Shown: one piece after another, positions 1 through 40,217 of the stretch
Position numbering within the stretch: position 1 is the stretch's first letter
Layout of the letters: each line of letters opens with the position of its first letter
From: a virus
Virus record (IMG/VR): IMGVR_UViG_3300042691_013591
Location: 1-40,217 of that record
Direction: 5' to 3' (one strand)
Length of the DNA: 40,217 bases
Notes under the pieces: model-generated
Told to the model about the DNA's origin: nothing
Seen by the model: the letters and a program-made list of their open reading frames with translations, nothing else
The model's database searches: none
Program-made: the position numbers and the translations under genes

Positions 1-380
1 AAGTGCGCGACCAGTTCAAGTACACCAGTGCCGATTCCATCGACACGGCGATGCTGGCTCGCTTCTTCGGCGTGGATCGTGTCGTGGTCCCCACGGCCAT
101 CCAGACCACGACGAAGGAAGGGGCTGCGACGCAGACCACTAGCTTCTTCGCTGGCAAGCATGCACTGCTCCTGTACTCGGCCCCCGCGCCGTCGATCATG
201 GAGCCGTCGGCTGGCTACATCTTCAACTGGAGCGGCAACACGGGTGCGCTCGCCGGTATGCGGATCAAGCGGTTCCGCATGGAGGCGCTGGCCTCGGATC
301 GTATCGAGGGCGAGATGGCGTACGACTTCAAGGTCGTGGCCAACGAACTCGGCTACATGATGAACGCTGCGGTGTCCTAA
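1..380 (+). CDS. Major capsid protein, C-terminal part (5' truncated by window edge)
   Basis: The frame is open from the first bases and stops at 378-380, leaving 125 residues of the C-terminal part. The GTG at position 3 is unlikely to be the true start because the fold begins mid-domain. The segments FFGVDRVVVPTA, HALLLYSAPAPS and EPSAGYIFNWSG followed by a basic KRFRMEAL stretch match the end of HK97-fold major capsid proteins of the gpE-like group, in which a Gly/Trp-containing loop precedes the last beta strands of the axial domain. It sits directly before small head and connector genes, as expected for the capsid gene. A 13-bp hairpin follows. The family call rests on pattern memory, not on a search. 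Confidence 0.75.
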   Translation, partial: VRDQFKYTSADSIDTAMLARFFGVDRVVVPTAIQTTTKEGAATQTTSFFAGKHALLLYSAPAPSIMEPSAGYIFNWSGNTGALAGMRIKRFRMEALASDRIEGEMAYDFKVVANELGYMMNAAVS

Positions 381-414
381 GACACCCTGAGCATCATGGC
401 TTGACAATCGTGCG

Positions 415-446
415 TGGCCTCTGTGGATTGTCCACGGAGGCCATTT
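415..446 (+). terminator. Hairpin after the capsid gene, probable terminator or processing site
   Basis: Arms 415-427 and 431-443 pair over 13 bp with one G-U pair and a TTG loop. Only ATTT follows, so termination may be partial. This would suit a highly expressed capsid gene with reduced read-through. Confidence 0.6.
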
Positions 447-474
447 GCACTCAACCCCCCACTAGGCAACTACC

Positions 475-675
475 ATGGCGACCAGAACAGAACTGGTGTG
501 CGTCCAGCAGTTCGCGGCAAACGGCAAGGACTACGGCGTTGGCGACGTCATCCCGAAGAAGGATGTTCAGGCATGGCCGGACGAGTCGCTGCCGAACCGC
601 CTCAACAACGGGTTCGTGAAGTACGATACGGTTGAGGTTCCGGACAAGGAGCCGAAGGCTCCGGTAGCCGAGTAA
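475..675 (+). CDS. Small head-region protein, unknown function
   Basis: A 66-residue acidic protein with no membrane segment or cysteine cluster; it has one cysteine, in the N-terminal LVCVQQFA strand. The N-terminal half has short beta-prone stretches (LVCVQQFA, YGVGDVIP) and a PDESLPNRLNNGFVKY segment, a layout common in small proteins encoded just after phage capsid genes, some of which decorate heads. ATG at 475 has no good Shine-Dalgarno, but the preceding bases ACTACC are the same as those before some early genes. A tRNA-like sequence follows. Function is not recognisable beyond the position. Confidence 0.7.
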   Translation: MATRTELVCVQQFAANGKDYGVGDVIPKKDVQAWPDESLPNRLNNGFVKYDTVEVPDKEPKAPVAE

Positions 676-688
676 CCACGCAGGACAC

Positions 689-761
689 GCAGGGGCATGT
701 CCAAGGCTGGCGAGACGGTCTCCAAAACCGACTGCGGAAGGTTCAATTCCTTCACCCTGTG
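689..761 (+). tRNA. tRNA-Trp-like (anticodon CCA), irregular D arm
   Basis: The anticodon arm has stem 716-719/727-730 (CGGT/ACCG) and loop CTCCAAA with anticodon CCA at 722-724, typical of tRNA-Trp. The T arm is perfect (737-741 with 749-753, loop TTCAATT). An acceptor stem can be built from 689-694 with 755-760; a 7-bp version 688-694/755-761 leaves one extra base. The variable loop is 5 nt and total length 73 nt, the normal size. The D arm pairs poorly, position 8 is C rather than T, and no CCA is encoded. It is either a non-canonical phage tRNA or a decaying one. Confidence 0.55.
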
Positions 762-783
762 CTTTCTTCCACTGGAGTAGACT

Positions 784-1353
784 GTGGCACTGACGCTTGA
801 GACCGGCACGGGTGTCGCCGACGCCAATAGCTACGTCGATACGACGTACGCCGACAGCTTCCACTCTGTCCGTGGCAACGCGGGGTGGACCGGCACGACG
901 GCCGCAAAAGAGGCGGCGCTGGCCAAGGCGTTCGACTACCTCTGCAACGAGAAGCGGTATCGGTTTCGCGGGTCGCGGACGACCTCGGTGCAACGTGCGC
1001 CATTCCCCCGTACTGGCTGTCAGGAGCGCAATGGTCCGCTTTATACGACCGATCAGATTCCGTGGCGGGTCAAGGACGCTCAGTGTGTCTTGGCACTCGT
1101 TGCGCTCAGCGGTGCGCTGGAGTCGGCGCTTGATCGCGGCGGTAAGGTCGCGTCGGAGTCCGTAGGCCCCATTAGCACCTCGTACGCCGCCGATGCGCCG
1201 GTTGAGACGGTGTACACAGGGGTCGACGGCATCCTTGATCCGATTCTGACGACGACGGGGATTGACGACCTGACGGAGCTGTACCTGACGGCTCCGGACC
1301 TTGAGGACGAGTACACCACAGGGTTCTACAACAACACCGGCCGCTTGCTGTGA
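784..1353 (+). CDS. Head-tail connector (DnaT-like / gp6-type adaptor)
   Basis: A 189-residue protein. The N-terminal pattern (LETGTGVADANSYVD, then a helix with YADSFHSVRGNAGW and AAKEAALAKAFDYL) and RYRFRGSR match phage proteins annotated as putative DnaT-like ssDNA-binding or head-tail adaptor proteins. These sit at this place in the gene order and are thought to form the ring below the portal; a DNA-replication role is unlikely here. GTG start at 784 follows GGAG at 774-777 with good spacing. It overlaps the next gene by four bases (GTGA), suggesting coupled translation. Confidence 0.65.
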   Translation: MALTLETGTGVADANSYVDTTYADSFHSVRGNAGWTGTTAAKEAALAKAFDYLCNEKRYRFRGSRTTSVQRAPFPRTGCQERNGPLYTTDQIPWRVKDAQCVLALVALSGALESALDRGGKVASESVGPISTSYAADAPVETVYTGVDGILDPILTTTGIDDLTELYLTAPDLEDEYTTGFYNNTGRLL

Positions 1354-1724
1354 GCTACGACGCGCAGTTGGCGCTGGCCGTTCGGCTGCTGACCAAGAAG
1401 GGGACGACGGCGACGGTCACGCAGTCCGTCAATACGGTCATCAATGTCGGCACGGACACCGCGACGACGGTCACGCTCACCATGGGCGTAGTGGTCGTCA
1501 TCCTTCCGGCGAGCGGCTCGCAGGCAGACTCGTACGAATCGCAGACCAAGATTCGGAACAGGTTTCGCACAATCTACTTCTCAACGCCCACGCTGACGTT
1601 TACGCCAAAGGCTGGCGACACGATCAATTGGGGCGACGGCAGCTACGCGCTGTCTGGCGTCTCGCCACTGGCTCCAGACGCGGGCCAGCCAATTTTGTTT
1701 ACGGCCAGCGTGGAGGTCGCGTAA
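1350..1724 (+). CDS. Head closure / neck protein candidate
   Basis: A 124-residue, beta-rich protein. VTLTMGVVVVILPASGSQ, then a basic RNRFRTIYFSTPTLTF segment and a final domain AGDTINWGDGSYALSGVSPL resemble phage head-closure (SPP1 gp16-like) proteins, which often carry a similar GD-x-x-Y-x-L-x-G turn. The gene order (after the adaptor, before the gp10-like protein) agrees. GTG start in a GTGA overlap with the upstream gene; its stop overlaps the next start (TAATG). Family assignment comes mainly from synteny. Confidence 0.55.
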   Translation: MSYDAQLALAVRLLTKKGTTATVTQSVNTVINVGTDTATTVTLTMGVVVVILPASGSQADSYESQTKIRNRFRTIYFSTPTLTFTPKAGDTINWGDGSYALSGVSPLAPDAGQPILFTASVEVA

Positions 1725-2161
1725 TGCCGACCAACATTGAGCGGTTCACGGCTGACGTCGGAAAAATCCAGAAGCAAATCCCCATTACCGCGACACAGAC
1801 TTATCAGGACTTGTGCCTTGATGTCATCGAAGCGGCAGTCGTCGGCAACCCACGCTATGGCTGTCCGGGGACACCAGTGGACACTGGCTTTGCGCGTGGA
1901 TCGTGGGTCATTTCGCTCAAAAAGCCATCCAGCCGAGGTCCGCGCGATCCGAAGAAAAACACCACGGTGCCACTGGACACCGCGAAAGTTCTTCAAGCAA
2001 CGCTCGACACGCCCGTGTACATGACCAGCTTTGCACCGTACATGAACCGGCTGGAATACGAAGGCTGGTCTAGCCAAGCGCCGCGCGGGTTTGTCCGGCT
2101 TGCTATTAAGGCCGCAAAGTATATGCTGCGCGACCGGCTCAAAACGAAGCGGAGAACGTAA
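1724..2161 (+). CDS. Tail completion / neck protein, HK97 gp10-like
   Basis: A 145-residue basic protein. The pattern CPGTPVDTGFARGSWVIS followed later by MTSFAPYMNRLEYEGWSSQAPRGFVRLAIKAA is characteristic of HK97 gp10-like proteins: the 'VDTG.ar.sW' motif and the 'Ya..lEyG.S..aP.Gfv' motif. Such proteins sit at the head-tail joint. ATG at 1724 is chosen over upstream in-frame codons because GGAGG lies at 1712-1716 and the ATG overlaps the previous stop. It also overlaps the next gene by one base. Confidence 0.75.
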   Translation: MPTNIERFTADVGKIQKQIPITATQTYQDLCLDVIEAAVVGNPRYGCPGTPVDTGFARGSWVISLKKPSSRGPRDPKKNTTVPLDTAKVLQATLDTPVYMTSFAPYMNRLEYEGWSSQAPRGFVRLAIKAAKYMLRDRLKTKRRT

Positions 2162-2580
2162 TGCCCGGAGTTCACTCCTATATCCGCGCAGCCATTCGCG
2201 AGAAGCTGCAAACGCTGGCGGGTCTGCCTCCGGTCGCGTGGGAAGGCTATCCGTACGAGCCAGTCATTGGCACGACGTACTTCCGCGAGACACTCAACTT
2301 TCAGGATAGCCAGTTGACCTCCTTAGGGCGGTTCGGACGTCTAAAGCACGAAGGCGTGTGGATGGTCGATGTCTACACTCCCGGTGGAAAAGGCACGGCG
2401 CTGGCAGACGACTGGGCCGACAAGCTCACCACATTGTTCGCGGCTGGCGTGACCATGACCAAAACCGGCACTACGGTAAGGATCACGCGAGCTTTTGCTG
2501 GTCCGGCGCAGCATCCAGTGAACTGGGTTATGCGACCGTGCATGATCGACTGGTTCACAGAGTCTACCAATCCCGTCTGA
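2161..2580 (+). CDS. Tail terminator protein (DUF4128-like)
   Basis: A 139-residue protein with an N-terminal helix (VHSYIRAAIREKLQTLAG) and a strand-rich core RFGRLKHEGVWMVDVYTPGGKGTALADDWADKL, ending with a polypeptide that aligns in style with DUF4128 tail-terminator-like proteins (GxVWxVDVYxPxGxGxxxADxxAxxL). Tail terminators cap the tube when it reaches the length fixed by the tape measure and join it to the head. The start overlaps the previous stop (TAATG). It immediately precedes the tube gene, the usual order. Confidence 0.7.
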   Translation: MPGVHSYIRAAIREKLQTLAGLPPVAWEGYPYEPVIGTTYFRETLNFQDSQLTSLGRFGRLKHEGVWMVDVYTPGGKGTALADDWADKLTTLFAAGVTMTKTGTTVRITRAFAGPAQHPVNWVMRPCMIDWFTESTNPV

Positions 2581-2592
2581 CGGAGAAACACC

Positions 2593-3510
2593 ATGCCTGT
2601 CGCAACAACAAATCGCACACAGCTTGCCTACATCGCGGAAACGGCGTGGGGCACGACGCCGGGTACCGGTTCGATGCAGATCGTCCGGTACACTGGCGAG
2701 TCGCTCGACAACAACTACGGGTTTACCGAGTCGGCCGAAATTATTGCTGACCGCATGACCACGGACATGGTGCGCGTGTCGGGTCAGGCGGCTGGCGAAG
2801 TCAACTACGAGCTGTCGTACGGGATGTTTGATCCGTGGATTGAGGCGGCGCTCGGCGGGACGTGGACGACCAACGTCGTGAAGACCGGCGCCACGGCGAA
2901 GTCGTTCACCATCGAAAAGCAGTTCCTCGACATCACCCAGTTCTTGGCCTTTACCGGCCAGCGCGTCGATTCGTGGCGCATGGAACTGCGGCAGGGCCAG
3001 ATTGCGTCTGGCTCGTTCGGTTTTGTCGGCAAGGCGTCAAACGCCATGTCTGCCACGACCGTTCGCACGGGAACGACGGCGGCAACGACCGACACGGTAA
3101 TGGCTCCGGTGGACTCCATTCAGGTGCTGACGGAAGGCGGCTCGGCAATTGCCGGTTGCTCGGGGCTGACGTTTAACCTGTCGAACTCGCTCCGGACGCT
3201 GGCGGTCATCAACAGCATCGACCCCATCGAAGTAAACGCTGGCCGTCAGCGCATTACGGGGACGATGGACATGTATTTTCAGGACGCGACCGCGTTTGCC
3301 AAGTTCCGCAACCAGACGGAAACCGCCATCATTGCGAAGATTGGCGGCGCGGCGTCGAAGAACTACAATCTCAACTTCCCGCGCGTGAAGTTCACCAAGG
3401 CTTCTATCGTTGCAGGTGGCGGCGATCAGGACATGATGGTGTCCTTTGAGTGGACGGCGCTGCGCCATGCTGCAAGCAGCACGCTCCTTGAAGTAACCCG
3501 TACGCCGTAA
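2593..3510 (+). CDS. Major tail (tube) protein
   Basis: A 305-residue protein that should form the hexameric rings of the non-contractile tube. The start QLAYIAETAWGTTPGTG is the classic opening of phage tail tube proteins of the TTP family, followed by SAEIIADRMTTDMVRVSGQAAG, the arm found after it. Thr, Gly and Ala are abundant and no hydrophobic segments occur. ATG 2593 has GGAG at 2582-2585. A long non-coding leader and terminator follow, consistent with an abundant product with its own transcript end. Confidence 0.8.
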   Translation: MPVATTNRTQLAYIAETAWGTTPGTGSMQIVRYTGESLDNNYGFTESAEIIADRMTTDMVRVSGQAAGEVNYELSYGMFDPWIEAALGGTWTTNVVKTGATAKSFTIEKQFLDITQFLAFTGQRVDSWRMELRQGQIASGSFGFVGKASNAMSATTVRTGTTAATTDTVMAPVDSIQVLTEGGSAIAGCSGLTFNLSNSLRTLAVINSIDPIEVNAGRQRITGTMDMYFQDATAFAKFRNQTETAIIAKIGGAASKNYNLNFPRVKFTKASIVAGGGDQDMMVSFEWTALRHAASSTLLEVTRTP

Positions 3511-3526
3511 CCCAGATATGTGAGGC

Positions 3527-3538
3527 TGCGGTACCGCA
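3527..3538. other. 12-bp perfect palindrome after the tail-tube gene
   Basis: TGCGGTACCGCA is self-complementary, and the flanking CTGCGG (3526-3531) also pairs with CCGCAG (3542-3547). It lies in the 177-base gap 3511-3687, which has no gene. It may be an operator or RNA stem; its role is unknown. Confidence 0.4.
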
Positions 3539-3595
3539 AGGCCGCAGGGCAGACGCCGAGAGGTCTACCACCACGCCTCGACCCTCCGTGCAGAT

Positions 3596-3635
3596 CAACA
3601 AGGCCGCTGGCTTCCGCTGGCGGCTTTTGTTGTTT
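3596..3635 (+). terminator. Intrinsic terminator between tube and chaperone genes
   Basis: Stem 3603-3611/3616-3624 (9 bp, two G-U pairs) with loop TTCC is followed by TTTTGTTGTTT. The outer bases CAACAA (3596-3601) and TTGTTG also pair. This is the clearest rho-independent terminator in the structural operon. Confidence 0.8.
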
Positions 3636-3687
3636 GGCCCTATCCTATAGGTACCTCGCAGTAACCCCCATTTATCAAGAGGAACCG

Positions 3688-4125
3688 ATGAAGTTCTCCA
3701 AGTTCAAGACCAACCAGTCGCTGGAAATTGAAGGCGTGTGGGTGGACATCGGAGAGGGCGCAAAGGTGAAGGTCGCTCGCGTGGGTAATACCGCGTACGC
3801 CAAGTACATCGAACGCGCCTACAAGCCGTACCGGAAGATGCAGCGTACCGGCACGGTCCCCGAAGACCTCCAGCGCCGCATCTTCATCGACGCGATTGCC
3901 AACACGATCCTGCTGGACTGGAGCGGCTTCACGGACGACAAGGACCAGCCGATCCCGTACTCGGTTGATGCGGCGGTCAAGCAGTTGGCTGATCTCAAGG
4001 ACTTCCGCGAACTGATCGTGGAGCTTGCCGCCGAAGCCGAGACGTTCAGGGACGAAGAGATTGCCGAGGAGGCTGAACTCCTCGCAAAAAAGTCCGATGG
4101 GACATCGACTGGGGAAACCGCGTAG
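3688..4125 (+). CDS. Tail assembly chaperone, short form (gpG-like)
   Basis: A 145-residue acidic protein with an N-terminal beta domain (LEIEGVWVDIGEGAKVKVARV) and a helical C-terminus. This is the usual form of siphovirus tail assembly chaperones, which coat the tape measure before tube polymerisation. It sits between tube and tape-measure genes as expected. ATG 3688 is chosen because AGAGGA lies just upstream and the sequence before it crosses the terminator; the longer open frame reads through non-coding DNA. The last part carries a -1 frameshift signal that makes the long form. Confidence 0.8.
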   Translation: MKFSKFKTNQSLEIEGVWVDIGEGAKVKVARVGNTAYAKYIERAYKPYRKMQRTGTVPEDLQRRIFIDAIANTILLDWSGFTDDKDQPIPYSVDAAVKQLADLKDFRELIVELAAEAETFRDEEIAEEAELLAKKSDGTSTGETA

Positions 4126-4424
4126 AGGAACTAGAGGAGATCATTCGGTCTGGTCAGGCCGCATTTTGGAATGACCAGCCGATTGTGCCTGAGTACCTGC
4201 AACCCATCTACGACGGCTTCTGGCGGTGCAGCACCATGCGGTCTATTGGCATGGCGTCTGGCCCGATACCGTTTGACCGGATTGTCTGGTACGTCGAGAC
4301 ATTCTTAGACCCCGACAGTCCAGACGAAATGGACCGCTGCATCCGACTGATCCGTCGAATGGACAGCGCGTACCAAGAAGCCATGTCGCCCAAGAAGGAC
4401 ACCAAGGCGGCTGGCGCGACCTGA
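3688..4424 (+). CDS. Tail assembly chaperone, frameshifted long form (gpGT-like)
   Basis: Ribosomes slipping -1 at A AAA AAG (4086-4092) leave frame 1 and continue at 4092 in the overlapping frame to the stop at 4422-4424. This gives 135 + 110 = 245 residues. The extension (DIDWGNRVEELEEIIRSG, AFWNDQP, WYVETFLDPDSPDEMD) is open with no stop and has no good independent start; GTG 4185 lies mid-domain and lacks a ribosome site. G/GT frameshifting at this position is conserved across siphoviruses, so the long form is expected. It ends 10 bases before the tape-measure gene. Confidence 0.8.
4066..4107 (+). promoter_or_regulatory. Programmed -1 frameshift signal (dnaX-like)
   Basis: Three parts are visible: a Shine-Dalgarno-like GAGGAGG at 4066-4072, the in-frame heptamer A AAA AAG at 4086-4092, and a 5-bp stem 4095-4099/4103-4107 two bases downstream. 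The same heptamer and layout drive frameshifting in E. coli dnaX. CTCCTC at 4078-4083 could pair with the SD-like element. Confidence 0.8.
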
Positions 4425-4434
4425 GCGGGGTTCT

Positions 4435-7400
4435 ATGAACGAAAACACGAGCCTGAGTTTTTCTATCGACCCGAGTGGAGCTAAAACTGGCTCTACTCAG
4501 GTCGTTCGTTCGTTAGAGGACATCAAGAACAGGGCCAGAGAGTCGGCTGGCCAGTTCAATGCGTTTGAGGCAGCGATGAAACGCGCCTCCGAGGTGGGCG
4601 TCCGTAGTCTTCAGTACCTTGGCGCTGGCTTTGCTGGCATGAAGATCGCCTCGCTTATCAAGCAGACCATCGAGCTCGGCGCTCGGTACGAGGAGCTTGG
4701 TATTGGCTTGACGCGTGTAGGGGCAAACGTCGGCGCGACCGCCAAGCAGATCAACTCGCTGGAAGTTGCGCTCAAGCGGACGGGCATTTCTGCGAACCAG
4801 TCGCGCCAGTCGATCATGTCCATGATTCAGGCGAACATGGACCTGACCCAAGCAACAAAGCTCGCGCGTGTGGCGCAGGACGCCGCCGTGGTGGGACAGG
4901 TCAACTCGTCGGACGCGCTCCAGCGCATTATCTACGGCTTGCAGACCGCGCAGCCGGAAATGCTGCGGACCCTTGGCTTGACGGTCAACTTTGAGCAGGC
5001 GTACGCAAAGATGGCAAAGACGCTTAACGTCAGCCAAAACGCCCTGAGCGAAGAGCAAAAGGCGCAGGCGCGACTGAACGCCGTCATGGAAGCTGGCGGC
5101 AAGATTACGGGGCTGTACGAAGCGTCTATGACGTCAGCCTCAAAGATTATGCGCTCAACGACGCGATACGTTGAGGACTTGCAGGTCAAGCTTGGGGGTC
5201 TGTTTCAGCCAGCGTACGGGGCCGCTGTCAATGCGTACTCGGAAACGCTCAAAGCTATGGCCAAAAACACCGACTTGGTGATTGCTGGCGTTGTTGGGCT
5301 GTCGCTTGCGTTTAGCAGCAAAAAGATTGTGAGCCTGCTTGCTCAGGCGGCTGACGGAGCGCGTCGTTTCAAGGAAAGCTTTACCGAAAAAGGGAAAGCT
5401 GAGATGGGCGCGTACGCAGAGGCCGCAGCCAAGGCGACATTCCGCACGTTGCAGCAGGCTGTTGCGGAAGAAACGCTTGCGAAGTCGGCGCTAAGGACGG
5501 CCCAAGTAGAGCGCGAGAGCGCGAAGACGCGAGACGAAAAGGCAAAGGCGACCCTTCGTTTGTTCGCCGCTGAAACAGCCGCTATTGAAGCTGAGCGCGT
5601 TGCGACTGTTGCGCGTATCCAAGCGCAAGCGGCAATTCGGGGCGTTACGGCTGCCACGGTAGAGGCGACCATCGCGCAACGCGCAATGACGGCGGCGTGG
5701 GCGGCTGGCTCCAAGGTGGTCGAGTTTTTTGGCGGTCCTATCGGCATTGCTATCACCGCACTCGCGACGGTGATGACAAAGCTGTCTATGACGCAGCGGT
5801 CAGCGACCCAGTACATCACGGACAACGCTGACTCTATGCAGTTGTACATGGACAAGGTTAAGGGGGTCAAAGACAGCGTAGAGAACCTTAGCGCTGCCGA
5901 GCAAAAGCGCGCGGCGCAAAGGCGTAGGCAAAAGGGCGAAGAGCTTCAGGCTGAGCTATCAGAAGCGCAAGGCGGCATCGGCAAAACGCGCGGTGGCGGC
6001 TTTTGGGGCACAATTGCCTCATCGTTTGATGAGGCAAGCCCCTCGATTGCCTTCAACAAGGCCGTGTACGATGTGCAAAAGCTCAACGCAGCGTTTGCCA
6101 ACGACAAAGACATTAAGAAGTACCAGCAGGGGTTGTCGAACGTTCGCGAGGCAATGGGGCCGCTCACAAAAAGCCAGCGCGAATATTTCAACGCACTTCA
6201 AGACGGAGCCGACGAGGTAGAGGCGCTGACGATGGCGTCGGATGCGTTTTTGGGGCGGATTCCAGCGCTTACCGAGGAAGTAAAAAAGGCGGGTGACGCT
6301 TTTAAGATGAGCAGCACGCAAATCGAAGCGTTTGAGGAACAGCTCAAGAAGACCAACGATTCGCAGGCAAGGCTGGCCCTTGCTCAGAAAATCGGCAAAG
6401 ACAACGCTGACCTTCACGCCAAGGCTGCGGCAAACCTTGGGATGTCTATTGGCGATTTTGAAAAAGCGCTGAACGGCTCGGTCTCTGCGTCGCAAGCAGC
6501 GGCAAAGGGGCAGCTTGATCTTGTGGCTAAAAGCGTTGCGGCTGACAAGGCGTACGAAAAGCTGGGCGCGTCAGCGAAAAAGACCAAGGAAGAGGTAGAC
6601 AAGTTTGTCCGCAGCCTCGCCGCGCAGTTGTCTACCGCAAACGGGACGCGCGATGCCTCTGACGAACTGGCCGATCAGTTTGCCGACCTGAGCGCTCAGG
6701 CCGAAAAAATGGGCAGCAAAGCCAAGGCGGCATTTGCGTCATTTAAGGCGTCCATGGAATCCGTGTTCGCCCAAAAAGAGCAGAAAAAAATCTTTGAGGC
6801 GACGCAGGCGTTTGACGCACTGGTGCGGGAGCAAGAGCAGAGCGCCGTGGCCGCAGAGAAGTTGGCTGCCGCGCAGCTCAAGGGGCGAGACGCGGTGGAC
6901 GACTTGGCCGTGCAGGAGGCTGGGCTAAACGCCTTGCGCGGGAAGAGCCTGAACGCGATGCAGGCGGTAACGGTCGCCGCCACAGCCATGAGCGCAGAGC
7001 GGCGCAAGCAGGCCGTGCAAGCCGCGCAGGACTACGCGACGAGCAACACGAGCATCAAAGAGCAGATTGCGGGCATGAACGCCGAGGCTGACGCCTATGA
7101 AAAGGGTGGACAAGCGGTCAAGGACTACACGTTCAAGCTGAAGGTGCTAGAGCTGATCCGAAACGGGTCGGCCAAGACCGCAACTGAAGCATTTGATCTG
7201 GCCAAGCAGTGGCAGGAAGCGATGGACCGGCTCGACAAGACCAAAAACAAGGTAGACACGGTAAAGGAGGCCATGCTGGAAGCGACCCGTGGCATCCAGC
7301 GGTCTATCTCTGGGCTGATCTCGGATGCGTTTAGCGGTTCGCTCAAGGATGCACGGGATTACGGTCAGCAGTTGATCGGCATCTTCCGCGATATTGCCGC

Positions 7401-9672
7401 ACAGATTGTCGCGGCCTTTGCGTTTAAGAAGCTTGGGATCAACAAGATTCTTGAAGAGATCGGCAGCGGCCAAGGCAAGTTTTCTGAGTTTATCAAAAAC
7501 GGCGGGATGCTGAGCAAGGCTGGCGGTCTGGCGCAGGGAATTGGCGGCGGTCTCGTTGGCGGTGCCGTTGGCTACGCGGTCGGCGGTATGGCGAACAGCA
7601 ACGCGATGGCGGGTTTTGGCGGTGCCGCTTCTGGCGCAGCGGCTGGCGCTATGGTTGGTGGCCCGATTGGCGCGGTTGTTGGCGGTGCGGCTGGCCTCGT
7701 CGGCGGGTTGCTTGGCTACAGCAAGAAACTCCGCGAGGAACAAAAGCTGGTTGAAGAAGCCACGCGGCAGTTCAAACGGTCGATGCAGAACTTTGTCGAG
7801 GCGTTTATTGCCCCTGTGTCCGACTTTGAAAAGGCGATGCGCGGCATTGGCGAGTCGGCGCTCGCGTTGGCGCAAGAAGCGGCCAAGAAGTACAAGGGGA
7901 TCAGCGTCGGCACGACCGATACGAAGCTCACGCCAGACCAGTTGTTCAGCATGGCGCAGAAGGCAGATCAGATGGCCGCAGACGCCAAGGGGAGCAAGAA
8001 GCTAGACCTTGCGCGGTATGCGGCAGACCTTCGCGCGATCTACGTGAACACGACCGAAGCCGTCAAAAAGCTTGCGGAGGAGCAGCAAAAGCTTGAAACG
8101 GGGTACAATCGTGAGCTTGCCGCTCGCGCAGCCATGGCCGAGGGGCGTACTGGAGAAGCCGAGGATATTCGGCGGCAGATGCAGAACCAGCAAGAGCTTG
8201 ACGACGCTCGCAAGAAAGGCTTTACCGAAACCACCATTCGGGAGCTTGAGCGCGTACAGGCGCTAGAAGCGTCAGCGGCGGCGCTGGAACGTGCCAAGCA
8301 GGCTGAAAAGGAACGCGCTGACTTCCAGACGACGTACTGGGAGCGGTTTGCCAGCGTGACGGGGCGCACGGACATTGCAGCCACGGTGCAGGCCGACAAT
8401 CAGCGCACGGCTGACCGGACCATGGCTGACGATATGCTCAAGCGCGGGGTGATTAGCCAAGAGATGTACGATCAGTTTGTAGAACTGATCGGGAAAGCGT
8501 TTAACCAAGCTTTAGCAGATCGCGCTCAGGAATATCAGAATCGGACGCAGGACCTTGGCGTACGGATGCAAACGGCCAGCGGCAACACCCGTGGCGCGGA
8601 AGACCTTGCGTTTCGGCTGTCGCAGGAGCGCGAGATGCGGGATGCGCTCAAAGACACCTCCAAGGAAGGCATTGCCTACGCAAACACGCTGAAGGAAGTA
8701 CAGGCCGCAGAAACGGCGGCACGGGAGGCAGCCAAGGCGCAGCAGCGAGCCGACGCTAACGCTGATTTGAGTGTTCGGTCGCTGGTCGCGCAGGGGAAGT
8801 CCGAAGAAGCAGAAGCCGCCGCGTTTGCGTTGCAGCAGCAGAAAGAAATGCGCGAGGCGTTGAAGGACACGACGGCAGAAGGGGTGGCCTATGCCGCCTC
8901 ACTGAAAACCGTGCAGGAAGCGGAGGCAGCGGCACGGGAAGCAGCCAAGCAGCGTGCGGCCGTGGAAAACGCGCAGTCCGTAGAGGCGCGGATTCTGCGA
9001 GCGCAGGGGCGGTCGTATGATGCCGATACGATTGCCATCCAGATTTCGCGCTCGAAGGAACTTGAGGCAGCAACCAGCGATGAACTCAAGGCCCGACTTC
9101 AGTTGCTGTACTCTATTGAAGACGAGGAGCGAGCGCGGCAGTTGGCCAAGAGCAACCAGATGGACTTCAACACGATGATGGTGGAGACGTTGCAGTTGCA
9201 GGGCCGCGCGCGCGAGGCCGCAGAATTGGAGTTCAACTACAAGCAGGCCAGCTTCAGAGAAGAGCTGGACAGCAAGCTGCTAAACAAGCAGATCACCCAA
9301 GACACGTATGATCTTGGTATCCGGCTTATTGGGCTTCGCCGCACGGCGTTTGAGGCAAGTCTTGCTAGTAGCCAGCAAGGCGCTGCTCCAACGGCAGAAA
9401 CGGCAGACGTCCGCGAAGAAAAGTATTCTGTCCTTGGTGGACAGACAGTTTTGATGGGTGGCGTTCAGACCATCACCGAAGTGTCTGCGGCCAGCTTGGT
9501 CAGCTATGCGTCGGTGCAGGTGACCCTGCTGCGGCGACTTGTGGCGGCAGTAGAAGGCGGGGCTTCCATGGCGTCAGAGACGACAGCCGTGTCGTCTACG
9601 ACGCAGACCAACCGAGAACTTGGGTATCGCGCTGATACGACCGCGATCCTTGTGAGTGGAGTCATCGTATGA
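4435..9672 (+). CDS. Tail tape measure protein
   Basis: A 1745-residue protein, the longest in the window, which sets tail length; at about 1.5 angstrom per residue the tail would be near 260 nm (inference). It is mostly alpha-helical and rich in Ala, Gln, Glu and Lys. Hydrophobic stretches occur near residues 281-305 and 429-450. A Gly/Ala-rich segment (about 1030-1100, GGAVGYAVGGMAN and similar) is typical of tape measures that may insert in the host membrane. The C-terminal third has five degenerate helical repeats. It starts 10 bases after the chaperone and overlaps the next gene by ATGA. No lytic enzyme domain is seen. Confidence 0.93.
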   Translation: MNENTSLSFSIDPSGAKTGSTQVVRSLEDIKNRARESAGQFNAFEAAMKRASEVGVRSLQYLGAGFAGMKIASLIKQTIELGARYEELGIGLTRVGANVGATAKQINSLEVALKRTGISANQSRQSIMSMIQANMDLTQATKLARVAQDAAVVGQVNSSDALQRIIYGLQTAQPEMLRTLGLTVNFEQAYAKMAKTLNVSQNALSEEQKAQARLNAVMEAGGKITGLYEASMTSASKIMRSTTRYVEDLQVKLGGLFQPAYGAAVNAYSETLKAMAKNTDLVIAGVVGLSLAFSSKKIVSLLAQAADGARRFKESFTEKGKAEMGAYAEAAAKATFRTLQQAVAEETLAKSALRTAQVERESAKTRDEKAKATLRLFAAETAAIEAERVATVARIQAQAAIRGVTAATVEATIAQRAMTAAWAAGSKVVEFFGGPIGIAITALATVMTKLSMTQRSATQYITDNADSMQLYMDKVKGVKDSVENLSAAEQKRAAQRRRQKGEELQAELSEAQGGIGKTRGGGFWGTIASSFDEASPSIAFNKAVYDVQKLNAAFANDKDIKKYQQGLSNVREAMGPLTKSQREYFNALQDGADEVEALTMASDAFLGRIPALTEEVKKAGDAFKMSSTQIEAFEEQLKKTNDSQARLALAQKIGKDNADLHAKAAANLGMSIGDFEKALNGSVSASQAAAKGQLDLVAKSVAADKAYEKLGASAKKTKEEVDKFVRSLAAQLSTANGTRDASDELADQFADLSAQAEKMGSKAKAAFASFKASMESVFAQKEQKKIFEATQAFDALVREQEQSAVAAEKLAAAQLKGRDAVDDLAVQEAGLNALRGKSLNAMQAVTVAATAMSAERRKQAVQAAQDYATSNTSIKEQIAGMNAEADAYEKGGQAVKDYTFKLKVLELIRNGSAKTATEAFDLAKQWQEAMDRLDKTKNKVDTVKEAMLEATRGIQRSISGLISDAFSGSLKDARDYGQQLIGIFRDIAAQIVAAFAFKKLGINKILEEIGSGQGKFSEFIKNGGMLSKAGGLAQGIGGGLVGGAVGYAVGGMANSNAMAGFGGAASGAAAGAMVGGPIGAVVGGAAGLVGGLLGYSKKLREEQKLVEEATRQFKRSMQNFVEAFIAPVSDFEKAMRGIGESALALAQEAAKKYKGISVGTTDTKLTPDQLFSMAQKADQMAADAKGSKKLDLARYAADLRAIYVNTTEAVKKLAEEQQKLETGYNRELAARAAMAEGRTGEAEDIRRQMQNQQELDDARKKGFTETTIRELERVQALEASAAALERAKQAEKERADFQTTYWERFASVTGRTDIAATVQADNQRTADRTMADDMLKRGVISQEMYDQFVELIGKAFNQALADRAQEYQNRTQDLGVRMQTASGNTRGAEDLAFRLSQEREMRDALKDTSKEGIAYANTLKEVQAAETAAREAAKAQQRADANADLSVRSLVAQGKSEEAEAAAFALQQQKEMREALKDTTAEGVAYAASLKTVQEAEAAAREAAKQRAAVENAQSVEARILRAQGRSYDADTIAIQISRSKELEAATSDELKARLQLLYSIEDEERARQLAKSNQMDFNTMMVETLQLQGRAREAAELEFNYKQASFREELDSKLLNKQITQDTYDLGIRLIGLRRTAFEASLASSQQGAAPTAETADVREEKYSVLGGQTVLMGGVQTITEVSAASLVSYASVQVTLLRRLVAAVEGGASMASETTAVSSTTQTNRELGYRADTTAILVSGVIV

Positions 9673-12600
9673 GCGCAAAGCTTTCGCTGTACACGGATTT
9701 TGCCTCGGCTGGAGGCGAGTTGGTTGGCCCACTTGGTGGGTTTGCTGACGGCACGGTGGTCACTCGGCTAGACGGGGATGACCGTTGCACTGTCCGTGTA
9801 TCGCGAAGCCGGTGGACCGAGCTTGGCGGCAACCTGCGCCAAGTGCTTCGTGTCGTGTGGCCCGAAGGCACGGCAGAAGAGTTTCGCGTCTCAAAGGTGG
9901 CGCTAGAAAACGCCTCGCCCTACATCCTGCTAGAAGCGCTGCCGGTATTTGCAGACTTGGTGACTGGTGGCCTGTCCGTCAGCGTGGTGGCCGGTGTCCC
10001 GCAAACGCATATTCGCGGCGAGAAGCTGGTGTCGGAGTGGCTCACGGCAAGCGTGTTGTCGTCGTCAGCCGCCACCCGTCTGAACGTGACGCTCGGCACG
10101 ATTGAGCGAAACGTCACGGTGCCGCTTGATGTCGATCTCCCAACGGCTGGTGCGCTTATCCGGTCGCTGCTCGACAAGAGCGGCCAAGAGCTAGAGTTGA
10201 CGCGCAACGGCGACACAAGCTGGGTGCTCAACTTTCGTATTGCTCGTGGGTCCACCGTCAGTGCGCTTTCGGTCACGGATGGCCGCAACTTGCTGGCGCT
10301 CGCCGCATCAGCCACCGACGCCAACTTGGCAACGGTTGTTATCCCTGTTGGCGATGAAGATGCCTCTGGCCAGCGAGCCACGATTGCGACGGTGCGCTAC
10401 GAGGTCACCTCGGTGAGTGGCAATTGGGTCACTCTGCAAGACCCTGAATCTGGCGTGTCGCCGATTCAAGTAGACTCGCAGTGGGTTGGCGCATGGCTGG
10501 CTACGCCAGACAATGGCGTTTCCAGTCAGATCACCGGCAGCAGCGCAACGACAGGCGCTGTGCTGGTGGCCAGCGCCACGGGGTTTGTCAGCGGCCAGCG
10601 CGTGACGCTGTGTTCAAGCGCCGCTGGCGCTCCGCAGATTGAAGTGTATGACAGCGACGGCGTATTGGCGCGTGGCCGACGCGCGGTCCCTGTTGCTGTC
10701 TCTGGCCTTCGCGGCGAGGCAAACGAGCTGACCAATAGCCGGTACGAAAACGGCTTGAACGGGTGGAGTGGACTGAATCAAGGCGCGAGCGCGTCGTACG
10801 TAGAAGTAAAGCGGTCTGAACTCAATCAGACGGTGACTGGTGCTGCCAATGGGGCACGAGCAGCAAGCACGTCAACGGCTACGCCGCTGGCGCTCAAAAA
10901 CCTTCCGGCAAATTCGTGGGTGCGTCAGCAGGACGAAATTAAGGTTGGCGGTTTGACGTACACGGTTTCTAGCGACGTCATTGCCTCAACGACTGGTACG
11001 CTGGCGCTCCCTATCTCTCCTGCGCTGGCAGGAACGTACGCTGACAACACGGCTATTACGCTAGAGCGCCGTCAGACGCTTTCGCTGACGCTGACAACAG
11101 CGCGGTCAGTGTTTTCGGGGACATATGATTTTGACGCAAACACGGCAAACGATCTTGTTAGCTCGATTGTTTACGCATCTTCAAAGCTGTCAAACGCCAC
11201 ATACAGCTCAAACGCAGGGATTTATGCGCTTGGCGGGTTTCAATACCTTGGCTCAACAGGAAAAGCTGGAGCCTTGCGCCTTACGTTAGCAACAGCAGGT
11301 GGTGCAACTGGTCTGAACACGATTCAGTGGGATTGGGCAAGCAAAGCAACGGACGTCTTTACTATTACGGCCAGCGCATTTTCATGGCCAGGATCAGGAG
11401 ACGTTGGGACGCTTACCTATAGCGCCGCTGCTGGCACTATTCAAATTGGGCTGCGCGTCCGGTTTAATACCGGAAGCGGATATCGCGTTGGCATCGTGAC
11501 GGCATTTACGTCAACGACGTTGACGTTGCAAGCCGAAACCTCTGGGTCGTTTAACTACGTAAGCTCGTCCTTTATCACTGGATATCCGGTGTACGGATCA
11601 ATGCTGGTCATCCCAGCAGGCACCGTATTCACGTTTGATATCCTTCGCGAGTCGCGTACGCTCAATTTGAACGGCGCACACAATAGCGGGGCAACGACGT
11701 TAAACACCAAGGCGGTTGCAGCACTCTCGACGCGCAACTGGCTAACATCAGATCAGGTCCAATTTGCGGCTGATGTTACGATTACTATTGCCGGTGGGAC
11801 GGTCACGTTCCTTGGCGACGACGGCGAAGGCACATATCAATGGCAAGTGACGTACAACGAGTCGCTATGCAACATTGAGTTGCTAGAGCCATCAGATTTT
11901 AGCGTTTCTGGCGTTATCGGGTTTAACAGCGGTGGCCCCGGCGCGTGTAACCTGACCAGTGTTGATAAGGTGAACAACATTGCCTACTTCAACACATATG
12001 ACATTTACACGAGCGTGTTCGCGTCAATGTCTGGGGTAGCGACGCTTATTGAAACGCACAACGTGTCAGCAGCAGCATCGTGGCAAACAAACGGGACTGT
12101 TACGCTGTCGCTTGCGACCGCAATCTCGACGACGCGCTTTGCAAAGCCTCGCGGGATGCGCGTGTGGTGGCCGCAATACAAGCCTTTATCGTCCGTGTAT
12201 GTAGAAATGTATGTTTCTACGGCTCCCACGCACGGCGCGACGTCAATTGTTCTGTTTGGCACTGACGCAAACGGCAGCATGGGAAGCGGATCGTTTGGCG
12301 TTTTGTACCGTGTTATTGGCAGCGCGTCAAAAGTGCCATTTGCTGGCAACGTGCTGTACGCCGCCAGCAGCACTCAGGCAAACGGGAGTGGCGTAGCCTC
12401 AGTCACGGTTACGGCTGCAAACCCCAACGCTATTGTCGATAACGATTTGGTGACCATTACGCGGCCAGCGTTGCTGCGCTCGACAGACCCAACCACTGGC
12501 AGCGTTGTGCGGCTTGTGTCAGCAGTTGGCGGAACTAATCAGCCCATTATTACAACGGCAGGGCTGGCGTCGCCAGCGTTCACCGTCGTTGTGCCAACTG

Positions 12601-13199
12601 GCGAAACGCGCACCGTCAAAGCGTTTGTGACGTTCTCGCTGTCACAAGGCTCGTACCCACTTGGCCAGCAACCGGCAATTTCCGTTATTACAACAGATGT
12701 TGTTGGATGGGCGCGACTGGCTGATGCTGGTGTCGATGTAGTCACGACGCCAACAGTGGCACGAATCATTGTGTCGGTGACACTTACCGAAACGCGAACG
12801 CTTCGTGTTGTGCTTCATGGTGGTCCGTCAGACGGGACACGATGGATTGCCGTGCTGGACGCCATGTTGTCCGTTACCGCAAACACCGACACGCCGTATG
12901 TCTCTAGCAGTTGGGCCAACTTGATTGCTCAGCGCGGCATTGATGTCTTGCGCGACCGACGGCTGCTGATGCCGGACCTTGAAGTGGATTTGACAACCCT
13001 GCGCTCATGGACTGACGCGCCAAGCAGCTCTGCGCCAGTCGTGGTTGGTCAATCGGTGTCGATCCCCGCGTACGGCGTCACGCGACGCATTACCACGGTC
13101 ACGCGGTCGCTGCTGTCGCCAGACGACACGCGCGTAGAAATGGGGACAGTCGCAACGGACCTGTCTCGGCGCGTGGCTAAACTTCTTGCAGGAGGGTAA
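9669..13199 (+). CDS. Large tail hub / tip protein
   Basis: A 1176-residue protein following the tape measure by a 4-base overlap. Residues 1-220 look like a tail-hub domain (beta-rich opening SLYTDFASAGGELVGPLGGF, later LIRSLLDKSGQELELTRNGD). The middle, about 350-1080, is Ser/Thr/Ala-rich beta structure with a carbohydrate-binding-like start NSRYENGLNGWSG. The last 100 residues (LLMPDLEVDLTTLRSWTD to the end) return to a hub-like domain. The layout suggests an insertion of adhesin modules in a hub protein that closes the tail tip. No peptidase motif is evident. The exact family is uncertain. Confidence 0.65.
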   Translation: MSAKLSLYTDFASAGGELVGPLGGFADGTVVTRLDGDDRCTVRVSRSRWTELGGNLRQVLRVVWPEGTAEEFRVSKVALENASPYILLEALPVFADLVTGGLSVSVVAGVPQTHIRGEKLVSEWLTASVLSSSAATRLNVTLGTIERNVTVPLDVDLPTAGALIRSLLDKSGQELELTRNGDTSWVLNFRIARGSTVSALSVTDGRNLLALAASATDANLATVVIPVGDEDASGQRATIATVRYEVTSVSGNWVTLQDPESGVSPIQVDSQWVGAWLATPDNGVSSQITGSSATTGAVLVASATGFVSGQRVTLCSSAAGAPQIEVYDSDGVLARGRRAVPVAVSGLRGEANELTNSRYENGLNGWSGLNQGASASYVEVKRSELNQTVTGAANGARAASTSTATPLALKNLPANSWVRQQDEIKVGGLTYTVSSDVIASTTGTLALPISPALAGTYADNTAITLERRQTLSLTLTTARSVFSGTYDFDANTANDLVSSIVYASSKLSNATYSSNAGIYALGGFQYLGSTGKAGALRLTLATAGGATGLNTIQWDWASKATDVFTITASAFSWPGSGDVGTLTYSAAAGTIQIGLRVRFNTGSGYRVGIVTAFTSTTLTLQAETSGSFNYVSSSFITGYPVYGSMLVIPAGTVFTFDILRESRTLNLNGAHNSGATTLNTKAVAALSTRNWLTSDQVQFAADVTITIAGGTVTFLGDDGEGTYQWQVTYNESLCNIELLEPSDFSVSGVIGFNSGGPGACNLTSVDKVNNIAYFNTYDIYTSVFASMSGVATLIETHNVSAAASWQTNGTVTLSLATAISTTRFAKPRGMRVWWPQYKPLSSVYVEMYVSTAPTHGATSIVLFGTDANGSMGSGSFGVLYRVIGSASKVPFAGNVLYAASSTQANGSGVASVTVTAANPNAIVDNDLVTITRPALLRSTDPTTGSVVRLVSAVGGTNQPIITTAGLASPAFTVVVPTGETRTVKAFVTFSLSQGSYPLGQQPAISVITTDVVGWARLADAGVDVVTTPTVARIIVSVTLTETRTLRVVLHGGPSDGTRWIAVLDAMLSVTANTDTPYVSSSWANLIAQRGIDVLRDRRLLMPDLEVDLTTLRSWTDAPSSSAPVVVGQSVSIPAYGVTRRITTVTRSLLSPDDTRVEMGTVATDLSRRVAKLLAGG

Positions 13200-13202
13200 G
13201 CG

Positions 13203-13979
13203 GTGCCGTATATCAATAACCGTGATGTCGCGTCGTTTGGCCTGTACGTCGAAACGATGTCTGGATGGCTTACGGCACCGCGCGTGAGGCCGCAGTTTGG
13301 CACGGTTAGCGGTCGCCTTGGCGTGGTTGTTGGCGGGTCGCAGCTTGTTGAGCCGCGACAGATCGTCATTCGCGGCTACGTGCTGCCGACGCTGCTGACA
13401 GATCGCGCGGCGGCAATGGCGGCACTAGAAGTGGCGCTTGCTGGGCGATGCTTATTTCGGACAGAAGACCGGCCGTCTGTCCAAACCGATGTCCTATGCG
13501 TTAGCATCCAGCCTGCCGACAGCACCGATTTAGGGCCACAGCTTGTTAACCCAATCTTCAAGGTTGAGGTAACGCTTGTGGCGCTAGACGGCGGCTCTGA
13601 GGATACGGTACAATCTGGCCCGTTGTTGCTGAGCGCTACGCCGACGCCAGTGTTGCTTGGGACGCTGCCAAGCCGTGGCTGGCTCAGTATTTACGGCTCG
13701 ACGTCGCCGGTTACCGTGTCCTATGCCAGCGCCAATGGGACAGTTGCAACAACGCTCGTCATTACTGGAGCGCTGTCGTCAGGCGAGTCGTACGCGCTTG
13801 ACTTGGACCGTGAAGACGTCTGGAAGATTACGGCGGCAGGGGTTCGCAGTCGCGTGTCTACCGTGTCAGGCACATGGCCAGCGCTCGACCCGTCTGATGC
13901 TTTGGGTTCAGTGATGCCGACGCTGGCTGTGTCGAGCGGCACTGGCGTGTTGATCTCTCGCCGTCGCTGGAGGCTGTAA
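13203..13979 (+). CDS. Distal tail protein-like (Dit, Sipho_tail family)
   Basis: A 258-residue protein. The first half (LVEPRQIVIRGYVLP, AAAMAALEVALAGR, then VNPIFKVEVTLVALD) has the pattern of Sipho_tail/Dit N-terminal domains. The second half (GTLPSRGWLSIYGSTSPV, SSGESYALDLDRE, MPTLAVSSGTGVLIS) resembles the galectin-like C-terminal domain. Dit forms a hexameric platform at the tail tip for receptor-binding proteins. It normally precedes the hub gene; here it follows it, which is unusual. GTG 13203 follows GGAGG at 13191-13195. Its stop overlaps the next ATG. Confidence 0.55.
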   Translation: MPYINNRDVASFGLYVETMSGWLTAPRVRPQFGTVSGRLGVVVGGSQLVEPRQIVIRGYVLPTLLTDRAAAMAALEVALAGRCLFRTEDRPSVQTDVLCVSIQPADSTDLGPQLVNPIFKVEVTLVALDGGSEDTVQSGPLLLSATPTPVLLGTLPSRGWLSIYGSTSPVTVSYASANGTVATTLVITGALSSGESYALDLDREDVWKITAAGVRSRVSTVSGTWPALDPSDALGSVMPTLAVSSGTGVLISRRRWRL

Positions 13980-14731
13980 TGAGCGGGTTTAACGACGTTC
14001 GGCAAACAACTGCGCCTGTATCTCGGGCGCTTTTTGCGTGGTCGCTCAAAGAGGACCTCAACATTGAGGCCTCGACAGGCAACCTCGTGGCGCGGTCAGG
14101 CCAGCGCGGCACATGGTCGCGCGGGGGCGCAGCCTCGTCGGCTGGCATTGTGGCCAACAACGGCACCTACACGGCACCGGCTTCGCTCCCGTCGTTTGAG
14201 GCCAGAACGATTGATGGCGTTGAGCAGACAACGCTGCATCTTGGCGCAAGCGACTATGTGTTTTGGCCAGTCGGGTGGCTACCGCAAACGTTGACTGGTA
14301 GGATCACGTTTGTCGAGCTTGGCGCTCGGACAGCGGTCAATTCAACGCTGTTTGCCATTAGCGCCAATGACCCCACGGCTGGTGTCCGGCTCTACGTGGA
14401 TACCTCTGGCACCTTTTACCGGATTACCTACCACAACGGGACGACCTCGGTAACGGCCACGCTGACGGCTGGCCAGCCAACGTCTGGTCAAAACGTGGCG
14501 CTTTGGTGGTCATGGTCGGCGGCTGGACTGACCCTAAAGCAGTCTATTAACGGCGGCGCGGCCACGACGGCGACATCCGGTGCGCTGGCGCTCCCTTCTG
14601 CGTGGTCGGCTGGCACCATGCTGCGGCTAAACCGGCGTGGGCTGACGCAAAACGCCGCTATTGGCTCGTACGCGAGTGCGCTGGTAGCTCCCGGCACGGT
14701 CTCAGACGCTGACATCGTGGAGTTCTGGTAA
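13979..14731 (+). CDS. Minor tail protein with lectin-like (concanavalin/LamG) fold
   Basis: A 250-residue protein. The pattern ITFVELGARTAVNSTLFAIS, VRLYVDTSGTFYRITYHNG, NVALWWSWSAAGLTLKQSINGG and SAWSAGTMLRLNRRG follows the alternating beta strands of concanavalin A-like/LamG jelly rolls used by phages to bind surface sugars. A second protein of this fold is encoded at 20677-21474. It overlaps both neighbours by one base (TAATG), so it is translated with the tail-tip genes. The ligand is unknown. Confidence 0.6.
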   Translation: MSGFNDVRQTTAPVSRALFAWSLKEDLNIEASTGNLVARSGQRGTWSRGGAASSAGIVANNGTYTAPASLPSFEARTIDGVEQTTLHLGASDYVFWPVGWLPQTLTGRITFVELGARTAVNSTLFAISANDPTAGVRLYVDTSGTFYRITYHNGTTSVTATLTAGQPTSGQNVALWWSWSAAGLTLKQSINGGAATTATSGALALPSAWSAGTMLRLNRRGLTQNAAIGSYASALVAPGTVSDADIVEFW

Positions 14732-15075
14732 TGCCAACACAGGTGATAACCGGCGTAATCGTCGCAAGGCCAGACCCGCCGTCACTGACGCAGCTAGAGT
14801 TTGCCTCACGGTTCTCGCTTGAGGAACAGGTGGCATTAGACATTGCCATGGAAACGGCCCCAAACCAGACTGATCGGTCCACGTTGCGTGTGATCGAAAA
14901 GAACCTGCTGCGAGCTACCAGCGTGGACGTAGCGGACCCACGCACCGTGTTAGGCGCGACCATTTGCGTGGACACATTAGTTGCGGCTGGGCTTGTACCT
15001 CCGCAGGACCGTGACGCACGGCTGGCGGCAATTTTGACCCCACCAGACACAGCCGTTGTGACGTCTATTTTGTAG
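14731..15075 (+). CDS. Unknown protein of the tail-tip operon
   Basis: A 114-residue protein without membrane segments or cysteine motif. It is largely helical (LEFASRFSLEEQVALDIAME, RVIEKNLLRATSVDVADPR, CVDTLVAAGLVPPQDRDARLAAIL). Small proteins of this type, with 'a..F..rft..E...i' near the start, occur before lysis genes in other phages, but I cannot name a function. It overlaps the upstream gene by one base and is followed by a 33-base gap before the lysis cassette. Confidence 0.7.
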   Translation: MPTQVITGVIVARPDPPSLTQLEFASRFSLEEQVALDIAMETAPNQTDRSTLRVIEKNLLRATSVDVADPRTVLGATICVDTLVAAGLVPPQDRDARLAAILTPPDTAVVTSIL

Positions 15076-15108
15076 CACTTATCCGCCATCCCCTCTGACT
15101 AACGGTTT

Positions 15109-15399
15109 ATGCAAATCAGCCTTGACTCTATCGTTGAAAAGGGGGCCATGGCAGTCGTCTCTCTTTTTGCCGGTGGCGCATACGTTCACTGGCGCAACGA
15201 ACCTCGTCTTCAGAATCTGGAGAGCGCCATGTGGGGAACCAAGTCTGACGATGGCGTAGTGCAACGCACAAAATCGCACGGCGAGGCGCTGGCAGAGATT
15301 GGCCTACGGCAGACTGAGCATGACGGGTTGCTTCGTCGTGTAGCAGACGACGTACAAGAGATCAAAAACTACATTCGCTCACAGCGAGGCACTCCATGA
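15109..15399 (+). CDS. Membrane-anchored coiled-coil protein of the lysis cassette
   Basis: A 96-residue protein with a single hydrophobic segment (about residues 10-28, EKGAMAVVSLFAGGAYVHW) and a charged helical tail (LRRVADDVQEIKNYIRSQ). This layout resembles XhlA/hemolysin-type holin partners and other small phage lysis proteins. It overlaps the holin-like gene downstream by ATGA. No Shine-Dalgarno is visible before ATG 15109. It could assist or antagonise the holin; the direction is not readable. Confidence 0.55.
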   Translation: MQISLDSIVEKGAMAVVSLFAGGAYVHWRNEPRLQNLESAMWGTKSDDGVVQRTKSHGEALAEIGLRQTEHDGLLRRVADDVQEIKNYIRSQRGTP

Positions 15400-15770
15400 A
15401 GGGTTTGGCATTGGCGTTGGCGTCGAAGACACTGCTGCCGTTGCTGGTGGCGTTTCTCGTTGTCCCCGTCGTGGACTTTATCAAGAAGCGGCTTATTCCG
15501 GCCATCGACGGAGCGCCTCCCGCTGTAAAGGCTGGTGTGGCGCTGGTAATGTCTACGGTTGCTACCGCGCTGACGTCGCTGAGCGGTGTCGGCGTTCCGG
15601 CTGACCTGACGCAGTGGGACGGGGCCTTGGTCTCGGCGCTGCTTACATGGGTGACAGCGCTGGCGCTCAAGGACAAAAAGCGCGTCGCACAGAAGGACGA
15701 GGCTATTGCCAAGCTGGCCAGCGCCGCCAATAACCCGTTTGCGCTGCCGGACACGCCGACCAATGGCTAA
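15396..15770 (+). CDS. Holin-like membrane protein
   Basis: A 124-residue protein with three hydrophobic segments (about residues 5-29, 43-65 and 76-93) and a charged C-terminus (LKDKKRVAQKDEAIAKLA), a class I holin profile. It would form lesions in the cytoplasmic membrane that release the endolysin or depolarise the cell. It lies between a coiled-coil membrane protein and the endolysin, overlapping both (ATGA upstream, 8 bases downstream). The call rests on topology and position. Confidence 0.7.
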   Translation: MKGLALALASKTLLPLLVAFLVVPVVDFIKKRLIPAIDGAPPAVKAGVALVMSTVATALTSLSGVGVPADLTQWDGALVSALLTWVTALALKDKKRVAQKDEAIAKLASAANNPFALPDTPTNG

Positions 15771-16278
15771 GCTGCCAGCACCACCGGCTGAGGTGCCAGT
15801 CAATCGCCGTCGCGACGGTTTGGCCCCGAAGTTTGACGCGGCGCTCTCGTTTTTGCTCAACGACCTGACCAAAGTGACAGGGGTCGAGTGGATGGTGGTG
15901 GAGACGCTACGCAACGACGACCGCCAGCGGTTTCTGTACGGATTTGGGCGTGTGTACGACGACGGTCGCGGTGTTGTTACGCACTCGGAAACGTCGGACG
16001 ATACATGGCACGGCTACGGGCTGGCAGCGGACATTGTGCCGGTCAAAACGAAGTGGTCGCAGGTGGACCTCTTCCACGCCATCCCAAAGCTGGCGCTCAA
16101 GCGCGGCTTGCTGTCTGGTGCCGACTGGAATCGCAACGGAGCCAGCGACGACGAGCGGTTCCAAGACTGGCCGCACGTTCAGTGGGGAGCAATGCGCCGG
16201 TCGCCATCGCCAAACGCGGCTCGCATTGCAGACAAAGGCGGACTCCCTGCGCTGTGGGAGTATTTGAGCGCCGCGTAG
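15763..16278 (+). CDS. Endolysin, M15 peptidase (L-alanyl-D-glutamate type)
   Basis: A 171-residue protein with the VanY/M15 zinc-peptidase signature: ETLRNDDRQRFLYGFGR (48-63), then DTWHGYGLAADIVP with H83 and D90, and FQDWPHVQWG with H138. These are the expected zinc ligands. The acidic DW of SGADW (121-122) fits the family. M15C phage endolysins cut the L-Ala-D-Glu bond of peptidoglycan stem peptides. No signal peptide is present, so it needs the holin. ATG 15763 is chosen because the longer frame overlaps deep into the holin gene. No spanin pair is obvious nearby. Confidence 0.88.
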   Translation: MAKLPAPPAEVPVNRRRDGLAPKFDAALSFLLNDLTKVTGVEWMVVETLRNDDRQRFLYGFGRVYDDGRGVVTHSETSDDTWHGYGLAADIVPVKTKWSQVDLFHAIPKLALKRGLLSGADWNRNGASDDERFQDWPHVQWGAMRRSPSPNAARIADKGGLPALWEYLSAA

Positions 16279-16284
16279 CTGCGT

Positions 16285-16343
16285 CCAGCCAGTAGGTGTG
16301 CTAGGTCCGAGAGCCTAGTGGTGGGGGGACATCTACTGGCTGG
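16285..16343 (+). other. Long hairpin after the endolysin gene (terminator or structured RNA)
   Basis: Arms 16285-16299 and 16329-16343 pair over 15 bp (one G-U). Inside is a second stem 16301-16305/16314-16318 (CTAGG/CCTAG) and an unpaired G-rich run (16320-16328). No T tract follows, which argues against a simple intrinsic terminator. It fills most of the 111-base gap before the lipoprotein gene. Confidence 0.6.
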
Positions 16344-16389
16344 CGCAATTTCGCTTGACTAAAGCGGCCTTATTTACAAACATACCCGT

Positions 16390-17199
16390 ATGAAAAAGCC
16401 AAGCGTCGCGGCTCTTGCCGCCATTTTGCTGGTGTCATGCAGCCTGCCGCTGCTGGCAAAGGTCTTTCCGGCCCCCGTGCCGCTTGGTTTTTCTGCGGAG
16501 ATTGTTGGCGACTCTGTGCGCGTCGTCGCTACGTGGAATCCTCGGTCAGACGGGAAAGGACCAGCCGACTATTTCTCGACAAGCTGGACCGCCACAAATC
16601 GAAGCCCCAAAAACGGCCGAGTGGTGCAGCCAGCCGACACGTTTATGGTGCCGCGTCCGGCGTACGCCGATTCTGCCGTTGTCATGGTTGGGGTTGTTGC
16701 CGTTCGGAGAAACAAGGCGTCGCTCGACACGCTGCGTGGACGGTTTGTCATCCTAAACCCCGACGCGCCGCCGCTTGCGCCAGATTCGCTCAAGATTGAC
16801 ACGGCGCGGTACGACTCCACGCGGCTTGTAGTATTGTCGGCAGTCAGCCCCTACGACATTATCGACCGCGACGGCTCGATGACGCTGCCGGAAGGCGATT
16901 CGGCCATCATGACGATTCTTCGGTACCCCAAAGCTGGCTTTGTCCGCAGTGCAACAGACACAAGCCGATGGGCAGTAAGCAGCGACAACGGCGCGTTTAT
17001 TGAGCTGCGTCCGTTTGGGTTTTTGCATGATTCGGTGATGGTCATTGCCAGAAGCTGCAACTGTAAGGAGTCTGGAGACACCGATAACCCCCCGTTATTG
17101 CACCTGTCGCCAGCCTATTCGGGGTTTGTTGTGCGGACAGCCGATGGAGGATGGCGTCCTGTTACGCCGCTTGCGGCTGATCCGCTGCGCTCCCAGTGA
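16390..17199 (+). CDS. Secreted lipoprotein, function unknown
   Basis: A 269-residue protein with a lipoprotein signal peptide: MKK start, a hydrophobic core (VAALAAILLVSC) and a lipobox LVSC with Cys at residue 17. The mature part is beta-rich and has a fibronectin III-like stretch (GFSAEIVGDSVRVVATWNPR) plus a late CNC motif (RSCNCKES). It would be displayed on the host envelope. Possible roles are lysogenic or infection-time surface change, superinfection exclusion or outer spanin, but it is long for a spanin. It overlaps the sigma-factor gene by four bases (GTGA), which couples the two. Confidence 0.7.
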   Translation: MKKPSVAALAAILLVSCSLPLLAKVFPAPVPLGFSAEIVGDSVRVVATWNPRSDGKGPADYFSTSWTATNRSPKNGRVVQPADTFMVPRPAYADSAVVMVGVVAVRRNKASLDTLRGRFVILNPDAPPLAPDSLKIDTARYDSTRLVVLSAVSPYDIIDRDGSMTLPEGDSAIMTILRYPKAGFVRSATDTSRWAVSSDNGAFIELRPFGFLHDSVMVIARSCNCKESGDTDNPPLLHLSPAYSGFVVRTADGGWRPVTPLAADPLRSQ

Positions 17200-17729
17200 C
17201 GCCTGACGAGCTAGACGCACTGTATCGTGAACACGCCTCAGAAACGGGGCGTGAAGTGGCGCGAGTCCTCGGCGAGTCTTCACTTGCCGAGGACTGTGTG
17301 CATGATGTCTGCCTGCGGCTGCTGAAAAAAGAAGACGAAATTACATACAAGCGTCAGCTTTTGCGGGTATCGGCCATCAATCGCGCTCGCGACATGATGC
17401 GCCGACGATGTTCCGCGTGGGACAAGCGGTCGGTGTCTAACGACATCTCGGCAGCGGCCGACTTTCTCCCGTCGTCTGATGAAACGCTAGAAGACGACAT
17501 GATTGAGGCGGAACGGCAGGAGCGGCTGGCTGACGCCATACGGGTTATCCTTGACCGGATGCCTGAGCCGCTTGCCGCCGTTATGTGGCTGCACCACGCC
17601 GAAGGATTGACTGTCCCTGCTATCGCTAAGCAATACGGCGAGTCTGAAAGCGCCATTAAAATGCGCCTGATGCGAGCGCGAGACTTGTTCCGCGTTTTGA
17701 CGCTTGGTGACCCGCGAGAGCGCGACTAA
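17196..17729 (+). CDS. ECF-type RNA polymerase sigma factor
   Basis: A 177-residue protein with the two ECF domains. Region 2 is near residues 5-75 (LYREHASETGREVARVLG, EDCVHDVCLRLLKKE, RVSAINRARDMMRRR). Region 4 is near 125-168 (MPEPLAAVMWLHHAEGLT, then the helix-turn-helix AIAKQYGESESAIKMRLMRA). It should redirect host RNA polymerase to alternative promoters. A phage-encoded ECF sigma beside the lysis genes is uncommon; it may drive late or fibre genes. GTG start overlaps the lipoprotein stop. No classical zinc anti-sigma domain is seen nearby. Confidence 0.85.
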   Translation: MTPDELDALYREHASETGREVARVLGESSLAEDCVHDVCLRLLKKEDEITYKRQLLRVSAINRARDMMRRRCSAWDKRSVSNDISAAADFLPSSDETLEDDMIEAERQERLADAIRVILDRMPEPLAAVMWLHHAEGLTVPAIAKQYGESESAIKMRLMRARDLFRVLTLGDPRERD

Positions 17730-17742
17730 GTGCGTCTTGGTC

Positions 17743-17773
17743 CGTCTGATAGGTAGACCTCTGCTATCAGACG
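17743..17773 (+). other. 10-bp hairpin after the sigma-factor gene
   Basis: CGTCTGATAG (17743-17752) pairs perfectly with CTATCAGACG (17764-17773) around an 11-nt loop. There is no T run, so it may be an RNA stability element, operator or weak terminator. Confidence 0.5.
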
Positions 17774-17807
17774 ATGAAAGCCCCTGACCGATGCTGCGGG
17801 AATACCG

Positions 17808-18251
17808 ATGGCTGTTGAGTATTTAGCAGCGCCTAAAACGACCGGCCTTCTTACGCAGTGGGGCGCGTGGGAAAATAAAGGCACACGAGTTGAGGTGCTC
17901 CAGCACACTGGACGAGAGCGTCGTGTTGTGCTTATGGACTCGCTCGTTTGGCGCGACCCTGACGGTCAAACCATAGTGGTTCCTGAAGGCTACAACAGCG
18001 ACGGCGCGTCAATCCCTTATGGTGTGTGGTGGCTGATGGGTGGCAGGCTAGCGCTGGAATACATTCGAGCCGCTTTTGTCCACGATATTTCGTGCGTGTA
18101 CAAGGCGCAGTATCCTGCGATGGTTGGGTCTGAAGAAGAGGCGTCGGTTCGGTTTTATCGTGGACTCCGTGCCGACGGGATGAGATTTATGAAAGCGCGG
18201 CTGTGTTACCATGGCGTTTCCGTGTTTGGCCCTCAATGGCAGACACTGTAG
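17808..18251 (+). CDS. DUF1353 family protein
   Basis: A 147-residue protein. IVVPEGYNSDGASIPYGVWWLMGGRLALEYIRAAFVHD is laid out as in DUF1353: the 'vP.Gf.tDgASiP' motif, then 'a.viHD' with a conserved His-Asp pair, followed by RFYRGLRADGM. DUF1353 proteins are frequent in phages near lysis or tail-fibre genes; their function is unknown, and the conserved D, S, H and D suggest an enzyme. ATG 17808 has GGGAA upstream. It lies between the sigma factor and the fibre block. Confidence 0.75.
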   Translation: MAVEYLAAPKTTGLLTQWGAWENKGTRVEVLQHTGRERRVVLMDSLVWRDPDGQTIVVPEGYNSDGASIPYGVWWLMGGRLALEYIRAAFVHDISCVYKAQYPAMVGSEEEASVRFYRGLRADGMRFMKARLCYHGVSVFGPQWQTL

Positions 18252-18299
18252 TTCGCAGGACACAACGAGTTAACAAGAGTCTTTTTACCGGAGGAACCG

Positions 18300-18746
18300 A
18301 TGGCGTCTGGATTTGCTCAGGGCACACTGGTCACGTATCTCGCGGAGTTGAGCGGGAACGCCAAGAAGATCATGCTGCTGCGAAACACCTACACGTTTGA
18401 CCCCGACCACAAGTTCGTGTCGAGCATTGTGGCCAACGAGTGCAACGCGACCAACTATACGGGTGGGTTTGGCGGCGCAGGCCGCAAGTCGCTGACTGGC
18501 CAGAGCATTACGGAAGACACGGCAAACAACCGTGCCACGTACGACGCAACGGACCCAGCCGCGTGGACGGCGCTTGGCGGCGCGACTAACAACACGCTGC
18601 GCTATGCGGCCATTATTGAAGAGATCACCAACGACGCGGCGTCCCGCGTGGTTGCCATCCTTGATTTTGGCGCGGACTACAACACCAACGGCGGCGATTT
18701 CTCGGTCGCGTTCAACGCGCTCGGCATCGGCTACATCCAGTGCTAA
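18300..18746 (+). CDS. Phage structural protein of the tail-appendage block
   Basis: A 148-residue protein. The sequence YTFDPDHKFVSSIVANECNATNYTGGFGGAGRKSLTGQSI, then NRATYDATDPAAWTALGGATNNTLRYAAIIEE and AILDFGADY, matches a protein widespread in phage genomes beside fibre genes and often seen as a virion component without assigned role. It has the strongest Shine-Dalgarno of the block, GGAGG six bases before ATG 18300, in a GAGGAACCGATG context shared with the chaperone gene at 3688. High expression is likely. Confidence 0.7.
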   Translation: MASGFAQGTLVTYLAELSGNAKKIMLLRNTYTFDPDHKFVSSIVANECNATNYTGGFGGAGRKSLTGQSITEDTANNRATYDATDPAAWTALGGATNNTLRYAAIIEEITNDAASRVVAILDFGADYNTNGGDFSVAFNALGIGYIQC

Positions 18747-19021
18747 CCCTTACCAACAACACCATGGAACCGACTCTCGAAATCGGCAGCGTCATTATTA
18801 TCGACGGCCTTGCGTGGGTGGTCGAGTCGTTCAGAGGCGAGACGCTGGCGTACGCGCGGAACGAGCAGGAGAAGAAGGCGATTTGGTTTGCTCGCCACGA
18901 GGCCAAGGTGCTGGGCGCTGGCTTGTTTGGCTTGCCGGGACGCATTGAAGCGCCTGTGGCAACGCCGAGCGCCACGGTGGTGGCTGGCGTCGCCGCTGTA
19001 GACACTGGCGTCACCCTTTAA
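18740..19021 (+). CDS. Small unknown protein of the tail-appendage block
   Basis: A 93-residue protein with a beta-rich start (EPTLEIGSVIIIDGLAWVVESF) and an Ala/Val/Thr-rich tail without cysteines or membrane segments. GTG 18740 overlaps the upstream gene by seven bases; ATG 18764 is an alternative start, and neither has a clear Shine-Dalgarno. Its location between two virion-type genes suggests a structural or assembly role, but no family is recognised. Confidence 0.6.
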   Translation: MLTLTNNTMEPTLEIGSVIIIDGLAWVVESFRGETLAYARNEQEKKAIWFARHEAKVLGAGLFGLPGRIEAPVATPSATVVAGVAAVDTGVTL

Positions 19022-19033
19022 CCAGAGACTTCT

Positions 19034-19477
19034 ATGGCTGTCTCCAAGTGGATCGCGTCTGCTCGCGGAACGAGCGGTCTCATTTCAATCCTCACGACTG
19101 AACTCAACGCGCTGGCCAACAACGCGGGGGTGGTGACAGCCGTGGTTGAAAACAGTACGTCGCTGGATCAGTACGCCGACTTTGAGCTGGTCGTCACGTA
19201 CGGCACTGCGCCCACGGCTGACACGACGGTGGACCTGTACATTGTACGGACCATTGACGGCACCAACTACGAAGACGCGACGGCGACGCGGCCTACGCCT
19301 GAGTTTGTGGGGTCGTTTGTGCTCGACAACGTGACCACGGCACAGCGCAAGATCGTGCGCGGCGTCATGTTGCCGCCAATCAGCTTCAAGCTGCTGATTG
19401 TCAACAAGGCGGGTCAGGCTATGGCCGCGACTGGCAACACGCTGCGCGGCGACTTCTATAATCAGCAGGTGATCTGA
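19034..19477 (+). CDS. Phage structural protein, appendage block
   Basis: A 147-residue beta-rich protein. VDLYIVRTIDGTNYEDATATRPTPEFVGSFVLDNVTTAQRKIVRGVMLPP, then KLLIVNKAG and the GNTLRGDFYN ending, correspond to a family common in phages next to the protein class encoded at 18300, usually called hypothetical or minor structural. The two typically occur together, which supports both calls. ATG 19034 follows an AGAG-type ribosome site. It has no enzyme motif. Confidence 0.65.
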   Translation: MAVSKWIASARGTSGLISILTTELNALANNAGVVTAVVENSTSLDQYADFELVVTYGTAPTADTTVDLYIVRTIDGTNYEDATATRPTPEFVGSFVLDNVTTAQRKIVRGVMLPPISFKLLIVNKAGQAMAATGNTLRGDFYNQQVI

Positions 19478-19479
19478 CC

Positions 19480-19950
19480 ATGCCGCTTTACATCGTCGTC
19501 AACTTTGACGGAACGCAACAGCGCGTTAGCCCCTCGCCGATGGACATTGAGGCAGGGCAGACGCTTGAGGTAGATAACCGGTTTGACGAAGAGCCGTCTA
19601 CACACGACTACGTGTGGAACGTGGCGACGCGCGCGTACGAGGAAGTTGTGCAGCCGGGATCGCCAAGTTACTCGCGGACGCGCCTGACCAAGCGCGAGTT
19701 CCGTGCGCGGCTTGGCGCACCGTGCCGCATTGCGATTAACGAGCGCATCGCGACGGCTCCCACCTCAGCCGCTGAGATCGAGCTGATTGCCTCGCTCCAA
19801 GACCTCAAGGATGAGCTGCTGTCCGTGGATTTTGTGGAGCTGACGCACCCGACTACGGTGGCAGCAGTGCAGATGCTAGAGCAGTACGGGTACCTGACAA
19901 GCGTACAGGCGACGGCAGTGCTTGCGCCTTCCACGGTTGTAGAGGAGTAA
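19480..19950 (+). CDS. Unknown protein, possible fibre-associated or assembly factor
   Basis: A 156-residue protein with an N-terminal beta module (LYIVVNFDGTQQRVSPSPMDIEAGQTLEVDNRF) and a helical C-terminal part (TRLTKREFRARLGAPCRIAINERI, then AEIELIASLQDLKDELLSVDFVELTHP). The TKREFRxRL...L segment resembles small phage proteins found beside fibre genes that may assist assembly. It begins two bases after the previous stop. No specific function can be defended. Confidence 0.6.
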   Translation: MPLYIVVNFDGTQQRVSPSPMDIEAGQTLEVDNRFDEEPSTHDYVWNVATRAYEEVVQPGSPSYSRTRLTKREFRARLGAPCRIAINERIATAPTSAAEIELIASLQDLKDELLSVDFVELTHPTTVAAVQMLEQYGYLTSVQATAVLAPSTVVEE

Positions 19951-19954
19951 CCAA

Positions 19955-20680
19955 GTGCCATTGCGTGGTGTTGGCGCTATTACGGGTCCAGCCGTGAGCA
20001 TTGCGGTGCCAACACCTGCTGGCACACAGCGCGGCGATGTGCTGGTGTGGGTGTCTGTTGGAGACACATCTGGGTTTGCTGGAAACTCAGGAGCACTTGC
20101 TCCTATTAGGCGTGTCACGCCGTCGCGGCTTGGTTCAACAAGCGACGGGTTGGGGTTGTACGTTGGCATTCACACGGTGCAAGAAAGCAATCAGGCAACG
20201 TACAACGCGTCAGGAGGAGACCCGCAGTACGGTGTCGCGTTATCGCTGTTTGGTGTGACCAGAACTGGACTTCGGGTTACCTATGCAGCAAGCAGTGCAC
20301 AGCGAGCTTCCCCGTGGAGACTCCCTGCTCCGACGCTTCGTGTTGATACGCCATCGGATGTGCTGTGGATTGCTAGCAGCGACATCAACAGCTCGTCAGC
20401 CGCCTTAACGCAAGAAGTGCCAAAAGGGTTTGCTCCTATTGGCATTTTTCGTTCAGCGTTCTTTACGCTTTCGTTGGCACTTCGTCAAAACGTGCAAGCT
20501 GGGTATGTCAACGCATTAAGCGGCACGGGAACGTCTACGGCCACCGCAGGATACGCGGCCGTGGCTATGGCGTTTCCGCGAACAATTACGAGAGCTGGCT
20601 TTAATCCGCGACTCTTGGCACCGTTCCGCACGTTGCGCCCCAGCATTGACCTGACAACGGCTGGCTGGAGCGTGATATGA
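19955..20680 (+). CDS. Tail-fibre / appendage protein, paralogue A
   Basis: A 241-residue beta-rich protein. It begins with a module seen in many phage appendage proteins (VPTPAGTQRGDVLVWVSVGD) and ends with FNPRLLAPFRTL. The segments LPAPTLRVDTPSDVLWIASSD and ATAGYAAVAMAFPRT align with the product of 21474-22205 (LPMRGLHLRQPSELLWVGSTD, YASLIGFLLAFPIT), so the two are duplicates that have diverged. GTG 19955 follows GAGGAG at 19942-19947. It overlaps the next gene by ATGA. Likely a receptor-facing part. Confidence 0.55.
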   Translation: MPLRGVGAITGPAVSIAVPTPAGTQRGDVLVWVSVGDTSGFAGNSGALAPIRRVTPSRLGSTSDGLGLYVGIHTVQESNQATYNASGGDPQYGVALSLFGVTRTGLRVTYAASSAQRASPWRLPAPTLRVDTPSDVLWIASSDINSSSAALTQEVPKGFAPIGIFRSAFFTLSLALRQNVQAGYVNALSGTGTSTATAGYAAVAMAFPRTITRAGFNPRLLAPFRTLRPSIDLTTAGWSVI

Positions 20681-21474
20681 TTGCGTTTAACGGGTTGTCC
20701 TCGCAGATCATTCAGCTCCCGAACGTACCAGTGGCACGAGGGAAAAATTCCATAACGGCAGCGTGTTGGTTTAAGCGTACAGTGGCGTTAGATGCCATTA
20801 TTTCATTTTGGCGTCATAATCGTGTGCTAACGCCTTTACAGTACGACACCAACGTTACAAGTCTACGCCCTGCGTTTTGGAACGAAGACAATACGCTGGT
20901 TAACGTGTCGCCAACGTCGGCGACATTTTCAACAGGCACAAATCAGTGGACGTTTTGTGTCACGCAATACAACCGCACAGGCATTAGGGCGTGGACATAT
21001 GTTCCTAGCACTGCTGTCGTACAAGGTGGAACAACAGGAACATGGAGTAATGGGATTACTCGCAATCCTATTGCCATTAACCCTATGTGCATCGGTGGCG
21101 CAGAAAATCTTGGAGAGCGAGCGCCAAGTGGGACGTTCCTTGCTGAGCTGATGATCCTTGGCACGGCGATTCCTGTGTCGGCTATTCCGCAGCTTGCTCA
21201 TGAGCCACATCGGTTTGCCAAAGACTTGCTGTTTTACGCCCCGCTTCGTTCGGCGGCAGCACGAACTGTAGAGGCCGGTGGCGAGTCGTACGCGTTCTCG
21301 TATGGCACAGACTCTCGTGCGCTGATCTCAGAGAGCGGCCATCCTCCAGTGGAGAAGTGGCGTCCTCGCGCACAGGTGTTGGTGGGCGACACGTTTGCCA
21401 GCCGCTTGCGAGCCGCTGACACGTTGCGCGTGACAACCTCGACTAGCACACCGCTCATTATGGGGATGCGCTGA
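20677..21474 (+). CDS. Lectin-fold (concanavalin/LamG-like) appendage protein
   Basis: A 265-residue protein with the strand pattern of LamG/pentraxin-like domains: MIAFNGLSSQIIQLPNVPV, SITAACWFKRT, NQWTFCVTQYNRTGIRAWTYV and CIGGAENLG with FLAELMILGTAI. These folds bind glycans, and in phages they often form the adsorption tip. A short C-terminal tail (FASRLRAADTLRVT) may attach it to other parts. It lies between two paralogous proteins and overlaps both, suggesting that the three are made together. Confidence 0.6.
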   Translation: MIAFNGLSSQIIQLPNVPVARGKNSITAACWFKRTVALDAIISFWRHNRVLTPLQYDTNVTSLRPAFWNEDNTLVNVSPTSATFSTGTNQWTFCVTQYNRTGIRAWTYVPSTAVVQGGTTGTWSNGITRNPIAINPMCIGGAENLGERAPSGTFLAELMILGTAIPVSAIPQLAHEPHRFAKDLLFYAPLRSAAARTVEAGGESYAFSYGTDSRALISESGHPPVEKWRPRAQVLVGDTFASRLRAADTLRVTTSTSTPLIMGMR

Positions 21475-22205
21475 TGCCGTACGTCACGCAAGTGTTGTCT
21501 ATTGCGCTGAGCGGCAATAAAACGTTTGCCCGTCCAACCGGCCTTATGGCTGGCGATGTGATGGTGATGTGGGTCGCAACAGACGGCAACAACTCGGGAT
21601 GGAACACTACGTTCCCAAACGGATGGACGGTCCTTCGCCCAAAGCTTTACGTGAATACGCTGTCGCAGACAGGCGGCGATACTGGTGGTTTGATGGTAGC
21701 GTATCGCGTAGCCACATCAGATGAGCCAGCAAGTTATTCGACCGTAGACACTAACGGTGTCAATGGAAATAGCGGCGGGTTACATGTGCTACGCGGTGTC
21801 ACCGCAAAAGGCGTCCAGTATCAATGGACGCTCACAAAAACGCCACTCCCTACACCGTTTGCGTTGCCGATGCGCGGCTTACACCTGCGTCAGCCATCAG
21901 AGCTGCTGTGGGTTGGCTCTACCGATCTTGGGTCGTCTCAAGACGTAATACATACCGCGCCGTCTGGGATGCGTTTAATCGGTGACTACAACACCGGCTT
22001 TAACAACTTTATGATCGCGCATACACGCCGAAACCGTGGCCAAACAGGACCGCTGCTTGGCTACGGGTCGTCAGGAGCCGGTACATACGCGTCCTTGATC
22101 GGTTTTCTGCTAGCGTTTCCAATTACACCCACGGCAACACCGTTGGTTGGCGGAACGTCTGTGTATTCGTCGGCTTCGCTCAACATTCGCGCTCGCCGTC
22201 TGTAA
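21474..22205 (+). CDS. Tail-fibre / appendage protein, paralogue B
   Basis: A 243-residue paralogue of the protein at 19955-20680. Shared features are the opening FARPTGLMAGDVMVMWVATDG, the middle GGLHVLRGV and the C-terminal LLWVGSTD and LAFPIT segments. The N-terminal 'P.g...GDvmv.wva' module is frequent in fibre proteins and may be a trimer or attachment domain (inference). Start overlaps the previous stop (TGATG). A 20-base gap with AGAGTCACCG precedes the next gene. Confidence 0.55.
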   Translation: MPYVTQVLSIALSGNKTFARPTGLMAGDVMVMWVATDGNNSGWNTTFPNGWTVLRPKLYVNTLSQTGGDTGGLMVAYRVATSDEPASYSTVDTNGVNGNSGGLHVLRGVTAKGVQYQWTLTKTPLPTPFALPMRGLHLRQPSELLWVGSTDLGSSQDVIHTAPSGMRLIGDYNTGFNNFMIAHTRRNRGQTGPLLGYGSSGAGTYASLIGFLLAFPITPTATPLVGGTSVYSSASLNIRARRL

Positions 22206-22225
22206 CCCTTCACTGAGAGTCACCG

Positions 22226-23047
22226 ATGGACTTCAACGAATACTGCGGCGCATACAAGCAGTACATCCAGATCAGCAAGACCGGTGCTGTGACTACGGTG
22301 GCAGGTGCCCCAGCGACGACAGTTGTTGCCACGGGGTTTCCCGGTGCTGCCACCACGCCGGGGAACACGACCACTGGCGTCGTGCCAACGGACCTGACCA
22401 CAGGGTTTCCGCTGATTCAGGCTCCGCAGGGCAGCGATAAACTGCGACTGTCTCGCGTTGAAGCGCAGTCTCCAGTCGATCAAGTGCTCACGCTGTACGA
22501 CGTACTGTTTTGGGCAGGACCGACCACTATCCCGACAACTGGCACGACAACCGTGGCGCTATCTGGTCAGCCGTCGTACACTGGCCGCTTGCCGCTCCAG
22601 AGCGACGGCGTAACGCCAAACTATGCAGAAACCGAACTGTGGGCGTGGCTCTCGACAGCAGGGTCTAACCATGCTCACTCGGTGAGTGGCGACTACACTG
22701 ACCAGAGCGGCAATCTGGCCAACAACACAGGCAACGTTGCCACGCAGAACGTTGCCGTAAACCGTATCCTGCGGTTGCCGTGGGCGGCTGGTGATAACGG
22801 CGCACGGAAACTCGAAGGCTACAAGGTCAACGGCGCGACGTCTTCGACTGGCGCGGTGGTTGTCATGGTCATGCGCCGACTCTGGCAGGGGCGCGTATTT
22901 GCCAACAATCAGCAGCAAACGTGGGGGCCAGACCTGACCGGTTTGCCTCATGTGCCTGCGGACGCGGCGCTGATGCTGGTGTGCACTCCCGTGAGTACCT
23001 CAACGAGCACCCCGTTTGTGCTGATCGAACTCGCGCACGGCACCTAA
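22226..23047 (+). CDS. Unknown structural protein, appendage block
   Basis: A 273-residue protein rich in Thr, Gly, Ala and Val. The first part is a low-complexity Thr/Gly/Pro linker (about residues 20-60). The rest has beta-type segments (DKLRLSRVEAQSP, QVLTLYDVLFWAGP, PADAALMLVCTPV) and one internal hydrophilic loop around NHAHSVSGDYTDQSGN. Phage proteins with 'L..L..v......q.i.l.DrLw..gp' are found among tail genes; the function is unknown. The preceding gap has no terminator, so it is probably cotranscribed. Confidence 0.6.
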   Translation: MDFNEYCGAYKQYIQISKTGAVTTVAGAPATTVVATGFPGAATTPGNTTTGVVPTDLTTGFPLIQAPQGSDKLRLSRVEAQSPVDQVLTLYDVLFWAGPTTIPTTGTTTVALSGQPSYTGRLPLQSDGVTPNYAETELWAWLSTAGSNHAHSVSGDYTDQSGNLANNTGNVATQNVAVNRILRLPWAAGDNGARKLEGYKVNGATSSTGAVVVMVMRRLWQGRVFANNQQQTWGPDLTGLPHVPADAALMLVCTPVSTSTSTPFVLIELAHGT

Positions 23048-23059
23048 CCGAGCTGTTCT

Positions 23060-24952
23060 ATGCCGATTACCGCCGTTAGCTACGCGCAACTGCTGAGCAA
23101 CCCGTCGCCACAGCAATGGTTCAGCAAAGCGGTGCGTGTGCCACAAAACACGACTGCGTTTCCCAAATGGGCGATCCGTGCATTTACCGGAGCGTCCACG
23201 CAGTCGGTTACGGCGCAAGCGGCAGCCGCGACAGCACTTGGGCAAGACCTTGCAGTTATTCTTGGCAGCATTACGGCAACGGCAGACCCTGCTATTGCGG
23301 TGGCCGCTGCACAGGCGTCTGGCCTCACGCTTGGTGGTCTGGTCGTCATCCCCGATGTGGCAGCGGTCAACGCTATTGCGCTGAACGGCACGGCGGCGCT
23401 TGGCGGGGTGATTGCGGTCTCTGGTGCGGCTATCGCCTCTGCGCTGGCGGCTGACGCAACGGCTACGGTTGGCTCGCCTCCCGGCGTGTTTGGCGAAGCA
23501 ATCACGGTGACGATCCTGCAAGACGGACGCACGGTGGCGACCAAGCGGCTGTTGAACACGCAGCTTCTGTTGACGCAGGGGACGTTCTCGTTTGCGCTCA
23601 CGGATGGCGAGCTGATGTCGCTCGCTGACGTTGACCTGTATCCGCTGTCAGTTCAAGCAACATGGGTGGCCAGTGACTCGGTAACGAGCATTGAACTCGA
23701 CGAGCTAGCCATTAACCTGCTAGCAAAATCGACAGCGCCGTCCGAGCCATCGACCCCAGCGCAGTCTGCGTCGGCTGGCTTTGCTACGGCCACCGCAGCC
23801 GGTGCCGCGCCAGTCATTACGGTGGGCGCAGTCACCGCTATCACTGGCGCAGCGCAAGCGGCCACGGCTGTTCCCGCGCCGACCGTAACGCTTGGCGGTA
23901 TTACGGTCACGACCTCTGAAGCCATTGCGACCGCGCTGGGGTTGTCGGCTACGGCTTCGCTCAGCGGCGTCACGGCGACCACGGCAGCAGCGACAGCCTC
24001 GGCGGTTGGCGAAACGCCGACCATTACGCTGGGTGCGTTGTCCGTCAACACTTCGGCAGCCGTCGCTTCGGCGGTTGGCGCTGCGCCAGCTATTACGCTT
24101 GGCGGCAGAACCGCCACGGCTGACCCCGCACTCGCTACGGCGACCGGCCTTACGGCTTCAGCCTCAAGCGGGGTGTTTCTGGTCACCAGCGCAGCGGTGG
24201 CGTCGGCTGTTGGTGCGACGCCAGCAGTTGGCGTGGGTGGCATCACGGTGTCCACTGGCTCAGCAACCGCCACCGCGACTGGTGTGACGCCAGTTATTTT
24301 GCTTGGTGGGCGTACGGCGACGACGACCGAAGCGACTGCAACGGCAGCCGCTGCAACGCCGACCATTGCGCTTGGAGGGCGCACGGCAACGGCTGCGGCA
24401 GCGAGCGCCTCAGCGGTTGGGAGTGCGCCAGTGGTCACGCTCGGCGGTCTCACCGTGGCGGCTGGCGCAGCGTCGGTGTCGGCCATTGGTGCAACGCCAA
24501 GCGTGATCCTTGGTGGGCGTACCGCCACCACGACACCGGCCGTGTCCATTGCGACCGGCACAGCGCCGGTCATTACCCTTGGCGCACTGACAGTCACCAC
24601 GCAAGCGGCCACCGTGTCGGCGTTTGGCTTTGCGCCCAGCATAACGCTTGGCGGTATTACCGTCACAACCGGCTCAGCCGCCGCGTCAGCCGTCGCGCGT
24701 CAGGCCATCTGGTCGTCGTTGCTGTCGGTCCCGCTGCCGTCAGCGGTCGGTACGGCGGTCGCGCTCGACGTCATGGCAGGCAAAGGCGTCAGCAGTTTTA
24801 TCACAGGGACGGTTCAGGTCGGCCATGCGTCGATCAGTGTGTCGAGTGCCGGTGCCGCCGTCATTCTTGTCTCTATGGGCTACGCGCCGCTGGCCGTTTC
24901 GTCGGCACAGGCAGCACCGGCCATCACCGTAACGTCACGAGGGGGAGCCTGA
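23060..24952 (+). CDS. Long repeat fibre-like protein
   Basis: A 630-residue protein dominated by Ala, Thr, Val and Gly. Degenerate repeats occur at residues 50-150. A unique domain follows at about 150-230 (AITVTILQDGRTVATKRLLN, LYPLSVQATWVASDSV). About 14 tandem 23-residue repeats fill residues 235-550, each reading roughly x-A-x-A-x-A-x-G-x-x-P-x-I-T-L-G-G-x-T-V-T-T. A C-terminal segment of about 80 residues has LPSAVGTAVALDV. The even hydrophobic spacing suggests a beta-solenoid or collapsed repeat fibre. It is probably an adhesive or spacer appendage; no known family was recognised. Confidence 0.6.
   Translation: MPITAVSYAQLLSNPSPQQWFSKAVRVPQNTTAFPKWAIRAFTGASTQSVTAQAAAATALGQDLAVILGSITATADPAIAVAAAQASGLTLGGLVVIPDVAAVNAIALNGTAALGGVIAVSGAAIASALAADATATVGSPPGVFGEAITVTILQDGRTVATKRLLNTQLLLTQGTFSFALTDGELMSLADVDLYPLSVQATWVASDSVTSIELDELAINLLAKSTAPSEPSTPAQSASAGFATATAAGAAPVITVGAVTAITGAAQAATAVPAPTVTLGGITVTTSEAIATALGLSATASLSGVTATTAAATASAVGETPTITLGALSVNTSAAVASAVGAAPAITLGGRTATADPALATATGLTASASSGVFLVTSAAVASAVGATPAVGVGGITVSTGSATATATGVTPVILLGGRTATTTEATATAAAATPTIALGGRTATAAAASASAVGSAPVVTLGGLTVAAGAASVSAIGATPSVILGGRTATTTPAVSIATGTAPVITLGALTVTTQAATVSAFGFAPSITLGGITVTTGSAAASAVARQAIWSSLLSVPLPSAVGTAVALDVMAGKGVSSFITGTVQVGHASISVSSAGAAVILVSMGYAPLAVSSAQAAPAITVTSRGGA
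23765..24709 (+). repeat. Tandem 69-bp / 23-residue coding repeats, about 14 copies
   Basis: Units such as AAATASAVGETPTITLGAL and GSATATATGVTPVILLGG recur every 69 bases. Copies differ enough at DNA level to be old, yet Pro-x-(I/V)-x-L-Gly-Gly and the Thr-rich end are kept. Confidence 0.8.
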
Positions 24953-24953
24953 C

Positions 24954-25337
24954 ATGGCCTTGCCTGAAGAGATTTTTTGCGACAACGATTTGCCAATCGC
25001 CGTGGGGCCAGTCAACCTGACGTCGTTTACGACCGGCGCGACCTCGCTTGGCACGGGCTTGGTAGTAAAAGCCATGATTTCGGCCAGCAACGCGCTTCCC
25101 GTCTCAGCCGGACAAGGCGGAACGCCGATTAACGCGGCGCTCACCATCACGCTCACCGAAGAAGCGGGGAGTACCGCCAATTACTTTGGCGGCTGGCAAG
25201 GCGGCGACCTCACCGCGCACCTGCTGCCGACTTACAAGGACCAGATCGTGTGGATCATCGTGTGGTCGGGCCAAGACTTCCGTGTCGCTGGCTCCTGCAC
25301 CGTCCGCGATGTCAGGCCGCTGGACGAGGCCGCATGA
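24954..25337 (+). CDS. Small structural protein at the end of the appendage block, unknown
   Basis: A 127-residue protein with beta-type core (NLTSFTTGATSLGTGLVVKA, AALTITLTEEAGSTANYFGG, DQIVWIIVWSGQDFRVAG). The layout 'a.i..~.n.~l.~t..ag.pi..A.v..~' is that of short virion or appendage proteins, but no family is named. GAGGGGG lies upstream of ATG 24954. It overlaps the next gene by ATGA. Confidence 0.6.
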   Translation: MALPEEIFCDNDLPIAVGPVNLTSFTTGATSLGTGLVVKAMISASNALPVSAGQGGTPINAALTITLTEEAGSTANYFGGWQGGDLTAHLLPTYKDQIVWIIVWSGQDFRVAGSCTVRDVRPLDEAA

Positions 25338-25639
25338 CCCCCACGTTTGGCCGCATCCTCCTCGTCGAGAAGAGTAAGGCGCTGATCGTGCCGCTGTCGG
25401 TGCCACCGTCATGGGCCAAAAAGAAGATCACGCTGGCGCTCTGCGACCTCGACAATGCACCGCTCGCCATGACGTTAGCCAAACAGGCCGCGTTCACCGG
25501 CCCCAGCATGGCGATTGCGTCGTACATGGCGCGAGACGTCGAGCTACATCTGATGCCGATCAGCGGGTCAAAGATTGCCATCGTCGCCAGTTGCGAGCTT
25601 GGCACCGTCGTCGATCACGCGACCGTCAGCGTTGCGTAG
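25334..25639 (+). CDS. Small unknown protein, last gene of the late block
   Basis: A 101-residue protein with hydrophobic strands (FGRILLVEKSKALIVPLSVP, GPSMAIASYMARDVELHLMP, SKIAIVASCELGTVV). ATG 25334 is preferred over earlier in-frame codons because it overlaps the previous stop (ATGA). It is the last gene before a strong terminator and the 1.5-kb gene-free region. Function not recognised. Confidence 0.6.
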   Translation: MTPTFGRILLVEKSKALIVPLSVPPSWAKKKITLALCDLDNAPLAMTLAKQAAFTGPSMAIASYMARDVELHLMPISGSKIAIVASCELGTVVDHATVSVA

Positions 25640-25650
25640 GGCACAAACGA

Positions 25651-25692
25651 AACCGGCTAGGTCTACTCTCGGGGGAGATGACCTAGCCGGTT
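25651..25692. terminator. Strong stem closing the late block
   Basis: AACCGGCTAGGTC (25651-25663) pairs perfectly with 25680-25692 over 13 bp. A second small stem TCTC/GAGA sits in the loop. The short T-run (GGTTTTAG) comes only after 25697, so termination may need the long stem itself. Confidence 0.75.
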
Positions 25693-25693
25693 C

Positions 25694-26261
25694 GTAGGTT
25701 TTAGTCCTTTCGGACGCCGGTAGTTTCGGGGCTTTCCTCGCGTCCACTCTCACGCAAACGCGGTACTCGCGGTCCTCTGTGCCGTTGCGAATGAACCTAC
25801 AGTAACTGGGCAAAACTGGCAAGTACCCAGACGAACAAAAACGTCTGGACATGACAAGGTTTACGCCTGTAGTACAAGGCGACCGTAGATGACGGCTGAC
25901 ATGAGGCTTTGATAAGCAGCGGGTGGTCCACTTGGTCCGCTCTGTCTCCGTCCTGTTTGTCACGCAGGAACCCCGCACAGAGGATAGACCAGTCGGCGCA
26001 GTAGACGCGCCGCGTCAGGCTCTTGCACTGACGCCATACACGCATACTACAGGCCCACGTTGCTCCTCAGCAGAGCGTGGATTCTTCTTCGCGTGTACGG
26101 GGCACTCCGTTATTTCGGCCACTTACCGCTGACAGTGGGCCGCGCCATAACCGAGAGTTAAAGACGCATCGCCGCGTTTACCGCGCCGACACCAGCACAA
26201 TATGCCGCCCGCCCACATTCGGCAAGCCTTTTCGTGGCCAGCCACGCCACAAGGTGGGCTT
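25694..26261 (+). ncRNA. Candidate large structured RNA, domain A
   Basis: No credible gene lies here; the open frames are Arg/Pro/Thr-rich, lack ribosome sites and do not tile the region. Nested perfect helices do: 25694-25700/25794-25800 encloses 25712-25717/25740-25745 and 25753-25757/25785-25789. Then come 25827-25833/25842-25848, 25951-25955/25965-25969, 25994-25999/26007-26012, 26013-26018/26028-26033, 26037-26043/26091-26097 (enclosing 26055-26059/26076-26080), 26116-26123/26134-26142, and a three-way element 26224-26261. Layout and size recall ornate phage RNAs such as GOLLD and ROOL, but I see no sequence match. Transcription is inferred only. Confidence 0.4.
26207..26217 (+). repeat. 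GCCCGCCCACA element, copy in gene-free region
   Basis: First copy of the 10-11 base motif that recurs from here to 37594 on the + strand. Confidence 0.6.
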
Positions 26262-26470
26262 ACAAGAGGTCACAAAAGTGCTCTTTTTGGTGTCATTAAG
26301 GCGACAGTAACCTGCCAGTAAGGCGCCATTTAGTCCTTAATACCCGAGCAAATTTGTGATATTTGGCCAAAATGTCACAAAAATGCTCTCTCCACGGCCT
26401 CGTAAGTCCTTTAAAATCAACAACTTACGCCATTTTAGCCTAGGTACTGCCAGAAAGCTATGCAACCTGC
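26262..26470. promoter_or_regulatory. AT-richer dyad cluster: candidate operator, promoter or origin
   Basis: This stretch is visibly AT-richer than its surroundings. It has a near-perfect dyad 26353-26381 (TTTGTGA ... TCACAAA) centred on TTTGGCCAAA (26362-26371). A 16-base direct repeat GTCACAAAAGTGCTCT occurs at 26269-26284 and again at 26374-26389 with one change. Inverted repeats are ATTAAGG/CCTTAAT (26295-26301/26335-26341) and CGTAAGT/ACTTACG (26401-26407/26423-26429). Such clustering fits a control region or replication origin; which one is not readable. Confidence 0.45.
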
Positions 26471-26538
26471 TATATTTCGACTAGTTCCACGACGGATGTC
26501 GTTGAACGGCAGGACAAAGCAGGACAGGCCGTCAGGCC

Positions 26539-26547
26539 GCCCGCCCA
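26539..26547 (+). repeat. GCCCGCCCA element, shortened copy
   Basis: Nine of ten motif bases, in the gene-free region upstream of domain B. Confidence 0.5.
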
Positions 26548-26573
26548 ACTGCAAGTACGGTCTCAACGGTTTG

Positions 26574-26700
26574 CCGATGCCTGAGCCGGTGCCCTTTGGT
26601 GGCACACATCGGAGCTTTTTGACAATTGATATGCAAACCCCTAGCGGTCGGCGCGGCCCGCCGCAACGCGCTAGGTGCGCTGGTAGGATGCCAGCGTTTT
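26574..26700 (+). ncRNA. Candidate structured RNA, domain B, ending in a terminator-like stem
   Basis: Three consecutive elements are visible: CCGATG/CATCGG (26574-26579/26607-26612) enclosing GTGCC/GGCAC (26589-26593/26601-26605); CTAGCG/CGCTAG (26641-26646/26669-26674) enclosing CGGCG/CGCCG (26649-26653/26659-26663); and CGCTGG/CCAGCG (26678-26683/26691-26696) followed by TTTT, a compact intrinsic terminator. The last stem could end an RNA starting in or before the AT-rich cluster. Confidence 0.4.
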
Positions 26701-26773
26701 CAGAGTCGAACCCGTCAGCCTAGCTGACCAGTGTGATGTGCTACCGATGCGATAGTCGATAGCAGCTTCCGCC

Positions 26774-26782
26774 GCCCGCCCA
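26774..26782 (+). repeat. GCCCGCCCA element, shortened copy
   Basis: Another copy in gene-free sequence, with GCC before it as in the intergenic copies. Confidence 0.5.
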
Positions 26783-26964
26783 GTGCGACGGCAGATGGCA
26801 ACGTGCGCTGGCAGTTGTCGTGTTGCAATTACGCAAAATCTACTGAACGATGCTCTCGGACAGCCCACACAATGTGGTGGCGCTCAGTGCCATGTAGTCG
26901 ATGGCCAGTGTTCCGCGTTCGGCGGTGAGTGAGCGATGCGATCAAGATTGACCCATAAGCTCTG

Positions 26965-26984
26965 GTAGCAGCGGTGACTGCTAC
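26965..26984 (+). other. Hairpin in gene-free region
   Basis: GTAGCAG (26965-26971) and CTGCTAC (26978-26984) pair perfectly around a 6-nt loop. Nearby, GTCAGC/GCTGAC (26714-26719/26723-26728) forms another stem. Apart from these stems, 26701-27060 shows no gene. Confidence 0.4.
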
Positions 26985-27068
26985 TCGCGACGCCATGCCA
27001 TGCCCTTGCCATGTCGCGAAAACGGTGCGTGTGAATCGCCCGTGCAAGCGTATGTCCAACCATTCAAC

Positions 27069-27104
27069 CGCATCGGCTGGAGCCTAGCAATTCCAGCCGG
27101 TGCG
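27069..27104 (+). other. 13-bp leader hairpin before the first early gene
   Basis: Arms 27069-27081 and 27092-27104 pair over 13 bp with one G-U and a 10-nt loop. It lies 50 bases before ATG 27158, so it may be an attenuator or leader stem. No T tract follows. Confidence 0.55.
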
Positions 27105-27124
27105 CCTGTAGTGCCTTCGTCCTA

Positions 27125-27160
27125 GCCCGCCCACACACAACCGCTCTGGTGCCTACCATG
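27125..27160 (+). repeat. Intergenic element, copy 1 (motif plus start-associated sequence)
   Basis: GCCCGCCCACACACA at 27125-27139 is followed by CTGGTGCCTACC directly before ATG 27158. Confidence 0.65.
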
Positions 27161-27520
27161 CTTCGCTCCAACGAACACGAACTCTCGATGTCCTACGCCT
27201 CCCGTACCTCTGGCACGTACTCGCGCTACGAAACGCCAGCCGAACTCCTCACCCCAACTCAGCTCGCCAAGTCTGCTATCGCCAACATCGAAGCACTGGT
27301 CAAGCGCGGTCTTTCCTACGACGAGATTGCAGACCTCGTTGAGACCCGCACCAACCATCCCAGCGCCGTCGTCGCGCTCGGCTTCATCATCATGCAGCAC
27401 CGCCTCACTGGCGGCGAAATCCTCCGCAAGTCCCGCAAGCTCATCGTCACCTGCTCGTTCACGCACGCTGTCGTTGAGCGGCTTGCGCTGCGCTGCGACA
27501 TCATCTGGTCCAAGCTTTAA
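27158..27520 (+). CDS. Early-region protein of unknown function
   Basis: A 120-residue basic, mostly helical protein (PTQLAKSAIANIEALVKRGLSYDEIADLVETRTN, with TNHPSAVVALGFIIMQHRL). The segment 'lvkrGlsydeIAdlv' resembles a helix-turn-helix half, so DNA binding is possible but unproven. ATG 27158 is chosen over GTG 27149 because the same CTGGTG-CTACC-ATG context precedes other early genes. It is the first gene after the gene-free region, and likely expressed early. Confidence 0.65.
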   Translation: MLRSNEHELSMSYASRTSGTYSRYETPAELLTPTQLAKSAIANIEALVKRGLSYDEIADLVETRTNHPSAVVALGFIIMQHRLTGGEILRKSRKLIVTCSFTHAVVERLALRCDIIWSKL

Positions 27521-27525
27521 TCGCC

Positions 27526-27575
27526 GCCCGCCCACACACTTCCTCACACTTCCACAACACACGGTGACTCCCATG
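27526..27575 (+). repeat. Intergenic element, copy 2
   Basis: GCCCGCCCACACACT at 27526-27540 begins seven bases after the stop. The spacer ends with GGTGACTCCC before ATG 27573. Confidence 0.65.
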
Positions 27576-27986
27576 CCTGCTCCGCTTTTTTCGACCGCCA
27601 ACGCTCCCGCCAAAAGCATGGCCAACTTTCTTGCCGCGCACATCGCCGACCTGATCGACCGAGGCGACATCGAACACAACCCCAAGCTCACGGCCATGGC
27701 CGAATGGCCGCTGGCGCGAATCATCAACGCCGCCCTCGACACCGAACGCCGCGCTGGTAGCGACATCGCGCGACAGTACGACGCCGATTTCTTTCTCGCC
27801 CTTGGCGAAGCGGTCATGATGCTAGAGATGGACAAGATGTACGTCACGCGCGTTCGCATCTTCCGCCCTGACGTCGGCACCGCGTACGAGATTTTGACGC
27901 GCGGCGTCCAGATGTCCCCGTCTGCACGGCTCATGTACCTGCTGCGCGGCGCGTTCAACGAGCATCGCTTCGGCGTCGCGCACTAA
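27573..27986 (+). CDS. Early-region protein of unknown function
   Basis: A 137-residue mostly helical protein (MANFLAAHIADLIDRGDIEHN, WPLARIINAALDTERRAGSDI, FFLALGEAVMMLEMDKMYVTR). No metal or nucleotide motif is seen. The motif-bearing spacer with GGTGA precedes ATG 27573. Short acidic and basic helical proteins in a row suggest host-takeover functions, but this is inference from position only. Confidence 0.65.
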   Translation: MPAPLFSTANAPAKSMANFLAAHIADLIDRGDIEHNPKLTAMAEWPLARIINAALDTERRAGSDIARQYDADFFLALGEAVMMLEMDKMYVTRVRIFRPDVGTAYEILTRGVQMSPSARLMYLLRGAFNEHRFGVAH

Positions 27987-27990
27987 CGCC

Positions 27991-28021
27991 GCCGCCCACA
28001 CTCTCACTGGTGACTACCATG
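27991..28021 (+). repeat. Intergenic element, copy 3
   Basis: GCCGCCCACACTCTCAC at 27991-28007 is followed by TGGTGACTACC directly before ATG 28019; a shortened GCC-GCCC version. Confidence 0.65.
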
Positions 28022-28297
28022 GCCTCACTGTTCAGCGTAGCCGACGCCACCGCGCAAGCCCAACGCATCATCGCCGCGTTCATTCACGACGGTGAGTACG
28101 AGCTGCGCGACCTCGCCTACCTCATGATGCCGCACACCCGTAACTGGCGCGGCGCGTTTCTGTCGCTCGCCATGCTCGACGCGATGGTCGGCGGCACATA
28201 CGCCAAGCAATACGATGGCGTCCCGTCCGACTACGAAACAGCCATCGTCATGCTCACGCGACTGTGCGAGCAGTTAGACCTCTACTTCTCCCTGTAA
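28019..28297 (+). CDS. Early-region protein of unknown function
   Basis: A 92-residue helical protein (ATAQAQRIIAAFIHDGEYEL, MLDAMVGGTYAKQYDGVPSDYETAIVML). ATG 28019 is chosen over GTG 28010, because GGTGACTACC is the start-associated sequence here. No family recognised. The pattern of hydrophobic residues suggests a small helix bundle. Confidence 0.6.
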   Translation: MASLFSVADATAQAQRIIAAFIHDGEYELRDLAYLMMPHTRNWRGAFLSLAMLDAMVGGTYAKQYDGVPSDYETAIVMLTRLCEQLDLYFSL

Positions 28298-28312
28298 CCA
28301 ACTGGTGCCTTT

Positions 28313-28618
28313 ATGACCCGTACTATCTCTGTCCGCTGGTTTGCGATGACTGGCGAATACATCGTCCGCATCGACGGCAACCGCAACACCGACTACTTCG
28401 CGACTGATCCCATCGACGCCATCGAAACCGCCGACGCGATGGCTGACGAGGTGCGCCGTAGCGGCGCAGAGCATATCGACGTCACCGTGGACGCCACGAC
28501 CCGTCGCCGTGCGCTGAACCAGTCTGGCCTCAGGAAGCACTGGCACCGGACCCACGCTATTCGTATCCGCAGTGTACCAAACGAACCAACGCTGCCAAAG
28601 CTTGGCACCGCGCGGTAA
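28313..28618 (+). CDS. Early-region protein of unknown function
   Basis: A 101-residue protein with an N-terminal alpha/beta part (TISVRWFAMTGEYIVRIDGN, then DAIETADAMADEVRRSGAEHIDVTVDATT) and a basic tail (RRRALNQSGLRKHWHRTHAIRIRS). The basic tail could bind nucleic acid. CTGGTGCCTTT precedes ATG 28313. No homologous family is apparent. Confidence 0.6.
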   Translation: MTRTISVRWFAMTGEYIVRIDGNRNTDYFATDPIDAIETADAMADEVRRSGAEHIDVTVDATTRRRALNQSGLRKHWHRTHAIRIRSVPNEPTLPKLGTAR

Positions 28619-28623
28619 CCGCA

Positions 28624-28658
28624 GCCCGCCCACACACTCTCACGCTGGAGCACAAATG
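28624..28658 (+). repeat. Intergenic element, copy 4 (fullest match)
   Basis: GCCCGCCCACACACTCTCAC at 28624-28643 is followed by GCTGGAGCACAA and ATG 28656. Confidence 0.7.
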
Positions 28659-28901
28659 ATTTTTGAACGCTGGTCGCGTCTCGTGATTACCGAAAGCGAT
28701 ACGCACTACAACTACCGCGTCTACCTGCGCGACGCCCGAGGCGAGTACGTCTTCATGTCGGCAACGACACTGAAGACCGCAACAAGTGCGGAAGCGTTCG
28801 CGCAGAGCGCCGAATCCGCGCGAGTCATGGCAGCCCAGTCAACGGTTGCGCCAGCGACACTCAACGCGCCGCCGCAAGGACGCGCCAACCCGTTCTCCTG
28901 A
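28656..28901 (+). CDS. Early-region protein of unknown function
   Basis: An 81-residue protein with a beta-rich start (FERWSRLVITESDTHYNYRVYLRDARGEYVFMSATTL) and an Ala/Pro-rich tail. GGAG lies at 28647-28650, five bases before ATG 28656. There are no cysteines. The tail end is weakly constrained in appearance. Function unknown. Confidence 0.6.
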   Translation: MIFERWSRLVITESDTHYNYRVYLRDARGEYVFMSATTLKTATSAEAFAQSAESARVMAAQSTVAPATLNAPPQGRANPFS

Positions 28902-28908
28902 CCAACTA

Positions 28909-29175
28909 ATGACCACATTTAATCGCCCACGCATCATCGACGCGCTGCCAACCGCCGCGCGTCTTGAGCTGTTCGACGCGCTCCGCGCTGCCTACGACGA
29001 AATCAAAGATGACATCCCGCTCGGTATGGAGCGGTTCGACATCATCGAAGAAATCATCAACGACGCGGAGTTCTTCGAGAAGTATCCCAAAGCAGACGAC
29101 ATCTTGCAGCACATGATTTATCGGTACGGCTACAAGGACGTATTCAAGCAATTGTCCCTGACGTTCACTTTCTGA
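28909..29175 (+). CDS. Early-region protein of unknown function
   Basis: An 88-residue acidic helical protein (AARLELFDALRAAYDEIKDD, ERFDIIEEIINDAEFFEKYP, ADDILQHMIYRYGYKDVFKQL). The charge and size resemble phage inhibitors that mimic DNA or bind host factors, but this is speculation. It begins seven bases after the previous stop, with no Shine-Dalgarno visible. Confidence 0.6.
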   Translation: MTTFNRPRIIDALPTAARLELFDALRAAYDEIKDDIPLGMERFDIIEEIINDAEFFEKYPKADDILQHMIYRYGYKDVFKQLSLTFTF

Positions 29176-29186
29176 GGCGCTAAACC

Positions 29187-29276
29187 ATGACGCACAGTCG
29201 GCCACCGCCGAACGCCACACCGCCACACCGATGCTGCCACCCAAACGCGCAGTCATCGCAAACCTTTCAACCATAG
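29187..29276 (+). CDS. Possible 29-residue small ORF
   Basis: ATG 29187 opens a 29-codon frame with His, Pro, Gln and Cys (PPHRCCHPNAQSSQ). It fills the 108-base gap between two genes. There is no Shine-Dalgarno and composition is skewed, so it may not be translated. Confidence 0.2.
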   Translation: MTHSRPPPNATPPHRCCHPNAQSSQTFQP

Positions 29277-29283
29277 AATCCGT

Positions 29284-29544
29284 ATGCGATACCCAAACAC
29301 GACCTCAAACAGAGGTGCGCTGGTCGCGCTGTCGAACGTCCTAGAGACCATTGGCGTCCGACGACGATCTCCGCAAACGCCCCTCATGGACATCAATGGC
29401 CGATTCACCAAGGCCATCCATCTGTGCTCAACGTGTGTTGGCACTGGAACGCTTGCCGGACTTCCGCTCGCGTTTGACCGCCCGCCCACGCTCGACACGA
29501 AAGGCCAGCCGTGCGATCACTGCGCGGTGCCGATCTATGAGTGA
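29284..29544 (+). CDS. Small zinc-finger-like protein
   Basis: An 86-residue protein with two CxxC pairs: LCSTCVGTGTL and PCDHCAVP. Their spacing (about 27 residues) and the CxxCxGxG opening resemble a single DnaJ-type or rubredoxin-like zinc knuckle. It would bind one zinc and could contact protein or nucleic acid. It overlaps the next gene, which also ends in a zinc ribbon, suggesting the two act together. A GCCCGCCCAC motif lies inside this gene at 29480-29489. Confidence 0.6.
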   Translation: MRYPNTTSNRGALVALSNVLETIGVRRRSPQTPLMDINGRFTKAIHLCSTCVGTGTLAGLPLAFDRPPTLDTKGQPCDHCAVPIYE

Positions 29545-30037
29545 GGCGTTCACCGAAGCCGAGCTGAACGAGGCGTTCATGCGCGTCGCCAACCCGACCG
29601 ACTGGCGCAAGCCGATCTGTCGAACGCTCATTGTCAAAGATGAGCGCGAGATACGCGCTATTGCCCAATCCGTCGAACTGCTCGCTGGCGGCGGCTGCAA
29701 AGTGCAGACGTACCGCCGCCGAAGCGGTGAGCTAAGCGCCACGTTCCGCGCTCCCGGCCACTACGCGCTGGTCAACCGATCCGAACTCTCACCGGAGGAA
29801 CGCAGCAGACTGTTGAATGGCGGCTTTATCCAGCAAGTCGCCCACGCCGTCGATGTCGATGTGCAAACCAAAACCATCACGCTCCGATGCGTACGATGTG
29901 GAAGACTCTCACTAGAACGCTTGCCCGAGTCCTCGTCGGACTACGAGATGCTACGCCTCTCCGTCCAATGGTCGTCCGGCGCAAGCGGTCGCGTACACCG
30001 CTGTCAGGTGTGCGACCGTCCCGAGGTACCATCATGA
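29537..30037 (+). CDS. Unknown protein with C-terminal zinc ribbon
   Basis: A 166-residue protein. The N-terminal helix (EAFTEAELNEAFMRVANP) is followed by an alpha/beta region (RTLIVKDEREIRAIAQSVELL, CKVQTYRRRSGELSATFRAPGHY). The C-terminus has two CxxC pairs, LRCVRCGRL and RCQVCDRP, a zinc ribbon. ATG 29537 overlaps the upstream stop by eight bases. Such ribbons are common in phage transcription or DNA-binding factors, but no specific family is recognised. Confidence 0.6.
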   Translation: MSEAFTEAELNEAFMRVANPTDWRKPICRTLIVKDEREIRAIAQSVELLAGGGCKVQTYRRRSGELSATFRAPGHYALVNRSELSPEERSRLLNGGFIQQVAHAVDVDVQTKTITLRCVRCGRLSLERLPESSSDYEMLRLSVQWSSGASGRVHRCQVCDRPEVPS

Positions 30038-30540
30038 CAGAAGTCCAAGTAACCCCGCTGTACGGCGGTCTGCTGTTTCAGCAGTACCAAGCCGCCGCGA
30101 CACTGGCGACGCTGTACGTCGTCGAAGAGGTCATCGGTGATGTCGGCTCCTTCAACTTCACCGTGTCCCTGTCCGAGCTGCTGCTCAAGATGCGGCACAT
30201 GGAGTCGCTGCCGTACATCGACACCATCGACCGGCTGGCGCGGTTCGCCAGAACGCCCCACAGCTTGGACAAAGCAATGGAGTCCGTCGCCAGAGCAGAA
30301 ATGGCCATGCACAAAGCCTCGTCGTACGACGAAAAGCTCAAAGTGCTTCGCGCCCTTGTCGCCATCATGCACAATCGCCGGATTGCCTACACGCGCGTGG
30401 CGTCGTTGTATGGCAAGTACGGCATTTCTCTTTTGGAGCCATCCCATGATCGTAAACACCGCAAAGGTCGAACGCTACACGCGCAACGCACTACGAGACA
30501 TCGCGAAGATCATGCAGGCCCAGCGCCTGTCGTTCACTGA
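30034..30540 (+). CDS. Unknown helical protein with long overlap
   Basis: A 168-residue protein: GLLFQQYQAAATLATLYVVEEVIGD, VSLSELLLKMRHMESLPYIDTIDRLARFAR and LKVLRALVAIMHNRRIAYTRVASLYGKYG form helices. The last 30 residues (DRKHRKGRTLHAQRTTRHRE and on) lie over the start of the next gene and look like out-of-frame coding, so a natural stop may have been lost. ATG 30034 overlaps the upstream gene by four bases (ATGA). Confidence 0.6.
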   Translation: MTEVQVTPLYGGLLFQQYQAAATLATLYVVEEVIGDVGSFNFTVSLSELLLKMRHMESLPYIDTIDRLARFARTPHSLDKAMESVARAEMAMHKASSYDEKLKVLRALVAIMHNRRIAYTRVASLYGKYGISLLEPSHDRKHRKGRTLHAQRTTRHREDHAGPAPVVH

Positions 30541-30784
30541 GGCCAAACGCGAAAAGCTCCGCAAGCTCACCAAGGCTGCACAAACAGTCATGATCGCGAA
30601 GCTCGCAGCCCGCCCACATCAACGCGCCGCGTATTCGGCGTGTGCTGATGTGTGGCTAGAAGTCGGCAAACGCATTGCCAAATGCTCCCTTTCAGATGTC
30701 GTCGCTGCCGGTAACACGCAGCGCGACCTCTACCACGGTGCCAACCCCACAACGCCATGTCCAACATCAAGCTCATTCCGATAA
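30446..30784 (+). CDS. Unknown basic helical protein
   Basis: A 112-residue protein with basic helices (YTRNALRDIAKIMQAQRLSFTEAKREKLRKLTKAAQTVMIAKLA) followed by a less ordered C-terminus. It overlaps the previous gene by 95 bases; GGAG seven bases before ATG 30446 supports this start. The helical basic part could bind nucleic acid. The last residues (TPCPTSSSFR) overlap the next gene, and the motif GCCCGCCCACA lies at 30608-30618. Confidence 0.55.
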   Translation: MIVNTAKVERYTRNALRDIAKIMQAQRLSFTEAKREKLRKLTKAAQTVMIAKLAARPHQRAAYSACADVWLEVGKRIAKCSLSDVVAAGNTQRDLYHGANPTTPCPTSSSFR

Positions 30785-30954
30785 GGTGCTATCACCTCCT
30801 AGTTAACGAACAGCGCGTCTCGTCCTGTTACGCCCGAAACACGGTTGCGGCCATCCGTCGGTTCATCGACGCTGGATTTGGCGATGTCCCGCAAAAAGAC
30901 TGCAAGGTGACGGCAAGCGAAATCGTCTACGCTATTCCGGAGACCGAGCTATGA
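30757..30954 (+). CDS. Small unknown protein
   Basis: A 65-residue protein with an alpha/beta pattern (IKLIPIRCYHLLVNEQRVSS, NTVAAIRRFIDAGFGDVPQKD, CKVTASEIVYAIPETEL). It overlaps the previous gene by 28 bases and the next by ATGA. Compact phage proteins of this kind often modify host physiology, but nothing in the sequence names a role. Confidence 0.55.
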   Translation: MSNIKLIPIRCYHLLVNEQRVSSCYARNTVAAIRRFIDAGFGDVPQKDCKVTASEIVYAIPETEL

Positions 30955-31433
30955 AAATCAATCCCGCCGTGCTTCCAGCAAGCGTACAGGAAGCCGCCAA
31001 CATCCACACCGCGCTGCTGCGCTTGCAGCGTCAGCCTGTCCCGTACACGACGTATGCTACGCGCCTTCGTCTGCTGATCCAGCGACGGCAAGCGTTGCCC
31101 AAAAGCGACCGTGACACGGAGTACGCCATTGACGCACTCCTTACGTCCCTGAGTTCGCAGCTCCACACGGCGGCTGAGGCGCGTGAGTTCTTCACCATCG
31201 CGGCGCGATCCTCCAAGGCCGCGTCCGATATCCCAAGCCAATGGCTTCACAAGCTTCGTGCCGCACTGGAGACGCGGATCATCGAAGCGCTTGACGACCC
31301 CGCATTTACGGAGACCGACATGGCCGCACTGCTCTCCGCGCTGTCCATGGCGCAGCAGTGCCACAGCCCATCAGACATTTCGGCGGCGACGGACGGAGCT
31401 GTCAGCCACCATTTCCTTGTTCACCATGGCTAG
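30951..31433 (+). CDS. Unknown helical protein
   Basis: A 160-residue protein, almost entirely alpha-helical (ASVQEAANIHTALLRLQRQP, YATRLRLLIQRRQALPKSDR, WLHKLRAALETRIIEALDD). No motif for metal or nucleotide binding is seen. It overlaps its neighbours (ATGA upstream, eight bases downstream), so it is part of the same operon. Function unknown. Confidence 0.6.
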   Translation: MKINPAVLPASVQEAANIHTALLRLQRQPVPYTTYATRLRLLIQRRQALPKSDRDTEYAIDALLTSLSSQLHTAAEAREFFTIAARSSKAASDIPSQWLHKLRAALETRIIEALDDPAFTETDMAALLSALSMAQQCHSPSDISAATDGAVSHHFLVHHG

Positions 31434-31737
31434 AAACCCCAAGATGAAAGGCTCACTAGCTGAGCGGTCGTTCGCCGCGACGTACCGCTCAGCCGTGTTC
31501 ACGACCCGTGACCAGTGGCGCAGACGCCGCTACGGATCGGCAGTGGCACTGCTTGACGAAGAGCGGCTGGTGCAGTTCGTCGTAGACTTTCACAAAATCA
31601 AGCCGGTCTATACCCATGCCGTGCTGACGTCGCTGGTGTCGGCAATACGCAGCATTGCCAAACGGGTGGAAGCTGAGCACCTGTTCCACTTTGACACCAA
31701 GCGCGGTCATGTGGAACTCAAGGCCGCTCGGCAGTAA
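31426..31737 (+). CDS. Unknown basic protein
   Basis: A 103-residue protein with many Arg and Lys at the start (ARNPKMKGSLAERSFAATYR, DQWRRRRYGSAVALLDEERL) and a helical end (VLTSLVSAIRSIAKRVEAEHLFHFDTKRGH). It may bind DNA or RNA. ATG 31426 is chosen because earlier codons overlap the upstream gene in full. It is followed by the motif-bearing spacer before the amidoligase. Confidence 0.6.
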   Translation: MARNPKMKGSLAERSFAATYRSAVFTTRDQWRRRRYGSAVALLDEERLVQFVVDFHKIKPVYTHAVLTSLVSAIRSIAKRVEAEHLFHFDTKRGHVELKAARQ

Positions 31738-31745
31738 CCGCCGCC

Positions 31746-31759
31746 ACCCGCCCACACAC
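31746..31759 (+). repeat. Intergenic element, copy 5
   Basis: ACCCGCCCACACAC with an A for the first G, eight bases after the stop of the upstream gene. Confidence 0.55.
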
Positions 31760-31763
31760 ACTC

Positions 31764-31792
31764 GCGCTCTCCGGAACACCTCCTGAGAGCGC
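31764..31792 (+). other. 8-bp hairpin before the amidoligase gene
   Basis: GCGCTCTC (31764-31771) pairs perfectly with GAGAGCGC (31785-31792) around a 13-nt loop, 17 bases before ATG 31810. It may tune transcription or translation. Confidence 0.5.
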
Positions 31793-31809
31793 CGTAACCG
31801 GAGCCTACT

Positions 31810-33762
31810 ATGCCACGAAACATTCCAACCCCACAAGCCGGATCAATCATGCCGAGAGTTTCCACGCATCTCCAGACTATCCGCAACGCGGACGCGTACG
31901 CCATTTCTTTGCGGACATCGACCATCCGGTCAGCCCTCAACAACGTCACGCGCTTGACGTTCGACTTCGTGCGTTCGCCTGAGTCTAAGGCGCGGCTGCA
32001 AACCCGCCGCGACGAAACGATCAAGCGGCTGCGGTCGGCGATGGTGGAGGCCACTCGCATGGAGCACGAGACCTCAAACACCCTTGATGTGACCAGCAGC
32101 GATCTGGTTCAATCGCAGCGCGTCCTGAGCCATGATCGCGCGATGGAGCTGGTTCGGCACTACTACCGCGCGATTGCCTCGAACACCCACCTGCTGTCAG
32201 CGAGCATGGTCCGTGCGCTGGTCTGGACAGTTGGCTATCACGCGGCGCGTCACGCGATGACATTCCACGAGATGTGCAGCCACTACGACTACGACCCGCA
32301 CTTCGATGTCGTCACGCCGCTGGCAGGCCGCGAGCGCGTCCATGTCCCGAACATTTCGCTGTTGAGCTTGAGCGCGGCGACCATGGACGAGCGAGGCGCT
32401 CAGTTTGAGCGGCTCTTCCCCAAGGTGTTGTACGCGCCAGTCCATGACGTCAGCACAACCATCTGGCCGTTTTACAACACGCAGCCCGCGTCGTGTGCTC
32501 GGTGCGGCGGTGTCCACCAGCAGATGCTGGAGCCAAGCAGCGTCACGTTCGACACAACCTCCTATGGAATGCGCCGGTTGTATTGCGGCCCATGCTCAGT
32601 GGCATCGCGGTGCGCGACCTGCGACAACACCAACCGTAGCTCCGTGTACCCGATCTACACGGTGCCGAACCACGAGACGCTTTCTGCGACGCACTCGTTT
32701 CGGTACAACGATCTCATCCCGACCGGCACCTTTACCTGCCTCGACTGCGCGAGCGACACGGACCAGCTTTCGCGTGTCTCGGTCGCTGGCTCGCACCGTT
32801 ACGTCCCGACCAGCGTGGCAGATCGCATGGTCCTGCCGGTGATCCAGCCGTACTCGCATCAGCCGCGCTACGTCATACACGGTGCGCCCAACGAACGCAT
32901 TGCCAGCGACTCGTTGACCTTCGGCATGGAGCTGGAGTGCGGCTTCAAGGTGAACCCGCGTGAGGCCGAGTGGTATGTTGAGCGGCTGGCGGCGGCTGAC
33001 ATCTACTTCAAGCGCGACGGCTCGGTGCAGAACGGCATTGAGGTCATCACACACCCGTTCACGTTCCGGTACTGGAAGGAAGTTGGATTCGCGCGGTGGA
33101 TTGAGCGTCTGGAAGCAATGAAGGCGCTCGGTATGCGGTCGTACAACTACCCAAACTGTGGCATCCACATCCACATGGCGAAGGCCGCGTTCTCTGTCGC
33201 GCAGACCAAGCGACTGCTCGACCTTGTGTATGGCAACCCAGACTTGTTTGCCAAGCTCAGCCAGCGCGACATTTTCGACTACTGCCGCTTGCAAGACCCT
33301 GACCGTGCGACACCGGAGATGCGCCTCAAGCGCGCGGTGGCGTCGGTTGGCTCAACGCGCCCACGCCAGATGAACCGAACGCGCGTCGTGGCGTTCATGG
33401 CGGCTGGCCTGAGCCGTTCGTCAGAGCGCCGTACCGCCGTCAACTTCCCCGACACCAAGCCGACCATTGAGTTGCGGCTGTTTCGCGGAACGCTCCACGC
33501 CCCGTCCGTGGCCAAGAACGTCGAGCTGTGCCATGCGCTCCATGCGTTCACGGCAGAGTCGCGCGGTGATGACATCACCATGGCCCGTGACTTTATCAGC
33601 TTCGTGTACGACAACGACAAGCTGTACAACAACCTCGCGGCGTTCATTGACCGCTGGTACCGCAAGTACCGTCCCGTTGCGCGTCAGGTGCCTCCGCAGT
33701 ACGTCGTTCTCCGCCCGCCCGTGAAGTTTGAAGACGCGGTGCTGGTCGCTGAAGCCAACTGA
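31810..33762 (+). CDS. Amidoligase family enzyme with zinc-cluster N-terminal half
   Basis: A 650-residue protein in two parts. Residues 1-225 are helical and unassigned. Eight cysteines follow as four CxxC pairs: C229/C232, C259/C262, C268/C271 and C310/C313, probably two zinc ribbons. The C-terminal part fits the phage putative amidoligase family (glutamine-synthetase fold): LTFGMELECGF with E374 and E376, FKRDGSVQ with D403, GIEVITHPF with E411, NCGIHIHM with H453 and H455, and PTIELRLFRGT. Such enzymes use ATP to join a carboxylate to an amine. It is paired with a class II glutamine amidotransferase, likely its ammonia source or partner. GGAG precedes ATG 31810. Confidence 0.78.
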   Translation: MPRNIPTPQAGSIMPRVSTHLQTIRNADAYAISLRTSTIRSALNNVTRLTFDFVRSPESKARLQTRRDETIKRLRSAMVEATRMEHETSNTLDVTSSDLVQSQRVLSHDRAMELVRHYYRAIASNTHLLSASMVRALVWTVGYHAARHAMTFHEMCSHYDYDPHFDVVTPLAGRERVHVPNISLLSLSAATMDERGAQFERLFPKVLYAPVHDVSTTIWPFYNTQPASCARCGGVHQQMLEPSSVTFDTTSYGMRRLYCGPCSVASRCATCDNTNRSSVYPIYTVPNHETLSATHSFRYNDLIPTGTFTCLDCASDTDQLSRVSVAGSHRYVPTSVADRMVLPVIQPYSHQPRYVIHGAPNERIASDSLTFGMELECGFKVNPREAEWYVERLAAADIYFKRDGSVQNGIEVITHPFTFRYWKEVGFARWIERLEAMKALGMRSYNYPNCGIHIHMAKAAFSVAQTKRLLDLVYGNPDLFAKLSQRDIFDYCRLQDPDRATPEMRLKRAVASVGSTRPRQMNRTRVVAFMAAGLSRSSERRTAVNFPDTKPTIELRLFRGTLHAPSVAKNVELCHALHAFTAESRGDDITMARDFISFVYDNDKLYNNLAAFIDRWYRKYRPVARQVPPQYVVLRPPVKFEDAVLVAEAN

Positions 33763-33792
33763 TCCTCTCCACACTCTCACACCAACACTCTC

Positions 33793-35178
33793 ATGTGCGT
33801 TGCTATTTATATCCCTGCTGGTGCCACGGTTGCTGAAAACATTCTGCGTGGCGTGTTCCGACGGAACGACGATGGCGTCGGTGTCGCGTGGTCGGACGGA
33901 TCGAAGCTCGACATCTGGCGCACGATGAACGACATCAACGGCGTGGTCTCCCTTGTCGCGTCGTTGCGTGACTATCCCGTGCTGGTCCACTTCCGCTATG
34001 CGACGCACGGCACCGTGACCATGGACAACGTGCATCCGTTCTGGCTTGACGAGCGCCGCCGCGCCGTCGTGGCCCATAACGGCGTTATCCAGATCGGCAT
34101 TGCCAACAACGAGTCCGACACGCGCTCGTTCGTCCGGAACGTGCTTGGCCAGATGAAAGACGGCTGGTGGAACAACCCCACCACGGTCTCGCAGATCGAA
34201 AAGCTCACCAACGGCTCGCGTGTCGTCATCATGGAAGACGACGGACGCCCGCACTTCCTCAACAAGCTTGCCGGTGAGACGTCGGCAGACAACGTGTGGT
34301 TCAGCAACTCGCAGTGGAAGGAGTTTGTTGACCCCACCGCCAAGAGTCTCCACGCTTCGATGATTCTCGCAGAGACTGGCGAGCGCAAGGCGTACACGCA
34401 TGGCACCGGCTCGGCCTATGCCGCATCCCACGGCAGCAGCCAGAGCGACTTCTGGCACCGTGGAGACCGTGACCCTTTCCAGTCGGCTTCGGCAACCAAG
34501 AGTCTGCCAGCAACGTCGGAGCCGAAGAAGACGACGAGTACGTCCGCTGGTGGTACGACCGCTACTCCCGTGACTACGCCGAGCAGCTCGTCGAGCGCGA
34601 GCAGCAAGACGACGAACGGCTCCAGCACTCCCTCAAGTGCCTCGTCAACATCGACGACTGGTTCAACGCACTCGGCGAAGGCGACCGTGACCGCTATCGG
34701 TCGTACTACAACCGGACCCGTGACGCAATCCGAAGTGGCCGAATGGATCAAAGCGTTTGGTCAAACGCTCGTCGCTGAGTACGGCGTCGGCTATGCCGCC
34801 ATGCCCGATGGCGCGTACGGCCACACGGTGTGCTACTGCAACGATTGCGTCCCTTCGTTTGTCGAAGATGGCCGCGCAGCGTTCACGGCGATGGTCACGG
34901 CTATCTGCTTGCTAGACGGCTCGCTTTCGGAGATGGCCTGTGTCACCTGCCAGACGCCCATGGCTGATGCGGCGCGAGCCATGTACGCGGACGCCTTTGA
35001 GGCGGCAGAGGCGGAACACCTTGAGGCAGAAGACAGCACCACCGACGACCCAAGCTGGCTTGAGGTCGATTTGCCGACCGCTCACGCGCAAGCGGACGGC
35101 GCAACCGCAACCACGGAGGAACAGAAGACCGCGATGGTGTCCGGCTCGGCTATGGCCGACTTCCCCTACTCAGACTAA
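33793..35178 (+). CDS. Class II glutamine amidotransferase (zero-frame product)
   Basis: A 461-residue protein that should release ammonia from glutamine. Residues 1-200 are the N-terminal nucleophile domain: Cys2 directly after Met (MCVAIYIPAGA), FRRNDDGVGVAW, HFRYATHG at 66-73, NVHPFW and AHNGVI with N96-G97, which match the oxyanion and substrate residues of the family. Residues 230-320 are a Ser/Thr-rich linker. The C-terminal domain has CYCNDC and CVTCQTP cysteine pairs, then an acidic tail. The linker coincides with a better-formed -1 frame. No Shine-Dalgarno is seen; CACTCTC precedes the ATG. It follows the amidoligase. Confidence 0.8.
   Translation: MCVAIYIPAGATVAENILRGVFRRNDDGVGVAWSDGSKLDIWRTMNDINGVVSLVASLRDYPVLVHFRYATHGTVTMDNVHPFWLDERRRAVVAHNGVIQIGIANNESDTRSFVRNVLGQMKDGWWNNPTTVSQIEKLTNGSRVVIMEDDGRPHFLNKLAGETSADNVWFSNSQWKEFVDPTAKSLHASMILAETGERKAYTHGTGSAYAASHGSSQSDFWHRGDRDPFQSASATKSLPATSEPKKTTSTSAGGTTATPVTTPSSSSSASSKTTNGSSTPSSASSTSTTGSTHSAKATVTAIGRTTTGPVTQSEVAEWIKAFGQTLVAEYGVGYAAMPDGAYGHTVCYCNDCVPSFVEDGRAAFTAMVTAICLLDGSLSEMACVTCQTPMADAARAMYADAFEAAEAEHLEAEDSTTDDPSWLEVDLPTAHAQADGATATTEEQKTAMVSGSAMADFPYSD
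34479..34778 (+). CDS. Hidden -1 frame: candidate frameshift extension of the amidotransferase
   Basis: This frame has no start codon, so it is reachable only by a -1 shift from the amidotransferase. The in-frame heptamer C CCT TTC at 34473-34479 fits X XXY YYZ, and the -1 frame stops right before it (TGA 34470-34472), so it opens exactly here. It gives 229 + 99 = 328 residues. Its sequence (EYVRWWYDRYSRDYAEQLVE, SLKCLVNIDDWFNALGEGD, YRSYYNRTRDAIRSGR) has normal globular composition and GC-rich third positions, while the zero frame is Ser/Thr-only. Compensating indels are an alternative. Confidence 0.4.
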   Translation, partial: PVGFGNQESASNVGAEEDDEYVRWWYDRYSRDYAEQLVEREQQDDERLQHSLKCLVNIDDWFNALGEGDRDRYRSYYNRTRDAIRSGRMDQSVWSNARR

Positions 35179-35192
35179 CAACACCCTCCACA

Positions 35193-35642
35193 ATGATGTA
35201 CGCCGTCTCCATACGGCAGCCGTTCGCGTCGCTGATCTTAGCCGGAATCAAGCGATACGAGGTAAGGTCGTGGCACCCCGAAACCACAGGTTGGCTTCTG
35301 GTTCACGCCAGCACCAACACTGGACTTTCTCAACGCGAGGTCAACGCAGACCCATACATCACCAAAGCTATCAAGAAAGCTGGACTGGAAAACCGACGCG
35401 CATGGCAGCGTGGTGCGATTATCGGAGCCATGGAGTACAAAGGCCAGACAACCCAGCCAGTAAAGTTCACGAAGATCGACAACGCTCTGTGCGCTAGCGA
35501 GTGCGACCAGTGTCTGTGGATCATCGGTGACACCATCACGTTTGATGAGCCAATCCCCTGCAAAGGTGAGCTTGGCCTGTTCATGCCAGACCGCAGTGTC
35601 ATAGCGAGCGTCCGCCGCTATGTCGATATAACCCTTCCGTAA
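35193..35642 (+). CDS. ASCH (PUA-like) domain protein
   Basis: A 149-residue protein. MMYAVSIRQPFASLILAGIKRYEVRSWHPETTGWLLVHAS is a clear ASCH-type opening: 'sI.qPfA.lI..G.K..E.Rsw.t..rG.llIhas'. The middle has GAIIGAMEYKGQ and the end a beta strand. ASCH domains are PUA-like and bind RNA or modified nucleotides; some have nuclease activity. In phages they often lie near nucleotide or translation factors. It is placed directly after the amidotransferase, so it may act in the same modification or defence function (inference). Confidence 0.75.
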   Translation: MMYAVSIRQPFASLILAGIKRYEVRSWHPETTGWLLVHASTNTGLSQREVNADPYITKAIKKAGLENRRAWQRGAIIGAMEYKGQTTQPVKFTKIDNALCASECDQCLWIIGDTITFDEPIPCKGELGLFMPDRSVIASVRRYVDITLP

Positions 35643-35657
35643 CCGGAACACTCTCAC

Positions 35658-36143
35658 ATGACCAAGACTTTCAAGCTCCGCGCCGCGTTCCAGAACACCT
35701 CCCGCATCGTCTACATCGTCTCCAACGCCGTCAAGGCGTTCTCGGAGCAGATCGGCAACACGCGCATCAACGTGTACACCGGCAAGCTCAACGACTGGAC
35801 GCCGCCCAAGGCCGTCTTCCAGTTCCGCACTGGCGCTGGCCAGACGGCGCGGTACGACTACGCCGACATCGCGATCACGAACCTCGCCGCCGCCACTGGC
35901 CGCAAGTTCATGCTCCCTGTCGCGTGGAAGCGTGGCTCGGCGAAGTGGAAGTCGTTCGTCGGCGTCAACTTCTTTGACCGCACGTACGGCGACACCCGCG
36001 TTCGGCTCTACTACGACAAGGACGCGCGCGCGGTGTACCTTGGCCTTCGCACCGGCAGCGGCAGTGACGCCCGTTACAGCTACCGTGTGCTGTCGAAGCC
36101 GATGATCCAGTCCAAGAACTGGCTCGGCAGCATCGCGCTCTAA
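35658..36143 (+). CDS. Unknown beta-rich protein
   Basis: A 161-residue basic protein: AAFQNTSRIVYIVSNAVKAFSEQIGNTRINVYTGKL, KAVFQFRTGAGQTARYDYADI, and RVRLYYDKDARAVYLGLRTGSGSDARYSYRV. Two related segments, FRTGAGQTARYDY and LRTGSGSDARYSY, suggest an internal duplication of a short beta motif. No cysteines or enzyme motif are present. CACTCTCAC lies immediately before ATG 35658 and there is no Shine-Dalgarno. Confidence 0.65.
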   Translation: MTKTFKLRAAFQNTSRIVYIVSNAVKAFSEQIGNTRINVYTGKLNDWTPPKAVFQFRTGAGQTARYDYADIAITNLAAATGRKFMLPVAWKRGSAKWKSFVGVNFFDRTYGDTRVRLYYDKDARAVYLGLRTGSGSDARYSYRVLSKPMIQSKNWLGSIAL

Positions 36144-36155
36144 CCAGCACAACGC

Positions 36156-36189
36156 GGCGGCGGCACGGCACTACGGCTGTGTCGCCGCC
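36156..36189 (+). other. 11-bp hairpin overlapping the intergenic element
   Basis: GGCGGCGGCAC (36156-36166) pairs with 36179-36189 (one G-U). The right arm runs into the GCCCGCCCACA motif, so motif and stem may be a single element or compete. Confidence 0.5.
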
Positions 36190-36224
36190 CGCCCACATCA
36201 AACACTACACTGGAGTCTTCCATG
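36187..36224 (+). repeat. Intergenic element, copy 6
   Basis: GCCCGCCCACATCA at 36187-36200, followed by CACTGGAGTCTTCC directly before ATG 36222. Confidence 0.65.
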
Positions 36225-36839
36225 CCGTCTGCCAACCTGTGGCCGTTGTCCCTGCCAGCTCATGACACGGTATCCAACCGGCTTACCTCGTACGTGTCAC
36301 CGGAGCCCATCCTGATTCCGCTGCCGCGCCGCAACGGATCGACGCAGCAGCGGCTGCGGATTTACGGAATGTTTCTCCATCGCGGACAGGTAGTAGTCAA
36401 CAACCTCCCGCGTCGCATCGACTACATTCTCGATACCGACACCGATGAAATCGTGATGGTGCAGACGACAAAGACTCCGATTCACTCGGTGCTGGTGTCC
36501 AGAATCCCGTGCAGCGTTGTGTATGCCGCGTTCCAAGGCATCAGAGTGCTCCCAGAGCATCTCGTCACGGCGATGCAAGCGATGCGAGCAACCGACGACA
36601 CGGCGCTGCCGTACGGCGCTGCGCGGCTGCTGATGGAAGACTTCTACGACCCGCAAGCGTTCAACACGCAAGCCGCGCCGTACAGCTACGTCAGCCCCGC
36701 TGTCGAAGTCAGCGACGCAAGCGTCAACGATGGCACGTATTCAGAAAACCTCGACATCACCCTCGACGACGATGATTCAGACAACGACGACGAATCGTAC
36801 GGCGAGGATGACTCCGAGGCTTACGAAGCACCGTTTTAA
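36222..36839 (+). CDS. Unknown protein with highly acidic C-terminus
   Basis: A 205-residue protein. The body is beta-rich (QQRLRIYGMFLHRGQVVVNN, DEIVMVQTTKTPIHSVLVSRIP, CSVVYAAFQGIRVLPEHLVTAM). The last 40 residues are nearly all Asp, Glu, Ser, Tyr and Asn (DDDDSDNDDESYGEDDSEAY), a tail often found on DNA-mimic or ssDNA-processing proteins. GGAG lies upstream of ATG 36222. It ends the run before the promoter and terminator region. Confidence 0.65.
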   Translation: MPSANLWPLSLPAHDTVSNRLTSYVSPEPILIPLPRRNGSTQQRLRIYGMFLHRGQVVVNNLPRRIDYILDTDTDEIVMVQTTKTPIHSVLVSRIPCSVVYAAFQGIRVLPEHLVTAMQAMRATDDTALPYGAARLLMEDFYDPQAFNTQAAPYSYVSPAVEVSDASVNDGTYSENLDITLDDDDSDNDDESYGEDDSEAYEAPF

Positions 36840-36857
36840 TGTGTCCCGCGTGACACC

Positions 36858-36886
36858 TTGACATCGCCAGTAGCACCAGCGATACT
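36858..36886 (+). promoter_or_regulatory. Sigma70-like promoter upstream of the replication operon
   Basis: TTGACA (36858-36863), 17 bases, then GATACT (36881-36886, 4 of 6 matches). The -35 is perfect and spacing ideal. It is the best such pair I noticed in the window. Confidence 0.5.
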
Positions 36887-36936
36887 AGGCGGTCACCTCT
36901 CACTGGCACATGACCTGCTAAACCACTCTCACCCAC

Positions 36937-36989
36937 GCGCCGCGTCTCTGCTCTGGCCACATCTGCGCCAGCGAGACGCGGCGCTTTTT
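36937..36989 (+). terminator. Strong intrinsic terminator, possible attenuator
   Basis: GCGCCGCGTCTC (36937-36948) pairs perfectly with 36973-36984 (12 bp), then TTTTT. It lies between the putative promoter and ATG 37004, so it could end upstream transcription or attenuate the new transcript. Confidence 0.8.
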
Positions 36990-37003
36990 GCGGGATATTT
37001 ACC

Positions 37004-37903
37004 ATGGCTACATCGCTCGTACCGCACTCGCCGTCGCCCGCCCACCTGCGTTCCGCTGACGAGGCCGCACCAATCGCTGTGCATCTCGACGCAGCAAACG
37101 CCCTGAGCCGCATGATCGAACACACCCGCGCTATGGCCAGCATCGTCAAGCAGGCGATGACGGAAGGGCATGACTACGGTGTCATTCCTGGCACTCGCAA
37201 GCCAAGCCTGTATCAACCCGGCGCAGACAAGCTGTTGACGGCGTTCTCGTTGTACGCCAAGCCGCGCCTGATTGAGTCTGCCGTCACGCCCGAGTTCGTG
37301 TCGCGGACGTTCACGGTCGATGTCTACCATCGCGACAGCGGCGCACTCATCGCGTCGTGCGCTGGGTCATGCAACAGCGCGGAGGATCGGTTCTACCGCA
37401 AAGCAAACGGTTCGCGTATGCCGGTGTTTACGGACGCGCGGGAGTGCTTGAACACCATCGACAAGATGGCGCAGAAGCGAGCCAAGGTGGGCGCGGCCAT
37501 CAACGCGCTCGCCATTGCCGACCTGTTCACGCAGGACGTCGAAGACCTGCCGCAGTCGCACCTTGGCGGCGAGCAGTCTACGCAGCCCGCCCACCACAAC
37601 GCCGCACCCAAAAGCGACAAGCCAGACGCAGAGAAGAAGGTGCCGTTTGGCAAGCACAAGGGGAAGATGTTCAAGGACATGGAGACGGACGATCTCGTGT
37701 CTATGCGGGATTGGTGCGAAGAGAAGGACGCCGCCAAGTTCAAGGAGCTGATCGAATCGGTAGATCGCTTCCTCGCGTCCCGAGACGCCGCTCCACCGGC
37801 TCAGGCTGAGACGCCACGCGCGGCAGCTCCTGCGTCCGATCCGCACAGCGCATGGGAGACCGCGAAGAAGGCCGTCGAAGACGACGACGACCTCCCGTTT
37901 TGA
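37004..37903 (+). CDS. ssDNA-associated recombination/replication protein with SSB-like tail
   Basis: A 299-residue protein. The segment AMASIVKQAMTEGHDYGVIPGTRKPSLYQPGADKLLTAFSL matches a phage family with a conserved 'DYg.ipGt.kPsLykpGAekL' core, found next to replication or recombination genes. Residues 213-235 (VPFGKHKGKMFKDM) look like the ExoX-like C-terminal 'fGKhkGk.f' motif. The last residues DDDDLPF copy the acidic SSB C-terminal tip that recruits partner proteins. ATG 37004 has GGGA upstream. It heads the operon with a helicase. Confidence 0.65.
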   Translation: MATSLVPHSPSPAHLRSADEAAPIAVHLDAANALSRMIEHTRAMASIVKQAMTEGHDYGVIPGTRKPSLYQPGADKLLTAFSLYAKPRLIESAVTPEFVSRTFTVDVYHRDSGALIASCAGSCNSAEDRFYRKANGSRMPVFTDARECLNTIDKMAQKRAKVGAAINALAIADLFTQDVEDLPQSHLGGEQSTQPAHHNAAPKSDKPDAEKKVPFGKHKGKMFKDMETDDLVSMRDWCEEKDAAKFKELIESVDRFLASRDAAPPAQAETPRAAAPASDPHSAWETAKKAVEDDDDLPF

Positions 37904-37906
37904 CGG

Positions 37907-38146
37907 ATGATTGACGTTCCTGTCGAGGTCCGGAAGTGGGCTATGCGTGAGTATTTCCGCATGGCCATCCTCGCGCGCGTCAGCGGCAACGAACGCGCGG
38001 CGTGGGAGATGGTTGTCACTTCTGTTATCCGTGGCCGTCGCGTCCGATTTGCTGACGGCTTTCGATCCATACCGTGGGCTGAGTCACCGGCAGAGTGTTT
38101 GTCGGTGGCTCACGCCATCATGTCAGGAGAGGCGGAGTTTGTATGA
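37907..38146 (+). CDS. Small unknown protein
   Basis: A 79-residue protein: VPVEVRKWAMREYFRMAILARVSGNERAAWEM is amphipathic helix, followed by RVRFADGFRSIPWAESPAEC. It may fold as a small helical domain. It overlaps the next gene by ATGA. The start ATG 37907 lies three bases after the previous stop, with no clear ribosome site, so translational coupling is likely. Confidence 0.55.
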   Translation: MIDVPVEVRKWAMREYFRMAILARVSGNERAAWEMVVTSVIRGRRVRFADGFRSIPWAESPAECLSVAHAIMSGEAEFV

Positions 38147-38475
38147 GCCGGTACTGCGAGTCATGTGGGAAAGACCATAAGGCGTCGTTCTTCCCGTCGC
38201 CGATCTCGTCTCAGTGCGCGACTACCATGCTGAACCGTGTGCGCGTCCCGATCAAAAGCGACAACGAGTTGCCGTTTGTAAAGACCATCGCGGAAGTCGA
38301 AGTGCTGTCTGGCTTGCCGATCAGCCGATGGGTTGGAGCAAACGCGAAGTGGCACATTGTGCTAAGCAAGAAGCTGTACGACTTCGCCATGTCTAACCCC
38401 GACCAGATGCGAAACACCAAGCGCATCGCGGCGTGGATCAAAGAGGAGGCAACGCTTGCCAAGAAAAATCAGTAA
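38143..38475 (+). CDS. Small CxxC protein of the replication operon
   Basis: A 110-residue basic protein with an N-terminal CESCGKDHK zinc-type motif and a helical C-terminal part (SKKLYDFAMSNPDQMRNTKRIAAWIKEEATLAKKN). ATG 38143 is preferred: GGAG lies five bases upstream and it overlaps the previous stop (ATGA). A single CxxC with a later Cys could bind metal. The function is unknown, but the operon suggests DNA work. Confidence 0.6.
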   Translation: MSRYCESCGKDHKASFFPSPISSQCATTMLNRVRVPIKSDNELPFVKTIAEVEVLSGLPISRWVGANAKWHIVLSKKLYDFAMSNPDQMRNTKRIAAWIKEEATLAKKNQ

Positions 38476-38950
38476 CGGGACATGGCTGGCGCGGCTCATG
38501 CTCGACAAGCGCGTTCTGTCTGTGTCGGCCACCAGCCGGTTGGTCTATGTGGCGCTCATGGCGACCACGCGCCGCCCATACGTAGACCGCTCGCCGTTTC
38601 TTTTGAGCAGTCTCTCGACGCTCACCGGATTAACCCCGTTTACGGTTAACGAGTCGCTGAAGGCGCTTGAAGACAGCGGGTTGCTGATCCGCAGCGCAAA
38701 GCAGTATTCGGACGCCTATTACCTGCCAGACGCTATGGCGTTTGACAACAGCCTGAGTCCGAAGAACCCCAACCATCGGCTGGCCGTACAGAAGCGGCTG
38801 TCGAAGATCAGAGCCTACGCGCCGGACCTCTGCGACCAATTCCTCGCAGACAACCCGAAGTGGCTACCAAAACACTCAACCCACGAGCGCAACGATGAAG
38901 TGGAGTCCACAGCAGGACGCCGCACTGGTCCAGATCAACCAGTGGCTTGA
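38456..38950 (+). CDS. Winged-helix DNA-binding protein, possible replication factor
   Basis: A 164-residue basic protein. The core SVSATSRLVYVALMATTRRP, PFLLSSLSTLTGLTPFTVNESLKALEDSGLLIRSAK is a clear winged-helix pattern: a helix, then a recognition helix 'lT.fTVn.sLkaLe..GLL'. Replication initiators and DnaD-like proteins use this fold. TTG 38456 is a start because GAGGAGG lies at 38443-38449, six bases away. Its end overlaps the helicase start by 56 bases, suggesting coupling. Specific target unknown. Confidence 0.65.
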   Translation: MPRKISNGTWLARLMLDKRVLSVSATSRLVYVALMATTRRPYVDRSPFLLSSLSTLTGLTPFTVNESLKALEDSGLLIRSAKQYSDAYYLPDAMAFDNSLSPKNPNHRLAVQKRLSKIRAYAPDLCDQFLADNPKWLPKHSTHERNDEVESTAGRRTGPDQPVA

Positions 38951-40124
38951 CGCCCCAGACACGCAGGTCTTGAAGCTCTTTGGCTATGCTGGCACTGGCA
39001 AAACCACGCTGGCAAAGACCATCGCCGAAGACATTGATGGCCCTGTACAGTTTGCCGCGTACACCGGCAAGGCCGCGTCGGTCATGCGAGAAAAGGGGTG
39101 CTACACCGCGCAAACGCTCCATTCGCTGGTCTACACCGTCGATGCGGTCATCAACGAAGACGAGCTGGCGCTCCGTGCGGCGCTTGACGCAACCGAAGAC
39201 CCCGACGAGCGAAAGCGCCTCGTCTACGCGCTGCGGAAGGTGGTTGCTGCGGCCAATGCGCGACGATGGATCATCAATCGTGACGGCCCATTAGCGTCCG
39301 CGCACCTGCTCATCCTTGATGAGTGCTCCATGGTGGACGAGCGGCTTGGCGCAGACATTCTCTCGTTCAATAAGCCCGTGTTGGTGCTCGGTGATCCCGG
39401 CCAGTTGCCGCCGCCAACCGGCGCTGGCTTTTTCGTCAAAGACCCCGACATCCTCCTGACGGAAATCCACCGTCAGGCTAAGGACAATCCGATCATTCGG
39501 ATGGCCACGGATGTCCGCGAAGGTCGCGTCCCCAAGTATGGCACCAGCGCTGGCGCAGGTGGCTCAACGGCAGTCACCAAGAACCGCGAAGAGTTCCACG
39601 CCTTTGGGGGACAATTCTTGACTGGAGCGAACGCCACGCGGCGCAAGATCAACTGGCGAGAGCGATGCGCCTACCTTGGCACACGCCAGCCGCCGCTGCA
39701 TCCTCAAAAGGGCGAGCCGATGATCGTGCTTCGGAACAACAAAGAGCTTGGCATCTTCAACGGCGTGATTGGGGAGATGGCGTCAGATACGGTGTGGACC
39801 GCCGAAGGAGACGCGGCCGACTTGCGCGGCGATCTTGTGTATGAAGGGCGGTACATGGCCGACCTGTTCATCGACGGATCGGTGTTTCGACAGTACACCG
39901 ACATCAACGCGCCGCAGCCGCCACTGCCATATGATCGCGACAAGACCCCTCTGGACTTTGGCTACGCCTTGACCGTACATAAGGCGCAAGGCTCGGAATG
40001 GCCGGATGTCTGCCTTGTCGATGATGGGTTCGCGTCGCGCGATCCTGATGTTCGTTCGCGATGGTTGTACACGGCAATCACTCGCGCCTCTCACAACTTT
40101 ATGCTGTACACGGGTGTGGTATGA
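38895..40124 (+). CDS. RecD/Dda-type DNA helicase (SF1B)
   Basis: A 409-residue helicase that should move 5'-3' on ssDNA using ATP. Motifs: Walker A GYAGTGKT (30-37), Walker B LILDECSM with D142-E143, motif III-type GDPGQLPP, ITEIHRQ-type motif IV (LLTEIHRQAKDNPI), and the C-terminal UvrD-like motifs LTVHKAQGSEW with H362-K363 and LYTAITRA. Size agrees with T4 Dda and phage RecD-like proteins, smaller than bacterial RecD2. It overlaps the winged-helix gene upstream and the next gene by ATGA. It probably functions at replication or recombination forks. Confidence 0.88.
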   Translation: MKWSPQQDAALVQINQWLDAPDTQVLKLFGYAGTGKTTLAKTIAEDIDGPVQFAAYTGKAASVMREKGCYTAQTLHSLVYTVDAVINEDELALRAALDATEDPDERKRLVYALRKVVAAANARRWIINRDGPLASAHLLILDECSMVDERLGADILSFNKPVLVLGDPGQLPPPTGAGFFVKDPDILLTEIHRQAKDNPIIRMATDVREGRVPKYGTSAGAGGSTAVTKNREEFHAFGGQFLTGANATRRKINWRERCAYLGTRQPPLHPQKGEPMIVLRNNKELGIFNGVIGEMASDTVWTAEGDAADLRGDLVYEGRYMADLFIDGSVFRQYTDINAPQPPLPYDRDKTPLDFGYALTVHKAQGSEWPDVCLVDDGFASRDPDVRSRWLYTAITRASHNFMLYTGVV

Positions 40125-40217
40125 CGTTTTCTCTAGCCGACGAGCGGTGGGACGAGATGAGCCGTACAATGGCGCGGCAGGACAAAGCCATTCGCGATCA
40201 GCAGCGGCGACTCGCCG
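40121..40217 (+). CDS. Unknown protein, 3' truncated by window edge
   Basis: ATG 40121 overlaps the helicase stop (ATGA) and the frame is open to the window end: SLADERWDEMSRTMARQDKA followed by basic IRDQQRRLA. The start looks helical and charged. Too little remains to name a family. Confidence 0.5.
   Translation, partial: MTFSLADERWDEMSRTMARQDKAIRDQQRRLA

What the first reader, a model, noticed from the sequence alone, without database searches (positions are those of the whole stretch)
25640..27157. A 1.5-kb gene-free region dense in nested helices: candidate ornate non-coding RNA
Seen: no credible gene in about 1500 bases of an otherwise packed phage genome. Instead there are more than twenty stems of 4-13 bp, many perfect and several nested (25694-25800 multi-branch; 26037-26097; 26224-26261 three-way element; 26574-26700 with a TTTT-ended stem). 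Established: phages carry large ornate RNAs such as GOLLD and ROOL of similar size and style. Inference: this is a new large RNA or an RNA pair, perhaps divided by the AT-rich cluster at 26262-26470. The late block ends just upstream with a strong stem, and the region is next to early genes, so it may be transcribed independently.
Basis: partly seen in the sequence, partly recalled or inferred. Interest (0 to 1): 0.85.

Follow-up and report, generated by a model that had tools for sequence, protein, structure and literature searches.

The report
Phage RNA shared with jumping genes
Part of a gene-free stretch in this phage, read on the opposite strand from the phage genes, encodes a folded RNA with a pseudoknot that belongs to a family absent from the public RNA library and otherwise found near the ends of unrelated bacterial insertion sequences, so it is probably a new class of RNA used by mobile DNA, with its job still unknown.

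Summary
The 1.5-kb gap is truly gene-free. A related phage (only one found, in two identical records) has a 1.4-kb gene-free gap at the same place. One of them, 26037-26097, leads to something real. Its core, read on the minus strand, is GCUCUGCUGNNGAGCAAC. Scans for it hit 35 viral stretches and at least 118 bacterial ones. In most of them a flanking stem (P2) covaries. In ten phage members, including the window, the strand after P2 pairs with a strand about 110-220 nt downstream, just before (N)WAAAC; this pseudoknot differs in sequence in every member. Bacterial members show the same plan and lie 80-145 nt inside one end of insertion sequences of IS110, IS3-like and Mutator kinds (other end in IS481-like). 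No Rfam family matches. The window therefore encodes a leftward RNA, within roughly 26200-25693, convergent with the late genes and facing a shared terminator hairpin (25651-25692). The AT-rich block 26262-26500 looks like conserved control DNA. 26500-27157 shows no supported RNA. Function unknown; host-factor binding is my guess.

The parts
25693..26200 (-). Proposed non-coding RNA gene, transcribed leftward (5' end around 26100-26200, 3' end at the terminator hairpin). Limits are inferred.
   Evidence: Conserved patch 25884-26189 at 59% identity (E 7e-9) with L090:1483-1797, gene-free in both; helices below
26059..26076 (-). Conserved apical core GCUCUGCUGAGGAGCAAC (family GCUCUGCUGNNGAGCAAC)
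   Evidence: Exact pattern found in 35 viral and at least 118 bacterial stretches; identical in the relative apart from the two free positions
26077..26080 (-). P2 5' strand CCAC
   Evidence: Pairs with 26055-26058; covaries across 17 and 10 members
26055..26058 (-). P2 3' strand GTGG
   Evidence: As above; relative has CCAT/ATGG, a C-G to U-A compensatory change
26081..26090 (-). Purine-rich strand GAAGAAGAAT (J5), like GAAGNGGAA of bacterial members
   Evidence: coordinates; alignment A7
26091..26100 (-). P1 5' strand CCGTACACGC
   Evidence: 10 bp with 26034-26043; P1 starts 12-16 nt from the core in 7 of 10 phage members with unrelated sequences
26034..26043 (-). P1 3' strand GCGTGTATGG
26045..26054 (-). 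Pseudoknot strand J, GCCTGTAGTA, directly after P2
25865..25874 (-). Pseudoknot strand K, TACTACAGGC
   Evidence: 10 bp with J; the relative has GCTCCACCA/TGGTGGAGC at the same place
25859..25864 (-). GTAAAC following K (family NWAAAC; UNARAAAACC in bacterial members)
26116..26142 (-). Extra hairpin CGGCCCACT...AGTGGCCG upstream of P1
   Evidence: Relative has GGCCTACG...CGTGGCC, one compensatory change (U-A to G-C), by eye; two sequences only
25651..25692 (.). 18-bp hairpin between the convergent late genes (+) and the RNA (-): probable bidirectional terminator
   Evidence: 89% complementary arms; z about -3 to -5; equivalent hairpin in the relative at L090 about 1194-1221
26262..26500 (.). 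AT-rich block with (G/A)TCACAAA sites at 26269, 26353(-), 26374, hairpin 26401-26429 and CTATATTTC at 26470: probable promoter/operator DNA, origin not excluded
   Evidence: Individually conserved patches with the relative; sites located. The 8-mer is not enriched genome-wide, so the case rests on conservation, not on number
26500..27157 (.). Remaining gene-free DNA; no supported RNA, little conservation except TTTGACAA near 26617; holds two of the three GCCGCCCGCCCA copies that lie inside the gap

Best explanation
The left part of the gap encodes a pseudoknotted non-coding RNA on the minus strand, transcribed leftward from or near the AT-rich block, convergent with the late operon and stopping at the shared hairpin 25651-25692. 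It is the phage branch of an RNA family that bacterial insertion sequences carry near one end. Supported here: core plus P1, P2 and a long-range pseudoknot with strong covariation, a gene-free setting, no Rfam match, and presence near the ends of insertion sequences with unrelated transposases. Inferred: the transcript itself, its ends and its strand in the phage. Proposed mechanism (about 35% by itself): the stacked P1/P2/pseudoknot presents the invariant GCUCUGCUG-GAGCAAC hairpin and the (N)WAAAC strand as a binding surface for a widely conserved host component such as the ribosome, RNA polymerase or an RNase, and thereby changes host or element gene expression in favour of the mobile element, in trans. 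The unvarying hairpin against freely varying stems, the variable orientation to the transposase gene and the absence of a shared partner gene all point to a host partner rather than an element-encoded one.
For: P2 flanks: all four pairs standard in 16 of 30 distinct viral hits (0.6 expected) and 49 of 63 bacterial hits (1.3 expected); 17-member alignment 100% paired, covariation score 0.424 vs 0.109 shuffled, 0/500. Pseudoknot: mean J:K helix 8.1 in 14 viral members chosen on P2 alone, against 4.85 +/- 0.25 when K strands are swapped among members (largest of 200 swaps 5.67); in the 10 members where it was located, all 9 pairs have changes on both sides and the covariation score is 1.16 vs 0.26, slid controls at most 0.21. 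Bacterial members: J=AG[G/C/A]NAUA and K=NAUG[C/G/U]CU, position J3:K5 is G-C 39, C-G 14, A-U 1 of 59. Mobile: repeat units end 80-145 nt outside the core in IS110-type (L186/L214), IS3-like rve (L184, L187/L254) and Mutator-type (L200/L288) elements, and on the other side in IS481-like (L229/L268) elements; 30 copies in one genome; only 5 of 61 Flavobacterium genomes. Strand: TAnnTTTG-like boxes just upstream in Bacteroidota members and U-run hairpins downstream; GU 12 vs AC 3 at pairs 1-3 of bacterial members. Convergent layout with a hairpin after the late genes in the window and the relative.
Against: No transcript data. GU/AC counts do not settle the strand for phage members, so the strand rests on homology with bacterial members. 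Only one relative of this phage was found. The pseudoknot did not pass the plain contiguous-helix test in bacterial members (4.8 vs 5.0); it needs a constant mismatch there. Homology of phage-type and insertion-sequence-type members rests on the core, P2, the purine strand and the relative position of J, K and AAAAC, not on overall similarity. The located pseudoknots were chosen as positives. The mechanism step has no direct evidence.
Confidence: 0.62

Rival explanations
1. Cis-acting control RNA: transcribed toward the end of the opposing operon, it limits or times convergent expression (transposase in insertion sequences, late genes here) as an antisense or attenuating leader, with the hairpin between J and K acting as a conditional terminator.
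For: RNA is convergent with the transposase in IS110-type, IS3-like and Mutator-type elements and with the late genes here; in many bacterial members a hairpin with a U-run lies between J and K.
Against: In the IS481-like and NaphS2 elements the RNA is on the same strand as, and downstream of, the transposase genes, and several phage members share the strand of their neighbours, so orientation is not conserved.
Confidence: 0.2
2. Self-cleaving ribozyme or RNA processing element: the conserved hairpin and AAAC strand form an active site that trims element transcripts.
For: Pseudoknotted fold with small conserved patches and freely varying stems, in mobile elements, as in known small ribozymes (general knowledge); architecture.
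Against: No Rfam ribozyme family matches; J-K spans of roughly 110-220 nt in phages are large for the known small ribozymes (general knowledge). No cleavage data.
Confidence: 0.12
3. DNA element: replication origin, operator cluster or recombination site, with helices that are only DNA palindromes.
For: AT-rich block with repeated (G/A)TCACAAA sites conserved in the relative; GC-skew changes sign nearby.
Against: Applies to 26262-26500, not to the RNA part: long-range covarying strands 110-220 nt apart and terminator-like hairpins in bacterial members are not expected of DNA sites. The 8-mer itself is not enriched in the window.
Confidence: 0.08
4. Degraded gene or genes, with no function of its own.
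For: A 143-aa minus-strand ORF overlaps the conserved patch in the relative; three GCCGCCCGCCCA copies, a motif that mostly precedes early genes, sit in the gap.
Against: That ORF scores 0.035 per codon against about 0.18-0.21 for genes in that phage, is broken in the window by stops and frame changes, has no Pfam or PHROG match, and ORFs do not explain the covariation. Decay remains plausible for 26500-27157.
Confidence: 0.04

Closest known systems
GOLLD and ROOL RNAs (Rfam; PMC12286853)
   Same: Structured, pseudoknotted RNAs of unknown function in phages and prophages; two of the phage loci here (L123, L155) also lie near tRNA genes
   Different: No Rfam match in the window or in any member locus tested; smaller core; also inside insertion sequences; different conserved patches
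IS110/IS1111 bridge RNA or seekRNA (PMC11208160, PMC11187229)
   Same: Structured RNA in the non-coding end of an insertion sequence; some members here lie in IS110-type elements
   Different: Also in IS3-like, IS481-like and Mutator-type elements and in phages with no IS110 recombinase beside it; J and K vary but pair with each other inside the RNA instead of serving as target guides
HEARO/omega RNAs of IscB and TnpB elements
   Same: RNAs carried by mobile elements
   Different: No Rfam match; no IscB or TnpB gene was identified beside the members examined
Pseudoknotted small ribozymes (for example pistol, HDV-like)
   Same: Pseudoknot plus small conserved patches, scattered in phages and mobile elements (general knowledge)
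   Different: No Rfam match; no cleavage evidence

Membership tests
GOLLD | Match to the Rfam covariance model | tested here: not met
   cmscan at gathering and permissive thresholds
ROOL | Match to the Rfam covariance model | tested here: not met
   Same calls
GOLLD/ROOL | RNA-only multimer or nanocage | not testable with these tools
   Needs cryo-EM or sizing
IS110/IS1111 bridge RNA or seekRNA | Adjacent IS110-type recombinase | tested here: not met
   No IS110 match among the window proteins submitted, which include the neighbouring early genes but not every window gene; many members lie with rve or Mutator transposases
IS110/IS1111 bridge RNA or seekRNA | Guide loops complementary to target and donor | not tested
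   Not examined
HEARO/omega RNA | Rfam match and an IscB or TnpB neighbour | tested here: not met
   No Rfam match; none found among the neighbours given to Pfam
tRNA/tmRNA | ARAGORN or Rfam match | tested here: not met
New RNA family described here | Core GCUCUGCUGNNGAGCAAC with a complementary P2 | tested here: met
   26055-26080 (-)
New RNA family described here | J:K pseudoknot followed by NWAAAC | tested here: met
   26045-26054 with 25865-25874, then GTAAAC
New RNA family described here | Own promoter and stable transcript | not testable with these tools
   Promoter-like boxes seen only in bacterial members by eye

The most novel reading that the evidence does not exclude
A previously undescribed RNA class spread horizontally among insertion sequences of several unrelated transposase types and phages across many bacterial phyla, acting through one conserved host target, so that a shared RNA module gives very different mobile elements the same advantage.
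Probability: 0.45. Interest if true: 0.92.

Novelty: categorically new. Interest (0 to 1): 0.78.

Why it matters
If right, this is an RNA family, absent from Rfam 15, that crosses the boundary between insertion sequences with unrelated transposases and phages. A shared RNA module implies a shared host target or a shared problem, and gives an entry point to it. 'Categorically new' refers to the RNA family. In the broad sense of structured RNAs of mobile elements with unknown function it joins GOLLD and ROOL. The literature check covered only the open-access library held here, so earlier description elsewhere is possible.

Tried and rejected
Single-protein scans for relatives (three from genes flanking the gap, one from an early gene) found none; the helicase alignment found the one useful relative. 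BLAST of the gap and of three other member loci against known phages gave nothing. The core is absent from the Mesyanzhinovviridae-like helicase loci held (four matches at E 0.18-4.2 only, taken as chance). A hidden gene was rejected. A tRNA/tmRNA or housekeeping RNA was rejected (only 5 of 61 Flavobacterium genomes). A shared protein partner was sought next to members: terminase genes in some phages, UvdE and an unassigned 380-400 aa protein in L123/L155, transposases in insertion sequences, none common. A contiguous pseudoknot test on insertion-sequence members failed before the constant mismatch was recognised. One row of alignment A7 (L213) was cut at wrong coordinates and should be ignored. 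Several literature searches found no description of such an RNA; Weinberg et al. 2017 is not held.

Full report
Setting. The window is a linear IMG/VR virus fragment of 40,217 bases. Late genes, including a Phage_tube_2 tail tube protein, run on the plus strand to 25639. Early genes, including a Dda-like helicase at 38895-40124, run on the plus strand from ATG 27158. The helicase is 42-46% identical to those of Pam3, PaMx11 and M6.

Check of the observation. No ORF inside 25640-27157 has the codon usage of this genome's genes, Pfam finds nothing in the largest ones, and Rfam finds nothing. The one permissive Rfam hit, 25600-25628, is far below its cut-off. Folding energy in 120-nt windows is slightly lower inside the gap (mean z -1.1) than outside (-0.45, sd 1.27). 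The clear outliers are the hairpin after the late genes and windows near 25781-25900, 26181-26300 and 26341-26460. By energy alone the 'ornate RNA' would not have been supported.

A relative. The helicase alignment found two IMG/VR records, identical over the 5 kb compared, 72% identical in helicase and colinear with the window. Their flanking genes are 34-64% identical in protein. The relative also has a 1.4-kb gene-free gap at the same place. The gaps are only 48% identical in a global alignment, with clear conserved patches: 25884-26189 (59%, E 7e-9), CAYGTTGCTCNNCAGCAGAGCRTGGA, the (G/A)TCACAAA block, the CGTAAGT hairpin, CTATATTTC and TTTGACAA. The patch 25884-26189 has stops and frame changes in the window, so it is not a conserved protein.

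The core is a widespread RNA hairpin. An exact scan of viral contigs for GTTGCTCNNCAGCAGAGC gave 35 stretches. Many have flanking strands that are complementary to each other and different from locus to locus. Of 30 distinct viral hits, 16 have four standard flanking pairs, where 0.6 are expected. Over 17 viral members all 170 cells pair, with a covariation score of 0.424 against 0.109 in shuffles, and all four unconstrained pairs change on both sides. The scan constrained only the 16 core bases, so this is not built in, although the 17 were picked for having the stem.

Which strand. In Bacteroidota members the reverse complement has a TAnnTTTG-like promoter box just upstream of the outer stem and a hairpin with a U-run downstream (read by eye). 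At pairs 1-3 of the bacterial members G-U outnumbers A-C by 12 to 3 on that strand. I therefore take the RNA as GCUCUGCUGNNGAGCAAC, which is the minus strand here. The viral set alone does not decide it.

The pseudoknot. The strand right after P2 (J) pairs with a strand (K) downstream, followed by (N)WAAAC: window GCCTGTAGTA/TACTACAGGC-GTAAAC; relative GCTCCACCA/TGGTGGAGC-GTAAAC; L123 ACCTACGAAGA/TCTTCGTAGGT-ATAAAC; L145, L148, L149, L129, L155, L135 and L128 likewise. J lies inside P1, so J:K crosses P1. Among 14 viral members chosen only by P2, the mean longest J:K helix is 8.1, against 4.85 +/- 0.25 when K strands are swapped among members. On the ten located examples all nine J:K pairs have changes on both sides and the score far exceeds slid and shuffled controls. 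That last alignment joins cut-out segments and was chosen as positive, so the swap test is the fairer one. P1 starts 12-16 nt before the core in seven of the ten.

Insertion sequences. Bacterial members share GAAGNGGAA, the core, AGSNAUA and AUGSCUNARAAAACC (alignment A7). AGSNAUA and NAUGSCU pair with a constant mismatch, and the variable position covaries G-C 39, C-G 14, A-U 1 of 59. Comparing copies shows repeat units that contain the RNA: IS110-type L186/L214 from -80 to +1503; rve-type (IS3-like) L184 from -120 to +1363; Mutator-type L200/L288 from -86 to +1253; IS481-like L229/L268 from -1074 to +146; and a multi-gene element in strain NaphS2 ending at +301, with transposase domains confirmed by Pfam. 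NaphS2 has 30 copies of the core, and only 5 of 61 Flavobacterium genomes have any, so it is mobile, not housekeeping. No Rfam family matches these loci.

The window's RNA. Minus strand: P1 26100-26091 with 26043-26034; purine strand 26090-26081; P2 26080-26077 with 26058-26055; core 26076-26059; J 26054-26045; K 25874-25865; GTAAAC 25864-25859. An extra hairpin at 26142-26116 has one compensatory change in the relative (by eye). Leftward transcription would meet the late-gene hairpin 25651-25692; the relative has an equivalent hairpin. The upstream limit and the promoter are inferred.

How it works. Shown: structure and distribution. Inferred: a stable transcript on the minus strand. Guess: an RNA that binds a conserved host component in trans. 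Its hairpin is conserved across phyla while its stems vary freely, its orientation to the element's genes is not fixed, and no partner gene travels with it. The main rival is cis control of the converging operon. A ribozyme is possible. A DNA-only site or a decayed gene does not explain the covariation.

Novelty. Not GOLLD, ROOL, HEARO or tmRNA by Rfam; not an IS110 bridge RNA by context. Rfam 15 and an open-access library were all I could consult, so earlier description elsewhere is possible.

Noticed in passing
26204, 26536, 26771, 27123, 27523, 27991, 28622, 29478, 30606, 31744, 33711, 36184, 37034, 37583: Motif GCCGCCCGCCCACA: 12 matches to CCGCCCGCCCA with one mismatch allowed (1.8 expected), all plus strand and all right of 26204; several sit between a stop codon and the next start. 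It resembles the start-associated sequences of some mycobacteriophages (from memory). Three copies inside the gap have no clear gene after them.
   Followed up: partly
26262-26500: AT-rich block with repeated (G/A)TCACAAA sites and a palindrome, individually conserved in the relative, which also has several TTTGTGAT copies: operator cluster, divergent promoter or origin.
   Followed up: partly
31810-35178: Amidoligase_2 protein next to a class-II glutamine amidotransferase-like protein (GATase_4), conserved in the relative: a possible peptide or wall modification module.
   Followed up: no
L123:4607-5800 (-), L155:7952-9094 (-): 380-400 aa proteins upstream of the RNA in two related phages, with N-terminal VLDLGSN / VVDCGTN that recalls an RNase H-like fold; no Pfam, PHROG or PDB match. 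A UvdE endonuclease gene follows the RNA.
   Followed up: partly
genome of L222 (G007, delta proteobacterium NaphS2): 30 exact copies of the RNA core in one draft genome, tied to a multi-gene element with an rve transposase and an AAA ATPase.
   Followed up: partly
L209: The RNA with a Mutator-type transposase fragment lies directly after genes that read like a qatB-qatC-qatD defence cluster (by eye, not tested).
   Followed up: no
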